From contig NZ_MTQN01000012.1 of assembly GCF_001984195.1 (NCBI RefSeq), forward strand, positions 1,550,001 through 1,614,000: a DNA stretch of 64,000 nt, read 5' to 3'. The DNA comes from Kribbella sp. ALI-6-A (lineage in GTDB: Bacteria; Actinomycetota; Actinomycetes; Propionibacteriales; Kribbellaceae). The translations under genes were made by a program, and so were the position numbers. This document shows, piece by piece, positions 1-64,000 of the stretch (positions are counted from its first letter, which is position 1; the number at the start of each line of letters is the position of its first letter). The notes beneath the pieces were generated by a model that saw nothing but the letters and a program-made list of their open reading frames with translations, did not search any database and was not told the DNA's origin.

Positions 1-1154
1 ATCGCGGTCACCAGGGGGACCACCCGGTTGGCCGCGGTCGCGTCGTAACCCCAGACCTTCTTCCCGGTGGTGTCGTCGAAGCCGGTGACGAGCAGCGGTT
101 GCGACATCGCCGTGGCGCGGTGGCAGACCACGGAGCTGACGTGGTCGGAGAAACAGGACGTCGCCTCCGGGCGCTGCTCCGAGTTTGGGAATTTGTTGTC
201 CACCACGCTGCCGGTCGCGATGTCGACCGCGTAGATCGAGCTCACGTGGTGACCGGGGTTCTTCTGGTACCCGTTGCCGACGAAGTAGCCGTGCTTGCCG
301 CCGCTCCCGACCGGGAACAAGTAGTGGGCCGTCGGCACCGGGATGGTCTTCTTCACCGTTCCGGTCACGCCGTCGACGTGCACGATCGCGGCGTTGGTGG
401 CGTGTTCGACGTTGTCGCCCTTCGCGCCGACGACCATGCCGTCGCGCACGCCGCCCGCGGTCACCGACGGGATGGTCGTCGCCTTCTTCGTGACCGGGTC
501 GGCGAACACCGACAGTTCGTTGATCTTGGCCGTCCGGTCCGGCGACTGGACATCGACGCCGACGGCGATCTGGCCGGTGGCGGCGTCGTAGGCGGCCGGC
601 GAGAAGCGGTGCACGCCGTTGCCCGGACCGAGCAGCGCGCTCAGGTCGGCGACGACTTCGACGAGGACCTTGCCGTCGGCCGGGTCGATCCACTGGACCT
701 TGACCTGACCGTGCGACTTCTGCGTGCCGCTGCCTTGGACGGTCTGCGCGTACGCCACCGCGATGACCTCCTTGCCGTCCAGCTGCACGGGCACCGGCTC
801 GGTGAAGTCGCTGGTCGCCGTGGTCGGGTCGTCCGAGGACGGCACCTCCCACGTGTTCTCGCTGAGCGTGTAGCCGGTCAGTCCGCGGCGCAGCGCGTAC
901 AACGCGGTCGGGCCGACCATGCCGGCCCTGATGTTGAACGCGTTGTTCGTTCCGTCGGTCGAGCTCTGCGCCAGCGCCGAGACCGCGGTGAACGCCTTCG
1001 GTGGATCGAACGTGGCCAACTCCGGCGTGGTGGGCGTCGACGATGCCGACGGCGTACCGTCGGCCGGCGCCTGCTCGGCGGACTTGCCGTCACCGGAGTT
1101 GCAACCGGCCAGCAGGACGGCGGCGACTGTTGCCGTGATCAACGGACGCAGCAT
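1..1154 (-). CDS. Beta-propeller lipoprotein, C-terminus beyond window
   Basis: Partial gene running off the left edge; 384 codons are visible. It starts MLRPLITATVAAVLLAGCNS, a lipoprotein signal with lipobox LLAGC (Cys18), so the protein should be anchored to the outer face of the membrane. The rest aligns well with the next gene upstream, including paired blocks such as DDTTGKKVWGYD and a closing RVVPLVTA. Repeated aspartate/glycine-rich strands suggest a PQQ-like beta-propeller. It begins 18 bp after the stop of its paralogue, so the two look like a tandem duplication in one transcript. Ligand and role are unknown; it could be a surface sensor or scaffold. Confidence 0.8.
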   Translation of the reverse strand, partial: MLRPLITATVAAVLLAGCNSGDGKSAEQAPADGTPSASSTPTTPELATFDPPKAFTAVSALAQSSTDGTNNAFNIRAGMVGPTALYALRRGLTGYTLSENTWEVPSSDDPTTATSDFTEPVPVQLDGKEVIAVAYAQTVQGSGTQKSHGQVKVQWIDPADGKVLVEVVADLSALLGPGNGVHRFSPAAYDAATGQIAVGVDVQSPDRTAKINELSVFADPVTKKATTIPSVTAGGVRDGMVVGAKGDNVEHATNAAIVHVDGVTGTVKKTIPVPTAHYLFPVGSGGKHGYFVGNGYQKNPGHHVSSIYAVDIATGSVVDNKFPNSEQRPEATSCFSDHVSSVVCHRATAMSQPLLVTGFDDTTGKKVWGYDATAANRVVPLVTA

Positions 1155-1172
1155 TCGATGGTCTCCCATGGG

Positions 1173-2714
1173 TCAGCCGACCGCCTTCAGGACCTGAAGG
1201 ATGCCGGCGGAGTCGGTGGTGGACATGGTGTCCTCGCGCACGTACACGCCGCCGAACTCGGACACGCTCTGCGGCGACATCGGCGTGAAGTCGGGCTGGG
1301 CGGGCGTCGGACCGTCGGTCGGGCTGACCTCGACGGACGACGTGCTGCCGTCCGTCGGCGTGCTGCCGTCGGTCGGCGTACCGGCGTCGGTGGGGGTGGT
1401 GCCGTCAGTGGGGGAGACCGCGTCGCTCGGCAGGGTGCTCGGCGACGGCGTCGGGATCGGGACGTCCTGACCGGTCAGCGCGTCGACCAGGACTGGCTTC
1501 TTCTCGACCATCGCGTAGACCAGGCCGTGGAACACCGCGGTCACCCGCGGCACGACCCGGCCGGGGCTCTTCTCGGTGTAGCCCCAGAGCTTCTTGCCGG
1601 TGGTGTCGTCGAACGCGACGATCTCCGCCTCGTCCGCGCCCTCGCCCGCGGTGCAGACGACGGTCTTCTGCCCGTCCGCGCGGCAGCCGTAGTTGAGCAG
1701 GTACTGGGTGTCTTTCACCGCGGACTTGGTCTGGACGACGGTGCCGGTGGCCGGGTCGACCGCGTAGATGCTGCCCACGTAGTCGCCGGTGCCGAAGGAG
1801 CCGATGCCCTTGGTGTACTTCTGCCCGTACAGGTACACGTACCTGCCGCCGCCGCCCGTCGGGTTGAGGCCCTCCAGACCGCGCAGCAGACCGGACTTGG
1901 TCACCTTGCCGGTGGCGGCGTCGACGAGCGCCAACGAGCGCCGGGTGTTGTCCTCGCCCTGAGCGCCGACCAGAACGCCCTGGCTGATCCCCGCCGGCTT
2001 CATGAACGGGATGGCGACGCCCTTCTTGGTGGCCGGGTCGCCGATCACGGTGATCACGCCGGATTTCGCGCCGATCAGGCTGGTCGGCGCGACGCCGATC
2101 GCGAACTGGCCGGTGGCCCGGTCGACGGCCTGCTCGGTGAAGCCGCCGGGCAGACCGCTGTTGACCTCCTGGTCACCCAGCAGCGGGGTGGCGTCGACCG
2201 TTGCCTCGGACAACAGCTTGCCGTCGGTCGGGTCGAGCCACCGGAACAGCACCCGGACGATCGGCTTCGACGTGCCGCCACCCTTGACCCGCTGGTAGTA
2301 GGCGACCGCGACGGCCGGCTTGCCGTCGACCTGGACGGCGACCGGCGCGCTCACGTCCTGGGTGACCACGGTGCCGTCGGTGGTGTCGGTGGACGGCGTC
2401 CGCCACGTCGCCGCGGTTCCGTTCATCGTCTGGCCGAAGGCGCCGCTGTGGCTGTTGGCCACCGCTGTCGTACCGACCATGGCGACCGGCGGGACGAACG
2501 TGGTGTGGCCCTTCTCCTCCGGCAGCGCGGTCGCGGTGACCGCTGCGAACGCCTTCGGGGGGTCGTACGGGGTCGGGGCCGGGACGCTCGGCGTACTGGG
2601 GGTCTGGCTCGCGCCGTCCGTCGGGTTGCTGTCAGCCGAGGACTTGTCGTCCCCGCTGTTACACCCGGCCAGCAGCGCGACCGCGGCCGCGGCAGCGACT
2701 ACCTGACGTAACAT
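1173..2714 (-). CDS. Beta-propeller lipoprotein with Ser/Thr/Pro linker
   Basis: A 513-residue exported lipoprotein: signal MLRQVVAAAAAVALLAGCNS with lipobox LLAGC (Cys18), then a low-complexity stretch and repeated strand motifs (VDAATGKVTKSG, VDPATGTVVQTK, DDTTGKKLWGYTEK) typical of PQQ-like beta-propeller blades. Near residues 418-472 is a linker rich in repeats of the kind PTDGSTPTDG, followed by a short globular end. The gene after it is a paralogue with the same domain plan. Function is not evident; no catalytic motif is seen. Confidence 0.85.
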   Translation of the reverse strand: MLRQVVAAAAAVALLAGCNSGDDKSSADSNPTDGASQTPSTPSVPAPTPYDPPKAFAAVTATALPEEKGHTTFVPPVAMVGTTAVANSHSGAFGQTMNGTAATWRTPSTDTTDGTVVTQDVSAPVAVQVDGKPAVAVAYYQRVKGGGTSKPIVRVLFRWLDPTDGKLLSEATVDATPLLGDQEVNSGLPGGFTEQAVDRATGQFAIGVAPTSLIGAKSGVITVIGDPATKKGVAIPFMKPAGISQGVLVGAQGEDNTRRSLALVDAATGKVTKSGLLRGLEGLNPTGGGGRYVYLYGQKYTKGIGSFGTGDYVGSIYAVDPATGTVVQTKSAVKDTQYLLNYGCRADGQKTVVCTAGEGADEAEIVAFDDTTGKKLWGYTEKSPGRVVPRVTAVFHGLVYAMVEKKPVLVDALTGQDVPIPTPSPSTLPSDAVSPTDGTTPTDAGTPTDGSTPTDGSTSSVEVSPTDGPTPAQPDFTPMSPQSVSEFGGVYVREDTMSTTDSAGILQVLKAVG

Positions 2715-2833
2715 CCTTGCTTCTCCCCGAGTCCGGCACCGATGACCAGCGGAACGCTAGCAGCGGGAACGGGCCGTCGATCGGCGTGTGCCGGGACCGG
2801 GAGATTGCAGCTTCCTGCAATGTTGCTGACTCG

Positions 2834-3052
2834 TCAGCGGACCACGGACAGGCCGGTGCGGCGGTGCCGCGGTTGTGGCTCGAGGCGGTCGGCCAGCCGG
2901 CGCAGCACGCCGGCCAGCTCGCGCCGAGGAGCGTTGACGCCGTACGCCGCCTCACGGTCGGCCCGGTCCTGCTTGCGCAGCGCTCGCTGCTCGGCCTGCC
3001 GCAGTTGCTCGGCGACCTGACACCGTGCGATCTCTTGATGTTCGGTGATCAT
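2834..3052 (-). CDS. Small charged helical protein
   Basis: A 72-residue protein beginning MITEHQEIARCQVAEQLRQ, rich in Arg, Glu and Gln and predicted to be mostly helical (heptad-like VAEQLRQAEQRALRKQDRA). A GAGGGGACGAG ribosome-binding stretch lies about 9 bases before the ATG. It follows the DUF4097 gene by 42 bp on the same strand, so it is probably the last gene of that operon. No domain recognised; it may be cytoplasmic and could bind nucleic acid or a partner. Confidence 0.55.
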   Translation of the reverse strand: MITEHQEIARCQVAEQLRQAEQRALRKQDRADREAAYGVNAPRRELAGVLRRLADRLEPQPRHRRTGLSVVR

Positions 3053-3094
3053 CGTGCTCGTCCCCTCGGTCGTCCCCGCGGTTGTCTGATGGCC

Positions 3095-3934
3095 TCAGGC
3101 CCGGACGACGGTGATGTCGCCGGAGACCGTGCGCGCCCGCAGCATCAGCGAACGCTCGCCCTCGGCCGGCTGCTCGCCGGGCTCCAGGTCGCACCGGATC
3201 CGGCCGGTGACCGTCTTCAGGTCCAGGTACGTCGGCACGCCGTCCGGTACGCCGATCTGGACGTCACCGCGCGCGGTCTCGGCCCGTACGCTCGGCCCGT
3301 CGGCCAGCTCGACCCGGACGTCACCGGAGCCGGAGGTGGCGACCGAGTGGTCGCGGATCCGCTCGATGATGATGTCGCCCGAACCGACCTTCACGGTGGT
3401 CGGCCCGTTCGCCTCGCCGACCCGGACGTCGCCCGACCCGGTGGACAGCCCGGCCAGGGCGTCGGCCCGCTCGATGTCGATCGACCCGGAGCCGGTGTTC
3501 GCCCGGAGCTGGCCGGCCGCGTGGTCGACCCGGATGTCGCCGCTGCCGGTGCCGGCCGCGAGCGTGCCCTCGACCCGCTCGAGCCGGATCTGGCCCGACC
3601 CGGTCGACAGCCGGGCCTCGCCGAGCGTCGCCCGGGCGGAGATGTCGCCGGAGCCCGTTTTGATCCGGGCGGCCAGCACGTCCGGGGTCTGGATCCGGAT
3701 CCGGACCTCCGGCCCCCGCCGGTGGTTCTTCGTGGTCTCGACGATCAGCTCGCTGCCGGACAGCTTGTAGCGCACGTCGTCCTCGGTGCCGTGGTCGACG
3801 TCGATCTGGACCTGGGTCCGGTCGCCGTCGGCCGGAACGATCTCGACCCGCCCGGCGCCGATCTCGATCCGGACCCGGTCGACCTCGCCGGGCTCACCGA
3901 TCAGTTCGGTGCTGAAGTCGCTCATTGGGCCCAT
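3095..3934 (-). CDS. DUF4097 family beta-solenoid protein
   Basis: 279 residues with seven regularly spaced GSG[DQS][IV] motifs (for example TGSGDISAR, STGSGQIRL, NTGSGSIDI, STGSGDVRV), the hallmark of DUF4097 (putative adhesin) proteins, which fold as a right-handed beta-solenoid. No signal peptide or membrane segment is visible, so it is probably cytoplasmic here. Its start overlaps the end of the upstream ribbon-helix-helix gene by 13 bp, which implies translational coupling and a shared job. DUF4097 genes often sit beside small DNA-binding regulators in actinomycetes; the molecular role is unknown. Confidence 0.85.
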   Translation of the reverse strand: MGPMSDFSTELIGEPGEVDRVRIEIGAGRVEIVPADGDRTQVQIDVDHGTEDDVRYKLSGSELIVETTKNHRRGPEVRIRIQTPDVLAARIKTGSGDISARATLGEARLSTGSGQIRLERVEGTLAAGTGSGDIRVDHAAGQLRANTGSGSIDIERADALAGLSTGSGDVRVGEANGPTTVKVGSGDIIIERIRDHSVATSGSGDVRVELADGPSVRAETARGDVQIGVPDGVPTYLDLKTVTGRIRCDLEPGEQPAEGERSLMLRARTVSGDITVVRA

Positions 3935-4692
3935 CCCGTCATCCGCTGGCCCGGTCCGCGTCCACCGCGGCCGTGACTGTGTCCACGCTCGCGGCGGTCG
4001 CCGCGTTCGCCGCGCTCGCGCCGGTCTCCGCGCCGTCCGTCACCGAACACGCCGTCCGGGCCGAACGGTCCGTCCGGACCGAACACGCCGTCGGGGCCGA
4101 AGACCCCGTCGGGACCCAGCGGTCCGTCCGGCCCGAGCGGGCCGTCGGGGCCGAACACTCCTCCGCGCGGCGGGCGCGGTGGGCGGGGCGGCCGGGGGCC
4201 GCGGCGGCCGCGGTCGCCGGTCAGGGCGGTCATCACGGTGCGCATCAGCCACGCGTTCGAGGAGATGCCCTCGGCGGTGGCGGCTTCGTCGACCTTGTTC
4301 TTCACCGAGAGCGGCAGCCGCAGCGTGATCCGCGCGGTCGGCTCGTCGGCGTCGGGCGCGAGGTCGGTCGCGCCGGAGTCCTGGGTGTCGTCGGTGTCGT
4401 CGTCGTCCAGGTCGTCGTCCGCGCCGGTCAGATGACTCGGGGCGGGAGTGACGACGAACTCGGGACGGCCGCCGGCCATCCTGAGCTCGACCGATCCGGG
4501 CGACAGCTCACGGCTGATCTCCCCGGCGGCGTCGGACAGGGCTGAGATGAGGGCCAGGCGGCCGGCGTCATCCAGCGTGGCTCCGAGGCGTTGCGCCACG
4601 GAGCGGGTTTGGTCGTCGGCCAGCGCGGTGGCGTTCTCCACGCTACGGCGGACCGACTCGAGGTAGTGGTCAAGTTCCATGACAGCAAGCAT
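3922..4692 (-). CDS. Ribbon-helix-helix protein with collagen-like tail
   Basis: 256 residues. Residues 1-80 are a helical/strand N-domain, 90-118 an acidic linker (DDDLDDDDTDD), 120-158 an Arc/CopG-type ribbon-helix-helix DNA-binding domain (RITLRLPLSVKNKVDEAAT, then EGISSNAWLMRTVMTAL), 178-214 about seven GPDG[PV][FL] hexads resembling collagen repeats, and the end is Arg/Gly-rich. The first ATG lies inside a TGACGTCA site; Met5 (position 4680) is an alternative start, and neither has a clear ribosome-binding site. It leads the operon with DUF4097 and probably represses its own promoter through the phased palindromes just upstream. Confidence 0.8.
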   Translation of the reverse strand: MLAVMELDHYLESVRRSVENATALADDQTRSVAQRLGATLDDAGRLALISALSDAAGEISRELSPGSVELRMAGGRPEFVVTPAPSHLTGADDDLDDDDTDDTQDSGATDLAPDADEPTARITLRLPLSVKNKVDEAATAEGISSNAWLMRTVMTALTGDRGRRGPRPPRPPRPPRGGVFGPDGPLGPDGPLGPDGVFGPDGVFGPDGPFGPDGVFGDGRRGDRRERGERGDRRERGHSHGRGGRGPGQRMTGWAQ

Positions 4693-4732
4693 GACGTCAT
4701 CATGACGTCATTGTCAACACCCAGTGATGTCA
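4691..4732. promoter_or_regulatory. Phased TGACGTCA operator array
   Basis: Two perfect ATGACGTCAT palindromes (4691-4700 and 4702-4711) with TGACGTCA cores 11 bp apart, then a variant TGATGTCA at 4725-4732, 22 bp further on. All three lie on the same face of the helix. They sit between the ribbon-helix-helix gene (minus) and the SDR gene (plus). A TTGACA hexamer (4717-4712, minus strand) overlaps the array. Ribbon-helix-helix dimers commonly bind such tandem short palindromes, so autoregulation is the likely role (inference). Confidence 0.65.
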
Positions 4733-4791
4733 TCGTGGTGCCGACGTGCTGTCACCGGCACAATGGAGGCAGTCAACGAGAGGGGACCGCA

Positions 4792-5586
4792 GTGTCCAGA
4801 GGAGTGCTCGTCACCGGAGCGTCCCGCGGGGTCGGAGCCGAGGTGGCCAGGGTCTTCGCCGCAGCCGGCGACCGGGTCGTGCTGCACTGCCGGGGAGCCG
4901 TCGACCGCGCCGAGGCGGTCCGCCGGGAGCTCGCCGGCGAGGGGCACGGAGTGGTCTCCGCCGATCTCGGCGACCCGGCCGAAATCCCTTCCCTGGTGGA
5001 GAAATCAGCCGCTGTGCTCGGCCGGATCGACGTCCTGGTCAACAACGCCGCGCTGTACGTCGACGAGCCCGTCGCCGGATCCCGCCGGCTCGGTCACCCG
5101 ATCACCGAGACGCCGTACGACGAATGGGTGGCGGCCTGGCGCCGGACGCTCGCGGTCAATCTCGAAGGCGCGGCCCATCTCACCTGGTGCGTCGCGCGGC
5201 AGATGATCGACCAGGAGCCGGCCGACGGCGTCCGGCGGGGTGCGATCGTCAACGTCGGGTCGCGCGGCGCCTATCGCGGTGAGCCCGACGTCCCGGCGTA
5301 CGGCGCCTCGAAGGCGGGGCTGCACGCGTTCGGGCAGTCGATGGCGGTCGCGCTGGCACCTCATGACATCACCGTGACGTCAGTCGCGCCCGGTTTCATC
5401 GCCACCGACATGACCGCGCAGATCCTGGACGCGCCCGGAGGCGACGCGATCCGCGCCCAGAGCCCGTTCGGCCGGGTCGCCACCGTCGAGGAGGTCGCGG
5501 CCGCCGTCCACTGGCTCGCGTCTGCAGAAGCCGTGTGGTCGTCAGGGGCCGTTCTCGACCTGAATGGTGCATCGCATTTGCGCTGA
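4792..5586 (+). CDS. SDR-family oxidoreductase
   Basis: 264-residue short-chain dehydrogenase/reductase. GTG start chosen because AGAGGGG lies about 6 bases upstream and the Rossmann motif then begins at residue 8 (TGASRGVG, residues 8-15). Other family marks are NNAA after strand 4, a catalytic Ser in VNVGSRGAY, YGASK (YxxxK) and a C-terminal substrate loop. It should reduce or oxidise a carbonyl/alcohol with NAD(P)H in the cytoplasm; the substrate cannot be told. It is divergent from the ribbon-helix-helix operon and shares its operator region. Confidence 0.9.
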   Translation: MSRGVLVTGASRGVGAEVARVFAAAGDRVVLHCRGAVDRAEAVRRELAGEGHGVVSADLGDPAEIPSLVEKSAAVLGRIDVLVNNAALYVDEPVAGSRRLGHPITETPYDEWVAAWRRTLAVNLEGAAHLTWCVARQMIDQEPADGVRRGAIVNVGSRGAYRGEPDVPAYGASKAGLHAFGQSMAVALAPHDITVTSVAPGFIATDMTAQILDAPGGDAIRAQSPFGRVATVEEVAAAVHWLASAEAVWSSGAVLDLNGASHLR

Positions 5587-5767
5587 CATATAGGTCGGAC
5601 GACCGTTCGGCGATTTCTGCTGATTTACCCCTTGCGGGACCGGACGTTTCTTGTCACGCTCGCGACTTGGGGCCAACGGGGACGAATTCTGGCGGTACGC
5701 CGATCCGGCCCGGCGAAAAGATCGATCGGCGACTCTGCCGTCATGTCTTTTCAAGGGGGAATTCCGA

Positions 5768-6631
5768 ATGCGCTGCAAACCTGCGATCGTCGGTCTGGTG
5801 GCGGCGGCGTCCGCCGCTGCCGGGCTGGCCACGACGGCCCACGCCGAACCAGCCGCACGCGCTGACGTGCGAGTCGTCACCCAGGCGATTCCGTGGGGCC
5901 AGTCCGGGGATCTGCCGGTGCCCCGCAACTACGTGGGCGACGGGAAGGTCGATCTGGCGGTGTTCCGGCCGAGCACCGGGACGTGGTACGTCCGGGGCGC
6001 CAGTCCCATCCAGTTCGGCCAGGCCGGGGACATTCCTGTTCCCGCCGACTACGACGGCGACGGTCGCGCCGAGCTCGCATTGTTCCGGCCGTCGAACGGT
6101 TACTGGTACATCAGGGGAATCGGTCAATTCGTCTGGGGCGAGACCAATGACCTGCCGGTTCCGTCGGACTACATCGATGACATTTCCGCCGAACCGGGGA
6201 TTTTCCGGCCGTCCACCGGTACCTGGTACATCCCGGACGTCTTCTCGCCGATCGTCTGGGGTGCTGCCGACGACGTGCCGGTTCCGGCCGACTACCTGGC
6301 CGACGGGCACAGCGACATCGCCGTCTATCGGCCCGCCACCGGGCAGTGGTTCGTCCGGGGTGCCGCAGCACCGATCGCCTGGGGACTGACGGGCGACGTC
6401 CCGGCGCCGGGCGACTTCGACGGTGACGGCAAGGCCGAACCGACCACGTTCCGGCCGTCGACCGGTGTGTGGTTCGTCCGGGGCGGCACCAACGTCACCT
6501 GGGGCCTGGACGGAGACGTGCCGCTGCCGGCCGACTACCTGGGCGGCAGTGCCGACGACCACGTGGTCTGGAGGCCGTCCAACGGCATCTGGTACCTCCA
6601 CTCCGACGATTCGGGTACGCCGGCTTCGTAG
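5768..6631 (+). CDS. Secreted FG-GAP/VCBS-like six-repeat protein
   Basis: 287 residues: a Sec signal peptide (MRCKPAIVGLVAAASAAAG, cleaved near AHA-EP) followed by six near-identical repeats of about 40 residues with the pattern WG..GD.PVP.DYDGDG..D.A.FRPS.G.WY.RG. The DGDG-type loops suggest calcium binding and an FG-GAP-like beta-propeller. Start supported by AAGGGGGA 7-8 bases upstream. Repeats 3 and 6 have degenerate calcium loops. Nothing enzymatic is present; likely an extracellular binding protein. A hairpin terminator follows. Confidence 0.85.
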   Translation: MRCKPAIVGLVAAASAAAGLATTAHAEPAARADVRVVTQAIPWGQSGDLPVPRNYVGDGKVDLAVFRPSTGTWYVRGASPIQFGQAGDIPVPADYDGDGRAELALFRPSNGYWYIRGIGQFVWGETNDLPVPSDYIDDISAEPGIFRPSTGTWYIPDVFSPIVWGAADDVPVPADYLADGHSDIAVYRPATGQWFVRGAAAPIAWGLTGDVPAPGDFDGDGKAEPTTFRPSTGVWFVRGGTNVTWGLDGDVPLPADYLGGSADDHVVWRPSNGIWYLHSDDSGTPAS

Positions 6632-6659
6632 CCGCCCGTCCGGCAGCGAGGTTCCTGCC

Positions 6660-6696
6660 GATCCGGTCGGTCGCCACCAGCGCGACCGGCCGGATC
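6660..6696. terminator. Bidirectional hairpin between convergent genes
   Basis: GATCCGGTCGGTCGC (6660-6674) pairs with GCGACCGGCCGGATC (6682-6696), one G-T wobble, with a 7-base loop, between the stop codons of the FG-GAP and discoidin genes. No T-run, as is usual in actinomycetes. Confidence 0.65.
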
Positions 6697-6699
6697 GAA

Positions 6700-7572
6700 T
6701 CAGCCGCCGTAGACCTCGAGCTCGACGATGCGGGAGTAGGTGTTGCCGTTGCCCGCCAGCGCGAGGATGCGCACGGCGTCGGCCGCAACAGGGGCGAAGG
6801 TCGAGGTGACGTGGCCGAGGGTGTTGCCGCGGACCTCGGCCACCGTGCGCCAGTCGTTGATGCCGGAGCGGACCTGGACGTCCCAGTCGCGCAACCCGTT
6901 CGACGCGGCCGGGTACTTGGCGGAGTCGAGGGTGTAGAGCTCGACGCGATTGATGGTCGTCGAGGTGGCGAGCGCGACGTCGTAGGTGTCGGGGAACACT
7001 GCCCGGGTGCCGTCGTTCCAGCCGGTGAGGGTGTCCCAGTGCTCGGAGTCCTTGTCGCCGTCGACCGCGCCGCAGACGGCGAAGTTGCCGTGCGTCGAGG
7101 AGGCGGTGGCCTGCTCGCCGAGTGCGACGTTGCTGCCGGGCGTCTTCGGCGGCAACGGCTCGACCTGGACCGGGACGGAGACCTTGGTGCCGTCGGCCTC
7201 CAGGTCGATCCGGTACTGGCCGGGCTGGGCGTCCCGCGGGACCCGGACCTCGACCGGCGCGCTCACCGGCTGGTCGGGATCGGTGGCGGGAAGGTACGAC
7301 GAGAAGACCTCGCGGGACAGTTGCAACGGACCGGTCGGGGTGAGCGTCAGGTCGGCGTACCGGCTGTCGGGTTGGGTGTTGGTCATGGTGAGGTCGAGCC
7401 GGGCCGGGAAGCACGGCAGACCCACGAGGCTGAGCTGCTGCGGGTTGGCCGTCACCTGGACGCCGCTCGGCCGGCCGGCCGGCGAGGTCGTTGCCGTGAG
7501 CATCGAAAAGGTGGTGGCGGCGACCACGGTCGCGGCGACCGTGGCGGTCAGGGTGAGGGCGGTGCGGGACAT
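6700..7572 (-). CDS. Secreted protein with C-terminal F5/8 type C domain
   Basis: 290 residues. N-terminal signal (MSRTALTLTATVAATVVAAT), an immunoglobulin-like middle with two Cys, and a C-terminal discoidin (F5/8 type C) domain starting NVALGEQATASSTHGN and ending SRIVELEVYGG, a usual carbohydrate-binding fold. It starts 10 bp after the PhoD stop and is surely co-transcribed with it. An extracellular substrate-targeting role next to the phosphatase is the simplest reading; no catalytic motif seen. Confidence 0.8.
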   Translation of the reverse strand: MSRTALTLTATVAATVVAATTFSMLTATTSPAGRPSGVQVTANPQQLSLVGLPCFPARLDLTMTNTQPDSRYADLTLTPTGPLQLSREVFSSYLPATDPDQPVSAPVEVRVPRDAQPGQYRIDLEADGTKVSVPVQVEPLPPKTPGSNVALGEQATASSTHGNFAVCGAVDGDKDSEHWDTLTGWNDGTRAVFPDTYDVALATSTTINRVELYTLDSAKYPAASNGLRDWDVQVRSGINDWRTVAEVRGNTLGHVTSTFAPVAADAVRILALAGNGNTYSRIVELEVYGG

Positions 7573-7582
7573 CGGGGTCTCC

Positions 7583-9166
7583 TCAGACAGTCTGGATTCC
7601 GGGGCGGCCGTCCTCGACGAGGAGTTTCGCGCGGGTGCTGACGGTGCCGTTCGGGACCGTGACGCGGTCCACCACGCGGTAGTCGGAGATCCACTGCCGC
7701 GGCGTGATCGTGCAGCTGACGTAACCGCGCTGGAAGTTGCCGAACTTGATGTGCGGGTTCTCGCGCAGCAGCGTCAGGCCGCCCGCGTCGTTGTCCATAC
7801 CGTCGAGCCCGGACGTGATCGACGTCCCGACGAACTCGCTGCCGACGGTCGGGGAGTCCGGGTCGGCGAAGTCCAGCTTGAGGTCGGAGGCGACGCTGCG
7901 GTGCAGGTCGCCGCCGATCGAGACCAGGTTGCGGACCTTGCGCCGGTACGCGCCGCCGAGCACCCGGGCGCGGGAGGCGGCGTACCCGTCCCAGGTGTCC
8001 ATCGGGACCAGGATCTCCGGCCCGTCCTTCACGTCCAGCTGGGCCAGGGCGTTCTGCTGGGCGAGCACGTTCCAGCGCGCCCGGGACGCGGTCCAGCCGT
8101 CGAGCAGCCAGCGTTCCTGCGCGTCGCCGGTGAGCGTGCGGGCCGGGTCGAGCGACTCCGGGCCGGGCGGCTTCGAACCGTCGCCGTACGCCTGGTCCGA
8201 GCGGTACTGCCGGGTGTCGAGCACGCTGAACTCCGCCAGCCGTCCGTACCGGATCCGTCGGTAGAGCTGCATGTCCGGGCCCTTGGGCAGCTGGGCGAGC
8301 CGCAGGGGCATGTGCTCCCAGTACGCGCGGAAGGCGTTCGCGCGGCGGACCAGGAACTGCGCGGGCGGCGCGCTCGGGTGCGCCTCGTCGGCCCAGTTGT
8401 TGACGACCTCGTGATCGTCCTGGGTGACCACCCAGGGCGCCGACGCGTGCGCCGCCTGCAGATCAGGATCCACCTTGTACGACGCGTACCGGTTGCGGTA
8501 CTCGTCCAGCGTCACCGTCTCCCGGGTCACGTAGTCCTCGTTCGAGTGCGGCCGGACGCCCCGGTCGATGCCGAACTCGTAGATGTAGTCGCCGAGGAAG
8601 AACACCACGTCGTGCTCGCGCCGCGCCAGATCGGCGTACGCCGTGTACCAGCCCTCCCACCACGCCTGGCAGGAGGCGAAGGCCATCGTCATCACCGGGA
8701 CGCTCGCGTCGTACGCCGGGGCGGTGCGGGTCCGGCCGGCCGGGCTGTAGTGGCCGGCGACGCGGAAGCGGTACCAGTAGTGCCGCCAGGGCCGCAGTCC
8801 GCGGACGTCGACGTGCACGGAGTGGCTCGCCTCGGGCCGGGCCTGGGTGGTGCCGTGCCGGACGACGCGCCGGAAGTGCTCGTCCTCGGCGACCTGCCAC
8901 TGCACCTGGACCGGTCGCCGGTCCATCCCACCGAACGGCGCCAGCGGCTCGGGAGCGAGCCGGGTCCAGATGACGACCGCGTCCGGCAGCGGATCACCGG
9001 ACGCGACGCCGAGCGTGAACGGGTCACGCCGGTCCGGCCGGCCGGTCGCGCCGGCGTCGGCCCGCTCGATCTCGGGCAGGGACCCGGTCAGCGCCAGGGC
9101 GGCGGCCGCACCCGTCACGGTCAGGAATCCGCGCCGGGTGCTGCCCAGCAGCTCACTCGTCTTCAC
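7583..9166 (-). CDS. phoD: PhoD-type alkaline phosphatase
   Basis: 527 residues with a twin-arginine signal (STRRGFLTVTGAAAALALTG, Arg11-Arg12), so it is folded with metal in the cytoplasm and exported by Tat. An N-terminal fibronectin-like PhoD_N domain (LGVASGDPLPDAVVIWTRL) is followed by the metallophosphatase domain with ASCQAWWEG, FLGDYIYEFG, TQDDHEVVNNW and GGDLHRSVASD, which carry the metal ligands. It should hydrolyse phosphate mono- or diesters outside the cell. Length is normal for the family. First gene of a two-gene operon with a discoidin-domain protein. Confidence 0.92.
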   Translation of the reverse strand: MKTSELLGSTRRGFLTVTGAAAALALTGSLPEIERADAGATGRPDRRDPFTLGVASGDPLPDAVVIWTRLAPEPLAPFGGMDRRPVQVQWQVAEDEHFRRVVRHGTTQARPEASHSVHVDVRGLRPWRHYWYRFRVAGHYSPAGRTRTAPAYDASVPVMTMAFASCQAWWEGWYTAYADLARREHDVVFFLGDYIYEFGIDRGVRPHSNEDYVTRETVTLDEYRNRYASYKVDPDLQAAHASAPWVVTQDDHEVVNNWADEAHPSAPPAQFLVRRANAFRAYWEHMPLRLAQLPKGPDMQLYRRIRYGRLAEFSVLDTRQYRSDQAYGDGSKPPGPESLDPARTLTGDAQERWLLDGWTASRARWNVLAQQNALAQLDVKDGPEILVPMDTWDGYAASRARVLGGAYRRKVRNLVSIGGDLHRSVASDLKLDFADPDSPTVGSEFVGTSITSGLDGMDNDAGGLTLLRENPHIKFGNFQRGYVSCTITPRQWISDYRVVDRVTVPNGTVSTRAKLLVEDGRPGIQTV

Positions 9167-9250
9167 GGGATCACCTGACCAGGTGCGGTGATCGCACCCG
9201 TGTCAGGTAATCGACGAACCGGCGAACCGGGGACTACGAAAGATGTTGAC

Positions 9251-10063
9251 TCAGTTGACGACGTTCTTCGCGGCCGGGGCCTTGATCGCGACCGGGGCCG
9301 TCGTCGGGTCCATGGTCATCACCATGCTCATGCCCATCAGGTCGAAGGAGAACCGGCGGGCCATCTTGTCGTCGTCCATCCACATCGAGTACGTCACGGT
9401 CGTCGGCACGCCGGCCGGGACCTTCTTGCCCTGCGCCTTGAGCGCCGCGGCCGCGTCGACCGTGACGGCGTACCGGTCGAGCTTCACCCCACCGATCGTC
9501 TCGGACTTCACGAACTTCACTCCCCGCAGCGCGCCCTTGAAGGACTTGAACGTCTTCGTCGGGTCACCGCTGCCGGCCAGCTCGCCGAACTGGGCCATCG
9601 ACGGGTCGGATGAGTCGATCTTGACGTACTTGCCGGTCGGCGTCGCCCCGGGCAGCGACATGTACAGCGTTTTGCCGACCAGCACGATCTTGGCCGTCTT
9701 GCCCCCGAACGCCACGCCGGTCATCGACATCGACATCGCCGGCGGCGTGGTCTGCTGGACCCCGGTGGTCGTCATCAGCACCTCGCCACCGGCCGTCATC
9801 CTGCCAGTGATGCGGTAGCTCTTCTGCTTGGCCAGCGCGGTGTTCATGGCCGGCAGGAACGTCACGCGGTTCAGCCGGACCGGCGCCGGCACGACCTTCT
9901 GCGGGGCGGCCGACGGGGTGACCGACGGCGTGACGACCGGCGTGGGCATGCTGTCCGTCGTCGCGGTGACCGCCGAGTCGTTCGAGCCGGCACCGCATGC
10001 GGTGGCGCCCAGGATCAGCGGCAGGGCGGCGACAGCGGCAGCCGCCCGTGAACGAAACCTCAC
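9251..10063 (-). CDS. LppX/LprG-like lipoprotein
   Basis: 270 residues with signal MRFRSRAAAAVAALPLILG and lipobox ATAC, giving a membrane-anchored extracellular protein. After a Thr/Pro/Val-rich spacer the fold-type pattern (SYRITGRMTAGGEVLMTTTG, YVKIDSSDPSMAQF, ITVDAAAALKAQGKK type strands, YSMWMDDDKMARRFSFDL) resembles the LppX/LprA/F/G family, whose members bind lipids or glycolipids in a half-barrel pocket. Monocistronic by its surroundings. The ligand is unknown. Confidence 0.75.
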   Translation of the reverse strand: MRFRSRAAAAVAALPLILGATACGAGSNDSAVTATTDSMPTPVVTPSVTPSAAPQKVVPAPVRLNRVTFLPAMNTALAKQKSYRITGRMTAGGEVLMTTTGVQQTTPPAMSMSMTGVAFGGKTAKIVLVGKTLYMSLPGATPTGKYVKIDSSDPSMAQFGELAGSGDPTKTFKSFKGALRGVKFVKSETIGGVKLDRYAVTVDAAAALKAQGKKVPAGVPTTVTYSMWMDDDKMARRFSFDLMGMSMVMTMDPTTAPVAIKAPAAKNVVN

Positions 10064-10151
10064 AGTGTGTTTCCCCTCCCAGGGTGAATCGAGACGCCGG
10101 ATCCTACGGGGCTCGACGACACCCTGGGAAGGGAGTTGCAGCTAGTGGCAG

Positions 10152-12314
10152 TCAGCTCTCGCCGCGCTTGACCGAGGCGAGCAGCAGCTGGGCGACGTCG
10201 TTGACCTCGACCTCTTCGCGCGCCGTTCCGTCGGCCTGCTTGGCGGTGAGGCCGTCGGACAGCATCACCCGGCAGAACGGGCAGCCGGTGGCGATCTTGT
10301 CCGCGCCGGTCTCGACCGCCTCGGTGGTCCGGTTCACGTTGATCCGGCTGCCGATCTTCTCCTCCATCCACATCCGCGCGCCGCCGGCGCCGCAGCAGAA
10401 CGACTTCGTCTTGTTGCGCGGCATCTCGGCGTACTCGGCACCGGGGATGATCTCCAGCAGTTCGCGCGGGGCGTCGTACACCTGGTTGTGCCGGCCCAGG
10501 TAACACGGGTCGTGGTAGGTGATCTTCTGCCCGTTGAGCGTGCTGTCGGCCGGTGCGACCGGGGTCAGCTTCTTCTCCCGGACCAGCCGGTTGAGCAGCT
10601 GGGTGTGGTGGATGACGTCGAGCTCGACGCCGAGCTGGGAGTACTCGTTCTTCAGCGTGTTGAAGCAGTGCGCGCAGGTGGAGACGACCTTCTTCGCGCC
10701 GGTCTCCTTGAACACCTCGGCGTTCTGCATCGCCAGCTGCTGGAAGACGAACTCGTTGCCCGCGCGCCGGGCCGGGTCGCCGGTGCAGGTCTCGCCGTCA
10801 CCCAGGACGGCGAAGCTGACGCCGGCGATGTTCAGCAGCTCGGCGACCGCCTGGGTGGTCTTCTTCGCCCGGTCCTCGAAGGCGCCCGCGCAGCCGACCC
10901 AGAACAGGTACTCGACCTCGGCCAGCGTCTCCACGTCGGTGCCGACCTGCTTGACCTCGAACGGCAGGTCCTTGGCCCAGTCCATCCGGCCGGACGGGTT
11001 CATGTTCCACGGGTTGCCCTTGTTCTCCAGGCCCTTGAACAGCCCGTTGAGCTCGGACGGGAACGACGACTCGATCAGCACCTGGTAGCGGCGCATGTCC
11101 ATGATCGCGTCGACGTGCTCGATGTCGACCGGGCACTGCTGCACGCACGCGCCGCACGACGTACAGGCCCACAGGGCGTCCTCGTCGATCACCGCGACGT
11201 CGGGCGAACCGACCAGCGGGCGCTCCATCTCGGCCTGGACCAGGTCGGGCAGCGACTTGCGCTCCTCGTCGGACGACGCCAGCAGGTACGGCGCCTTGGT
11301 GTAGGCGTTCTCCCGCAGGTTCATCACGATCAGCTTCGGCGACAGGGGCTTCTCGGTGTTCCAGGCCGGGCACTGCGACTGGCACCGGCCGCACTCGGTG
11401 CAGGTGGTGAAGTCGAGCAGGCCCTTCCAGGTGAAGTCCTCGACCTTGCCGACGCCCAGCGGTGAGTCCTCGTCCAGCTCCTCGATGTTCTCGAAGTCGA
11501 TCGGCTTGCCGCTGACGCTGATCGGCTGCAGCGCGCCGAGCGCCGTCCCGCCGTCGGCCTTGCGCTTGAACCAGATGTTCGGCCAGGCGGTGAACCGGTG
11601 CCAGGCCACGCCCATCGTGGCGTTCAGCGAGATCGTGATCATCCAGGCGAACGAGATCAGGATCTTGATCATCGCGACCAGGTAGATGCCGTTCTCCAGC
11701 CGCGACTCCGGCCACCCGGCGACCGCCTCGCCGAGGAACCAGGTCAGCGGGAAGTGCCAGCGCGAGGCCTCACCCAGTTGGGAGGCCAGGCCCCACTCCA
11801 GCGCGCGCAGGGCGAGGATGCAGATCACCACGCCGAGGATCGTGTACTCGACGTAGTACCCCTGCCAGGTCCGCGAGCCGTAGAACCGGCTGTACCGGCC
11901 CTCCGGCCCGGTCGGCCGGTGCCGCAGCCGGATCACGATCAGCCCCAGGATCGTCAGCAGGCCGGCCCAGCTGAGGATCTCGGTGACCCATTCGAACACC
12001 ACCCAGTGCCCGAGGATCGGCAACGCGAAGTGCGCGTCGAACAGCTGCCCGAACGCCGTCACCAGACTGAGGATCAGGCCGACGAAGCTGGCCGCGACGA
12101 ACCAGTGCAGCACACCGATGTGACTCCACTGCAGCATGCGGGTGTGCCCGAGGGTCTCCCGCAACATGGTCACGGTCCGCTGCCCCGGATGGTCGGTCCG
12201 CCGGGCCGGCTGCCCCAGCTTGATCACGGAGACGATCTGTCCGATCGTCCGCCCGAACAACGCGACTCCGACCGCGGCGATCGCTAGCGAGACGACGATG
12301 GCGAGGATCTGCAT
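10152..12314 (-). CDS. etfD: EtfD-like membrane Fe-S oxidoreductase
   Basis: 720 residues. About five or six membrane helices in the first 260 residues (nitrate-reductase-gamma/HdrE type), then two 4Fe-4S motifs (CTECGRCQSQCP near residue 305 and CTSCGACVQQCP near 383), then two cysteine-rich CCG domains (STCAHCFNTL near 545, CCGAGGARMW near 637). This is the architecture of mycobacterial Rv0338c/EtfD, which passes electrons from ETF, reduced in fatty-acid beta-oxidation, to menaquinone. No etfAB is in the window, so the electron donor is inferred. Single-gene unit. Confidence 0.85.
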   Translation of the reverse strand: MQILAIVVSLAIAAVGVALFGRTIGQIVSVIKLGQPARRTDHPGQRTVTMLRETLGHTRMLQWSHIGVLHWFVAASFVGLILSLVTAFGQLFDAHFALPILGHWVVFEWVTEILSWAGLLTILGLIVIRLRHRPTGPEGRYSRFYGSRTWQGYYVEYTILGVVICILALRALEWGLASQLGEASRWHFPLTWFLGEAVAGWPESRLENGIYLVAMIKILISFAWMITISLNATMGVAWHRFTAWPNIWFKRKADGGTALGALQPISVSGKPIDFENIEELDEDSPLGVGKVEDFTWKGLLDFTTCTECGRCQSQCPAWNTEKPLSPKLIVMNLRENAYTKAPYLLASSDEERKSLPDLVQAEMERPLVGSPDVAVIDEDALWACTSCGACVQQCPVDIEHVDAIMDMRRYQVLIESSFPSELNGLFKGLENKGNPWNMNPSGRMDWAKDLPFEVKQVGTDVETLAEVEYLFWVGCAGAFEDRAKKTTQAVAELLNIAGVSFAVLGDGETCTGDPARRAGNEFVFQQLAMQNAEVFKETGAKKVVSTCAHCFNTLKNEYSQLGVELDVIHHTQLLNRLVREKKLTPVAPADSTLNGQKITYHDPCYLGRHNQVYDAPRELLEIIPGAEYAEMPRNKTKSFCCGAGGARMWMEEKIGSRINVNRTTEAVETGADKIATGCPFCRVMLSDGLTAKQADGTAREEVEVNDVAQLLLASVKRGES

Positions 12315-12384
12315 ACCAGCGATGTTATTGGTTGGTTACCGGCGAGTCATGTCGGTGAGGGGCGCATCACGCGCGTGTTCCGTC

Positions 12385-12786
12385 TCACTCTGGTACCGAA
12401 CTGTCCTCAGTGGTGAAGATGAGGTCAGCAACCGAGGGGGGATAGGCGGCGTCCCAGACTCTGGCGTAGGCGCCGGCGACGAGCGGCCAGATTTTTTGCA
12501 GGCCGTCCTCGGCCGATTGGATGTCGTCCGCCAGGTCTCCGAACAGGACGAACTCATGGGGGATCACGCGGCCGGCCGCATCTTTGCGTCCCAACGGATC
12601 TGGGAAGCGCAGGGCGCCCGCCCCAACGGCACGACGCCATGCCGCCGGCTCGTCCTCGAGACCCACGAAGCTGCGCTCATAGTCGGGAAGCGGGTCGGAC
12701 CGCCCTCCGTCGAGGAGGAACCGAAATCCCCAGGCTCGCCCTCGGGTGGCCCAGATAAGACTCGCGGGCAGGATCTGAGCGCTCAC
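12385..12786 (-). CDS. Unrecognised partner of the GTPase gene
   Basis: 133-residue soluble protein, GTG start, overlapping the upstream GTPase stop by 4 bp (GTGA), so the two are translationally coupled. I do not recognise a domain. Notable blocks are LPASLIWATRGRAWGFRFLL, DPLPDYERSF, ALRFPDPLGRKDAAGRVIPH and EFVLFGDLADDI; conserved-looking aromatic and Arg residues suggest a real fold. No signal peptide or membrane helix. Likely a dedicated effector, adaptor or regulator of the GTPase (inference from coupling). Confidence 0.75.
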   Translation of the reverse strand: MSAQILPASLIWATRGRAWGFRFLLDGGRSDPLPDYERSFVGLEDEPAAWRRAVGAGALRFPDPLGRKDAAGRVIPHEFVLFGDLADDIQSAEDGLQKIWPLVAGAYARVWDAAYPPSVADLIFTTEDSSVPE

Positions 12787-13973
12787 CTGAGGCTCTTGAT
12801 CAGCAGCTTGTCCTTGACGCCTTGCTCCAGGTCCAGCTTGAACTGCGTGAGCGTCGCGGTCAGGAAGTCCTTGTGTTCCCGCGCCTGGGCGTTCATCTCC
12901 CTGAGTTGAGATCCAGCCAGCTTGGCGGCTGCAATGAGGGCGGGAAGGGCCGCCTTGCTGACGAGAGGGCCGATCTTCGGCAGCTTCGACACCAGTTGGC
13001 TGACACCGAAGCCCTTCTCGTCGGTCAGGACTGAGGCCAGCGTCTCGGCGCCGTCCGCCAGGGTGTCCAGTACCCTCCGCGGGATCTCCATCCGCTCATT
13101 CCACTGGACCCGGCGCTCCAGGGGAAGCATCGAGGCCACCGGCAAGATGAGATCAAGTCCGACCCGTTGGGTCACATCGATCTCCGTCGGCTCCGCGCCG
13201 GCTGCCGAGAGCTTGAACTTGGCCGACGAGAGCAGCATGAAGTCCTCGCCCACCGACAGTGCCTCCGGTGTGTCCACGAGGTCCTGGAGCGTAGAGCGCA
13301 GGTCGTCGAGGTGACCGGCAGCCTTCTCGATCACCAGGTCGCGAAAGGAGTGCACGTTCCAGGCCGGGAAGAGATCCGCCTTCGAGAGCGCGACGATCCA
13401 GATCCGGGGGAATTCGGTCAGACGGTCCTCGTCGGTCAGCAGTTCGTCTTTGAGCCGCAGAACCCCTTGACGGAAGTTCGTCAGGAGTGACTTGAGGTAC
13501 CGCTCCTCCTCGCCCGCGTAGTCCAGCAACTTCTGACCATCCACCAGCAGGAGCGCGACGTCGGAACCCAGCAGTGACCGGAACGTGTCGACCCGACGGC
13601 CGGCCTCTTCCCCGCTGCTCGGCGATTCTTCGAACCATTCCCCCGGGTAGTCGTGCCACGCGAGTCGCAGAGAGTCGAACGGCCGCTGCTTTCCTGCCGC
13701 GTTGTCCGCGCCCTTGAGCTTCACCGAGAAGTAGTAGGTCGTGGCCGCGAACCGGGTCGGCAAGGGCGTCTTACCCCGGTCTCGCATGCCGAGGTAGTTC
13801 TGGTAAAGCCGGTTGCCCTGCCCGGTGTCGTCCGCTACGAGGTCCCAGAGATCGTTCGAGTACGAACCCTCCTGCGTCGGGCCGAAGAACGAAGAAACCA
13901 ACACAGTCTTCCCGGAGCCGCTCTCTCCGAAAACGGCGACGTGCTGCTCGCGGATCCTGGGATATTTCGCCAT
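12783..13973 (-). CDS. TRAFAC-like P-loop GTPase
   Basis: 396 residues, start set at the Met before AKYPRIREQHVAVFGESGSG because the P-loop then falls at residues 16-23 (GESGSGKT). Other motifs: a Walker B/G3-like HDYPGEW (Asp108), and ALSKADLF (residues 195-202) matching the G4 NKxD with Ser for Asn. The C-terminal third is amphipathic and partly hydrophobic (LPKIGPLVSKAALPALIAAA), suited to membrane or self-association. It resembles the TRAFAC-clade/DO-GTPase proteins reported in actinobacterial conflict systems. Coupled with the 133-residue gene after it. Confidence 0.75.
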   Translation of the reverse strand: MAKYPRIREQHVAVFGESGSGKTVLVSSFFGPTQEGSYSNDLWDLVADDTGQGNRLYQNYLGMRDRGKTPLPTRFAATTYYFSVKLKGADNAAGKQRPFDSLRLAWHDYPGEWFEESPSSGEEAGRRVDTFRSLLGSDVALLLVDGQKLLDYAGEEERYLKSLLTNFRQGVLRLKDELLTDEDRLTEFPRIWIVALSKADLFPAWNVHSFRDLVIEKAAGHLDDLRSTLQDLVDTPEALSVGEDFMLLSSAKFKLSAAGAEPTEIDVTQRVGLDLILPVASMLPLERRVQWNERMEIPRRVLDTLADGAETLASVLTDEKGFGVSQLVSKLPKIGPLVSKAALPALIAAAKLAGSQLREMNAQAREHKDFLTATLTQFKLDLEQGVKDKLLIKSLR

Positions 13974-14035
13974 GGCGGGAACGTACCGCACTCTTCGGCG
14001 CAACCGCTCTGTCGTACAGGAGGAGGATCGCAGTT

Positions 14036-14374
14036 CTACCTGTGGCGGCGGTTGATCTTCATGTCTTCGAGGCAGGTGGCTGTGGTTCGCAGACGGTGAT
14101 GGTCCAGGCCGGCGGTGGAGAGTAGTTCGAGGGCGACCAGGGCGCCGGTGTCGGCGGCTTCCTGGTCGGGGCGGTCGGCCGGCTGAACGACCTGGCAGCG
14201 GATGGTGAACGGGCGCAGTTCGGCGTCGTAGCTGAGGGTGCCAGTTTCGGTGTAGTCCGCCAGCAGCAGGTCGTGCTGATCGACCTCGGCGCGAAGCTTC
14301 TCGCGCTGGGCGTCGGTCAGATTCTGGAACTCGCCGCGGGTGACGACGCGGTAGGTGCGGACCTCTGAACTCAT
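14036..14374 (-). CDS. DUF6204 family protein
   Basis: 112 residues starting MSSEVRTYRVVTRGEFQNLT, with RAEVDQHDLLLADYTETGTL and a beta-rich C-terminus, as in DUF6204 proteins of actinomycetes. Cytoplasmic, no catalytic motif known. It ends 62 bp before the GTPase start on the same strand, so it could be the first gene of that transcript, but a functional tie is unproven. Confidence 0.75.
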   Translation of the reverse strand: MSSEVRTYRVVTRGEFQNLTDAQREKLRAEVDQHDLLLADYTETGTLSYDAELRPFTIRCQVVQPADRPDQEAADTGALVALELLSTAGLDHHRLRTTATCLEDMKINRRHR

Positions 14375-14531
14375 GCCGGGACTGTAGTAGCAGGCCCCAG
14401 CTGGATGCCCGCGATTTTTCGGCAGGCGACGGACAGATGCGCGCCGACACCAACCATCCGCCAACCTAACTCTGTCTTCTGTCTTTCCCTGTGTTTGTCT
14501 TTGGTCCTTGCTCTCTTGTCGTTCGTACGTC

Positions 14532-14567
14532 GAAGGGCCCGGCCGATGGGATTCGGCCGGGCCCTTC
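14532..14567. terminator. Strong hairpin terminator after M36 protease
   Basis: Perfect 15-bp stem GAAGGGCCCGGCCGA (14532-14546) with TCGGCCGGGCCCTTC (14553-14567) and a 6-base loop, just beyond the protease stop. The flank 14465-14530 is unusually pyrimidine-rich. Confidence 0.8.
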
Positions 14568-14583
14568 TTCTACCTGCTGGGTG

Positions 14584-17478
14584 TTACTTCGTACCGAAGA
14601 CCTGCAGTTCCGTCATGTCGGTGAACTGGCAGCCGCCGTAGGCGCCGGCCGGGCAGTTCGTGGCGAAGTCGGGGACCTGCGGGCTGAGCATCCAGAAGCG
14701 GACGTACTGGACGTTCGTGGTCGCCGCGGACGGGGTGAGTTCGGTGTACTTGCCGCGGTTGGCGGCGGTGAACTCGCCCTCCTGGGCGGTGGTCCAGGTG
14801 GTGCCGTCGGGCGAGGTCTCGATCCGGTACTTGCCGGTCGAGGCGCTGCCCGGGTCGCCGCAGGTGTTCGACGGGTCGACCGAGAACTTCGACACCGTGA
14901 CCGCCGACGGCAGCTTGATGTCGATGTGCTTCGGAATCATCACGCCGGTCGGCGTGCCGTTGTCGTCACCGGTGGTGCTGCCCCAGCCGGTGCCCTGGCT
15001 GGAGTCGATCGCGTACGCCGGGCCGCAGGCCGGGGTGAAGTCCGGGCCGTTGAACTTGACGACCGAGCCGCCGCCGGAGGCCGCCGCCCAGTTGCGCCGC
15101 GGCGCGAAGTTCGCCGTGGTGCCGCCGGCGGTGACCGTCAGCGGATTGCCGAGCAGCTCGTAGCCCGCACCGGACACGACGAACTTGCCGTACTTGCCGG
15201 GGAAGACGTTGTCGATCGCGTAGCTGCCGTCGGCCTTGGTGACGGCCGAGTAGTCACCGGCGTACCCCGAGGCGTGACCGCCGATGAAGACCAGCGCGCC
15301 GGCCACCGGAGCGCCGGTGTCCTTGTCGGTCACCTTGCCCTTGATCGTGGTGGTCGTACCGGTCGGCGGGAGGTGGAAGTCCTCGACCGGGTGCGCGTCG
15401 CCGCCGTCCAGGACGCCGGCGAACCAGCCCATGCCGCGGTTGGCGAAGACCTGCCAGATGATCTTGGCGTTCTTGCCGCCGGAGGCGATCAGGTCGGCCT
15501 GCACGATCGCGTTGCGCATGTCGAGCATGGTCGGGTCGTTCGCGGACAGCTCCATCGCGCGGGTGATGATGCTCAGCGCGTAGGTCCGGCCGAAGCGCTC
15601 GCGCAGGTCCCACAGGGTCTGCGCCCAGACCTCACCGGAGGAGTGCACCTCCGGCGTACCGCCGATGGTCGGGAAGTCGCCGTAGGTGTAGCCACCCTTC
15701 GAACCATCGATGCCGACGCAGGCCGGCGCGACAGCCCTCACCCGGCAGTCGTTCGCCTGGGTCCGGATGGTGCCGCCGCCGGTGACGTACTTGCCCTCCA
15801 GCACCTCGCCCGGAGCGGTGGTGTCCTTCTCCAGACCGTGCGAGACCAGGTAGTCGAGCGCGTAGAAGTCGCTCCACGCCTCACCCATCGAGCCGGCCTG
15901 GATGCTGTTCAGCGTCGAGTTGCCGGTCGCGTCGACGACCAGGCGGTTCGACAGGCCGTGGGTGTACTCGTGGTACAGGATGTCGGCCGCGTTCGAGGAG
16001 CTGCTCGGCACCGTGGTGTTGTCGCCGGCGGTTCCGAACAGGTACATCTGCATGGTCGGCGGGGTGCCGTCCGGCGGGGTGTTCATGTTCGCGTTGTTGA
16101 CGTGGTTGCCGTCCGGGCCGCCGTCGGCACCGGTGGCCGCGCCGTCCAGCGCGTTCAGCAGCACGGGGTCGCCGCCGGCGGTCTCGAAGTTGCCGGCCGC
16201 CGCGGTGAAGCTGATCGGCGGCTTGGCCAGCCAGTCGTGGAAGTTGCTGGCCAGGTAGAAGCCGTTGGTGACGTCCTGGTTCATGTTCGTCTTCCAGGAG
16301 TCCGGCTTGGCCGGGTCCCAGGTGCAGACGAACGTCGCCGAGCACAGCGGGTTGGACTGGAACGGCACCAGCTTGTACTGCGACGAGGTCGGCGTCCCGG
16401 GGACCTTGACCGTCTCGCCGGCGTTCGGCTGGTTGTCGTCGTTCACGTCGGCCCAGGCCGCGACCGAGGTGCCCTCGAGCAGCGTCTTGGCGTTCTTCGG
16501 CAGCCACTTGTTGTAGATCAGGTTCTCGGTGCGCTGCGTGCCGCCCTTGGCCGCGCCCGGGTAGTTGTCCTGCACCAGCGCGTCGCCGACACCGTTGCTG
16601 GACAGGTCGCGCCGGTACAGCAGCGCGCCGGTCTGGGCGTCGATGACGTGGGTGTAGATCAGCGAACCACCGGCGTTGGTGTACGTCGACCAGCCCTTGC
16701 GCAGGCCGTCGGCGGTGTGGAACCAGACCGGCTTGGCCCAGTCGCCGTTGCTCCAGGTCGTGGTCGCGCCCGACGCCTTGGCGGTGGCGCTCTTCGCGGT
16801 CCCGCCGATGTCCTCGGCGGCGGCGCTGCGGGCCGCGGCGGCGGTCAGCTTCGCGGCGGCCTTGCGCGTCTGCGCCTGGGCGACCAGCCCGGCCACCGGC
16901 GCGCCCTGGACGGAGACCAGCTTGCCGTCCTTGGTGACGTTGGCCTTGACGCCGTTGCCGAACACCTCGAGACCGTCGACCACCTGCACCCAGGAGATGT
17001 GGTGGGTGCCCAGGTCGTCGACGTAGTCCTTGCGGAGCTTGAGGGTGCCCAGGTCCGACTCGGACAGCTTGAAGACCTCGGGGTGCGCCTTGATGTAGTC
17101 CAGCGCGACCTGGGTGGCCTTCTTCGAGCTCGCGGGGGTGAGGAAGCCGTTGAGCTTGGTCACCTGCGACGGCGTACCGGTGTTCTCGTCGATGCCGACG
17201 ACGCCCTGGCTGCCGAGCGAGTCGCGGAACTTCTCCGCTGCCGGGGTGTCCTTGCCGACCACCTTCGCGGCGCGCGCGATGCTGGCCCGCGAGCTCGGGG
17301 TGCGGGCGTCGAAGTTGCCCTTGCGTTCCTTCGAGGCGATCGACGGGCTGTGCTCGTCGCCGGCGTCGGGGGTGGCGGTGGCGGCCGAGGCGCCGCCGCC
17401 GGCGGTCACGGCCAGTAGGGCGGTGGCGGACACGGCAGAGACTGCCAGGAGCCCCCGCCCTTTGCCTGAAACTTTCAC
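14584..17478 (-). CDS. Secreted M36 (fungalysin) metalloprotease
   Basis: 964 residues with a GTG start, supported by GGAG about 8 bases upstream and a Sec signal (VKVSGKGRGLLAVSAVSATA). A long FTP-type propeptide is followed by the catalytic domain with zinc motif HEYTH (residues 503-507) and a third ligand Glu in SMGEAWSDFYALDY, the M36 signature. After it come a carboxypeptidase-regulatory-like beta domain (IKGKVTDKDTGAPVAGALVF) and a C-terminal discoidin-like domain. Predicted extracellular zinc endopeptidase, autoactivated by propeptide removal. Single gene, divergent from RbsD/FucU. Confidence 0.92.
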   Translation of the reverse strand: MKVSGKGRGLLAVSAVSATALLAVTAGGGASAATATPDAGDEHSPSIASKERKGNFDARTPSSRASIARAAKVVGKDTPAAEKFRDSLGSQGVVGIDENTGTPSQVTKLNGFLTPASSKKATQVALDYIKAHPEVFKLSESDLGTLKLRKDYVDDLGTHHISWVQVVDGLEVFGNGVKANVTKDGKLVSVQGAPVAGLVAQAQTRKAAAKLTAAAARSAAAEDIGGTAKSATAKASGATTTWSNGDWAKPVWFHTADGLRKGWSTYTNAGGSLIYTHVIDAQTGALLYRRDLSSNGVGDALVQDNYPGAAKGGTQRTENLIYNKWLPKNAKTLLEGTSVAAWADVNDDNQPNAGETVKVPGTPTSSQYKLVPFQSNPLCSATFVCTWDPAKPDSWKTNMNQDVTNGFYLASNFHDWLAKPPISFTAAAGNFETAGGDPVLLNALDGAATGADGGPDGNHVNNANMNTPPDGTPPTMQMYLFGTAGDNTTVPSSSSNAADILYHEYTHGLSNRLVVDATGNSTLNSIQAGSMGEAWSDFYALDYLVSHGLEKDTTAPGEVLEGKYVTGGGTIRTQANDCRVRAVAPACVGIDGSKGGYTYGDFPTIGGTPEVHSSGEVWAQTLWDLRERFGRTYALSIITRAMELSANDPTMLDMRNAIVQADLIASGGKNAKIIWQVFANRGMGWFAGVLDGGDAHPVEDFHLPPTGTTTTIKGKVTDKDTGAPVAGALVFIGGHASGYAGDYSAVTKADGSYAIDNVFPGKYGKFVVSGAGYELLGNPLTVTAGGTTANFAPRRNWAAASGGGSVVKFNGPDFTPACGPAYAIDSSQGTGWGSTTGDDNGTPTGVMIPKHIDIKLPSAVTVSKFSVDPSNTCGDPGSASTGKYRIETSPDGTTWTTAQEGEFTAANRGKYTELTPSAATTNVQYVRFWMLSPQVPDFATNCPAGAYGGCQFTDMTELQVFGTK

Positions 17479-17722
17479 AGCAACGCTCCATGAAGTTGTC
17501 TGCGCGAGTCGCCCTCCACGACTCGTCCGGGCCGACCCTAAGCGTCCGCCCGGCCGGGCGGAAGAGAATTGGGCACAAATATGTCGAGACGAGGGTTGTC
17601 CTTCGTGTACGCAGCGGAACGGGCAGTAACCGCATTCGTCGCACTGCGCAATCACGCGAGAGCGCAGGGTGTTCACCTCTACGCTGAACCGGTATCGTCG
17701 CCGAACGCCTGCGAGGACCCTG

Positions 17723-18142
17723 GTGCTGCGTTACCCGCTGATCCATCCACCGTTGCTCGGGGCCCTGGCCCGGGCCGGCCACGGCTCCGTCGTACTGCTT
17801 GCTGACGGCAACTATCCGTACGCCACCGCCGTCGCGCCGGCCGCCGAGACGATCTGGCTCAACCTGCGGCCCGGGCAGATCCCGGTGGACGACGTGCTGG
17901 AGACGCTGCTCGGCGTCGTACCGGTGGAGGCGGCCCGGGTGATGGCGACCGAGACCGGCGAGGAGCCGGACGTCTACGAACGTTTCCGCGAGCTCCTACC
18001 CGGTACGCCGCTGCAGCCGCTGTCCCGCACCGACTTCTACGCCACCGCCCGCGGCCCGGAGCTGGCTGTCGCCGTAGCGACGGGCGAGCAGCGGTTGTAC
18101 GCGAACATCCTGCTGACGCTGGGAGTCGTCAACGCGTCCTGA
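17723..18142 (+). CDS. RbsD/FucU family sugar mutarotase
   Basis: 139 residues, GTG start with GAGGAC ahead of it; this start gives the usual FucU length and begins VLRYPLIHPPLLGALARAGH, where the His is the conserved family residue. LLADGNYPYA and the C-terminal GEQRLYANILLTLGVV complete the fold. Members interconvert alpha and beta anomers of fucose or ribose before phosphorylation. No sugar transporter or kinase is adjacent, so the substrate is open. Confidence 0.85.
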   Translation: MLRYPLIHPPLLGALARAGHGSVVLLADGNYPYATAVAPAAETIWLNLRPGQIPVDDVLETLLGVVPVEAARVMATETGEEPDVYERFRELLPGTPLQPLSRTDFYATARGPELAVAVATGEQRLYANILLTLGVVNAS

Positions 18143-18145
18143 CGA

Positions 18146-18181
18146 AAGCAAGAGCGGACCTCGTCAGGCCCGCCCTTGCTT
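18146..18181. terminator. Bidirectional hairpin between convergent genes
   Basis: AAGCAAGAGCGG (18146-18157) pairs with CCGCCCTTGCTT (18170-18181), one mismatch, between the RbsD/FucU stop and the S53 peptidase stop. It can serve both strands. Confidence 0.7.
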
Positions 18182-18187
18182 GTTCGC

Positions 18188-19390
18188 TCAGAAGGCGCCG
18201 GCGCCGTTCGGCGTACCGAGGCCGGTCGGTCCGTCCCAGCCGGTGCGAGCCGTGCACCACTGGGTCGTGGGACAGGTCCCGTTGCTGCCGCTGGTCACGT
18301 CGAACAGCGCTCCTGGGTTGGTGTACGGAATCGAGTTCGGGTAGCCGGCGGTGTTGCCGGACAGGGCGTAGACGGCCGCGATGATCGGAGCCGACTCGCT
18401 CGTGCCGCCGAACTGGGCCCAGGTCGAACTCGACTTGGTGGTCGGGTAGTAGATCGCCATGCCACCGGTGTTCGGGTCGGCGGCCGCGGAGACGTCGGCG
18501 CCGGCCCGCTTGGCGCACCCGGTGTCGTACGACGCGGCCACGGTGAGCGCGCTGTTGTACGCCGAGCAGCCCGAGCCCGCACCGCTCCACGCGGTCTCGG
18601 TCCAGCCGCGGGTGGTGCTCGACCGGGCGAGCGACGTACCGCCGACGCCGGTCACGTACGCCGAGGCGGCCGGGTACGGCGCGCCCTGATAGCCCTTGTC
18701 GCCGGTCGAGGCGGTGATCGCGATGCCCGGGTGGTTGTAGTACGAGCCGTAGGCGGCGTCGGAGACGTCGCCGCCGCTGTAGCTGTTGGAGATGGCGACC
18801 ACACCGGGCTGCTTGGATGCGGTCACGACGGCGGTGCCCAGGTCGGCGAAGCTCGCGCTGTTCGCCTGCACGACGAGGATCTTCGCGTCCGGTGCGGTGG
18901 CCGACACGGCGTCGACGTCGAGCGCCTGCTCACCGGCCCAGCCGGCGTCGAACCGCGGCGCGGTCGTCCCGCCGGTCTGGTTGATGACGCGCAGGCAGCC
19001 GTTGGCCGTCGTACAGGCTGGGAGGCCGAACTGGGCGCGGTAGACGCCGAGGTCGCGTTCCAGGTTCGGGTAGCCGTAGGCGTCGACGATGGCGACGGTC
19101 CGGCCGGCGGCGCTGAGGCCGGTCAGCTTGTACGCGTCGCGCAAACCGGCTGGTGTCAGGCCGGTCGCGGGTGGGGTGGTGGTGGCCGGCGTGACGCCTT
19201 TGTCGTCCACGAGCTTGAGCGCGTTGCAGGTCGCGGCGTGAGCGGAGGCCGGGGCCGCGCACAGTTCGGTGGCGTGCTTTCCGGCGGTGTACGGGGAGGG
19301 CGCGGCGGCCGCCCCGGTGAGCTGGACGGTCAGTCCTGCGACGGCGAGTGCTCCGGCGCCCAGGGCGGACACGAGAATCCGTTGTCTCAA
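18188..19390 (-). CDS. Secreted S53 (sedolisin) serine peptidase
   Basis: 400 residues, TTG start preceded by GAGGAG. Sec signal (MRQRILVSALGAGALAVAGL), then a sedolisin catalytic domain with Glu154 and Asp158 in GEQALDVD, the oxyanion Asp231 in STGDKG, and nucleophile Ser331 in GGTSESAP. These are the conserved Glu-Asp-Ser residues of S53. Only about 75 residues precede the catalytic domain, so the usual pro-kumamolisin propeptide is missing or much reduced. Expected to be an extracellular, acid-tolerant endopeptidase. Confidence 0.9.
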   Translation of the reverse strand: MRQRILVSALGAGALAVAGLTVQLTGAAAAPSPYTAGKHATELCAAPASAHAATCNALKLVDDKGVTPATTTPPATGLTPAGLRDAYKLTGLSAAGRTVAIVDAYGYPNLERDLGVYRAQFGLPACTTANGCLRVINQTGGTTAPRFDAGWAGEQALDVDAVSATAPDAKILVVQANSASFADLGTAVVTASKQPGVVAISNSYSGGDVSDAAYGSYYNHPGIAITASTGDKGYQGAPYPAASAYVTGVGGTSLARSSTTRGWTETAWSGAGSGCSAYNSALTVAASYDTGCAKRAGADVSAAADPNTGGMAIYYPTTKSSSTWAQFGGTSESAPIIAAVYALSGNTAGYPNSIPYTNPGALFDVTSGSNGTCPTTQWCTARTGWDGPTGLGTPNGAGAF

Positions 19391-19595
19391 CAGAACTCCT
19401 CGAGCTGGGGGTTGGTGCCCGAAATCGTCCGCCCGCTCACACTGCGGGATCCAGCGATCACAGCCACGACAAATGTCATGGGTGGGCTGCGCGCGAGGCC
19501 TCCGTGACGTTCGTTTTTCCGCGGAAGCGCGGTGATTTTCCGGGTTCCATCGGGTGCCGAAGGATTCCCCCTGACTTCACCTGTACGGTCGATCC

Positions 19596-20111
19596 ATGCA
19601 GCTCACCGACCAGGCGGCCGCGCTTCAGGCCGAAGCGTTCCGGCTCCTCGACCAGCTGGACCTGGCGACGGCCTTTCCGGGCTACGGCCCGCCGCAACTC
19701 ATCGGCAGCGCGAGGTCCGGGCTGCTGGTGCTGCGCGATCTCGACGTCATGTTCGACGCGCCGGGTGCAACGACGAGCGGCGTCCTGGCCGGGCTGGCGG
19801 CGCTGGCCGAGCGGTGTGAGCTGCTGTCGGCCGACGTGCGTGACGAGCGCGGTGATCGCCGGCCGACGCCGCGACCGACCGACGAGCGGTTCTACGCCGT
19901 ACTGCAGGTGGGGGAGTGGAAGGTCGATCTGACCTTCTGGATCCACGAAGTGGACCGGCCCCAGGTGGCGGACGCGGTGCGGTTGCAGCGGATCAGCGGC
20001 GAGCAGCGCGAGGCGATCCTGCGGCTCAAGCACGAGTGTCCGGGATATCCCGAGCTGATCGGCGGGACCGACATCTACGCCGCCGTACTGGAGCACGGCG
20101 TCCGGGCGTAG
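19596..20111 (+). CDS. Nucleotidyltransferase-like protein
   Basis: 171 residues. IGSARSGLLVLRDLDVMFDAP resembles the GS...DxD metal-binding motif of the MNT/polymerase-beta fold, and KVDLTFWIH could supply the third acidic residue. No signal or membrane segment. The ATG has no strong ribosome-binding site. The substrate is unknown; an aminoglycoside-type or protein-modifying nucleotidyltransferase is possible but not shown. Followed by a terminator shared with the convergent DUF779 gene. Confidence 0.65.
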   Translation: MQLTDQAAALQAEAFRLLDQLDLATAFPGYGPPQLIGSARSGLLVLRDLDVMFDAPGATTSGVLAGLAALAERCELLSADVRDERGDRRPTPRPTDERFYAVLQVGEWKVDLTFWIHEVDRPQVADAVRLQRISGEQREAILRLKHECPGYPELIGGTDIYAAVLEHGVRA

Positions 20112-20113
20112 AA

Positions 20114-20155
20114 GAGTGCCGGCCGTCCGGCAACGCCACCGGACGGTCGGCACTC
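20114..20155. terminator. Bidirectional hairpin between convergent genes
   Basis: GAGTGCCGGCCGTCCGG (20114-20130) pairs with CCGGACGGTCGGCACTC (20139-20155), 17 bp with one wobble and an 8-base loop, directly after the nucleotidyltransferase-like gene and the DUF779 gene. Confidence 0.85.
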
Positions 20156-20158
20156 GCT

Positions 20159-20539
20159 TCAGAGGAGTCCGAGCTCCCTCGACTCCTGGTCGTTGAACAG
20201 GCGGGACCTGATCAGGAAACGCACGCCCTCGGGCGCTTCGACGGAGAAGCCGCTGCCGCGGCCCTTGACCACGTCGACGGTCAGGTGGGTGTGCTTCCAG
20301 TACTCGTACTGGTTGGCCGACATCCAGAAGCCGATCGGCTTGTCCAGGCCGTCGACGGCCAGGTCGCCCAGGTGGACGTCGGCCGCGCCGGTCCTGAACT
20401 CGCCGTCGGGGTAGCACATCGGCGAACTGCCGTCGCAGCAGCCGCCGGACTGGTGGAACATCAGCGGCCCGTGCAGCTCGGTGAGGCGGCGGAGCAGGTC
20501 CGCCGCCGCCTCCGTGTACGACACCCTGTCGACCATCAC
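20159..20539 (-). CDS. DUF779 protein, aldehyde dehydrogenase partner
   Basis: 126 residues with QSGGCCDGSSPMCY, the Cys-rich block of DUF779, and GFWMSANQYEYWKHTHLTVD. It begins 5 bp after the aldehyde dehydrogenase stop and the pair is a known recurrent neighbourhood. Cytoplasmic. Role unknown; the Cys pair may bind a metal or support the dehydrogenase. Met1 and Met2 are both possible starts. Confidence 0.88.
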   Translation of the reverse strand: MMVDRVSYTEAAADLLRRLTELHGPLMFHQSGGCCDGSSPMCYPDGEFRTGAADVHLGDLAVDGLDKPIGFWMSANQYEYWKHTHLTVDVVKGRGSGFSVEAPEGVRFLIRSRLFNDQESRELGLL

Positions 20540-20544
20540 GCGGC

Positions 20545-22068
<1,524 letters not shown>

Positions 22069-22118
22069 TGGTCCTCCTGCTCCTGCGGTGCCGGTGCTCC
22101 CGCAACCTACGCACGGCG

Positions 22119-22137
22119 ACGTTGCATCAACGTTGCA
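22119..22137. promoter_or_regulatory. ACGTTGCA direct repeats, likely operator
   Basis: Two copies of ACGTTGCA, 22119-22126 and 22130-22137, start 11 bp apart, so they lie on one helix face; they also contain GTTG-CAT-CAAC. They lie between the aldehyde dehydrogenase and its divergent regulator. A target of the GAF regulator is inferred. Confidence 0.5.
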
Positions 22138-22181
22138 CGCCGCGGCCTTGAACGGCGTGCCGATCCGGGCGAGGGTTGAGT

Positions 22182-23642
22182 GTGGACGCACCGGACCAGG
22201 CCCGGCGGCTGAGCGAGCTCTACGACGAGGTGCTCAGCGGCGGTCGCGTACCCGGTGCTCCGCGGCCGCTGGTCGCCGAGTCGTGGCAGCGCTCGCTCGC
22301 CGCGCTGGTCGACCCGGAGCTGGACGCGCCGCCGGTTGTGGTATCCGGCGACGAGCTCGCCGAGCTGCGCGAGCAGCATCCGCTGCACGCCGTCCTGCCG
22401 GTGCTGCGCCAGACGCTGACCACGATCGCCGACGAGGCGTCGCACATCATGATCATCACCGACGCGCGCGGGCTGATCCTGTGGCGCGAAGGCGCGGCCG
22501 ACGTACGGCGGCAGGCCGACCGGATCGCGCTGTCGGAGGGAGCGATCTGGTCCGAGGACCAGATCGGGACCAACGGGATGGGTACGGCGCTGGCCGCCGA
22601 CCAGCCGGTGCAGATCCATTCGGCCGAGCATCTGGTCCGGCGGATCCACGCGTGGACGTGTGCGGCCGCGCCGGTGCACGACCCGGACACCGGGAAGCTG
22701 ATCGGGGCCGTCGACGTCTCGGGGCCGTTGCGGACCGTGCATCCGGCGATGATGGCGCTGGTGACCGCGGCGGCCGGACTGGCCGAGGGCCAGCTGCGGG
22801 TCCGGATGGCCGCGGCCGACGAGGTGCTTCGCGCCCGGAACATGCGCCATCTGATCGCGCTCGGGGACGCACCCGGCGCGCTGCTGACGCCGACCGGCCG
22901 GGTGCTGGCGGTCCAGCCGCTGGCCTGGCTGCCGGATCGGCTCGACGTACCGGCCGGCGCTGATCGGATCGACCTCGGCGACGGGCGCGAGGGGGTGATC
23001 GAGCAGCTGGACGAGGGCTACCTGCTGCGGTTGCCCGGCGCGGTGCGGAGTCGCCGTACGTCGCTTCGGCTCGAGCTGCTCGGCGCGCGGCAGCCCGTCG
23101 CGGTGGTCGGTGGCCGGGAGATCGCGCTGACGCTCCGGCGGGCCGAGGTGCTCGCGCTGCTCCTGCTGCATCCGGCGGGGCTGACGGCCGAACAGTTGAT
23201 GCTGCAGCTGTACGGCGACGAGGGGAACCCGACCACCGTGCGGGCCGAGATGCACCGGCTGCGCAATCTGCTCGGGGCCGGTGTGCTCGACACCAAGCCC
23301 TACCGGATCCTCGCGGACGTCAGCGGCGACGTGACCGACGTCCAGGCCTTTGTCCGGCGAGGTGAGCTGTCCCGAGCGCTCGACCTGTACGCCGGACCGT
23401 TGCTCGTGCGCTCGGATGCGCCGGCCCTGCGCGCGGAACGGGACGAGCTCGACGCGACGCTGCGGCGCGCGGTCCTGGACTCCGGGGACGCGGAGCTGCT
23501 CTGGCGCTACGGCCAGACCTCGATCGGCGCGGAGGATCTCGAGGTCTTCGAGGTGCTCGCGCGGTGGCTGCCCGCGGACGACGCGCGCCGGGCGGCGGTC
23601 GCGGCACGCATCCGCCGGCTGACCGCGGAGCTCACGATGTGA
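22182..23642 (+). CDS. GAF-domain regulator with SARP-like C-terminus
   Basis: 486 residues, GTG start 6 bases after GAGGG. The N-terminal half is like AcoR: an initial helical part ([13 protein letters not shown]) and a GAF sensor ([13 protein letters not shown] through [14 protein letters not shown]). Instead of the AAA+ and Fis domains of sigma-54 activators, residues about 305-390 look like a winged helix ([33 protein letters not shown]) and 395-470 like a bacterial transcriptional activation domain ([20 protein letters not shown]). It probably activates the divergent aldehyde dehydrogenase in response to a small molecule bound by GAF. Confidence 0.82.
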
Positions 23643-23710
23643 GATCGGCGATTAAGTCAACCAGATTAGTCTAGTTTGGCCGGGTGGATGCAGGGGCTCG
23701 AAGGTCGTCG

Positions 23711-24724
23711 TCACGCCGGTGCGGGCGGGGCGGCGACCGAGCCGCGCTCGATCAGGATCGGCTCGACCGTGGTCCGGCGGACCCGGCGGTTGGTGTCGAC
23801 CGCGGAGGTGACCCGGGCGACGACGTCCTGAACCAGATCGTCGAGCGGCCAGCGGAACGTGGACAGCGGCGGGGTCAGCAGCTGGGACATCGGCTGGTCG
23901 TCGTAGCCGAGCAGGGACAGCTGGCCGGGGATCGTGATGCCCAGCTCGGTCGCCGCGGCGTACACGCCGAAGGCCATCGAGTCGGCCAGGGCGAGGATGC
24001 CGGTCGGGCGTGGCGTCCGGCGCAGGATCTCGCAGGCGACCTCCGTGGCGCCGGTCAGGTCGTGCGGGCACGGCACGATCTCGGCGGTGAGTTCCAGCTC
24101 GGCCGCAATGCGCTGGGTGATCTCCTCGGCCGGCCGGTCGGTCTCGAAGCGCCGCGACGGGGTGAGCACCACGACGTCGCGATGACCTGCCTCGGCCAGC
24201 CGGCGCAGCGCCGTACTGATGCCGAGTTCGTTGTCGAACAGCACCTCGGACTTCGCCTTCGCGGCCGGCAGCGCGTCGCCGATCGCGATCACCGGCACCT
24301 GCTGGGCGATCGGCGCCCAGCCCTTGGCGGCCGGGTCGATCGGGATCACCACGATCGCGTCGGCGCGGTGGTCGACCAGGTGCTGGGCGAGCTCGAGCTG
24401 GCGGTCGGCGTCGCCGGCGGAGTCGATGATCCAGGCGTTGCGGTCCGGCGCGAGCAGCTCGCGGCCGAGCGCGGCGGCGAGGCGCTGCTGCCACAGGTCT
24501 TCCAGGGAGGCGCACAGTACGCCGACCGAACCGCTGCGGCCGGACGCGAGCGCGCGGGCGACCGGGTCGGCCTGGTAGCCGAGCCGCTCCGCCGACTCCT
24601 GCACCCGCTGGCGGGTCTCGGGCGTGCCGTGCAGACCTCGCAGCGCGTAGGAGACGGCGGCCATCGAGAGACCGGTGTCAGCCGCGATGTCCTTGAGGGT
24701 CGGCCGTCGGCCAGTACCGGACAT
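23711..24724 (-). CDS. LacI-family repressor
   Basis: 337 residues. Start Met places the helix-turn-helix at the N-terminus (TLKDIAADTGLSMAAVSYAL), followed by hinge and a periplasmic-binding-protein-like domain (SVGVLCASLEDLWQQRLAAA). Two perfect LacI-type palindromes lie between it and the divergent amidohydrolase, so it should repress that gene and itself until an effector, probably a sugar or a catabolite handled by the hydrolase, binds. Confidence 0.92.
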   Translation of the reverse strand: MSGTGRRPTLKDIAADTGLSMAAVSYALRGLHGTPETRQRVQESAERLGYQADPVARALASGRSGSVGVLCASLEDLWQQRLAAALGRELLAPDRNAWIIDSAGDADRQLELAQHLVDHRADAIVVIPIDPAAKGWAPIAQQVPVIAIGDALPAAKAKSEVLFDNELGISTALRRLAEAGHRDVVVLTPSRRFETDRPAEEITQRIAAELELTAEIVPCPHDLTGATEVACEILRRTPRPTGILALADSMAFGVYAAATELGITIPGQLSLLGYDDQPMSQLLTPPLSTFRWPLDDLVQDVVARVTSAVDTNRRVRRTTVEPILIERGSVAAPPAPA

Positions 24725-24773
24725 GAGCACGAGCCTATGTGCTGGGTCGGACAAAAACTTGACAAGAACCGCT

Positions 24774-24811
24774 TTGAAGCGCTTCACTCCTCCTATCTTG
24801 AAGCGCTTCAA
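24774..24811. promoter_or_regulatory. Two TGAAGCGCTTCA LacI operators
   Basis: Perfect 12-bp palindromes at 24775-24786 and 24799-24810, centres 24 bp apart; the second extends to TTGAAGCGCTTCAA (24798-24811). A central CG with flanking GAAGC/GCTTC is the usual LacI-family site. A TTGACA hexamer at 24759-24764 lies just upstream, and the hydrolase ribosome-binding site GGAAGGAG follows, so binding would block transcription. Confidence 0.85.
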
Positions 24812-24837
24812 ACAGCGGAGCGGGAAGGAGTGAGGCG

Positions 24838-25791
24838 ATGATCGACGTGCACCAGCACCTGTGGCCGGCCGAGTTCGTCGACCGCCTCCGCGCCCGCACC
24901 ACCGCGCCGTACCTGAACGGCTGGACGCTGCACACCAGCGGCGAACCGCCGTACGACGTGGACCCGGCGGCGCACGCCGTCGACAAGCGCGTCGCGCTGG
25001 AGCTCGACGCCGGGACGTCACTGGCCGCGGTGTCGTTGTCGAGCCCGCTCGGGATCGAGCAGCTCGGTGACGCCGCTCTGCTGGACGCCTGGCACGTCGG
25101 CGCTGCGGCATTGCCTTCGCCGTTCCGCGCGTGGGCGGCGGTTGATCTGCGCGAGCCGGATCTTTCCGGGCTCGCTGGGCTGCTTGCCGATGGCTTCCTC
25201 GGAGTACAGCTCCCGGCGCACGTTCTCGGTACGCCGGACGCGTGGGCCGAGGTCGCGCCCGTGCTGGCCGTTGCCGAGCAGGCGGACAAGCCGGTGCTCG
25301 TGCACCCGGGCACTGCCGGGGCGGGCAACTCGGGGCAGACCGGGGCAGATCAGCTCCCAGGTTGGTGGGCCCCGGTCGTTGACTACGTGAACCAGTTGCA
25401 GGCCGCCTGGTGGGCGTGGCACGCGTACGACGGCCGCGGCTCGTTCCCGTCGTTGCGGGTGTGCTTCGTCGCCGCCGCCGGATTGGCTCCGGTCCACCAC
25501 GAGCGGCTCGCCGCCCGCGGCGGGCGCCTCGGCACGATCGACCCGCGGCTGTTCGTCGACACGTCGAGCTACGGACCGCAGGGCATCGACGCGGTCGCCC
25601 GCGTGCTCGGCATCGACCAGGTCGTGCACGGCACCGACCGCCCGTACGCCGGGGTCACCGAACTCCGGCAGGGCGAGGCCGCCACCGCGGTGATCCGCTA
25701 CGACAACCCGCACCGGTTGCTGTTCGGCACGTCACCACCGCAGAACGATCCGGACCGCCTCGGCTTCGGCCGCGGCGCACCGTCGTACTGA
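24838..25791 (+). CDS. TIM-barrel amidohydrolase
   Basis: 317 residues. MIDVHQHLWP carries the HxH metal motif of the amidohydrolase_2 family; VLVHPGTAG gives a further metal His and VVHGTDRPY the catalytic Asp. Cytoplasmic hydrolase or decarboxylase of unknown substrate. It is controlled by the divergent LacI regulator through paired operators and precedes the cupin gene by 106 bp on the same strand. Confidence 0.88.
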   Translation: MIDVHQHLWPAEFVDRLRARTTAPYLNGWTLHTSGEPPYDVDPAAHAVDKRVALELDAGTSLAAVSLSSPLGIEQLGDAALLDAWHVGAAALPSPFRAWAAVDLREPDLSGLAGLLADGFLGVQLPAHVLGTPDAWAEVAPVLAVAEQADKPVLVHPGTAGAGNSGQTGADQLPGWWAPVVDYVNQLQAAWWAWHAYDGRGSFPSLRVCFVAAAGLAPVHHERLAARGGRLGTIDPRLFVDTSSYGPQGIDAVARVLGIDQVVHGTDRPYAGVTELRQGEAATAVIRYDNPHRLLFGTSPPQNDPDRLGFGRGAPSY

Positions 25792-25897
25792 AGTCTTCCC
25801 GGCGCTTTGCCGTGCCGGGCTGTCCTGCTCGCCGCTGTCCGGCGGTCGAGCCCGAACCAAAGCCGGCAGTGCCGGCGTCCTCCGAGAGGGGAGTGCA

Positions 25898-26461
25898 GTG
25901 ACTGCTCAGCCCGTATCCGACGCACCCGTCGTTCCCGCGCGCCAGGCCAGCCGGCTCGTGGAGCTCAACGACTGTCTGTCGCTGGACAACCTGCCCGGCC
26001 GTGACCTCGACCCCGCCGAACTGGCCGAGCTGGCCGGCGGACTCGCCGCGCAGCCGCACCTGTGGGAGGACAAGGTCGCCTACAGCGACGAGGAGCGCGT
26101 CTTCGCCTCCCTGCACCGCGACGCCAACGTCGACGTCTGGCTGATCTGCTGGACCCCGGTCAACGACACCGGCTGGCACGACCACGACGTCTCCTCCGGC
26201 GCCGTGGCCGTTGCCCGAGGCAAGCTTGTTGAACACAACCTGGCGATCGGCACCGAGTCCATCGAGACCGAGGTCACCGCCGGCGACGTCTACGGCTTCG
26301 GCCCCGACCACATCCACCGCCTCACCGGCCTGGACAAGGGCTCCGTCACCATCCACGCCTACAGCCCGCCGCTGTGGCGGATGGGCCAGTACTCGGTCCG
26401 CGACGGCGTCCTGCGCCGGGTCTCCGTCTCGTACGCAGACGAGCTCCGCCCGATCGACTGA
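25898..26461 (+). CDS. Cysteine dioxygenase-like cupin
   Basis: 187 residues, GTG start after GAGAGGGGAG. GWHDHDVSSGAVAVARG and GDVYGFGPDHIHRL contain the three His that would bind non-haem Fe(II) in thiol dioxygenases. Expected reaction: O2-dependent oxidation of cysteine or another thiol to a sulfinate. Related small cupins in actinomycetes are annotated as cysteine dioxygenase family. Downstream of the amidohydrolase; co-transcription is plausible. Confidence 0.82.
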   Translation: MTAQPVSDAPVVPARQASRLVELNDCLSLDNLPGRDLDPAELAELAGGLAAQPHLWEDKVAYSDEERVFASLHRDANVDVWLICWTPVNDTGWHDHDVSSGAVAVARGKLVEHNLAIGTESIETEVTAGDVYGFGPDHIHRLTGLDKGSVTIHAYSPPLWRMGQYSVRDGVLRRVSVSYADELRPID

Positions 26462-26463
26462 CG

Positions 26464-26955
26464 TCAGGCGCCGACGCGCTCGAGGATCGCGTCGACGACT
26501 TCGCCGATCGGGCGGTCGGTGTCGACGACGATGCCCTCGGGCACACCTGCCCTGGTGGCATGAAGGCGAAGAATGAACGCCTTCTGCTCGTCGTTGCCGC
26601 CCCAGTCGTCGGCCTCCCGATCAGCCAGTCGCCGTTCGAGCGTCCCGGCGTCCACGTCCAGCACGAACACCTCGTCGAAGACGTCCAGGAACTTCCCGAA
26701 GTTCCGCGAACCCCCGCAGAAGAACACCACCTCCTCTTCGTTGCTCGCGGCAATCTCCCGGACCTTGTCGACGTCCCAGAGGTGGTACTCGTACCGACCG
26801 GGACCTTGAATCGGCACCCCGGTCTCCGGATCGCCCTGGTACGCGATCTCGTTGTCACCGTCGACGGCCCGGTACCCCCGCCGCCGAAGCTCGCGACACA
26901 CCGAACTCTTCCCCGTCCCCGACCCACCCTCGACAAGGACATTCCGCTTCGCCAT
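26464..26955 (-). CDS. Small P-loop kinase-like ATPase
   Basis: 163 residues with P-loop EGGSGTGKSS near residue 9, VDGDNEIAY, a Walker B-like VVFFCGGSRNF and a lid region (LERRLADREADDWGG). This is the plan of small nucleoside/shikimate-like kinases. Substrate unknown. It converges on the cupin gene with only 2 bp between stops. Confidence 0.82.
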   Translation of the reverse strand: MAKRNVLVEGGSGTGKSSVCRELRRRGYRAVDGDNEIAYQGDPETGVPIQGPGRYEYHLWDVDKVREIAASNEEEVVFFCGGSRNFGKFLDVFDEVFVLDVDAGTLERRLADREADDWGGNDEQKAFILRLHATRAGVPEGIVVDTDRPIGEVVDAILERVGA

Positions 26956-27023
26956 GCGCGGCAGCGTAGCCAGCAACGCGCCGTACGGCGTCTGAATTTG
27001 TGCCCGGCCTGGGTGTCGTCTCG

Positions 27024-27932
27024 TCAGCCTTGCCAACGTCGTGCTTGTGGATTCCAGGTTCCGGTGGCCGACGTTGCGAGAACGGGGTCGAGGCACCCGC
27101 CCACCACAACGAGTGCGCCGTCGAGGTTTCGCAGGCCGGCTTCGAGTGGGACCGTTCGGACTGAGTGCGCGTATCCCGCTTTCCATTCGGGGCCGGGGCT
27201 TGTGATGCGCGCCGGCAGGGTGCAACCGCGACGGGCGGCCTCGACGGTGATCGCCCGGCTGGTGAGGGATGCGTCGAGGTGGCTCGTGGTGATGATGAGC
27301 ACGAGATCGACCAAGTCGCGGTAGCGGGTGGAGGGCCCGCGACTCGCGCCGTACCGGCTGTACATCGCGCACAACTTGTCGGCGACCTGGTCGGGCAGGG
27401 GATAGAGGACGAAGCGGGGTAGCGGGTCGGCGCCGATGAGATCGATCACCGGGCGGGGCCTGATCCGGTCGACCTTCGCCACCAGTTGGCTTCGGCTGGA
27501 CACATCGATGGTGAACCGCTCGAATGGTCTTGCTCCGATGAAGCAGTTGACGCGCAGCAGAGCGACGGAGTGCTCCTCGGTCGATCGGGCCACGGTGTCG
27601 ACGACGAAGGTGAGCTGGTCACCGGCGTCGACCGCGACGGCTGATCGCAGGGCATCGACGGCCTCGGTGAGATCGAAGGCAGTCGCCGGGACCACGAGGT
27701 CGACGTCCTTGCTGTCGCGCGCTTGCTGAATCCTGATCAAGAGGCCGGCGCCGCCTTTGAGGACCCAGCGGCTGTTCGGCTCTGCGAACACTCGACCGAG
27801 GAATCGCTGGAAGACGAACTCGCGGCGTACCTCGGCTGCAGGGCGGCCGCGACGCCTCGCCTCTGCTCTCAGGCGGTCGCTCAACGAGCGGTGGACTGTC
27901 GAAGGGATCGGTGGCTGGCCCCGCGTTCTCAC
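27024..27932 (-). CDS. AbiEii-type nucleotidyltransferase toxin
   Basis: 302 residues. GTG start chosen because it overlaps the antitoxin stop by 4 bp (GTGA). RWVLKGGAGLLI (residues 55-66) and RDSKDVDLV (72-80, acidic pair Asp76/Asp78) are the G-G and DxD motifs of AbiEii/AbiGii nucleotidyltransferases. Such toxins use NTP to modify tRNA or other targets and cause phage-triggered growth arrest. It is the second gene of a type IV toxin-antitoxin pair, in the usual order. Confidence 0.9.
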   Translation of the reverse strand: MRTRGQPPIPSTVHRSLSDRLRAEARRRGRPAAEVRREFVFQRFLGRVFAEPNSRWVLKGGAGLLIRIQQARDSKDVDLVVPATAFDLTEAVDALRSAVAVDAGDQLTFVVDTVARSTEEHSVALLRVNCFIGARPFERFTIDVSSRSQLVAKVDRIRPRPVIDLIGADPLPRFVLYPLPDQVADKLCAMYSRYGASRGPSTRYRDLVDLVLIITTSHLDASLTSRAITVEAARRGCTLPARITSPGPEWKAGYAHSVRTVPLEAGLRNLDGALVVVGGCLDPVLATSATGTWNPQARRWQG

Positions 27933-28630
27933 GACGCTCGCCGAGCAGGAACTCGGTGGGTGTCGTTGACGAGGTCGACCGTCCGTTGGATCGCCGCCGG
28001 TACGCCGGACTCCTGGAGCAGGCGGGACAAGAGCGCCTCCCCGTCGCGGTGTCGCGCCCCGTAGCGGGCGGCGTACGGGCTGATGGCGGCGGCCAGCTCG
28101 TCGACATCGACATGGCGGACGGTCAGTGCGTCGCGGACCACGCCTGCGAGGTGGCCGCCGTCGGTGTGGGTCGCGGCGAGGTCGGTGACGGTTCGAGTGA
28201 TGGTTGTGCACGGCAACCCGTCGACGATGGTCCAGTCGGTGCTCACCAGCGTCGCTTTGTGGAAACGAACGTCCAACCGCCGGCTCTGCCGCCGCCCCGA
28301 GACCGTGAACTCGTGGCGATCGGCGGCCAGGTCGCCGAGTCCGTGCAGGACGGCGGCCGATCGATGGGAAACCACCTCAGGAAGGGCGTCACGGAGGCGG
28401 TCTCCCGCGGTGCGGCTCGGATCGAGCCCGAGCCAGGCGGCCCGGAGATCGTCGAGTGGGTCCGAGGGTGCTCCGGTCACTCGGTAGACGCCCTGTGCGA
28501 GACGCTCCAGGAGGCCGGTCTGCGCGAATCTGCCGACTGACTTGCGGCTGGTTCCGGTGGCCTCCGCCTGGGCGGTGGTGACAAGTCCCCATTGCTCAGC
28601 GGCGATGTCGGCGAGCCCGGCAAGCGGCAT
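27929..28630 (-). CDS. AbiEi-family antitoxin/repressor
   Basis: 233 residues; ATG with a near-perfect AAGGAGGTCACC ahead. An N-terminal winged helix (GLVTTAQAEATGTSRKSVGR, then GLLERLAQGVYRVTG) is typical of AbiEi antitoxins, which bind their own promoter; the C-terminal domain (AVLHGLGDLAADRHEFTV) neutralises the toxin without direct complex formation in known type IV systems. Overlaps the toxin gene by 4 bp. Confidence 0.9.
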   Translation of the reverse strand: MPLAGLADIAAEQWGLVTTAQAEATGTSRKSVGRFAQTGLLERLAQGVYRVTGAPSDPLDDLRAAWLGLDPSRTAGDRLRDALPEVVSHRSAAVLHGLGDLAADRHEFTVSGRRQSRRLDVRFHKATLVSTDWTIVDGLPCTTITRTVTDLAATHTDGGHLAGVVRDALTVRHVDVDELAAAISPYAARYGARHRDGEALLSRLLQESGVPAAIQRTVDLVNDTHRVPARRAS

Positions 28631-28697
28631 GGTGACCTCCTTGGTTCTGCGATTGTACCTATTGATGAGACAAACGCAGTATTTCGAGCGATCGGCG

Positions 28698-29507
28698 TCA
28701 GGCACGCTGGCCCACCGCGAAGAACTGGGAGCTGGCCGGAAGAAGTTCGGGAAAGCGGTCGGCGATGCGGGAGCAGGTGAGGGCTGTGTGCAGCGGGTCC
28801 GGGTCGGTGAGTGTGGCCGGTGGTTGCTGGTTGCGGAAGTGCGCGTCGAGGGCGACGGTCAGCCAGCCGCCGGGGCCGGTGAGGCCGTGGACGGTGATGG
28901 AGCGCAGGCCGTGGCCGGTCATTTCCTGGCGGAGTTGAGAGACGGTGTGGTACGTCGTTTCGGCCATGCGGTCGTTGGCGGGGCTGAAGCCGGTGTCGAG
29001 GATCTCCTGGACGACGGGCATGCGTTGCTGGAGTTCGTTGGCGAGCATGGCGCCGAGGAGGTTGGCGGTTCGGTTGATGGCTACTACCGCTACGAAGCCG
29101 CCGGGGCGGGTGACGCGCGTGGCCTCCTGCAGCGCGGTCAGACGGTCCTCGACGCGGGTCAGGTGGTACAGCGGGCCGGCCATCAGTACGGCGTCGAAGT
29201 ACTCGTCTTCCCAGGGGAGTTTGCGGGCGTCGCCGATGGTTGCGTCGATGCCGGCAGCTCGGGCTGTTTCGATGTGCTGGGGCATGGGGTCGAGCAGTTC
29301 GACGGAGTAGCCGCGCTCCTGTAGCCAGTTGGCGTGGGTGCCTGGTCCGCCACCGATGTCGCCGACGAGTGCAGGTGGTTCCGGCAGGTATCTGCCCATC
29401 AGGTCTTGCATGCGGGCCAGTTCCAGACGGCCTTTCAGGGGTGAGGTCAGCCGCAGGCCCTCGTCCTGTCCCAGGTATTGCGCTTCGAGCGCGCTCTCGA
29501 TCAACAT
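28698..29507 (-). CDS. Class I SAM-dependent methyltransferase
   Basis: 269 residues. Motif I is GDIGGGPGTHA, the acidic strand-2 end is VELLDPMP, and motif II/III follow (GDARKLPWEDEYFDAVLMAG, RVTRPGGFVAVVA). Typical small-molecule methyltransferase; the substrate is not deducible. It ends 67 bp before the AbiEi start on the same strand, so read-through into the toxin-antitoxin pair is possible. Confidence 0.88.
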   Translation of the reverse strand: MLIESALEAQYLGQDEGLRLTSPLKGRLELARMQDLMGRYLPEPPALVGDIGGGPGTHANWLQERGYSVELLDPMPQHIETARAAGIDATIGDARKLPWEDEYFDAVLMAGPLYHLTRVEDRLTALQEATRVTRPGGFVAVVAINRTANLLGAMLANELQQRMPVVQEILDTGFSPANDRMAETTYHTVSQLRQEMTGHGLRSITVHGLTGPGGWLTVALDAHFRNQQPPATLTDPDPLHTALTCSRIADRFPELLPASSQFFAVGQRA

Positions 29508-29717
29508 GCCTCGACTGTGGCCGCCGGCCTCGGTATGTCAGGAGGGCTGATCGAGGGGCGTATCAGGGCAGATCGTTTCCCCGCACGGAGGCCCTCGTTG
29601 AGACGAGAAGGGGGCGGCGGACCTGTGGTGAGAGTCGACAGCAACCATCTGCAACCCACCTAGTTCTTGTTCTTGTTTTTCCGTTCTGGTTCTTGCCAAG
29701 GCCTGTTGCACTCGCCT

Positions 29718-30818
29718 CTACGGGTGGCGCAGCACACCCAGCAGGCCGTGCGTCTCGTCGGCGATGCCCGCGGAGAACCAGATCGCGTCGGTGCCGCCGG
29801 TGGTCGCCGTACCGGGGGTCAGGGCCCAGAGCCCGGGGATGACCAGCGGGCGGCCGGTCGAGTTCTTCAGCTGGTCGAGGCGGCCGTGGGAGTCACGCCG
29901 TACGACGTTCACGCGGCCGTCACCGAAGTTGCCGATCAGGAGCGCGCCGGCCAGCTTGCCCCAGGACGCGGGAGCAACCGCCAGGCCCCACGGAGCGTTG
30001 AGGTTGCCGCGCGAGGCGATCCGCGCGACGAAGTGGCCCTCGGGGGTGAACTCGGTGACGTAGCCGTTGCCTCGGGTGTTCACGCTGCGGCCGGTCTTCG
30101 GGTCGGCCTTCGCGTAGCTGACGAAGACCCGGTGGCCGAGCGTCTGCACGTTGAACGGCGCGAAACCCTTCGGCAGTGCGAAGTCGCGGAACGACCACCA
30201 CGGCTGCTTGACCTGGGCGAAGGCGTTGTCGAAGACGTCGATCCGGTTCTGCGCGAAGTTCGCGGCGTACAGGCGGTCGGCGGTGGGCGAGATCGCCAGG
30301 CCGGTGTACGCCGCGCCCGGCACGGTGGCCTTCATCTGCGCGGCGCCGATGAGCGGGCTGACCGGCGGGGCCCAGGCGGCGATCGAACCGGTGAGGGTGG
30401 AGAAGATGAAGCGGGCCGGCGCGCTGGCGGTGCCGTTGCTCAGGACGAAGCCGGTGCCGGGGTTCGCGACCTGACCCGACGGCGCGGGGACGTCCACCCG
30501 GACGGTCGGGACCTTCGTCGCCGTCGCGGCGCCCGGCGCGGACGAGTACAGGGTGGACGACGAGGTGCCCGCGTTGGAGACCCAGAGCGGCGACGTCGCG
30601 CTCAGCGCGAGACCCCACGGGTTGACCAGGTCGGGATCGAGCAGAGCGGCCTGACCCGGTACGTCGGACACGAGGTTGACCTGCTGTACGGCGAGTCCGT
30701 CGCGCGACGTGTGCGCGTCGGCGGCGGTCGGGGCGACCAGGGCGAGACCGCCGGCCAAGGCGGTGGCCAGTGCGATCGTTCCGGTGCGGGGTGAGCGGCG
30801 GGGTCGGCGCAGCGTCAT
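29718..30818 (-). CDS. Secreted TIGR03118-family propeller protein
   Basis: 366 residues with a signal peptide (RRSPRTGTIALATALAGGLA) and a body of propeller-like strands: DLVNPWGLALSATSPLWVSN, AYTGLAISPTADRLYAANFA, VFDNAFAQVKQPWWSFRD and NLNAPWGLAVAPASWGKLAG match the TIGR03118 family. Extracellular, function unknown. No operon partners on its strand nearby. Confidence 0.85.
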   Translation of the reverse strand: MTLRRPRRSPRTGTIALATALAGGLALVAPTAADAHTSRDGLAVQQVNLVSDVPGQAALLDPDLVNPWGLALSATSPLWVSNAGTSSSTLYSSAPGAATATKVPTVRVDVPAPSGQVANPGTGFVLSNGTASAPARFIFSTLTGSIAAWAPPVSPLIGAAQMKATVPGAAYTGLAISPTADRLYAANFAQNRIDVFDNAFAQVKQPWWSFRDFALPKGFAPFNVQTLGHRVFVSYAKADPKTGRSVNTRGNGYVTEFTPEGHFVARIASRGNLNAPWGLAVAPASWGKLAGALLIGNFGDGRVNVVRRDSHGRLDQLKNSTGRPLVIPGLWALTPGTATTGGTDAIWFSAGIADETHGLLGVLRHP

Positions 30819-30942
30819 GTCACAGTCCTTCGGGTCGGGTCGGAAGTCGAACACCTCCCACACGGATGGTTCGGCTGGCCGGTTCAGGCCCGCGCAGGGT
30901 GGACAATGCGGTGTCCGTACCGAAGGTGGGGGAGAACAGCCA

Positions 30943-31338
30943 ATGACCGAGCTCGCGATCACGCCGCTGAACCCGGCGATCCTGCCGGCCGCGACCGGGA
31001 ACTACACGCACGGCGTCGAGGTGACCGGCGGCCGCCGGATGGTGTTCGTCAGCGGGCAGGTGCCGTGGGGCGACGAGCAGGGCCGGATCCCGGAGGACTT
31101 CGAGGACCAGTGCCGGATGGTGTGGCGCAACGTGCTCGCCGTGCTCGACGAGGCCGGCATGGGCGTGCGGAACCTGGTGAAGGTGACCACGCACCTGTCC
31201 GACCGGCAGTACCGGGCGGCGAACTCGAAGATCCGCGAGGAGGTGCTCGGCGACCACGCGCCGGCGCTGACGATCTTCATCTGCGACATCTACGCCGAGG
31301 AGTGGCTGCTCGAGATCGACGCCATCGCGGTGGCCTGA
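30943..31338 (+). CDS. RidA-family protein
   Basis: 131 residues; ATG after GGGGGAGAA. VFVSGQVPWGDEQGRIPEDF and VKVTTHLSDRQYRAANSKIR match RidA/YjgF. Family members hydrolyse reactive enamines and imines from amino-acid metabolism. The usual catalytic Arg in the C-terminal strand (RxxxE) is not obvious here (TIFICDIYAEEWLLEIDAIA), so the activity may differ. PhzF follows 63 bp downstream. Confidence 0.85.
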   Translation: MTELAITPLNPAILPAATGNYTHGVEVTGGRRMVFVSGQVPWGDEQGRIPEDFEDQCRMVWRNVLAVLDEAGMGVRNLVKVTTHLSDRQYRAANSKIREEVLGDHAPALTIFICDIYAEEWLLEIDAIAVA

Positions 31339-31401
31339 GCAGGCCAGTCGTCCGGAACTGGTTCTGGTTCCCGGTGGTCGGTGGGCCCTAGCGTCGGGCA
31401 C

Positions 31402-32229
31402 ATGCGGATCAGAATCGTCGACGCGTTCACCGACCGCCCGTACGCCGGGAACCCGGCCGGGGTCTGTTTGCTGCCGTCCGGCCCGTGGCCGGACGAGGGC
31501 TGGATGCAGCAGGTCGCCGCGGAGGTGAACCAGGCCGAGACGGCGTTCGCCCGGCCGACCGGGGGCGAAGCCGAGGCGGACTGGGACCTGCGCTGGTTCA
31601 CACCGACGGTCGAGGTGAACCTGTGCGGGCATGCGACGCTGGCGACCGCGCACGCGCTGCGGGCGGACGGCGCCTGGGCAGCGCAAGACGCGGGAGCAAG
31701 CGTCCGGTTCGCGACTCGCAGTGGGGTGCTGATCGCGAGAGCCGGAAACGGCGCGTCGATCGTGCTGGACTTCCCGCTGGCTCGGCCGGTGACGGCCCAG
31801 GCGCCGGCCGAGCTGGCGAAGGCTCTGGGCGTCGAGCCGGCGGAGGTCCACGCGACGGGGGCACTGGGAGACCTGCTCGTGGTGGTCGACAGCGAGGACG
31901 TCGTCCGGGGACTCGAGCCCGACCTGGCGGTGATGGCCGGGCTCACCAGCCGGGAGAACCTGCGCGGCGTGATCGTGACCGCCGCGAGCGACGAGTACGA
32001 CTTCGTGTCGCGGTTCTTCGCGCCGGGGACGGGGATCGCGGAGGACCCGGTGACCGGGAGCGCGCACACCGCGCTGGCGCCGTACTGGGCGCAGCGGCTC
32101 GGGCGGGAGCGGCTGACGGGATTCCAGGCGTCGCGCCGCGGTGGGGTGGTTCAGGTCGAGCTGCACGGTGACCGCGTCCACCTGATCGGGAACGCGGTCA
32201 CCGTGATCGACGGCGAGCTGACCGGCTAG
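31402..32229 (+). CDS. PhzF-family isomerase
   Basis: 275 residues. Catalytic Glu lies in VNQAETAFA; VEVNLCGHATLATAHAL and EDPVTGSAHTALAPYW are the two PhzF signature blocks of the diaminopimelate-epimerase-like fold. The ATG at MRIRIVDAFTDRPYAGN is the natural start. It probably isomerises a small carboxylic acid; no phenazine genes are present, so the name marks only the fold. Confidence 0.9.
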   Translation: MRIRIVDAFTDRPYAGNPAGVCLLPSGPWPDEGWMQQVAAEVNQAETAFARPTGGEAEADWDLRWFTPTVEVNLCGHATLATAHALRADGAWAAQDAGASVRFATRSGVLIARAGNGASIVLDFPLARPVTAQAPAELAKALGVEPAEVHATGALGDLLVVVDSEDVVRGLEPDLAVMAGLTSRENLRGVIVTAASDEYDFVSRFFAPGTGIAEDPVTGSAHTALAPYWAQRLGRERLTGFQASRRGGVVQVELHGDRVHLIGNAVTVIDGELTG

Positions 32230-32251
32230 GCCGGCGCGCGGAGCTGGACCG

Positions 32252-32890
32252 TCAGGCCCAGGTCTCCGCGTGGGTGACGACGCCGTTCGGCGCGCTGATC
32301 TCGGTGATCACGTCGTCGGCGTCGGCCTCGAGCGGCTCGAACGGGTACTCCGGTACCACGTACGCGCGGGCCCCGGCGACCAGGTCGACGCCCGGCAGCT
32401 CGAACCACGCCTCGCCGGTCTCCCGGCTGATCTCGTAGATGGCCTGCTCGGCGGTGTCGACCGGGTCGCGGTCGCCGGACTCGTCGAGCTCGACCGGGTG
32501 CCGCTCCTGGGCGGTGCGGCCGGCCTCCAGCAGTGCCTCCAGGTCGACCACCTTCAGGTCGAACCGGGACACCACGCTGATCAGGTGGTCCTGCTCCTCG
32601 GGCTCCTCCTCGTCGAGCTCCTCGACGTCGTCGTCGAGCAGCAGCGGCGTGGTGCCGGTGAGTTCGAAGACCGCGTCGTTCCAGCCCTCGACGAGCTCCT
32701 CGAGCTGGGCGTTGTGCTCGTCCAGCACCGACTGCTCCTCGTCACCGGTCATCGCGAGCAGGGCCTCGGTGTGGGCCTGCAGGCGCTCGGCGAGCAGCCG
32801 GCTGGCCTCGGCCAGCGCCTTGCGGGACTCGTCGGAGAAGAACTGCTCGGAACCCTGGGCGGGGAACTGCTGGTCGTCCACTTCAGTCAC
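32252..32890 (-). CDS. Acidic protein of unknown function
   Basis: 212 residues, strongly acidic (DDDVEELDEEEPEEQ near the middle), N-terminal helical region (ESRKALAEASRLLAERLQAH), C-terminal YVVPEYPFEPLEADADD. Soluble; no known domain recognised. It converges on the PhzF gene and is divergent from kdp. Codon use looks ordinary, so it is a genuine gene of unknown role. Confidence 0.75.
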   Translation of the reverse strand: MTEVDDQQFPAQGSEQFFSDESRKALAEASRLLAERLQAHTEALLAMTGDEEQSVLDEHNAQLEELVEGWNDAVFELTGTTPLLLDDDVEELDEEEPEEQDHLISVVSRFDLKVVDLEALLEAGRTAQERHPVELDESGDRDPVDTAEQAIYEISRETGEAWFELPGVDLVAGARAYVVPEYPFEPLEADADDVITEISAPNGVVTHAETWA

Positions 32891-32986
32891 TGCGTTCTTC
32901 CCTAACTGTGCGAAGACTTCTCATTGCCAGGCGTAAGTATGTGGGCTCGAGCCGTCACGGCGAAGTCGTGCCCGGAACGTGCGCGT

Positions 32987-33036
32987 GTGAGAGCACCGTG
33001 AGAGCTGTCCGGGCCGGTGTGAGAGGGCTGCGAGAA
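32987..33036. promoter_or_regulatory. Phased GTGAGAG repeats upstream of kdpF
   Basis: GTGAGAG occurs at 32987-32993, 32998-33004 and 33019-33025, and GCGAGAA at 33030-33036. Start distances are 11, 21 and 11 bp, so all lie on one face of DNA, about 40-90 bp before kdpF. A tandem binding site for the response regulator KdpE is the simplest idea (inference). Confidence 0.5.
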
Positions 33037-33074
33037 GACTGCTGACGGGGCAGCCGGCGGTGTGCAGTGAAGGC

Positions 33075-33173
33075 ATGAGCACAACTACCGCCGAGAACCT
33101 CGCCGGTCTGGTGATCGGCGCGGCGCTGGTCGTCTACCTGGTCGCCGCGCTGATCTTCCCCGAGAGGTTCTGA
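33075..33173 (+). CDS. kdpF: KdpF small membrane subunit
   Basis: 32-residue single-helix membrane peptide, [20 protein letters not shown] followed by [12 protein letters not shown], just upstream of kdpA. Its stop overlaps the kdpA ATG by one base (TGATG). KdpF stabilises the KdpFABC potassium pump and binds at the KdpA/KdpB interface. Short but with the typical length and C-terminal FPERF. Confidence 0.9.
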
Positions 33174-34834
33174 TGTCCGACACCTCCGCCGGCCTGCTCC
33201 AGGTCGGCCTGCTGGTCCTTCTCTTGGCCGCCGCCTACCGGCCGCTCGGTGGGTACCTGGCCAGGGTCTACACCTCCGACCGTGACACGCGGGTGGAGCG
33301 TACGACGTACAAGCTGCTCGGCGTCGACGCGAGGGCCGACCAGACCTGGGCCGTCTACGCCCGGTCGGTGCTGGCCTTCTCCGCCGTCGGCCTGATCCTG
33401 CTCTACCTGTTGCAACGCCTCCAGTCGTACCTGCCGCTCTCGCTCGGCCTGCCGAACGTCGAGCCGTCGCTGGCCTTCAACACCGCGGCGTCGTTCGTGG
33501 CGAACACCAACTGGCAGTCGTACTCGCCCGAGGCGACGATGGGCCACCTGGTTCAGTTCGCCGGCCTCGCGGTGCAGAACTTCGTCTCCGCGGCCGTCGG
33601 GATGAGCGTGGCGATCGCGCTGGTCCGCGGTTTCGCCCGGTCCCGGACCGAGCGGCTGGGCAACTTCTGGGTCGACCTGACCCGGACCGTACTGCGGGTG
33701 CTGCTGCCGCTGGCGATCGTCGGCGGCCTGGTCCTGGTCGCGACCGGCGTCGTACAGAACCTGTCCGGTCCGCACGAGATCACCACGATCACGGGCCAGA
33801 CCCAGTCGATCCCCGGCGGTCCGGTCGCCAGCCAGGAGGTGATCAAGGAGCTCGGCACGAACGGCGGTGGCTTCTACAACGCGAACTCCGCGCACCCGTT
33901 CGAGAACCCGAACGGCCTGTCGAACCTGGTCGAGATCTTCCTGATCCTGCTGATCCCGGTCTGCCTCACCCGGACCTTCGGTCTGATGGTCAAGGACAAG
34001 CGGCAGGGCTACGCGATCCTCGGCGTGATGACGACGCTCTGGGCAGCGTTCACCGCGGCCGCCACCGGGTTCGAGGTGAGCGGTGCCGGTACGGCGACGC
34101 GGGCGGCCGGCGCGGCGATGGAGGGCAAGGAGACCCGCTTCGGTGAGTGGGCGTCGGCCTTGTTCGCCTCCTCCACGACCGGTACGTCGACCGGCGCGGT
34201 GAACTCCGCGCACGACTCGTTCACCGCGTTGGGTGGTGGGACCGCGTTGTTCCACATGATGCTGGGTGAGGTCAGCCCGGGCGGTGTCGGCAGCGGTCTG
34301 TACGGCCTGCTCGTGCTCGCGGTCCTGGCAGTGTTCGTCGCCGGGCTGATGGTCGGCCGGACGCCGGAGTACCTGGGCAAGAAGATCACCGCGCGCGAGA
34401 TGAAGCTCGTCGCGCTCTACATCCTGGCGACGCCGTCGCTGGTGCTGGCCGGCGCGGCCGTCGCGATGAGCTCGGCCGGTGCGCGGGCCGCGATCTTCAA
34501 CACCGGCAGCCCGCACGGCTTCGCCGAGGTGCTCTACGCGTTCACCTCGGCGGCCAACAACAACGGCAGCGCGTTCGGTGGGCTGAGCGCGAACACCACC
34601 TTCTACAACGTCGTGCTGGGCGTCGTGATGCTGCTCGGCCGGTTCGTCCCGATGGTCCTGGTGCTCGCGCTGGCCGGGTCCGTCGCCCGTCAGCAGCCGG
34701 TCCCGGTGACCAGCGGCACGTTGCCCACCCACAAGGCCCTGTTCGTCGGGCTGCTCGTCGGTGTCGTGCTGATCGTCACCGGCCTCACCTACTTCCCTGT
34801 TCTCACTCTCGGACCCCTCGCGGAGGGACTGTGA
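33173..34834 (+). CDS. kdpA: Potassium-binding subunit KdpA
   Basis: 553 residues, about ten membrane helices. Selectivity-filter-like loops are visible, for example [46 protein letters not shown] and [14 protein letters not shown]. KdpA belongs to the K+ channel/transporter superfamily and captures external K+ with high affinity before handing it to KdpB. Overlaps kdpB by 4 bp. Confidence 0.97.
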
Positions 34835-36840
34835 CGCAACTGCTGCTCACCTCGCTGCCGGACGCACTGCGCAAGCTCGATCCGCGGGTGATGGTGAAGA
34901 ACCCGGTGATGTTCGTCGTCGAGGTCGGCGCGGTCGCGTCCACGGTGCTGGCCTGCCTGAACTCCAGCGTGTTCGTCTGGTGGATCGTGGTCTGGCTGTG
35001 GCTGACGGTGCTGTTCGCCAACCTCGCCGAGGCCGTCGCGGAGGGCCGGGGCAAAGCCCAGGCAGCCACGTTGCGCCGGGCCAAAACCGAGACCACTGCC
35101 CGCCGGCTCGGCGAGGACGGTTCCGAGCAGGAGATCCCGGCGGCGCAGTTGCGGCTGGGCGACCGAGTCGTGGTCGAGGCCGGTCAGATCATCCCCGGCG
35201 ACGGTGACGTCGTCGAGGGCGTGGCCAGTGTCGACGAGTCGGCGATCACGGGGGAGTCGGCGCCGGTGATCCGCGAGTCCGGCGGTGACCGGAGTGCGGT
35301 GACCGGCGGGACACGGGTGCTGTCGGACCGGATCGTCGTGAAGATCACCACCAAGCCCGGCGAGAGCTTCATCGACCGGATGATCGCGCTGGTCGAGGGT
35401 GCGTCCCGGCAGAAGACACCGAACGAGATCGCGCTGAACATCCTGCTCGCCAGTCTGACCATCGTGTTCCTGCTGGCCACGCTGACCCTCCAGCCGTTCG
35501 CCCGGTACGCCGGGGTCGACCTCAGCCTGGTCGTGCTGGTCGCGCTGCTGGTCTGCCTGATCCCGACCACGATCGGCGCGCTGCTGTCCGCGATCGGGAT
35601 CGCGGGCATGGACCGGCTCGTGCAGCGCAACGTGCTGGCGATGTCCGGCCGAGCGGTCGAGGCCGCCGGCGACGTGAACACGCTGCTGCTGGACAAGACC
35701 GGCACGATCACCTTGGGAAACCGGCAGGCGGCCGAGTTCATCCCGCTCGCCGGGATCAGCGAGTCCGAGCTGGCCGACGCCGCGCAGCTGTCCAGCCTGG
35801 CCGACGAGACCCCGGAAGGCCGGTCGATCGTCGTACTGGCGAAGAGCCGGTACGGGCTGCGGGAGCGGCACACCGGTGAACTGCCGCACGCGACGTTCGT
35901 GGAGTTCACGGCGCAGACGCGGATGAGCGGTGTGGACGTCGACGGCCGGCAGATCCGCAAGGGAGCAGCCGGTGCGGTGAGCACCTGGATCCACGGCCAG
36001 GGCGGCACTGTGGTGGCCGAGCTGGGCGAGCTCGTCGACGGCATCTCGGCCTCCGGCGGTACGCCGCTGGTCGTTGCCGTCAGCAAGGGAGATGTCGCCC
36101 GGCCGCTCGGGGTGATCCACCTCAAGGACGTGGTCAAGCAGGGGCTGCGGGAGCGGTTCGACCAGCTGCGCGCGATGGGCATCCGGACCGTGATGATCAC
36201 CGGCGACAACCCGCTCACCGCCAAGGCGATCGCCGAGGAGGCCGGCGTCGACGACTTCCTGGCCGAGGCGACGCCGGAGGACAAGATGGCGCTGATCAAG
36301 AAGGAGCAGGAGGGCGGCCGGCTGGTCGCGATGACCGGGGACGGCACCAACGACGCTCCGGCGCTGGCCCAGGCCGACGTCGGCGTCGCGATGAACTCGG
36401 GCACGTCGGCGGCCAAGGAGGCCGGCAACATGGTCGACCTCGACTCCAACCCGACCAAGCTGATCGAGATCGTCGAGATCGGCAAGCAGTTGCTGATCAC
36501 CCGCGGCTCGCTGACCACGTTCTCGATCGCGAACGACGTGGCCAAGTACTTCGCGATCCTGCCGGCCCTGTTCGCCGGGGCCTATCCCGGCCTGGACAAG
36601 CTGAACGTGATGCGGCTGGACTCGGCGGAGTCGGCCATCCTGTCGGCCGTCGTCTTCAACGCCCTGGTGATCGTCGTGCTGGTCCCGCTCGCGTTGCGCG
36701 GCGTGCGGTACCGGCCGTCGTCGGCGTCGGCGATGCTGCGCCGCAACCTGCTCGTGTACGGCGTCGGCGGGCTGATCACGCCGTTCGTCGGGATCAAACT
36801 CGTCGACCTGCTGGTCTCGGTCATCCCGGGCATCGGCTAG
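34831..36840 (+). CDS. kdpB: P-type ATPase subunit KdpB
   Basis: 669 residues, GTG start (GTGA overlap with kdpA). P-type ATPase motifs: TGES actuator loop, phosphorylated Asp in DKTGTITLG (about residue 289), [10 protein letters not shown], and [20 protein letters not shown] hinge. Seven or so membrane helices. It couples ATP hydrolysis to K+ uptake through KdpA. Normal length. Confidence 0.97.
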
Positions 36841-36855
36841 AAGAAGGCTACGGAC

Positions 36856-37488
36856 ATGATGACTCCCGGAAGAAGCCCGTTCGGTCAGGTCGGTGTCGCG
36901 CTGCGCGCGATGATCGCCGCCACGATCCTGCTCGGTGTGCTGTACCCGCTGGCGATGACCGGCGCGGCCCAGGTGCTGTTCCGTGGCAACGCGAACGGCT
37001 CGATGGTCCGGGTCGCCGGCCACGAGGTCGGGTCGGACCTGATCGGTCAGACCTACACCCGCGACACCGGCCAAAAGGATGCCGAGGGCAACGCGATGAT
37101 GGCGCCGGACCCCCGGTGGTTCCAGAGCAGGCCGTCGGCGGTCGACTACGACGCGATGGGCAGCGCTGCTTCGCAGTACGGGCCGAACAACCCCGAGCTG
37201 CTGAAGCTGGTCGAGCAGCGGCGCGCGGAGGTGGCGAAGCTGGAGGGCGTGGATCCGGCGCAGGTTCCTCCGGACGCCGTGACGGCGTCGGGCAGTGGGC
37301 TCGACCCACACATCAGTCCGGCGTACGCGGCGATCCAGGTACGGCGCATCGCTCGCGAGCGGGGACTGAGTGTGGACGAGGTCCAGCGGCTGGTCGAGCG
37401 GAACACCACGGGCCGGACGCTCGGCTTCCTTGGTCAGCCCACGGTGAACGTGGTGACCCTGAACCGGGATCTGGCCGAGGCGAACTGA
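36856..37488 (+). CDS. kdpC: KdpC subunit
   Basis: 210 residues with one N-terminal membrane helix (ALRAMIAATILLGVLYPLAM) and a long extracytoplasmic part carrying RPSAVDYDAMGSAASQYGP, SGSGLDPHISPAYAAIQVRR and GRTLGFLGQPTVNVVTLN, all KdpC marks. It acts as a chaperone-like subunit that raises nucleotide affinity. Starts 15 bp after kdpB. Confidence 0.96.
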   Translation: MMTPGRSPFGQVGVALRAMIAATILLGVLYPLAMTGAAQVLFRGNANGSMVRVAGHEVGSDLIGQTYTRDTGQKDAEGNAMMAPDPRWFQSRPSAVDYDAMGSAASQYGPNNPELLKLVEQRRAEVAKLEGVDPAQVPPDAVTASGSGLDPHISPAYAAIQVRRIARERGLSVDEVQRLVERNTTGRTLGFLGQPTVNVVTLNRDLAEAN

Positions 37489-37492
37489 CACT

Positions 37493-40060
37493 ATGGGAGG
37501 TATGGCAGGTCGCGGGCGGCTGAGGATCTACCTCGGCGCCGCGCCCGGTGTCGGCAAGACGTACAAGATGCTGGGCGAGGCACAACGGCGGCGGGAACGC
37601 GGCACGGACGTGGTGGTCGGCTTCGTCGAGACCCACGGGCGCGAGCACACCGCCGCGATGCTCGACGGCCTGGAGGTGCTGCCGCGCCGGATCGTCGACC
37701 ACCGCGGCGCCAGTTTCACCGAGCTCGACCTGGACGCGCTGCTGGCCCGCCGGCCGGAGGTCGCGCTGGTCGACGAGCTCGCCCACACCAACGTCCCGGG
37801 CAGCCGGAACGCGAAGCGCTGGCAGGACGTCGACGAGCTGCTGAGTGCCGGCATCGACGTGATCTCCACGGTGAACATCCAGCACCTGGAGTCGATCAAC
37901 GACGTGGTCGAGAAGATCACCGGCGTACCGCAGCGCGAGACCGTGCCGGACCGGGTGGTCCGGGCCGCGGACCAGATCGAGCTGGTCGACATGGCCCCGG
38001 AGGCGCTGCGCCGCCGGATGGCGCACGGCAACGTGTACGCCGCGGACAAGGTGGACGCTGCCCTCGGCAACTACTTCCGGGTCGGCAACCTGTCCGCGTT
38101 GCGCGAGCTGGCCCTGCTCTGGCTGGCCGACCGCGTCGACGCCGGGCTTCAGCAGTACCGCGAACAGCACCAGATCGACGCCACCTGGGAGGCCCGCGAG
38201 CGGGTCGTCGTCGCGCTCACCGGCGGCCCCGAGGGCGAGACGCTGATCCGGCGCGCGGCCCGGATCGCCGCCCGCTCAGCGGGTGGCGACCTGCTCGCCG
38301 TCCACGTCACCCGGTCCGACGGCCTGACCGGAGCCGATCCGGCGCGGCTGGCCGAGCAACGCCGGCTGGTCGAGAGTCTCGGCGGTAGCTACCACCAGGT
38401 GGTCGGTGAGGACATCCCGGACGCCTTGCTGGCATTCGCCCGCGCGGAGAACGCGACGCAGCTGGTGCTGGGCGGCAGCCGGCGGACCTTCCTGTCCACG
38501 ATGCTCACCGGCCCGGGCATCGGCGCGACCACCATCCGCGAGTCCGGCGACATCGACGTCCACATCGTCACCCACGCGGAGATGGGCCGCGGACGGTTGC
38601 CGCGCGCGCAGGGAAGTCTGTCCCGGCGCCGGCTCGGCTATGGATTCGCGCTGGCCGTCGTACTGCCTCCGGCGCTCGCGCTGTTGCTCGGCCTCGGCGG
38701 AGACACGCTCAACCTGACCAGCAACGTGCTGGCCTTCCTGTTCGCGGTCGTCGTGGTCGCGCTGGTCGGCGGGCTGTGGCCCGCGATGCTGACGGCGGTC
38801 GCCGGGACCGTCGTGCTGAACTTCTTCTTCACCCCTCCGACGAGGACCTTCACCATCGCCGAACCGAACAACGCGCTTGCCCTCGGCATCTTTGTCGCGG
38901 TCGCCGCGCTGGTGTCCTCCGTCGTCGACCGGTCCGCCCGCCGCACCCGGCAGGCCGCTCGAGCCGCAGCCGAGTCGGAGACCCTCGCGACGTTGGCCGG
39001 CACGGTGCTCCGGGGTGAGACGGCGCTGCAGGCGTTGCTGGAGCGGGTGCGCGAGGCGTTCGGGATGACGTCGGCCTGTCTGATGGAGCGGATCGACTCC
39101 GACGAGCTCAACGAGAGCTGGCGGCCCATCGCCTCCGCCGGTACGCCGACCTGCCGGCGGCCCGAGGACGGCGACGCGAAGATCCCCGGCCGCGAGGGTC
39201 TGGTGCTCGTGCTGCAGGGCCGATCGCTGGCCGCCGACGAACGCCGCCTGGTCGGCGCGTTCGCGGCGCACGCCGCCGCGCTGGTCGATCGGGCCCGGCT
39301 CAGCGAAGCCGCCGCCGAGGCGAAGCCACTGGCCGAGGCGGACAAGCTCCGGACTGCGTTGCTTCGCGCGGTCGGCCACGATCTGCGCTCGCCGCTGGCG
39401 TCGGCGAAGGCGTCGGTGACAAGCCTGCGCAGCTCCGACGTCGACTGGAGTCCGGCCGAGCGGGACGAGCTGCTGGAGACCGCCGACGAGTCGCTCGATC
39501 GGCTGAGCCGACTTGTCGACAACCTGCTCGATCTGAGTCGGCTGCAGGCCGGCGTCCTGCCGGTGTTCACGCGGCCGACCGCGCTGGACGAGATCCTGCC
39601 CGGCGTCCTGGGTGAGCTGGATGACGACGGCGCCGGGGTGACGGTCGAGCTGCCGCCGGGGTTGCCGCTGGTCGAGGTCGATCCGGCGCTGCTGGAGCGG
39701 GTGCTGGCGAACCTGCTGGCCAACGCGATTCGCTACTCGCCGGCGGGGCACGGGCCGTTGCTGACCGGCAGCGCGTTGGGTGACGTGGTGGAGATCAGGG
39801 TGATCGACCGCGGCCCGGGAATCCCGGTCGAGGACCGCGACCGGGTGTTCGCGCCGTTCCAGCGGCTCGGCGACACCGACAACACGACCGGCGTCGGGCT
39901 CGGGCTCGCTCTGGCACGCGGGCTGGCCGAGGCGATGGGTGGTTCGCTGCGCCCGGAGGACACGCCCGGCGGTGGGCTGACCATGGTCGTCTCGATGCCC
40001 TCGGCAACAATGAACGACGCACCGGTGCCTGGCCGGCTGGAGCGGGGAGGAGCCCGATGA
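37493..40060 (+). CDS. kdpD: Sensor histidine kinase KdpD
   Basis: 855 residues. N-terminal KdpD domain with Walker A GAAPGVGKT and TNVPGSRNAKRWQDV; a universal-stress-protein domain (ERVVVALTGGPEGETLIRRA); four membrane helices (about 385-490); a GAF-like segment; HisKA with the phospho-His in AVGHDLRSPLAS; and HATPase with NAIRYSP, DRGPGIP and GVGLGLALARG. It senses low K+ or ionic stress and phosphorylates KdpE. Met4 is a possible alternative start. Confidence 0.96.
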   Translation: MGGMAGRGRLRIYLGAAPGVGKTYKMLGEAQRRRERGTDVVVGFVETHGREHTAAMLDGLEVLPRRIVDHRGASFTELDLDALLARRPEVALVDELAHTNVPGSRNAKRWQDVDELLSAGIDVISTVNIQHLESINDVVEKITGVPQRETVPDRVVRAADQIELVDMAPEALRRRMAHGNVYAADKVDAALGNYFRVGNLSALRELALLWLADRVDAGLQQYREQHQIDATWEARERVVVALTGGPEGETLIRRAARIAARSAGGDLLAVHVTRSDGLTGADPARLAEQRRLVESLGGSYHQVVGEDIPDALLAFARAENATQLVLGGSRRTFLSTMLTGPGIGATTIRESGDIDVHIVTHAEMGRGRLPRAQGSLSRRRLGYGFALAVVLPPALALLLGLGGDTLNLTSNVLAFLFAVVVVALVGGLWPAMLTAVAGTVVLNFFFTPPTRTFTIAEPNNALALGIFVAVAALVSSVVDRSARRTRQAARAAAESETLATLAGTVLRGETALQALLERVREAFGMTSACLMERIDSDELNESWRPIASAGTPTCRRPEDGDAKIPGREGLVLVLQGRSLAADERRLVGAFAAHAAALVDRARLSEAAAEAKPLAEADKLRTALLRAVGHDLRSPLASAKASVTSLRSSDVDWSPAERDELLETADESLDRLSRLVDNLLDLSRLQAGVLPVFTRPTALDEILPGVLGELDDDGAGVTVELPPGLPLVEVDPALLERVLANLLANAIRYSPAGHGPLLTGSALGDVVEIRVIDRGPGIPVEDRDRVFAPFQRLGDTDNTTGVGLGLALARGLAEAMGGSLRPEDTPGGGLTMVVSMPSATMNDAPVPGRLERGGAR

Positions 40061-40731
40061 GGGTGCTGGTGGTCGACGACGAACCGCAGATCGTGCGCGC
40101 GCTGCAGATCAACCTGAAGGCGCGCCGGTACGAGGTGCACGTGGCCGGCAGCGGCACGGCCGCGCTGAAGGTGGCCGCCCAGTACCCGCCCGACCTGGTC
40201 ATTCTCGACCTCGGTCTGCCGGACTTCGACGGGGTCGAGGTGATCCGTGGGCTGCGCGGCTGGACCGAGGTCCCGATCCTGGTGCTGTCCGGTCGCACCG
40301 ACAGCACCGACAAGGTCGAGGCGCTGGACGCCGGCGCCGACGACTACGTGACCAAGCCGTTCGGGATCGACGAGCTGCTCGCCCGGATGCGCGCCGTGCT
40401 GCGGCGCAGCACCGTCGCCGCCGAGCAGCCGGTCGTCACGGTCGGCGACGCCGAGGTCGACCTGTCCGCCAAACGCGTGACGCTGGGCAACGGCGACGAG
40501 GTCCGGCTCACGCCGACCGAGTGGCACCTGCTCGAGGTCCTCGTCCGGCACCCCGGCAAGCTGATGTCGCAACGCCAGCTGCTCACCGAGGTCTGGGGCC
40601 CCGGCTACGAGAACGCCGGCGGCAACCTGCGCTTCTACATGGGCCAGCTCCGCCGCAAGCTCGAGGCCGACCCCGCCCGCCCGAAGCACCTGCGCACCGA
40701 ACCCGGCATGGGCTACCGCTTCGAACCGTGA
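40057..40731 (+). CDS. kdpE: Response regulator KdpE
   Basis: 224 residues, start overlapping kdpD by 4 bp. Receiver domain with acidic pocket Asp7/Asp8, phospho-acceptor Asp51 in VILDLGLPDFDG and Lys in DDYVTKPFG; C-terminal OmpR/PhoB winged helix (VRLTPTEWHLLEVLVRHPGK, RFYMGQLRRKLEAD). It should activate kdpFABC; phased repeats upstream of kdpF are a candidate target. Confidence 0.97.
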   Translation: MRVLVVDDEPQIVRALQINLKARRYEVHVAGSGTAALKVAAQYPPDLVILDLGLPDFDGVEVIRGLRGWTEVPILVLSGRTDSTDKVEALDAGADDYVTKPFGIDELLARMRAVLRRSTVAAEQPVVTVGDAEVDLSAKRVTLGNGDEVRLTPTEWHLLEVLVRHPGKLMSQRQLLTEVWGPGYENAGGNLRFYMGQLRRKLEADPARPKHLRTEPGMGYRFEP

Positions 40732-40784
40732 CGCGTGTCCGATTCGTGCAAGACAGCGGGCAGCGGAGTTGGCAGGGTGACGGC

Positions 40785-41636
40785 ATGGACATTTTCGAGG
40801 GTGGACGGGAGTTCGTCCGGCGGGACGGGCGGCTGGTGGAGCGTCGGCTGTTCGCGACCCTGTTCGAGGGCACCGATCCGGCCGGCGTGGTGGACGCGCT
40901 GCGCGGCTACCGGAACGCCGACGGTGGGTTCGGGCACGCGCTGGAGCCGGACAAGCGGTGCCCGGACAGTACGGCGCTCGACGTGGAGGTCGCGTTCGAC
41001 GTCATGCTCGCGGCCGGCGTACGGGACGAGGAACTGATCGGCGCGGCGTGCGACTGGTTGCAGTCGGTTGCGACGCCAGAGGGTGCCGTGTCGCTGGCGA
41101 GTCCGGCGATCGAGGGATATCCGCGGGCCGAGCACATGTCGGAGTGGACGTACGTGCCGGGGCTCAATCCGACAGCAGGGTTGGTCGGGAGGCTGTACCG
41201 GCTGGCGTTCGAGCACCCGTGGCGTGACCAGGCCGCCGAGTGGTGCAAGGCCGAGCTGGCCAAAGGCCTGCCCGACGACGGACACGCGATGCTCGAGGCG
41301 CTGCAGTACCTGGAGCACCAGCCGGACGTCGAGCTGGACAAGATCCGCGAGGCGCTGCCGAAGCTGTCGACGTACCGCGCGGACGCCGCCGACCCGTCGT
41401 ACGGGGTGACGCCGCTGCACCTTGCGCCGACGCCGGACAGCCTGTGGCGGCAGCTCTTCACGCAGGAGCAGATCGACGGTCACCTCGATCGCTTGGTCGC
41501 CGACCAGCAGGCCGACGGTGGCTGGGCGATCACCTGGGAACCGCCGGGTGAGGCCGCCACGCTGGAGTATCGCGGCGTTGTCACCGTCGCCGCCCTGCAG
41601 AGCCTTCAGCAGAACGGCCGCCTGTCAATCGACTGA
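40785..41636 (+). CDS. Alpha/alpha-toroid (prenyltransferase-like) protein
   Basis: 283 residues. GYRNADGGFGHALEPDKRC and VADQQADGGWAITWEPPG are QxxDGGW/F-type repeats found in terpene-cyclase and prenyltransferase alpha/alpha toroids. The DxDD motif of cyclases is not seen, so catalysis is doubtful. Soluble, 53 bp after kdpE on the same strand and possibly read through from it. Confidence 0.72.
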   Translation: MDIFEGGREFVRRDGRLVERRLFATLFEGTDPAGVVDALRGYRNADGGFGHALEPDKRCPDSTALDVEVAFDVMLAAGVRDEELIGAACDWLQSVATPEGAVSLASPAIEGYPRAEHMSEWTYVPGLNPTAGLVGRLYRLAFEHPWRDQAAEWCKAELAKGLPDDGHAMLEALQYLEHQPDVELDKIREALPKLSTYRADAADPSYGVTPLHLAPTPDSLWRQLFTQEQIDGHLDRLVADQQADGGWAITWEPPGEAATLEYRGVVTVAALQSLQQNGRLSID

Positions 41637-41682
41637 CCGACGTCACCAGCTGTGGAAGAATACGGCCGGTGAGGACGACACT

Positions 41683-42915
41683 GTGACGCTCGGCGGAGGC
41701 TGGGTGCAGTCGCTCTTCGCGACGGTCGCCATGGTCGCCTCCACGCTGCCGGGTGCCACCGGGCCGGTGGCACCGGCCCGGGTCGCACCGGCGGACGGCT
41801 GGGTCGCGAGCTGGGGTGTCGCCGTCACCCAGGCCGGCTCGTCCGGGCCCTCGGCGACCGGCGTCCGCAACACCACCATCCGGCAGGTCGCACACCTCTC
41901 GCTCGGTGGCGGCATGATCCGGCTGCGGCTGTCCAACCGGTTCGGCAAGCAGCCGCTGGTGGTCGGCGCCAGCTCGGTCGCACCCCGTAAGGGCGGCGCC
42001 GGTACGCCGAACCTCGAGCTGCTCAAGAGCGTCCCGGTCACCTACGGCGGCCGCGCGACGGTGACGATCCCGGTCGGCGCGGAGACCGTGTCCGACCCGA
42101 TCGACCTGCCGATCGACGACGACAGCGACGTCGTGATCAGCACGTACTTTCCCGGCCCGACCGGACCGCTGACGCAGCATCCGGCCGGCTACGCGACGGC
42201 CTTCACGGCTGCGGGCAACCAGACCCGCGCGGGCGGTGCGCCGTACCGGAAGATTCCGGGGATGGCCCGGTTCGTGGTGTCCGGCGTGGACGTGAAAACG
42301 CGGGCCGAGGGTGCGCTGGTGGTGTTCGGCGACTCGATCACCGACGGCGCCTCGTCGCCGATCGACCAGAACCTGCGCTACCCCGACCAGCTCGCCGATC
42401 GCCTGACCCAGCGCCGGTACGCCGTGGTGAACGCCGGCATCGGCGGCAACCGGCTGCTCGCGAACGGCGGGGTCAACGGCGAGGCGGCGATCGCCCGGTT
42501 CGAGCGCGACGTGGTCCGGCGGACCGGCGTCCGCGCGGTGGTGATTCTCGAGGGGATCAACGACATCCGGGCCGGCAAGGGCGCGATCTCCGGCGCGCAG
42601 CTGATCAACGCGCACCGCCAGCTGATCGCCCGCGCGCACGCCGCCGGGCTGAAGGCGTACGGCGCGACGCTCACGCCGTACTGGGCGGCGCAGTACTACA
42701 GCGTCGGCGGCGAGGTCGCCCGGCAGGCGCTGAACCAGTGGATCCGCACGTCGGGCGAGTACGACGGCTACGTCGAGTTCGAGCACGCGGTGCGCGATCC
42801 CCTGCAGCCGTTGCGGATCCGGCCGGGCTACGACAGCGGCGACCACCTGCACCCGAACGCGAAGGGCTTCGCCGCGATGGCCCGCGCGGCCGATCTGGAC
42901 CTGCTGACCAGCTAG
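41683..42915 (+). CDS. Secreted SGNH/GDSL hydrolase (copy 1)
   Basis: 410 residues. GTG start chosen from GGTGAGG upstream and a hydrophobic leader (VQSLFATVAMVASTLPGATG); the leader lacks a basic start, so the true start is uncertain. Catalytic blocks: VVFGDSITDGASSP (Ser nucleophile), GGNRLLANG, ILEGINDI and DHLHPNAKGF (Asp/His). The N-terminal 190 residues form a beta-sandwich (WVASWGVAVTQAGSSG). Expected to be an extracellular esterase or carbohydrate deacetylase. Close paralogue of the next gene. Confidence 0.87.
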   Translation: MTLGGGWVQSLFATVAMVASTLPGATGPVAPARVAPADGWVASWGVAVTQAGSSGPSATGVRNTTIRQVAHLSLGGGMIRLRLSNRFGKQPLVVGASSVAPRKGGAGTPNLELLKSVPVTYGGRATVTIPVGAETVSDPIDLPIDDDSDVVISTYFPGPTGPLTQHPAGYATAFTAAGNQTRAGGAPYRKIPGMARFVVSGVDVKTRAEGALVVFGDSITDGASSPIDQNLRYPDQLADRLTQRRYAVVNAGIGGNRLLANGGVNGEAAIARFERDVVRRTGVRAVVILEGINDIRAGKGAISGAQLINAHRQLIARAHAAGLKAYGATLTPYWAAQYYSVGGEVARQALNQWIRTSGEYDGYVEFEHAVRDPLQPLRIRPGYDSGDHLHPNAKGFAAMARAADLDLLTS

Positions 42916-43025
42916 CGGGCACTTCGCCGCAAAGACCCGACCGTTCACCGACCGTAGGGTTGCGGTCTCGCAGAGTGCTGCGTGGAATCGGAGCTACGTG
43001 TCCGTCCCACGAGAGGTGATCCCTC

Positions 43026-44258
43026 ATGCGCCCTCTGCGCAAGCTTGCCGTCACCGCTGCTGCTCTGCTCCTCGTCCCCCTCGCCCCTGCCGCCGTTCCA
43101 GCCGCCGCTGATCCATCCTCCAAGCAGGACTGGGTCGGCAGCTGGGCCGTCGCCGTCACTCCCCCGGGTACGTCGGGCCTGTCCGCGACCGGCGTCACCG
43201 ACACCACCCTGCGGCAGGTCGCGCACCTGTCGGTCGGCGGGTCGGAGCTGCGGCTCAGGCTCTCCAACGTCTACGGCACCAGCCCGCTCAAGGTCGGCAA
43301 GGTGACCGTCACTCCGCGATCCGATGCGCTCGCTGGTACGCCGACGGTCGATCCGGCCAAGCTGGTCCCGGTCGCCTTCGGTGGCCGGCCGTCGGTCACG
43401 ATCCCGGTCGGAGCCGAGTGGGTCTCCGACCCGGTCCGGCTCGACGTCCCCGACGACACCGACCTGGTGATCAGCACGTACTTCCCGGGACCGACCGGGC
43501 CGTTGACCCAGCACCCGGCCGGGTACGCGACCGGCTTCTCGGCGGCCGGTGACCAGACCGGCAGCGCCGGTACGGCGTACGCGACGATCCCGGGGATGGC
43601 CCGGTACGTGATCGAAGGCGTCGACGTGAAGAGCCGGGTGCGCGGATCGGTGGTGCTCTTCGGGGACTCGATCACCGACGGCGTTGTGTCGCCGGTGGAC
43701 AAGAACCTGCGCTACCCGGACCAGTTGGCCGACCGGTTGCTGGCGCAGCCCGGCTGGCGTGAGCTCGGGGTGCTCAACGCGGGCATCAGCGGGAACCGGC
43801 TGCTGGCGAACGCCGGTACGGCGGGAGACTCGGCGCTGGCGCGCTTCGACCGGGACGTGCTCGGACAGACCGCGGCACGCAGTGTCGTCCTGCTGGAGGG
43901 CATCAACGACATCGGGAACAGCCGGGGTGCGACCGATCCGGCCGACCTGATCGCGGTGCACCGGCAGTTCATCCAGCGCGCGCGGGAGGCCGGGTTGAAG
44001 GTGTTCGGGGCGACGCTCACGCCGTACGAGGGAGCCGGGTACTACTCGGTCGAGGGAGAGGCGGATCGGCAGGCGCTGAACCACTGGATCCGGACGTCGG
44101 GCGAGTACGACGGCGTGGTCGACTTCGACAAGGCGGTGCGCGACCCGCAGCAGCCCGGCCGGATGCTGCCGGCCTACGACGTCGGCGACCACCTGCACCC
44201 GAACGCGGAGGGCTTCAAGGCGATGGCCGCGGCGTTCGACCTGAAGGCGCTGAGCTAA
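43026..44258 (+). CDS. Secreted SGNH/GDSL hydrolase (copy 2)
   Basis: 410 residues with a clear Sec signal (MRPLRKLAVTAAALLLVPLA) and a GAGAGGTGAT site upstream. Same plan as copy 1 and highly similar throughout: VVLFGDSITDGVVSPVDKNL, GISGNRLLANAG, LLEGINDIGN, DHLHPNAEGF. A tandem duplication; both copies retain the catalytic Ser, Asn, Asp and His, so both are probably active, perhaps on different esters. Overlaps the convergent lyase stop by 4 bp. Confidence 0.92.
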   Translation: MRPLRKLAVTAAALLLVPLAPAAVPAAADPSSKQDWVGSWAVAVTPPGTSGLSATGVTDTTLRQVAHLSVGGSELRLRLSNVYGTSPLKVGKVTVTPRSDALAGTPTVDPAKLVPVAFGGRPSVTIPVGAEWVSDPVRLDVPDDTDLVISTYFPGPTGPLTQHPAGYATGFSAAGDQTGSAGTAYATIPGMARYVIEGVDVKSRVRGSVVLFGDSITDGVVSPVDKNLRYPDQLADRLLAQPGWRELGVLNAGISGNRLLANAGTAGDSALARFDRDVLGQTAARSVVLLEGINDIGNSRGATDPADLIAVHRQFIQRAREAGLKVFGATLTPYEGAGYYSVEGEADRQALNHWIRTSGEYDGVVDFDKAVRDPQQPGRMLPAYDVGDHLHPNAEGFKAMAAAFDLKALS

Positions 44259-45682
44259 CCCGCTTCGGCGGGGTGCTCGACCTGGCGGTCGCCCCATTGG
44301 GTCATCAGGCCCCGGGCGATCTCCAGGTCGTCGCGCAGTGAACGGTCGGCGAGGGCCGGCGGGAGTGCGACCAAGGCGTCGGCCAGCCAGGGGCCGATGG
44401 ATGCGGGAGCGAGATCGTCGGGAGTGATACCGGCCAGGCGGATCGCCCGCACGGCGGTGACCAGTTCGCAGGCCAGCACCTCCCGGAGGGCGTCGAGCAG
44501 TTGGGTGGTGAGAACGGCCGCCTGTGGGGCGAAGCTGGCGTGGTGCTCCGCGCCGCGCGAGAGGGTGGCCGTGCCCAGGGTCGCCGGTTGCGCGGTCGAG
44601 CGGACCGCGGACAACGCGTCGTGCGCGACGTACTCGATCATCATCACGCCGGAACTCGCCTCGGCGCCGCTGGCCAGGAAGCGGGACAGGCCGGTGAAGT
44701 CGGGATCCACCAGGTTGGCGACGCGGGACGTGGACAACGTGGCGACGCTGTGCAGGCTGAGTCGCAGCGAGTCCAGCGCAAGCGCGATCGGCATCGCGTG
44801 CCAGTTGCCGTTGTGCAGGACGGTGCCGCCGGCCACCAGCGGGTTCTCGGCCGAGGCGTTGATGTCGATCCGCAAAGCGTTGCCCAAGGCATCTACATGG
44901 TCGACGGCCGGACCGAGTACCTGGGCGAAGGCGCGCAGGCCGAAGGGGTCCTGAATCCGCGCGGCCGCGAGCGGCAGCCCTGCGAGCAGCCCGCGCATCC
45001 GGGTGGCGACGCGCACCTGACCGGGCTGCGGTCGCGCCTCGTGCACGCGGACGTCGTACACCTCGGCGTTGCCGCGCATCGCGACGTGGGACAGCGCGCC
45101 GACCAGGGGAACGACGTTGATCAGCGTCGACGCCTCGACGTACGCCAGGCAGCACTCCGCCAACGTGATCGCGTTGCTCGACAGCAGCGGCAGCGCGCTG
45201 GTCCCGTCGATCACGTCGCCGAGGGCGAGGCCGAGCTCGGCGAGCGGTCCGAGATCGCCGGTACCGATCGCGCCGCCGCGATGCAGATCGGGCAGGTCGT
45301 CCTCGTTGAGCAACGTGACGATCGCCTCGGCGACCTCGGGCGCGAGTCCCGAGCCGCCGGCCGCGAGCTGGTTGACGCGGATCAGCAGACCGAGCCGGAC
45401 GACGTCCCGCGGGTACGGCGTGGTGCCGGTGGTCGAGTGCGACGCGAGCAGGCGAGTGCCGTGCTCGGGGTCGGTGGTGAGCACGTCCCGGTTGGCGCCG
45501 ACGCCGGTGGTCCGGCCGTAGACGGGTTGGTGCCGGGCGATCTCGGTGACCGCCGCGGCCGAGTCGGCCATCCGTTTGCGGGCGACCTCACCCAGGCGGA
45601 CCGGCGTACGACGCTGGCCCAGGGCAACGGCCGTCAACGGCGTCAGTCCGGCCCCGGACAGCTCGATCGGCTCCACAGCCAC
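44255..45682 (-). CDS. HAL/PAL-family lyase paralogue lacking MIO triad
   Basis: 475 residues, alignable to histidine/phenylalanine ammonia-lyases: VYGRTTGVGANRD (Tyr55 kept), HRGGAIGTGDLGPLAELGLA, RIQDPFGLRAFAQVLGP. The Ala-Ser-Gly triad that cyclises to the MIO cofactor is replaced by Gly140-Thr141-Gly142. The Asn of LALINGT becomes Ser (LPLLSSN), the Tyr of QDPYSLR is Phe247, and the Glu of VSExK is Ala. Arg250 is kept. So this is not an ordinary MIO enzyme; it may be a MIO-free lyase (ergothionase is such a homologue) or a non-catalytic protein. It shares an 18-bp operator with hutH. Confidence 0.85.
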   Translation of the reverse strand: MAVEPIELSGAGLTPLTAVALGQRRTPVRLGEVARKRMADSAAAVTEIARHQPVYGRTTGVGANRDVLTTDPEHGTRLLASHSTTGTTPYPRDVVRLGLLIRVNQLAAGGSGLAPEVAEAIVTLLNEDDLPDLHRGGAIGTGDLGPLAELGLALGDVIDGTSALPLLSSNAITLAECCLAYVEASTLINVVPLVGALSHVAMRGNAEVYDVRVHEARPQPGQVRVATRMRGLLAGLPLAAARIQDPFGLRAFAQVLGPAVDHVDALGNALRIDINASAENPLVAGGTVLHNGNWHAMPIALALDSLRLSLHSVATLSTSRVANLVDPDFTGLSRFLASGAEASSGVMMIEYVAHDALSAVRSTAQPATLGTATLSRGAEHHASFAPQAAVLTTQLLDALREVLACELVTAVRAIRLAGITPDDLAPASIGPWLADALVALPPALADRSLRDDLEIARGLMTQWGDRQVEHPAEAG

Positions 45683-45730
45683 AGTGTGGGACCTGGGAGC
45701 CGTCGCCGCGTAGCACCTTCGAACGGTTCT

Positions 45731-45748
45731 TGTCTCGAATCCGAGACG
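45731..45748. promoter_or_regulatory. hut-type operator before lyase paralogue
   Basis: TGTCTCGAATCCGAGACG, with inverted arms GTCTCG and CGAGAC around AATC, 48 bp before the lyase start and inside the 68-bp gap after the SMP-30-like gene. Identical over 18 bp to the site before hutH at 50698-50715. The IclR regulator in this locus is the natural candidate to bind both. Confidence 0.75.
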
Positions 45749-45750
45749 CG

Positions 45751-46587
45751 TCAGCCGAACCGAGGGATCGGGATCGCGACCACCTCGTACGGCGGTGCCG
45801 CCGCCTCACCCTTCGCGAACTGCCCGTTGACCACCAGCAGGCGTTCGCCGTCGGTGGCGAGCGTCGTGGGGGTGTCGAACGCGGGATCGGTGTGCCGGCC
45901 GAGGTGAGTCGCGGCGCGGCCGTCCGGCGACAGCTCGAGCGCGGCCAGGAAGAACTCGGCGGTCGCCAGGGTGTCGCCCTCGTTGCAGACCCCGATCAGC
46001 GTGCTGCCGGTCAGCAGCAGGCCGTCGGCAGCGAATCCGGTGGCGAGCGCAGTTGCCGACAGGTCGGCCAGGTCGAGCCGCCAGAGGACCTCGGTGCCTT
46101 GGGCGGCGATCAGCAGGGCAGTGCCGTCGGCGGAGACGACGATCCCGTTGAGATAGGCGTCCGGGCCGGCGGCGGGGAGGTCCAGCGCGGTCGGTGGCGC
46201 GTCCGAGCCCAGGTCGAAGCACCAGACGACCGGCCGCGAGGAGTCCGTCGCATATGCGAGGTCGCCGATCACGCAGACGTCGTTCAGGTAACCGTCGACG
46301 TGCCACCGGAAGACGAGCGCGCAGCTGTTGACGTCGTACGTGAACAGATCACCGGTCTTGCCGCCGCAGACGACGAGCAGGCCGCGGGAGGCGAAGGTCA
46401 GGCCGAGGGCGACCGTCCGTCCGCCCGCACCGGCCGGGGACCAGATCTCGGCGACCGCCGCGTCGAGCGCGCAGCGGTAGAGCGTCCCGTCCGCGCTGCT
46501 GCCGGCGAAGAACGTGCCGTCGGGGCCGACAGTGATGCCTTCGGGCCGGACACGGCCGCCGGGCAGGTGGTACGCGGTGGCGGGCAT
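45751..46587 (-). CDS. SMP-30/gluconolactonase-like protein
   Basis: 278 residues. YHLPGGRVRPEGITVGPDGT, YLNDVCVIGDLAYATDSSRP, AYLNGIVVSADGTALLIAAQ and GFAADGLLLTGSTLIGVCNE are the repeated blades and Asn/Asp metal-ligand loops of SMP-30-type six-bladed propellers, often lactonases. Cytoplasmic. It lies directly upstream of the lyase paralogue on the same strand, and a long palindrome sits 24 bp before its start, so the pair is likely regulated together. A ring-opening hydrolase acting with the lyase is possible. Confidence 0.8.
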   Translation of the reverse strand: MPATAYHLPGGRVRPEGITVGPDGTFFAGSSADGTLYRCALDAAVAEIWSPAGAGGRTVALGLTFASRGLLVVCGGKTGDLFTYDVNSCALVFRWHVDGYLNDVCVIGDLAYATDSSRPVVWCFDLGSDAPPTALDLPAAGPDAYLNGIVVSADGTALLIAAQGTEVLWRLDLADLSATALATGFAADGLLLTGSTLIGVCNEGDTLATAEFFLAALELSPDGRAATHLGRHTDPAFDTPTTLATDGERLLVVNGQFAKGEAAAPPYEVVAIPIPRFG

Positions 46588-46610
46588 GGCCGCACGGTAG
46601 TGCGCGAGCG

Positions 46611-46651
46611 CTTCCTTTGTCCCGGAAACAGACGTTCCGGGACAAAGGAAG
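46611..46651. promoter_or_regulatory. 17-bp-arm palindrome upstream of SMP-30-like gene
   Basis: CTTCCTTTGTCCCGGAA (46611-46627) and TTCCGGGACAAAGGAAG (46635-46651) are perfect inverted repeats around a 7-base loop, 24 bp before the ATG (minus strand). The TGTCCCG halves resemble TGTCTCG of the hut-type site but with wider spacing. Position favours an operator or 5' leader hairpin rather than a terminator. Confidence 0.6.
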
Positions 46652-46736
46652 GCCCGCCGATCCTGGGGGAGGGAGATCAGCGGGCCGGGGTGGCAGCGGC
46701 CGCCGGGTCGAGCGGCGACCGTGCCTGGTTCTAGGG

Positions 46737-46763
46737 GGGCGCGGGTTGGTCGAACCCGCGCCC
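46737..46763 (-). terminator. Hairpin terminator after bL31B
   Basis: GGGCGCGGGTT (46737-46747) pairs with AACCCGCGCCC (46753-46763) around GGTCG, 6 bp beyond the bL31B stop. Confidence 0.75.
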
Positions 46764-46769
46764 GGGGTC

Positions 46770-47015
46770 CTACTTCTGGCCGTAGCGCTTCTTGAACTTC
46801 TCGACGCGGCCCTGGGTGTCCATCACGCGCTGCTGACCCGTGTAGAACGGGTGGCTCGCGGACGAGATCTCGACGTCGACCACCGGGTAGGTGTTGCCGT
46901 CGTCCCAAACGACCGTCTCGGAGCTCTCGCGGGTGGAACCGGTCAGGAAGCTGAAGTTGCCCGACTTGTCGCGGAAGACGACCCGACGGTACTCCGGGTG
47001 AATGTTCTGCTTCAT
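46770..47015 (-). CDS. rpmE2: Ribosomal protein bL31, zinc-free type B
   Basis: 81 residues, [20 protein letters not shown] to [20 protein letters not shown]. It lacks the CxxC zinc ribbon of bL31A, and has the type B insertion ([20 protein letters not shown]). Such copies replace the zinc form when zinc is scarce. ATG overlaps the COG0523-like gene stop by 4 bp (ATGA), so it is read from the Zur-box promoter. Confidence 0.95.
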
Positions 47016-48115
47016 GCAGCGGTACTTCCTTCCAGATAAGGGGCGAACGGGTCGGTCAGGCTTCTGGCCTCTTCGTCCGCACGTAGGACACAACCGTTCA
47101 GGCGGCGTTCTAATTCCCAGACGTCGAGGCCGACGCCGGTGAAGGACAGGTAGCTGGCGCGGTCGCCGTGCTCCGGATGCCACTCCAGCGCCGATCGCGC
47201 CCGATGACTGCTGCTCACCTCCGGCCAGCGGTCGGCCGGGAGGTCGGCGAGCCAGCGGCCGAGTACGCCGATCGAGATGTTTGTGCCGAAGCTGTCCCAG
47301 CCGAGACGGGCCTGCGGCTGGGTCGCGAGCCAGACGGTTCCCTTGCCCCGCGCCGACTTGTCGACCAGATCCTCCAACGCGTCGTACAACCGCTCCGGGT
47401 GGAACGGCCGGTCCGACGACCAGGTGAACGTCCGGACCGGGCCGGTTTCTTCCCGCAGTGGCGCGCTGATCGAACCGGGCTCGATCCGCGCCCGCGCGAC
47501 GGCCGGATCGTGCAGCCGTACGCCGGCGAGCTCACGCGGGTGCGCCACGATGAGGGCCCGAGGGTTGAGCGCTCGGGCTAGTGCCTCAGCGGTCTCTTCC
47601 GAAGCGTTGACCAGTACGGCGTCCGCATACTCCACCTGATGCACGATGGCTTCGGCGAGCGCCCGGTTGTCCTCGGCGGCGGTGGGAATCCCCCGATCGC
47701 GCAGCAGGTCGTCGCCGGTCGCGTCGGTGACGAAGCTGCCCGCCTCGACGACCGCCAGGACCGCGCTGACCTGCAGGTCTTCGGCCGCGTCCCGCGCGAT
47801 CTCCTCGGCCAGCGTCTGCGGGTCCCCGGCGCCGGGCACGTTCACCACGGCCGCGGCGTACCGGTCGACGGCGGCGATGTCGCGCAGCAGCGCCACCAGC
47901 GAGCCGCGCATCGCGCAGGACACGCACGGGTGGCCCATCCGGATCACCTCGCGGTCGATCGTCGCGGTCGTCGTGCGCGCGATCCGGACCACCGACCCGG
48001 CGGCCAGCCCGCGGACGTCGTACTCGACCAGGACGGTCCCCGGCAGCAGCAGTTCGGCGGCCGCGGCGTCGCGGGCCGGGGTGTCGACCCCGGTGACCAA
48101 GGTGACCGGCAGCAT
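47012..48115 (-). CDS. COG0523/CobW-like protein, degenerate GTPase motifs
   Basis: 367 residues with the overall plan of COG0523 zinc metallochaperones and a C-terminal CobW_C domain ([20 protein letters not shown]). The nucleotide motifs have decayed: the Walker A is GVDTPARD (residues 9-16) with no GKT, the NKxD site reads VLVNASEE, and the CxCC metal motif is CVSC (Cys64, Cys67). GTP binding is therefore doubtful; a metal-binding or scaffold role is likelier. First gene after the Zur box and coupled to bL31B. Confidence 0.85.
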
Positions 48116-48139
48116 CCGTACCCTCTTTCTCGACGCTTA

Positions 48140-48169
48140 TTGAAAATGATTACCAACTCAACCTACACT
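48140..48169 (+). promoter_or_regulatory. Zur box within a sigma-70-type promoter
   Basis: TGAAAATGATTACCA (48141-48155) closely matches the actinobacterial Zur operator (TGAAAATGATTTTCA type). It overlaps TTGAAA (48140-48145), which pairs with TACACT (48164-48169) at an 18-bp spacing to form a promoter towards bL33/uS14. The divergent COG0523-like gene starts 25 bp away on the other side, so one zinc-bound Zur could silence both arms. Confidence 0.85.
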
Positions 48170-48252
48170 CCGGGGACCGGAATAGACAGCCGGACCCCCG
48201 GCGTTCACGGTAGCGAGTCCTACGGCGCGAAGGCGCCCAGAAAGGTTGGTCG

Positions 48253-48420
48253 ATGGCCAAGCACAACGACATCCGTCCGATCGTCAAGCTGCGGAGCACG
48301 GCCGGAACCGGGTTCACCTACGTGACCCGCAAGAACCGCCGCAACGACCCCGACCGGCTGACGATCCGCAAGTACGACCCGGTCCTGCGCCAGCACGTCG
48401 ACTTCCGCGAAGAGCGGTAG
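48253..48420 (+). CDS. rpmG: Ribosomal protein bL33, zinc-free form
   Basis: 55 residues, [20 protein letters not shown] to [16 protein letters not shown]. The zinc-binding Cys pairs of the C+ form are absent (NRRNDPDRL in their place). Encoded about 83 bp after the Zur-regulated promoter and 6 bp before uS14. It substitutes for zinc bL33 under zinc limitation. Confidence 0.93.
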
Positions 48421-48426
48421 GAGCCG

Positions 48427-48732
48427 GTGGCCAAGACCAGCAAGATCGCCAAGAACGAGCAGCGCAAACGCATCGTCGCGCTGTACGCCGAGCGCCGGGC
48501 GGAGCTGAAGCGGATCATCGCCGATCCGTCGACCGACTTCGCGGCGCGCGGCGAGGCGCAGCTGAAGCTGCAGAAGCTGCCACGCGACGCGAGCCCGATC
48601 CGGGTCCGCAACCGCGACGCGGCCGACGGCCGGCCCCGCGGGTACCTGCGCAAGGCCGGCATCTCCCGAGTCCGCTTCCGCACGATGGCCCACCGTGGGG
48701 AGCTCCCGGGAATCACCAAATCGTCGTGGTGA
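48427..48732 (+). CDS. rpsN: Ribosomal protein uS14, zinc-free form
   Basis: 101 residues, GTG start. [20 protein letters not shown] and [20 protein letters not shown] identify the long C-minus uS14, which lacks the CxxC...CxxC zinc site of the short form; [20 protein letters not shown] is the conserved end. Co-transcribed with bL33 and part of the zinc-sparing set. Confidence 0.95.
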
Positions 48733-48737
48733 TCCCT

Positions 48738-48781
48738 GCGTAGGCCCGGCTGGAACCAGGTGGATCCAGCCGGGCCTACGC
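48738..48781 (+). terminator. Strong hairpin terminator after uS14
   Basis: GCGTAGGCCCGGCTGGA (48738-48754) and TCCAGCCGGGCCTACGC (48765-48781) form a perfect 17-bp stem with a 10-base loop, between uS14 and the convergent IclR gene; it can serve both strands. Confidence 0.88.
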
Positions 48782-48791
48782 CAATCGTCAT

Positions 48792-49550
48792 TCAGCCGCG
48801 GAGGCGGCGGGTGAGGGCGTCGGCGGCCTGGCGGACTCGGCGGGCCAGGAGGGAGCGTTCGCCCGGCGTGACCGCGTCGCTGCGGAAGGAGATGCTGATC
48901 GCGGCGGCGGGGTGGCCGGCGTGGTCGACGGCGGCGCTGGCGACCGAGGTGACGCCGGCGGTGACGTGGGACTCCTCGATCGCATAGCCCTGCTGGCGTT
49001 CGTCGGCGAGCAGGCGGCGGAGCTGGCTCAAAGTCTGTGGGCCGTGGTCGGTGCGGCGGACGAAGGTCTCGGGTGTCGGGAAGAGGGCGCGGACCTGCGC
49101 GGGCGGTAGAGCTGCGAGCAGAGCCCGGCCGGAAGCGGTGAGTGTCGCGGGGAGGCGGACGCCGACGTCGGTGACCAAGGTGACCGGGCGAGGGGGCTGT
49201 TCCTTCAGCAGGTAGACCAGCTCACGCCCGTGCAATACGCCGAGATGCGCGGTGTGACCGACCTCGGCGACGAGCTGGGCCAGCAACGGACGCGCCAGGC
49301 GCTCCAGCGGATCGTGCCGCAGATAGGCCGAACCGATCTCGAACGCCGCGACGCCCAGCCCGTAGCGCTTGTCCTCCGGCAGGTGCACGACGAAGCCCTC
49401 GTCGATCATTGCCCGCAGCAAGTGGTACGTCGACGAGCGTGGCAGGCCGACCGCGGAGGCGATGCGCTCCATCGGTACGGGGCCGGGCTGGGTGGCCAGG
49501 AAGGTCAGGACCCGCAGGGTCCGGGTCGAGGCGGGAACGTTGCCGCTCAC
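48792..49550 (-). CDS. IclR-family regulator, probable hut regulator
   Basis: 252 residues. N-terminal winged helix (MERIASAVGLPRSSTYHLLR) and C-terminal IclR effector domain (HTAHLGVLHGRELVYLLKEQ, LPATLTASGRALLAAL, YAIEESHVTAGVTSVASAAV). It lies between the two halves of the histidine-degradation locus. The 18-bp inverted repeats before hutH and the lyase paralogue are its likely targets. Effector unknown; urocanate or histidine would be typical of hut control. Confidence 0.85.
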   Translation of the reverse strand: MSGNVPASTRTLRVLTFLATQPGPVPMERIASAVGLPRSSTYHLLRAMIDEGFVVHLPEDKRYGLGVAAFEIGSAYLRHDPLERLARPLLAQLVAEVGHTAHLGVLHGRELVYLLKEQPPRPVTLVTDVGVRLPATLTASGRALLAALPPAQVRALFPTPETFVRRTDHGPQTLSQLRRLLADERQQGYAIEESHVTAGVTSVASAAVDHAGHPAAAISISFRSDAVTPGERSLLARRVRQAADALTRRLRG

Positions 49551-49574
49551 AACTGCGAGCGTAGCGGCCCTGTC

Positions 49575-49772
49575 TCAGACTTCGGACGATTGACCGCTCC
49601 GGGCGCGGCCGCGCCGCAGCCGGGCCCGGACCAGCTCACCGGCCAGGGCGATCGCGAACAGCCCGCCGGCCAGCCGCCAGTCGAACGTCCGGTCCGCGCC
49701 GGACAGCAGGAACCCGACCGCGGCCGACAGTACGGCGAAGAACGACAGCGACCTCACGAGCTTCTTGTTCAC
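49575..49772 (-). CDS. Small two-helix membrane protein
   Basis: 65 residues, GTG start overlapping the GNAT stop by 4 bp (GTGA). Two hydrophobic helices (LSFFAVLSAAVGFLLSG and LAGGLFAIALAGELV) and a basic tail (RARLRRGRARSGQ). No known domain; coupling to the acetyltransferase is the only clue. Confidence 0.65.
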   Translation of the reverse strand: MNKKLVRSLSFFAVLSAAVGFLLSGADRTFDWRLAGGLFAIALAGELVRARLRRGRARSGQSSEV

Positions 49773-50662
49773 AGCGTCTTCTCCGCCGTCCACGACGATC
49801 CGGCCGGCCGGTAGCCGAGCCAGTGGTTGACCGCGAGCATCGGCGCGTTGGCCGCGTCGTTGCCGGTCGACGCCGTCTCCAGCCCGGCCAGGTGAGCCCG
49901 CCGCAACGCGTGCGACTTCACCACCTTCGCCAGCCCACGCCCCCGGTACGCCGGCACGGTGCCGGTCAGGTTGGACCAGATCACCCGCCGGTCCGGATCG
50001 GCCGCCGTGGAGACAAACGAGGCCACCTGGTCGCTGTCGAGCAGCGCGACGCTGAGATCCCGGCGCAGGTCCGGGTGGTTCCACTCCGCCGCCACCCAGG
50101 CCTCGTACGGCGGGACGTTCGACAGCCCGCTCGGATCTCCTCCCACGACCGCGGCCGTCGCGGCCCACACCTGGCGCGGGTCCAGTTCGTCGAACGTCGT
50201 CACGCGTAATCCGGCCGGTGGATCGACCGGGTCAGGGCTGTCCGCGAGCTTGGCCAGCGACTGGCTCAACCGCCGGCCGATGACGAAGCCGCGCCGCTCG
50301 GCGAACGCCTTCGAGGCGTCCTCGTCGTTGACGACGGTCAGGAACGACGCCGCGCCGGCCTCGGTCCCGAGCCGCTCGACCTCGTCGGCGAGCGCCCGGC
50401 CGGCGCCGTGTCCCCGATGCTCCGGGAGCACATGCACGGCGATTCGCACCCGCGGCGCGACGGCGGCCGGGTCGGGGCGGAAGACGTTGCCGAAGCCGAC
50501 GACCGCTCCTGCGTCGACGGCGACCAGCACCACCCGCGCCGTACTGGCCCGCAGTTCGGCCTCGATCCCTCGTGCCGTTTTCACCAGCTGGGGCAGCGAG
50601 GCCGCGTACACCGCCGCGATCCCCACCCCGTCTCCCGGGGACGCCGGGCGTACTTCGACCAT
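49769..50662 (-). CDS. Tandem GNAT acetyltransferase
   Basis: 297 residues with two GNAT domains. The first has VRIAVHVLPEHRGHGAGRAL (acetyl-CoA loop, RGHGAG) and the second TGTVPAYRGRGLAKVVKSHA (RGRGLA). Predicted to transfer an acetyl group to a small amine. Divergent from hutH with the shared 18-bp operator between them, so its promoter may also feel that regulator. Confidence 0.87.
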   Translation of the reverse strand: MVEVRPASPGDGVGIAAVYAASLPQLVKTARGIEAELRASTARVVLVAVDAGAVVGFGNVFRPDPAAVAPRVRIAVHVLPEHRGHGAGRALADEVERLGTEAGAASFLTVVNDEDASKAFAERRGFVIGRRLSQSLAKLADSPDPVDPPAGLRVTTFDELDPRQVWAATAAVVGGDPSGLSNVPPYEAWVAAEWNHPDLRRDLSVALLDSDQVASFVSTAADPDRRVIWSNLTGTVPAYRGRGLAKVVKSHALRRAHLAGLETASTGNDAANAPMLAVNHWLGYRPAGSSWTAEKTL

Positions 50663-50697
50663 GCCCGCACCCTAAACCGCGGCGGGGTCGCGCGAAG

Positions 50698-50715
50698 TGT
50701 CTCGAATCCGAGACG
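50698..50715. promoter_or_regulatory. hut operator before hutH
   Basis: TGTCTCGAATCCGAGACG, identical to the site at 45731-45748; arms GTCTCG/CGAGAC around AATC. It lies 54 bp before the hutH start and 36 bp from the divergent GNAT gene. Confidence 0.8.
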
Positions 50716-50769
50716 AATCGTAGGGTGGCGGTGCTGTCGGTCCGGAGACGGGCGCGGTGCAATGGGCGG

Positions 50770-52314
50770 GTGGAGACAGCCGAAGTAGTGGTGGGCACGG
50801 GCCCGATGGCCGCCGATGACGTGGTCGCGGTGGCCCGGTACGGCGCGGCGGTGCGAATCGACGACCACGCGCTGGAGGAGATCGCGAAGTCGCGGGCGGC
50901 GATCGAGGCGCTGGCGCACGCGGACACTCCGCACTACGGGGTGTCGACCGGGTTCGGTGCCCTGGCGACGCGGCACATCGCGCCCGAACTGCGGGCGCAG
51001 TTGCAGCGCAGCCTGGTCCGGTCGCACGCGGCGGGTTCGGGCCCCGAGGTGGAGGCCGAGGTCGTGCGCGCGCTGGCCCTGCTGCGACTGTCGACGCTCG
51101 CCACCGGGCGGACCGGCGTGAAGGTCGAGACAGCCCAGGCGTACGCCGGACTGCTGAACGCCGGGCTGACGCCGGTCGTGCACGAGTACGGCAGCCTGGG
51201 GTGCTCCGGCGATCTCGCGCCGCTGTCCCATGTCGCGCTCGCGGTGATGGGTGAGGGCAAAGTCCGCGACCGCGACGGCAACCTGCTCGACGCCGGCGAG
51301 GCGCTCGCGGCCCACGGCCTGCAGCCCGTCGTGCTGGCCGAGAAGGAAGGCCTCGCGCTGATCAACGGGACCGACGGCATGCTGGGCATGCTCGTCCTCG
51401 CGCTCGCCGACCTCGACCGGCTGCTGAAGACCGCCGACATCGCGGCCGCGATGAGCGTCGAGGGCCAGCTGGGCACCGACCGGGTGTTCGCCGCCGACCT
51501 GCAGGCGCTGCGCCCGCACCCAGGACAGGCCGCCGCTGCCGCGAACCTGCGCGCCGTACTGGCCGACAGTGCGATCGTCGCCAGCCATCGTGGTCCGGAC
51601 TGCAACCGGGTCCAGGACGCGTACTCGTTGCGTTGCTCCCCGCAGGTGCACGGCGCCGCGCGGGACACCGTCGCCCACGCGGCGACCGTCGCCGGCCGCG
51701 AACTCGCCGCCGCGATCGACAACCCGGTCGTGCTGCCCGACGGCCGGGTCGAGTCGAACGGCAACTTCCACGGCGCCCCGGTCGGCTACGTGCTGGACTT
51801 CCTGGCGATCGCCGTCGCCGACGTGGCGAGCATCAGCGAACGACGGACCGACCGCTTCCTCGACGTCGCCCGCAACCACGGGCTGAACGCGTTCCTCGCC
51901 GACGACCCGGGCGTCGACAGCGGCCACATGATCGCGCAGTACACCCAGGCCGCGATCGTGTCCGAGCTGAAGCGGCTCGCCGTCCCGGCCAGCGTCGACT
52001 CGATCCCGAGCAGCGCGATGCAGGAGGACCACGTGTCGATGGGCTGGTCCGCCGCCCGCAAGCTGCGCCGCGCGATCGACGGCCTGGAACGCGTCCTGGC
52101 CGTCGAGATCCTGACCGCCGCCCGCGCCCTGGACCTGCGCGCGCCGCTCGAGCCCGCGCCCGCCACCGGCGCCGTACGGCGTGCGCTGCGTGAGCACGTC
52201 GAGGGCCCGGGCACCGACCGCCACCTGGCCCCTGAGATCGAGCACTCCGTCCGGCTTGTTGCCGACGGCACCTACCTGTCCGCCACCGAGGCCGTCACCG
52301 GCCCGCTCGCCTGA
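50770..52314 (+). CDS. hutH: Histidine ammonia-lyase
   Basis: 514 residues; GTG start. Converts L-histidine to urocanate and ammonia. The MIO motif is GSLGCSGDLAPLSH (Cys145-Ser146-Gly147, cysteine in the first position as in some actinomycete HutH), the active-site Tyr is in HYGVSTGFG, and LALINGT, NRVQDAYSLRCSPQVHG and SSAMQEDHVSMGW keep all catalytic residues. This intact enzyme contrasts with the degenerate paralogue at 44-46 kb. hutU follows 15 bp later. Confidence 0.96.
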   Translation: METAEVVVGTGPMAADDVVAVARYGAAVRIDDHALEEIAKSRAAIEALAHADTPHYGVSTGFGALATRHIAPELRAQLQRSLVRSHAAGSGPEVEAEVVRALALLRLSTLATGRTGVKVETAQAYAGLLNAGLTPVVHEYGSLGCSGDLAPLSHVALAVMGEGKVRDRDGNLLDAGEALAAHGLQPVVLAEKEGLALINGTDGMLGMLVLALADLDRLLKTADIAAAMSVEGQLGTDRVFAADLQALRPHPGQAAAAANLRAVLADSAIVASHRGPDCNRVQDAYSLRCSPQVHGAARDTVAHAATVAGRELAAAIDNPVVLPDGRVESNGNFHGAPVGYVLDFLAIAVADVASISERRTDRFLDVARNHGLNAFLADDPGVDSGHMIAQYTQAAIVSELKRLAVPASVDSIPSSAMQEDHVSMGWSAARKLRRAIDGLERVLAVEILTAARALDLRAPLEPAPATGAVRRALREHVEGPGTDRHLAPEIEHSVRLVADGTYLSATEAVTGPLA

Positions 52315-52329
52315 AAGGCTGGATCACCC

Positions 52330-53985
52330 ATGTCCGGACCCCGTCCCGTACGCGCATCCCGCGGCACCACTCTGACCGCCCAGGGCTGGCCGCAGGAAGC
52401 CGCGCTGCGGATGCTGCAGAACAACCTCGACCCCGAGGTCGCCGAGCACCCCGACGAGCTGGTCGTGTACGGCGGTTCCGGCAAGGCCGCGCGGGACTGG
52501 AACTCCTTCGACGCGATGGTCCGCACGCTGACCACGCTGAAGGACGACGAGACGATGCTGGTCCAGTCCGGCCGCCCGGTCGGCGTGATGCGCACGCACG
52601 AGTGGGCGCCGCGGGTGCTGATCGCGAACTCCAACCTGGTCGGCGACTGGGCCAACTGGGAGGAGTTCCGCAAGCTGGAGGCGCTCGGGCTGACCATGTA
52701 CGGCCAGATGACGGCCGGTTCGTGGATCTACATCGGGACCCAGGGCATCCTGCAGGGCACCTACGAGACGTTCGCCGCGGTCGCGGAGAAGAAGTTCGGC
52801 GGCACGCTGGCCGGGACGATCACGCTGACCGCCGGACTCGGCGGGATGGGCGGCGCGCAGCCGCTCGCGGTGACGATGAACGACGGCGTCGCGATCTGCG
52901 TCGACGTCGACGAGTCGCGCATCCAGCGCCGGATCGAGCACCGCTACCTCGACGTCCGGGCCGACTCCGTCGACGACGCGCTGCGGCTGGCCGAAGAGGC
53001 GAAGAAGGCCCGCCGGCCGCTGTCGATCGGTGTCCTCGGCAACGCCGCGGTGATCGTGCCGGCACTGCTGGAACGCGGCGCGCCGATCGACATCGTCACC
53101 GACCAGACCTCGGCGCACGACCCGCTGATGTACCTGCCGGTGGGTGTGGACTTCGAGGACTGGGGCGCCGCGCGGCAGAAGGACCCGGCAGGGTTCACCG
53201 AGCGCGCGCAGGCATCGATGGCCCGGCACGTCGCGGCGATGGTCGGCTTCCAAGACGCGGGCGCCGAGGTGTTCGACTACGGCAACTCGATCCGCGACGA
53301 GGCACGCAAGGCCGGCTACAACCGGGCCTTCGACTTCCCGGGCTTCGTGCCGGCGTACATCCGGCCGCTGTTCTGCGAGGGCAAGGGCCCGTTCCGGTGG
53401 GCGGCGCTGTCGGGCAACCCGGCGGACATCGCGAAGACCGACCGGGCGATTCTCGAACTCTTCCCGGACAACGAGCACCTGACCCGGTGGATCAAGATGG
53501 CCGGTGAGCGGGTCGCGTTCCAGGGGCTGCCGGCCCGGATCTGCTGGCTCGGGCAGGGCGAGCGGGACAAGGCCGGCCTGCGGTTCAACGAGATGGTCGC
53601 CTCCGGTGAGCTCGAGGCGCCGATCGTGATCGGGCGGGACCACCTGGACACCGGCAGCGTCGCTTCGCCGTACCGGGAGACCGAGGGCATGCTGGACGGC
53701 TCGGACGCGATCGCGGACTGGCCGCTGCTCAACGCGCTGGTGAACACCGCCAGCGGCGCCTCCTGGGTGTCGATCCACCACGGCGGCGGGGTCGGGATGG
53801 GCCGGTCGATCCACGCCGGTCAGGTGTCGGTTGCCGACGGCACCGAGCTGGCGCGGCAGAAGCTCGAGCGGGTGCTGAGCAACGACCCGGCGATGGGCGT
53901 GATTCGGCACGTCGACGCCGGGTACGAGACAGCGGCGGAGGTCGCGGCCGAGCAGGGTGTCCGGATTCCGATGCAGGAGTCCTGA
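52330..53985 (+). CDS. hutU: Urocanate hydratase
   Basis: 551 residues, ATG start. Converts urocanate to 4-imidazolone-5-propionate using tightly bound NAD. Family marks: [68 protein letters not shown] and [18 protein letters not shown]. Normal length. Second gene of the hut operon. Confidence 0.97.
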
Positions 53986-54149
53986 CGCCCCTCCGGCGGC
54001 GGGTTGACGAACGACACAGTGCGACCGCGGCAATCCCCAGCGCTAAGGTGCACTTTCCCGAGGACTGAGAAAGCTGCTGATCGCGTGGCTGGGGGCCGTC
54101 GGTCCCCTAGGATCGAGTCCGCGATCGCCGACCAGCGCGAAGGGGCGCC

Positions 54150-55148
54150 ATGATCGAGTTCGAATCCGTCACCAAGCAGTACCCGGACGGCACGGTGGCC
54201 GTCGACACCCTGAGCCTGCGGATCCCGAGCAACGAGATCACCGTGTTCGTCGGCCCCTCGGGCTGCGGCAAGACGACCTCGCTGCGGATGATCAACCGCA
54301 CGATCGAGCGGACCAGCGGCCGGATCTCGATCGACGGCGAGGACATCAACGCCGGCGACCCGGTCACGCTGCGGCGCGGGATCGGCTACGTGATCCAGCA
54401 CGCCGGACTGTTCCCGCACAAGACCGTCGTCGACAACGTCGCGACGGTGCCGAAGCTGCTCGGCTGGGACAAGCGCAAGACCCGGGCGACCGCGATGGAG
54501 CTGCTGGAGCGGGTCGGGCTCGACCCCAAGCTGGCCGAGCGGTACCCGGCCCAGCTGTCCGGTGGTCAGCAGCAGCGCGTCGGCGTCGCTCGCGCGCTCG
54601 CGGCCGACCCGAAGATCATGCTGATGGACGAGCCGTTCAGCGCGGTCGACCCGGTCGTGCGCCACCAGTTGCAGGAGGAGCTGCTGCGCCTGCAGCGCGA
54701 CATCGGCAAGACGATCGTGTTCGTCACCCACGACATCGACGAAGCGATCAAGCTCGGCGACAACGTCGCGGTCCTGCGGGTCGGCGGCAAGCTCGCCCAG
54801 TTCGCGCCCCCGGCGGAGCTGCTGGCCAAGCCGGCCGACGAGTTCGTCGAGGGCTTCATCGGTCAGGATCGTGGTTATCGCGCGCTGACCTTCGTCACGG
54901 CGGAGAACCTGCCGCTCGGCCCGGTCCCGGCGGACCTCGCGATCGGTGCGGACGGAAAGCCGGCCGGCTGGCGCAAGGACGGCGACACCTTGCCGGTCGG
55001 CGCGGTGTTCCAGCGCGGCGACTCGCTGCGGGCCGCGATGGACTCCGTGCTCACATCGCCGATCGGGCAGGGCGTCTGCGTCGACGAGGCAGGCAAGCCG
55101 GTCGGCGTGATCGACTACACCGGCCTGACCGGGGTGCTGCGCCCATGA
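54150..55148 (+). CDS. OpuC/ProV-type ABC transporter ATPase
   Basis: 332 residues. Walker A GPSGCGKTT (residues 35-43), Q-loop VIQHAGLFPHKTV, signature QLSGGQQQR, Walker B IMLMDEPFSAVD, H-loop VFVTHD; two C-terminal CBS-like segments (GDSLRAAMDSVL, VGVIDYTGLTGVLR) as in quaternary-amine transporters, which sense ionic strength. It starts 164 bp after hutU, and a weak TAGGAT element (54108-54113) could give it an extra promoter. Powers the importer encoded by the next three genes. Confidence 0.93.
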   Translation: MIEFESVTKQYPDGTVAVDTLSLRIPSNEITVFVGPSGCGKTTSLRMINRTIERTSGRISIDGEDINAGDPVTLRRGIGYVIQHAGLFPHKTVVDNVATVPKLLGWDKRKTRATAMELLERVGLDPKLAERYPAQLSGGQQQRVGVARALAADPKIMLMDEPFSAVDPVVRHQLQEELLRLQRDIGKTIVFVTHDIDEAIKLGDNVAVLRVGGKLAQFAPPAELLAKPADEFVEGFIGQDRGYRALTFVTAENLPLGPVPADLAIGADGKPAGWRKDGDTLPVGAVFQRGDSLRAAMDSVLTSPIGQGVCVDEAGKPVGVIDYTGLTGVLRP

Positions 55149-55795
55149 GGTGGGTCGACGACAACAGCCTGCTGATCTGGGAGCAGTTACGCGAGCACCT
55201 CTATCTCGCGCTGATCCCGATGGTGCTCGGACTGCTGATCTCGGTCCCGCTCGGGTACGTGGCGACGCGGTACAGCTGGCTGGCCAACCCGCTCGTCGCG
55301 CTCGGCGGCGTGCTCTACTCGCTGCCGTCGATCGCCCTGTTCATCGTGCTGCCGGCGCTGATCGGCACGAAGGTGCTGTCGGCGGCGAACATCATCATCG
55401 CGCTGACCATCTACGCGGTCTCGCTGCTGATCCGCAACGTGATCGACGGGTTGCGCTCGGTGCCCGAAGAGGTGCTGCAGGCCGCGGTGTCGGTGGGCTA
55501 TGGAACGCTGCGCAGGGTGATGACCATCGACCTGCCGATCGCGGTCCCGGTGATCTTCGCCGGGCTGCGGGTCGTCACGGTCGCGAACATCTCGATGGTC
55601 AGCGTCGGCGCGATCATCGGGATCGGCGGCCTGGGCGAGCTGTTCACGCTCGGCTTCCAGCAGGACTTCCTGACCCCGATCGTGGTCGGCGTCGTCCTGT
55701 CGCTCGCGCTGGCCCTGCTGGCCGACGTCGCGCTGGTCGGTCTGCAACGCGTGCTCACGCCGTGGGCCCGGGTCAACACCCCGAAGGAGGCCTGA
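55145..55795 (+). CDS. OpuC-type ABC transporter permease 1
   Basis: 216 residues, five or six membrane helices, overlapping the ATPase gene by 4 bp (ATGA). The coupling-helix EAA loop reads VPEEVLQAAVSVGYGTLRRV and the pattern NISMVSVGAIIGIGGLGELF is typical of ProW/OpuCB proteins. Pairs with the next gene as the membrane channel. Confidence 0.93.
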   Translation: MRWVDDNSLLIWEQLREHLYLALIPMVLGLLISVPLGYVATRYSWLANPLVALGGVLYSLPSIALFIVLPALIGTKVLSAANIIIALTIYAVSLLIRNVIDGLRSVPEEVLQAAVSVGYGTLRRVMTIDLPIAVPVIFAGLRVVTVANISMVSVGAIIGIGGLGELFTLGFQQDFLTPIVVGVVLSLALALLADVALVGLQRVLTPWARVNTPKEA

Positions 55796-55796
55796 C

Positions 55797-56513
55797 ATGG
55801 TGCAGGGATTCCTCGACTTCATCAGCGACCCGGCGAACTGGTCCGGCGCCGAAGGCATCGGCAACCGGATCCTGCAGCACCTGGCGTACACGTTCCTGTC
55901 GCTGGCGATCGCCGCGCTGATCGCACTGCCGATCGGCCTGCTGATCGGGCACACCCGGCGCGGCGCGTTCCTGGCGATCAACACCGGTAACGCGGCCCGC
56001 GCGCTGCCGACGCTGGGTCTGCTGACGCTGATCGTGCTGCTGATCGGCATCGGCCGGGTGCCGGTGATCATCGCGCTCGTCGTGCTGGGCATCCCGCCGA
56101 TCATGGCCTCGACGTACGCCGGGGTGTCCGGCGTCGACCGGGCCACGATCGACGCCGCCCGCGGGATGGGCATGACCGGCCGGGAGATCCTCACCAAGGT
56201 GGAGATCCCGATCGCGTTGCCGCTGATCATCTCCGGCCTGCGCAGCGCCACCCTGCAGATCGTCTCGACCGCGACCGTGGCGGCGTACGTCGCCCTCGGC
56301 GGGCTGGGACGGTACGTGATCGACGGGCTGAGTCTGCGGGACTTCCCGCAGATGCTGACCGGCGCCGTCCTGGTCGCCGTACTGGCGATCCTGCTCGACC
56401 TGGTCTTCGCCCTCGCCGCGCGGTACGCCGTCTCGGCCGGGCTGACCGGCCGGCTGCGGCGCAACACCGACACCAAGACTTCCACTGCTCCGGCACCGGC
56501 CGGGGTGCAGTAA
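55797..56513 (+). CDS. OpuC-type ABC transporter permease 2
   Basis: 238 residues, about six membrane helices, 1 bp after permease 1. EAA-type loop IDAARGMGMTGREILTKVEI and ATLQIVSTATVAAYVALGGL match OpuCD. With separate permeases and a lipoprotein receptor, the system has the four-gene OpuC plan rather than the three-gene ProU plan. Confidence 0.93.
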   Translation: MVQGFLDFISDPANWSGAEGIGNRILQHLAYTFLSLAIAALIALPIGLLIGHTRRGAFLAINTGNAARALPTLGLLTLIVLLIGIGRVPVIIALVVLGIPPIMASTYAGVSGVDRATIDAARGMGMTGREILTKVEIPIALPLIISGLRSATLQIVSTATVAAYVALGGLGRYVIDGLSLRDFPQMLTGAVLVAVLAILLDLVFALAARYAVSAGLTGRLRRNTDTKTSTAPAPAGVQ

Positions 56514-56533
56514 ACGGACCTCTGGAGGATCCC

Positions 56534-57472
56534 GTGTTCAGAAGAACCTTCATCCGCAGCGCCATCGCCGCGACGGCCGTGTTCGCGCTCGCAGCCTGCG
56601 GCGGTGGTGAGGACCCGCTGAGCGGCGGCGGCGACAACGACGCCGGCGGCGGCTCGGCGCCCGACAAGGTCGACTCGCTCACCGTCGGCTCGGCCAACTT
56701 CGCCGAGAGCCAGGTGCTGGCCGAGATCTACGCCCAGGCGCTGGAGGCCAAGGGCATCAAGGTCAACCGGAAGCTGAACATCGGCGCCCGGGAGCTCTAC
56801 ATGGCCGCGATCCAGGACAAGTCGGTCGACCTGCTGCCGGAGTACACCGGCGCGACCCTGGTCTACTTCAAGAAGGACGCCACCGAGAACGAGGCCGAGG
56901 CCGTCTACAAGGCGATTCCGGGCGTCCTGCCGGCCGGGCTCGAGGTGCTGAACAAGTCCGAGGCGGCCGACGAGGACGCGATCGTGGTGACCCAGGAGAC
57001 CGCGCAGAAGTACTCGCTGAAGTCGATCGGCGACCTGAAGGCGGTCAGCAAGGACATGGTCGCGGGCGGTGGCCCGGAGTTCAAGACGCGGACCGCGGGC
57101 CTGGCCGGCATGAAGGAGAAGTACGGCGTCGAGTTCAAGGAGTTCAAGACGCTGGACGCCGGTGGACCGCTGAGCCTGAAGGCGCTGAAGGACGGCACCA
57201 TCCAGGTGACGCAGTTCTTCACCACCCAGTCGGCGATCAAGGACAACAACCTGGTCGTGCTGGAGGACCCCGAGCACATCCACCTGCCGAACAACATCGT
57301 TCCGCTGATCCGGACCGACCACAAGAGCCCTGACGTCGAGACGACGCTGAACGCGGTCCAGGCCAAGCTCACCACCGACGGCCTGACCGACCTGGTCAAG
57401 CGCGCCGAGGGTGGCAGCGAGTCCGCCGCCGCCGTCGCGAAGGACTGGCTGTCGAAGAACCCGCTGTCTTGA
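56534..57472 (+). CDS. OpuAC-type substrate-binding lipoprotein
   Basis: 312 residues, GTG start with TGGAGGAT upstream; lipobox FALAACGGG. SLTVGSANFAESQVLAEIYA, KLNIGARELYMAAIQDKSVD and LLPEYTGATLVYF are OpuAC family blocks. Known members bind glycine betaine, choline, carnitine, and in EgtU ergothioneine. Because it lies inside the hut operon, histidine, urocanate or a histidine betaine is the likely cargo (inference). Overlaps the next gene by 4 bp. Confidence 0.92.
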   Translation: MFRRTFIRSAIAATAVFALAACGGGEDPLSGGGDNDAGGGSAPDKVDSLTVGSANFAESQVLAEIYAQALEAKGIKVNRKLNIGARELYMAAIQDKSVDLLPEYTGATLVYFKKDATENEAEAVYKAIPGVLPAGLEVLNKSEAADEDAIVVTQETAQKYSLKSIGDLKAVSKDMVAGGGPEFKTRTAGLAGMKEKYGVEFKEFKTLDAGGPLSLKALKDGTIQVTQFFTTQSAIKDNNLVVLEDPEHIHLPNNIVPLIRTDHKSPDVETTLNAVQAKLTTDGLTDLVKRAEGGSESAAAVAKDWLSKNPLS

Positions 57473-58668
57473 CCGACTCCTTCGAACAGATGTGGACGGC
57501 CCTGTCCGCCGTCGGCCGTGACCCCTCCACCGGGGGTTACCGCCGCGGCGGCTGGACCGCCACCGAACGAGAAGCCACGCGCTGGTTCGTCGACCAGTGC
57601 GCGGCGCGGGACCTGACTCTGGAGTCCGACGGTATCGGCAACCTCGTCGCCTGGTGGAACCCTTCCTCGTCGTCCGAGAAGGGGGTCGTGACGGGCAGCC
57701 ATCTGGACTCGGTGCTGGACGGCGGCGCTTTCGACGGACCGTTGGGTGTGGTGTCGGCGCTGGCCGCGGTCGACCAGTTGCGGGCCGAGGGTTTCCAGCC
57801 TTCGGTGCCGGTGGGTGTGGGCGCCTTCGTGGAAGAGGAAGGCAGCCGGTTCGGGATGCCTTGTCTGGGATCCCGGGTTGCTGCCGGGGTGCTGGCGCCG
57901 GAGAAGGCGTTGAAGCTGCAGGACCGGAACGGGGTTCTGCTGGCTGACGCTCTGGAAGGCGCCGGGATCGACCCGGCCGGCGTAGGACCCTCGCCGCTGC
58001 TGGAGCGGATGGGGACCTTCGTCGAGCTGCACGTCGAGCAGGGCCGGGCCTTGACGGCGCCGGTGGGTGTGGCGAGCTCGATCTGGCCGCACGGGCGGTT
58101 CCGGTTCACGTTCGGCGGCGAGGCCAACCACGCCGGCACGACGCTGATGGAAGACCGGCACGACCCGATGCTCACCTACGCGATGACCGCGCTGGGGGCC
58201 AACAAGCAGGCCCGGCTGGCCGGCGCTCGCGCGACCTTCGGCCGGCTGTCCGTCGAGCCGAACGGGACCAACGCCGTACCGTCGCAGGTGACCGCCTGGC
58301 TCGACGCCCGCGCGGCCTCGACCGAAGTCCTGGAACAGTTGCTGGCGGCAATCACCCGGCAGGCGACGGAGCGGGCCGAGCGGGACGGAACGACCGTCGA
58401 GGTCGTCGCCGAGTCGGTCTCCCCGGTGGTCGACTTCCCGGCGGGACTGCGCGACCGGCTGGCCGCCGTACTGGATGGTGCGCCGGTGCTGCCGACCGGT
58501 GCCGGGCACGACGCCGGAGTGTTCTCCGACGCCGGGATCCCGACCGCGATGCTGTTCGTTCGCAACCCGACCGGGATCTCGCACTCCCCGGCCGAGCACG
58601 CGGAGATGGACGACTGTCTGGCCGGCGTCGACGCGCTGGCGGCGGTGCTGAAAGACCTCGCCCGGTGA
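57469..58668 (+). CDS. M20 amidohydrolase, probable N-formylglutamate deformylase
   Basis: 399 residues, TTG start overlapping the receptor stop (TTGA). M20/ArgE-AllC family: TGSHLDSVLDGGAFDGPLGV (His78, Asp89 metal ligands), FVEEEGSRFG (Glu123/124), ELHVEQGRAL, and the dimerisation lid. By sequence it would be called allantoate or carbamoyl-amino-acid amidohydrolase. The next gene, hutF, makes N-formylglutamate, and no HutG is present, so this enzyme most likely removes the formyl group. Streptomyces hut loci have the same neighbour, which supports this role. Confidence 0.85.
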   Translation: MTDSFEQMWTALSAVGRDPSTGGYRRGGWTATEREATRWFVDQCAARDLTLESDGIGNLVAWWNPSSSSEKGVVTGSHLDSVLDGGAFDGPLGVVSALAAVDQLRAEGFQPSVPVGVGAFVEEEGSRFGMPCLGSRVAAGVLAPEKALKLQDRNGVLLADALEGAGIDPAGVGPSPLLERMGTFVELHVEQGRALTAPVGVASSIWPHGRFRFTFGGEANHAGTTLMEDRHDPMLTYAMTALGANKQARLAGARATFGRLSVEPNGTNAVPSQVTAWLDARAASTEVLEQLLAAITRQATERAERDGTTVEVVAESVSPVVDFPAGLRDRLAAVLDGAPVLPTGAGHDAGVFSDAGIPTAMLFVRNPTGISHSPAEHAEMDDCLAGVDALAAVLKDLAR

Positions 58669-59975
58669 CGGCGTACTGGTGCGCCCGGGCGGTCCTGCCG
58701 TCCGGGGTCGCCGACGGCGTGCTGGTCACGGTGGAGGACGGGCGGATCACTGCGGTCTCGTCCGGTGCCGCCCAGCCGCCCGGCGCGGTCAGGCTCGACG
58801 GCCTTGTCCTCCCCGGCCTGGCAAACTGCCACAGCCACGCGTTCCACCGGGCGCTGCGCGGTCGTACCCAGACCGAGCGCGGGACCTTCTGGACCTGGCG
58901 CGAGCAGATGTATGCCGTCGCGTCCGTGCTCACGCCGGACAGCTACTACCGGCTCGCCCGCGCCGTGTACGGCGAAATGCTGCTCACCGGCATCACCGTG
59001 GTCGGCGAGTTCCACTACCTGCACCACGCCCCCGGCGGCCGCCGGTACGACGACCCGAACGCGATGGGCGAGGCCCTGATCGCGGCCGCCCGCGACGCCG
59101 GCCTGCGGATCGCGCTGCTCGACACCTGCTACGTGGCCGGCGGCATCGACCAGCCGCTGAACGAGGTGCAGCAGCGGTTCAGCGACGGCGACGCGGCCGG
59201 CTGGGCCTCGCGCGTCGGACGGCTGCGCGGGTCGGACGGTGTGGTGATCGGGGCGGCCGCGCACTCGGTGCGAGGTGTCCCGGCCGATCAGCTCGGCGCG
59301 GTGGCCGGCTTGTTGCCTGAGGCACCTTTGCATGTGCACCTGTCGGAACAGGTCGCGGAGAACCAGGCCTGCGTGGCGGCGTACGGGCGGACGCCGACGC
59401 AGGTGCTCGACGAAGCCGGCTTCCTGAGCGCGCGGACGAGTGCCGTGCACGCGACGCACCTGACGCCGGTCGACGTCGGACTGCTCGGCAGCTCCGCGAC
59501 GTACTCGTGCTTCTGCCCGACGACCGAGCGCGACCTGGCCGACGGGATCGGTCCGTCGGTCGCGCTGCGTGCGGCTGGATCGACGGTGACGTTGGGGTCG
59601 GACAGTCACGCCGTGGTCGACTTGTTCGAGGAGATGCGGGCGGTCGAGCTGGACGAGCGGCTCGCGTCGCAGGAGCGCGGTCACTGGTCGGCGCCTGAGT
59701 TGCTGGCCGCGGCGACGGCCGACGGGCATCGATCGCTGGGGTTCGCCGATGCCGGGAAGATCGAGGTCGGGGCGCGCGCGGATCTGGTCGCCGTACGGAC
59801 CGACAGTGTGCGGACGGCGGGGACCGGGGCGTCGGTGGAGACGGCCGTGTTCGCGGCGTCCGGGGCCGACGTCACCGACGTGGTCGTCGACGGCGTTCAT
59901 CGTGTTGCTCAGGGCAATCATTCGACATTCGACGTGGCAGCCGAACTGGCGGCCGCGATCGCGGAGGTGACATGA
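58665..59975 (+). CDS. hutF: Formimidoylglutamate deiminase
   Basis: 436 residues, GTG start overlapping the M20 gene by 4 bp. Amidohydrolase fold with [17 protein letters not shown] (His56, His58), [33 protein letters not shown] and [12 protein letters not shown]. Hydrolyses N-formimidoyl-L-glutamate to N-formyl-L-glutamate and ammonia, the five-step branch of histidine degradation. Confidence 0.94.
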
Positions 59976-61138
59976 GCTCGTTGCTGCTGACCGGGATCAG
60001 CTCGCTGGTGACCAACGACCCGCAGCACGGACCGCTGCTCGGCGAGTTGCACGACGCCGCGTTGGTGGTCGAAGGCAACAAGGTTGCCTGGGTGGGACCC
60101 CGCACGGCGGCTCCCGCGGCGGACGCCTCGATGGACCTGGGCGACCGGGCCGTCGTACCGGGCTTCGTGGACTCGCACGCGCACCTGGTGTTCGCCGGTG
60201 ACCGGGCCGAGGAGTTCGCGGCGCGGATGACCGGGCAGCCGTACAGCGCCGGCGGCATCCGGACGACGGTCGCCGCGACCCGCGAAGCGGCCGACCAGCA
60301 GCTCGCCGCGAACGTCGCCCGGCTGGTCGCGGAGATGCGGCGGCAGGGAACGACGACGGTCGAGATCAAGTCGGGCTACGGGCTGACGGTGGCCGACGAG
60401 GCGCGCTCGCTGGCGGTCGCGGCCGACTTCACCGACGAGACGACGTACTTGGGGGCGCACGTCGTACCGGCTGAGTTCGCTGACGATCCGGGCGGTTACG
60501 TCGACCTGGTCACGGGGCCGATGCTCGACGCCGCGGCCAAGCATGCGAAGTGGGTCGACGTCTTCGTCGAGCGCGGTGCCTTCGACGCGGACCAGGCCCG
60601 GGCGATTTTGCGCGCCGGACAGGCGGCTGGTCTGTCGGCACGGGTGCACGCCAACCAGTTGGGCGAAGGGCCCGGCGTACAGGTCGCTTGCGAGGTCGGC
60701 GCCGCGGCGGCTGACCACTGCACGTTCCTGACCGACGCCGACGTGGACGCGATGGCCTCCGCCGGAGTCGTCGCGGGGTTGCTGCCGGCCATCGAGTTCT
60801 CCACCCGCTCGCCGTACCCCGACGCCCGCCGCCTCCTGGACGCCGGCGTCACCGTCGCGCTGGCGACGGACTGCAACCCCGGCTCGGGCTATTCGTCGTC
60901 CATGCCGTTCTGCATCGCGCTCGCCGTCCGCGAGATGCGGATGAGTCCCGCCGAAGCCCTCTGGTCCGCCACCGCCGGCGGCGCCGCGTCTCTGCGCCGT
61001 ACCGACGTCGGCCATTTGGGCGTCGGCGCTCGCGCCGACCTGGCCGTGCTGGATGCGCCGTCGTACGTGCATCTCGCGTACCGGCCGGGCGTCCCGCTGG
61101 TCACCAAGACCTTCATCGGTGGCCGCCCGGTCATCTGA
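59972..61138 (+). CDS. hutI: Imidazolonepropionase
   Basis: 388 residues, ATG overlapping hutF by 4 bp. [16 protein letters not shown] (His69, His71), [53 protein letters not shown] and [15 protein letters not shown] are the HutI signatures. Hydrolyses imidazolone propionate to formimidoylglutamate, the substrate of HutF. Last gene of the hut operon. Confidence 0.96.
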
Positions 61139-61146
61139 GCGAACGC

Positions 61147-61234
61147 CCACCACTCACCAAGCGCACCTGCCGCCGATCCGCGCAGCGTGAACCGCTGCTC
61201 AGGCGGCCGTCGGAAGCCGGTTGGTGAGTGGTGG
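61147..61234. repeat. Inverted-repeat unit, left of DUF559 gene
   Basis: CCACCACTCACCAA (61147-61160) and its exact reverse complement (61221-61234) enclose 60 bp. The right arm is inside the DUF559 coding sequence and encodes PPLTN near the C-terminus. The left arm with its flanks (61143-61163) recurs at 62130-62150 with one mismatch in 21. A small hairpin (GCAGCG/CGCTGC, 61182-61198) lies within and may end hutI. Confidence 0.7.
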
Positions 61235-62074
61235 AAGTTCGAGCGCCCCGCGCACTGCCTCCACGATCCAGTCGGGGTCGTACATCACGTCCTCCCAACT
61301 GAACCGCAGCACGAGCCAGCCCCGCAGGCTGAGGTTGACAAGTCGACGGCAGTCGCGGGCCAACGCGACCCGGCCGCCGTGGTGCTCGAATCCCTCCGCC
61401 TCGAGTCCGATGCGTCGATGCCGGTGTCCCAGGTCGAGCCGGGCGCTGAACCCGGAGCTCAGTACTTGGACCTGCGGTTCGAACCCCTCGATGCCGGCCT
61501 CGAGGAGGATCGCTCGAAGGGCCGACTCCAGCACGGACTCGGCCCTTCGGTCCGCGAGGCCGACAACCCGCTGGATCCGCAGGTGGTGCGGCCCGGACAG
61601 CCGGGCCGCGGCGTCCAGCAGTTCGTCGTGATCGACCAAGCCCAGGTGAAGAGCCGAATCAGCGACGGCGAGCGCCTCGGCCAGCGGCAGCGTCCGGACG
61701 CAATCGAGCACGGTCCGGACCGGCGTTGTCACGTCGTCGATCACTGGTACGTGGGCCCAGTGCAGTACGCAGGGAAGTCCAGCCCGGCGCCGCAGTCGTC
61801 CGGGGCGAAGGGTCACGTGGGGGAGCGACGGTGCCGAGAGGACTCCCATCTTCCAGTGCTGAGCAGCGCTGAGGTGTGAGACCGCACCACCGTGACTTCG
61901 TGCCGCGGTCAATGCCGGCGGCGCCTCCGGAAGCGCGTACACCCCTTTGGCGACCCGGCGAATCGTCCCGGCGATGAGTGCCGCGCGAATCGCGCGTGCG
62001 GACACGACGGCCAGCAGTTCGGCGAAGGTCGCACTGCCACCACGCCGAGCAAGCACCTCACCGACCTCCGCCAT
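61199..62074 (-). CDS. AbiEi-like/DUF559 endonuclease-fold protein
   Basis: 291 residues; Met start at MAEVGEVLARRGGSATFAEL. An N-terminal winged helix (FAELLAVVSARAIRAALIAG, VAKGVYALPEA) like AbiEi antitoxin domains, a middle region, and a C-terminal DUF559 (Vsr-like restriction-endonuclease fold) with ARLDLGHRHRRIGLEAEGFE and RDCRRLVNLSLRGWLVLRFS. In DUF559 the D...ExE-type acidic residues and Lys would bind metal; here Asp and Glu are present. Flanked on both sides by inverted-repeat units. Possible orphan defence or domesticated mobile gene. Confidence 0.8.
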   Translation of the reverse strand: MAEVGEVLARRGGSATFAELLAVVSARAIRAALIAGTIRRVAKGVYALPEAPPALTAARSHGGAVSHLSAAQHWKMGVLSAPSLPHVTLRPGRLRRRAGLPCVLHWAHVPVIDDVTTPVRTVLDCVRTLPLAEALAVADSALHLGLVDHDELLDAAARLSGPHHLRIQRVVGLADRRAESVLESALRAILLEAGIEGFEPQVQVLSSGFSARLDLGHRHRRIGLEAEGFEHHGGRVALARDCRRLVNLSLRGWLVLRFSWEDVMYDPDWIVEAVRGALELPPLTNRLPTAA

Positions 62075-62133
62075 TGCAGCAGCTTGACGGATTGCCGCGG
62101 CCTGCGGCGGCGATTGTCCACAGGTGCGGACGC

Positions 62134-62221
62134 CCAGCACTCACCAAGCGGAGTTCGCGGTCGAGACACGGGGTTGTCTGAGCGTGGAGGCGGGGTCGCC
62201 GCGGCGGTTGATGAGTGGTGG
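62134..62221. repeat. Inverted-repeat unit, right of DUF559 gene
   Basis: CCAGCACTCACCAA (62134-62147) and TTGATGAGTGGTGG (62208-62221) are imperfect inverted arms (12 of 14) that again enclose exactly 60 bp, as in the left unit. The enclosed sequences of the two units are not alike beyond AGGCGG at the same offset. The unit ends 26 bp before the sialidase-like ATG. Confidence 0.65.
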
Positions 62222-62247
62222 ACGTCCGCATGTGAAACCGTGGAGCC

Positions 62248-63270
62248 ATGAGTCGCGTGGTGATCGCCCGGAGCATTGCCGGTCAGCTGCCCTACTTCCC
62301 GAGTGCCATCCGGCTGGCGGACGGGCGCGTGCTCGTCGTGTGGCGGGAAGGGCTCGGGCATGTGCGCAGCGTGGGGCGGATCGTCGCGGCGGAGAGTGCG
62401 GACGACGGGCGGACGTGGTCGGAGCCGCGGGTGGTCGTGGACACGGTCTACGACGACCGGGATCCGATGCTGGTGCAGCTCTCGGGTGGGGACATCCTGC
62501 TGAGCTGGTTCCAGATCGACTGGTCGGTGCGGCCTTACACCTGCCCGGCGGTGCTGGTCGCACGATCCGTGGACGGCGGTGGGACGTGGGGCGAGCCGGT
62601 GACAGTCGGGTCGACGATGGTGGACCACGAGACCAGCGAGGTGTGGCACAGCTTTCGGGCGGGGCACATCGTGGCGCACGGGCAGATTCTCGAGCTGCCG
62701 AACGGGGATCTGCTGGCTCCGGTCTACGGGGTGTTCCCGGGCGACGCGCGGCATTCGGCGAGCGTTGTGCGGTCGATCGACGGTGGACAGACCTGGCCGG
62801 CCTCGAACGAGGTCGTGCTGGGGCGGAAGCCGGAGCGCGAGTACCTGGAGCCGGTGCTGACGTTGTTGCCGGGTGGGCAGGTGGTCGCCTTGCTGCGGAC
62901 TGATGAAGAGGCTGAGCTGGTGCGCTCCGACGACAACGGGCTGACGTGGTCGGAGCCGGAACTGTGCGGGTTGCACGCGTCGTCGGCGGACACGCTGACG
63001 CTGTCGGACGGCGCCGTGCTGCTGGCGTACGGCGATGTGTCCAAGCGGTTCAATCCGGGGCGGCCGACGGTGGCGACGATCATCCGCGATCCGCTCGGGC
63101 CCTGGGACCAGGATCCGTTGCGGGTGGTCATCGACGCCGGCCAGAACACGGTGGACCAGGCCAACCCCGCGGTCGTCGAGCTGCCGGGCGACGAGCTGCT
63201 GGTGATCAGCTACGACATCTTCACTCGCGAGATAGTTGGAGTACTGGTGCCGCGGTCCGCGCTGCAGTAG
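62248..63270 (+). CDS. Sialidase-like Asp-box propeller protein
   Basis: 340 residues with four Asp boxes (SADDGRTW, SVDGGGTW, SIDGGQTW, SDDNGLTW) of the six-bladed sialidase propeller. An early Arg in FPSAIRLADGRVLVVWREGL and Glu in EVWHSF could serve as in exo-sialidases, but the full catalytic set (three Arg, Tyr/Glu, Asp) cannot be confirmed. No signal peptide, so it is probably cytoplasmic and may act on an oligosaccharide or be a binding protein. Confidence 0.8.
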   Translation: MSRVVIARSIAGQLPYFPSAIRLADGRVLVVWREGLGHVRSVGRIVAAESADDGRTWSEPRVVVDTVYDDRDPMLVQLSGGDILLSWFQIDWSVRPYTCPAVLVARSVDGGGTWGEPVTVGSTMVDHETSEVWHSFRAGHIVAHGQILELPNGDLLAPVYGVFPGDARHSASVVRSIDGGQTWPASNEVVLGRKPEREYLEPVLTLLPGGQVVALLRTDEEAELVRSDDNGLTWSEPELCGLHASSADTLTLSDGAVLLAYGDVSKRFNPGRPTVATIIRDPLGPWDQDPLRVVIDAGQNTVDQANPAVVELPGDELLVISYDIFTREIVGVLVPRSALQ

Positions 63271-63389
63271 ATCCAGTGCCGCGGTGCTCCGGCGTGGCGC
63301 TGCGGTGGGTGCGGTGCGTCTGCGGTGCTCGGGCGTCATGCTGCAGTAATTCCGGTGCGCCCGCGCGGTTCGGCCGTCACGCTGGGGGC

Positions 63390-63959
63390 GTGTCCAGGTC
63401 AGCGGTCCACCAGCAGGCCGACGGCGGCGTCCGTGGGCGGCTGCGTGCTGCCCACCGCTGGCGGCAGGACCGTGTGGACCGCTGGGCGTCGGCCGACCTC
63501 ACCGGCTGGTGGCGGGACGCCGAGCTGCTCCGCGACCTCGGCCCGGCTCTGGCCGGCCTGTACGACGAGACGCCGACCGTTGTGGTCGGGCCGGTGTCGC
63601 GCGGCGCCATGCTCGGCGCGCTGACCGCGGCCGCGCTGGGTGTCGGCTTCGTGGAGGCGCGCAAGGAGATCGCGCAGGCGACCGACAGCGACCGCTGGGT
63701 GCGCCGGACGACCGGGCCGGACTATCGCGACCGCAACCTGGTCTTCGGCTTCCGCCGCGACCTGGTGCAGTCGGGCGACCGGGTCCTGATGGTCGACGAT
63801 TGGGCGGACACCGGCGCCACCGCGCGAACCATCCGAGCTCTGGTGGAGGACTGCGGCGCCCAGTTCATCGGCGCGGCCTGCATCGTCGACGGCCTGCTGG
63901 ACCCGCGGCTGCGGCACGAGCTGCCGGTCCGCGCGCTGCTTGACGTACGAACGCTCTAG
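63390..63959 (+). CDS. Type I phosphoribosyltransferase
   Basis: 189 residues, GTG start. The PRPP motif is RVLMVDDWADTGATARTIRA; VVVGPVSRGAMLGALTAAAL is the preceding loop and FVEARKEI a flexible-loop region, as in adenine phosphoribosyltransferase-like proteins. Likely converts a base plus PRPP to a nucleotide; base not known. 119 bp after the sialidase-like gene. Confidence 0.82.
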   Translation: MSRSAVHQQADGGVRGRLRAAHRWRQDRVDRWASADLTGWWRDAELLRDLGPALAGLYDETPTVVVGPVSRGAMLGALTAAALGVGFVEARKEIAQATDSDRWVRRTTGPDYRDRNLVFGFRRDLVQSGDRVLMVDDWADTGATARTIRALVEDCGAQFIGAACIVDGLLDPRLRHELPVRALLDVRTL

Positions 63960-64000
63960 CCGGGGCTGTCGGCGATCTCGCCGCGCAGGCGAGCGTCGCG
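63956..64000 (-). CDS. Possible C-terminus of a gene beyond the window
   Basis: The minus strand reads RDARLRGEIADSPG then TAG (63958-63956), in open frame to the window edge. The composition looks coding, and the stop would overlap the convergent phosphoribosyltransferase gene by 4 bp. Fourteen codons are too few to be sure. Confidence 0.35.
   Translation of the reverse strand, partial: RDARLRGEIADSPG

Follow-up and report, generated by a model that had tools for sequence, protein, structure and literature searches.

Profile libraries place one protein of the Kribbella sp. ALI-6-A hut locus, together with its clade, nearest to histidine ammonia-lyase (HAL), though MIO cannot form in it, and the question is what such a protein does about 5 kb from an ordinary hutH (50.8-52.3 kb). 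The window analysed here is a stretch of 64,000 nucleotides, and its main features are collected in Table 1. The HAL fold of the 475-residue MIO-less protein is indicated by its match to PF00221 (Pfam search, E=4e-95), while its scores fall below the curated cut-offs for histidine ammonia-lyase, with 243.7 bits against 539.15 for the HutH equivalog TIGR01225 and 253.6 bits against 524 for NF006871. Strictly conserved in every Kribbella genome examined and preceded by the same 16-bp palindrome as hutH, it is more likely an active enzyme acting on some histidine-like compound than a dead copy.

Table 1. Features of the window that bear on the MIO-less gene.
Feature	Position	Strand	Basis and remarks
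MIO-less HAL-family gene	44255..45682	(-)	475 aa, GTG start; PF00221
16-bp palindrome GTCTCGAATCCGAGAC, putative operator	45732..45747	.	49 bp upstream of the MIO-less start codon
IclR-family regulator, which may read the palindrome	48792..49550	(-)	IclR profile matches; putative assignment
Identical 16-bp palindrome GTCTCGAATCCGAGAC	50699..50714	.	upstream of hutH
hutH, MIO-type histidine ammonia-lyase	50770..52314	(+)	CSG triad; above NCBIfam hutH cut-offs; predicted start
hutU, urocanate hydratase	52330..53985	(+)	TIGR01228 E=1e-277
Importer ATPase, betaine-family (QAT/OpuC-type) ABC	54150..55148	(+)	sequence; conserved neighbour
Importer permease 1	55145..55795	(+)	sequence; conserved neighbour
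Importer permease 2	55797..56513	(+)	sequence
Importer substrate-binding protein	56534..57472	(+)	EgtU alignment
M20-family amidohydrolase, hut operon	57469..58668	(+)	NF006770 E=1.5e-183
hutF, formimidoylglutamate deiminase	58665..59975	(+)	profile search
hutI, imidazolonepropionase	59972..61138	(+)	profile search

The active site was aligned with those of PpHAL (1gkm), the neighbouring HutH and ergothionase 6s7j. The MIO loop, GSVG-ASG-D in PpHAL and GSLG-CSG-D in HutH, reads GAIG-TG-D in the MIO-less protein, and the loss of the triad amounts to a one-residue deletion with a Ser to Thr replacement that leaves G140-T141-G142-D143. This GTG departs from the Ala/Cys/Thr-Ser-Gly from which MIO forms, and since the alignment check found no ASG, CSG or TSG elsewhere in register, the absence of the triad, first proposed in a sequence-only reading of the locus, stands. 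The side chain of the loop Thr is dispensable, because one relative (L012) has Ile at this site. N195 of PpHAL has become S168, as part of an SSNA motif that is new here, and F247 stands in place of Y280, whereas Y53, H83, Q277, R283 and E414 are kept as Y55, H82, Q244, R250 and E379. The earlier reading had correctly called the Asn to Ser and Tyr to Phe replacements and the retention of Tyr55 and Arg250, all of which are seen in the PpHAL alignment, but its claim that the conserved Glu is Ala came from misaligning A378: PpHAL Q413-E414 pairs with A378-E379, so the Gln became Ala and the catalytic Glu was kept. E379 corresponds to ergothionase E411 and is invariant in all 16 aligned clade members, the Ser-His histidine-recognition motif is intact (S81-H82), and Y55, H82, Q244, R250 and E379 are unchanged among clade members as distant as 38% identity. 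In HAL, the SH motif serves histidine recognition, the Tyr and Glu414 catalysis, and the Asn, Gln and Arg positioning (PMC11432326). The protein has therefore kept a histidine-shaped pocket and the base but has lost the electrophile and some of what surrounds it. An AF2 model reached a pLDDT of 70.8 overall, with the active-site loops below 50, and its active site was for this reason set aside. The model has the HAL fold, and a structure search with it ended in a tie, with Z scores of 31.3 for HAL 7tqr and 31.2 for ergothionase.

The MIO-less gene is carried by all 38 Kribbella genomes searched, a set that includes the source genome, at 86-96% identity. There are no internal stops in 22 orthologues, and the median dN/dS of 0.095, alongside 0.111 for hutH and 0.098 for hutU, shows strong purifying selection. 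A tree calculated without the motif columns unites 22 actinobacterial representatives (Streptomyces-like and others) and the window protein in a single clade (100/100) that lies outside the MIO-HALs (100/97), and so the gene is not a recent copy of hutH. Ergothionase 6s7j falls weakly on the side of this clade (78/38), and a quick tree without the long branch L165 groups the two at 88.7 SH-aLRT. About 27 of 395 sampled genomes of the class have a clade member, most of these with a score gap from HutH, and nearly every carrier checked has an ordinary HutH as well. No further carriers turned up among 38 class relatives near one carrier, G041, and no relatives were found in viral_contigs. In two clade members from Streptomyces-like genomes (L014 in G193 and L015 in G023), some 110-170 extra residues are inserted in frame after the MIO-loop helix, at query residues 154-157.

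A tie to the hut pathway that is new here lies in the DNA upstream. Footprinting of the regions upstream of the MIO-less gene and hutH first uncovered the shared palindrome, and a scan of the 8.1-Mb genome gave exactly two matches to GTCTCGNATNCGAGAC, one before each of these genes, and none to the backward control of this pattern. Of the 21 other Kribbella loci, 20 have the palindrome at the same distance from the MIO-less gene, about -65, and with no more than two mismatches; it also precedes each of the 16 Kribbella hutH genes scanned. Having this putative operator in common with hutH, the MIO-less gene therefore belongs to the hut regulon in Kribbella. In L171, a locus from another family, hutH and an IclR gene flank this palindrome, and for that reason the IclR-family protein of the window is the likely reader. 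The earlier suggestion of a link to the hut pathway is thus supported by the shared putative operator and by conserved synteny, beyond what its author could see.

Upstream, between 46773 and 48732, lies a zinc-type group of genes. Its minus-strand members are L31 and an MRF/COG0523 GTPase, its plus-strand members are small genes that by eye encode L33-like and S14-like ribosomal proteins, and a Zur-like box, TGAAAATGATTACCA, separates the two sets at 48141-48155. In Kribbella the MIO-less gene runs in the same direction as L31 and the MRF GTPase, and membership of a zinc (Zur) operon was considered. A zinc role is not favoured, because L31 is followed by what by eye is a hairpin, there is a gap of 130-1091 bp, and the gene has its own hutH-type putative operator. 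An ORF at 45754-46758, between L31 and the MIO-less gene, resembles an SMP-30/NHL propeller by eye and has no Pfam or NCBIfam matches; in the other named Kribbella loci it did not turn up as a neighbour.

Downstream of hutH the order is hutU, the ABC importer, the M20 amidohydrolase, hutF and hutI, and the hutU is of the ordinary type, scoring under the thiourocanate hydratase cut-off. Across 33 clade loci outside Kribbella, within the stretch fetched, 25 have the importer, 14 have hutH/U/F/I or M20, and 27 have either, the commonest arrangement being an MIO-less gene divergent from the importer. In five loci (L172-L175 and L179) the gene accompanies the importer with hut genes absent nearby; in G041 it directly follows the binding-protein gene within a full hut operon. 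Seven loci with a clade member (L164, L170, L171, L172, L181, L182 and L183) also encode, nearby, a member of a recurrent protein family marked by a DVHQHLW motif towards the start of the sequence. By eye this family resembles amidohydrolases, and it has no Pfam or NCBIfam matches; six of the seven loci have a LacI-type regulator as well. The family possibly belongs to another step or pathway.

The binding protein of the importer was compared with EgtU, which encloses the trimethylammonium of ergothioneine in a cage of F293, N339, Y341, Y419 and Y443, while E375 contacts the imidazole and the carboxylate is bound by K242, T296 and R379 (PMC9732360). In the Kribbella protein N339, Y341 and Y443 are replaced by D, D and N, while E375 and R379 are kept. 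Hut-type binding proteins mostly have D at 339, an invariant D at 341 and N, Q, E or A at 443, as far as the alignment, on which these assignments depend, allows. Acids thus take the place of the betaine cage in Kribbella and in almost every relative, and only G041 keeps it intact. An acid-lined pocket is better suited to a free ammonium, for example that of histidine, than to a betaine. Betaine import was accordingly rejected as proof of a betaine substrate, G041 excepted. The D/D-type importer was also tried as a marker of the MIO-less gene and rejected, since it occurs in genomes without that gene and is not diagnostic of it. Cage-to-acid binding proteins of the OpuC/EgtU family are widespread in hut loci of actinobacteria, and they are candidates for a histidine-specific variant.

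Taken together, we give a probability of about 0.45 to the view that the MIO-less protein is a lyase acting on a histidine derivative. It would then be an active, MIO-free protein of the HAL fold within the hut regulon, in which Tyr55 may assist a 1,2-elimination on a derivative whose leaving group is too good to need MIO, and its product, urocanate or an analogue, would be passed to HutU. The leading candidate is hercynine, the histidine betaine, from which trimethylamine would depart much as it leaves without MIO when ergothionase converts ergothioneine to thiourocanate. Hercynine could come from uptake by another route or from internal synthesis, and the genome can probably make it, because an EgtD homologue is present (E=2.9e-118). 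A lyase is supported by the ergothionase-like deletion and SxNA motif, the weak tree grouping, the invariant Y55, H82, Q244, R250 and E379 and the low dN/dS, as it is by the palindrome, the hut and importer synteny, the intact cage and hut operon of G041, the EgtD homologue and the HAL fold. Against a lyase, and a betaine substrate in particular, speak the acid-lined importer pocket, the absence of ergothionase R59 and K383 and the low confidence of the AF2 active site. The earlier proposal of a histidine betaine as substrate was consequently not established, with R59 and K383 unshared and Asp/Asp/Asn in place of the importer cage in Kribbella and almost every relative, though not in G041; hercynine itself, though the leading candidate, is rather unlikely to be the substrate. 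Tentatively, the clade may represent a second, MIO-independent entrance to the hut pathway, widespread in actinobacteria, in which a lyase co-induced with hutH would yield urocanate or an analogue from a histidine derivative not known to be degraded in this manner by any enzyme.

The main rival, and a serious one even if somewhat unlikely, is a pseudoenzyme that binds histidine or urocanate without turnover and acts as a regulator of HutH, of the importer or of the IclR protein, perhaps in a hetero-oligomer. The residue pattern would fit a mere binder as well, the ligand-binding residues being retained while MIO, N195 and often Y280 are gone, and a regulatory role agrees with the ordinary HutH that accompanies the gene, with co-regulation through the shared putative operator and with its mostly divergent position relative to the importer. 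Against a pseudoenzyme speak a base Tyr and catalytic Glu that are invariant over a deep clade, the same changes in ergothionase, an active enzyme, and the several relatives that have the importer and no hut genes nearby. Quite improbable is an MIO-free lyase for a free-amine histidine derivative, for example one modified on the ring so as to have a beta-proton acidic enough to depart without MIO. The importer, which keeps E375 and R379 and has D, D and N/Q in place of the cage, would suit such a compound. In addition, plasmids of Klebsiella and Rhizobium carry an independent MIO-less lineage beside an importer of this type, and in Rhizobium a CoA-transferase and beta-oxidation genes accompany the two. 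Since this importer also occurs without the MIO-less gene, it may simply carry histidine, and we know of no natural free-amine substrate of this kind. An ordinary ergothionase that turns ergothioneine into thiourocanate and trimethylamine would share the deletion and the SxNA motif, but the lack of conservation of R59 and K383 and the ordinary hutU make it very improbable. A decayed, non-functional duplicate of hutH, which the missing triad might bring to mind, can be dismissed as close to negligible, contradicted as it is by the presence of the gene throughout Kribbella, its stop-free reading frames, the selection data and its position outside the MIO-HAL clade.

The place of the protein in the hut regulon matters, as a conserved MIO-free clade there points to an undescribed catabolic step and, were hercynine the substrate, to a trimethylamine route in soil actinobacteria. 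PF00221 alone is an unsafe basis for assigning histidine or aromatic lyase activity. The source genome itself has a third, very divergent PF00221 paralogue, with AGE replacing SGD and a QAPVSFR motif, whose partner is an ornithine-cyclodeaminase/mu-crystallin-family gene (L102, 9263-10540 and 10591-11604; G000:C7:291762-293039); the same was noted in L183 (12973-15478), and G498 has a similar pair.

Three known or newly seen systems invite comparison. With HutH (PF00221, TIGR01225) the window protein has in common the fold, the Ser-His motif, the base Tyr, the carboxylate Arg, the catalytic Glu and the hut regulon, and it differs in lacking the MIO triad, in the replacement of N195 and Y280 and in its separate clade. 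Ergothionase of Treponema denticola (PDB 6s7j/6s7q), to our knowledge the sole MIO-free member with a solved structure, is likewise a HAL fold without MIO. Its loop, SSIG-EG-D, has the identical one-residue deletion, the change of NGT to SxNA is common to both, and both keep the Tyr, His, Gln, Arg and Glu and lack Tyr280, so that the parallel drawn in the earlier reading holds up, with a tree grouping that is weak. The two align structurally at about 22% identity; R59 and K383 of ergothionase, which we take to be catalytic, correspond to T and Y of the window protein. At position 350 almost every clade member has Glu, and ergothionase and HutH have Gln. The window protein, unlike ergothionase, belongs to a hut locus and regulon. 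A second MIO-less lineage was seen on plasmids of Klebsiella pneumoniae (NZ_CP092405.1; L162, 3986-5518) and Rhizobium beringeri (pRlX1; L163, 3968-5518), where the proteins are annotated as aromatic amino acid ammonia-lyase. The neighbours are hutU, hutD, hutC and hutF in the former and a CoA-transferase, 3-hydroxyacyl-CoA dehydrogenase and enoyl-CoA hydratase in the latter, and some 196 Klebsiella plasmid records have a HAL-family match of any lineage. The plasmid lineage resembles the window protein in its lost triad, its hut or importer neighbourhood and its importer type, and differs by a three-residue deletion (GSVG---YLIATAH) and by its nesting within the MIO-HALs in the tree, so that its loss of MIO is independent. 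HutH, the MIO-less clade, ergothionase and the plasmid lineage thus make up a natural series on how the HAL scaffold functions free of MIO.
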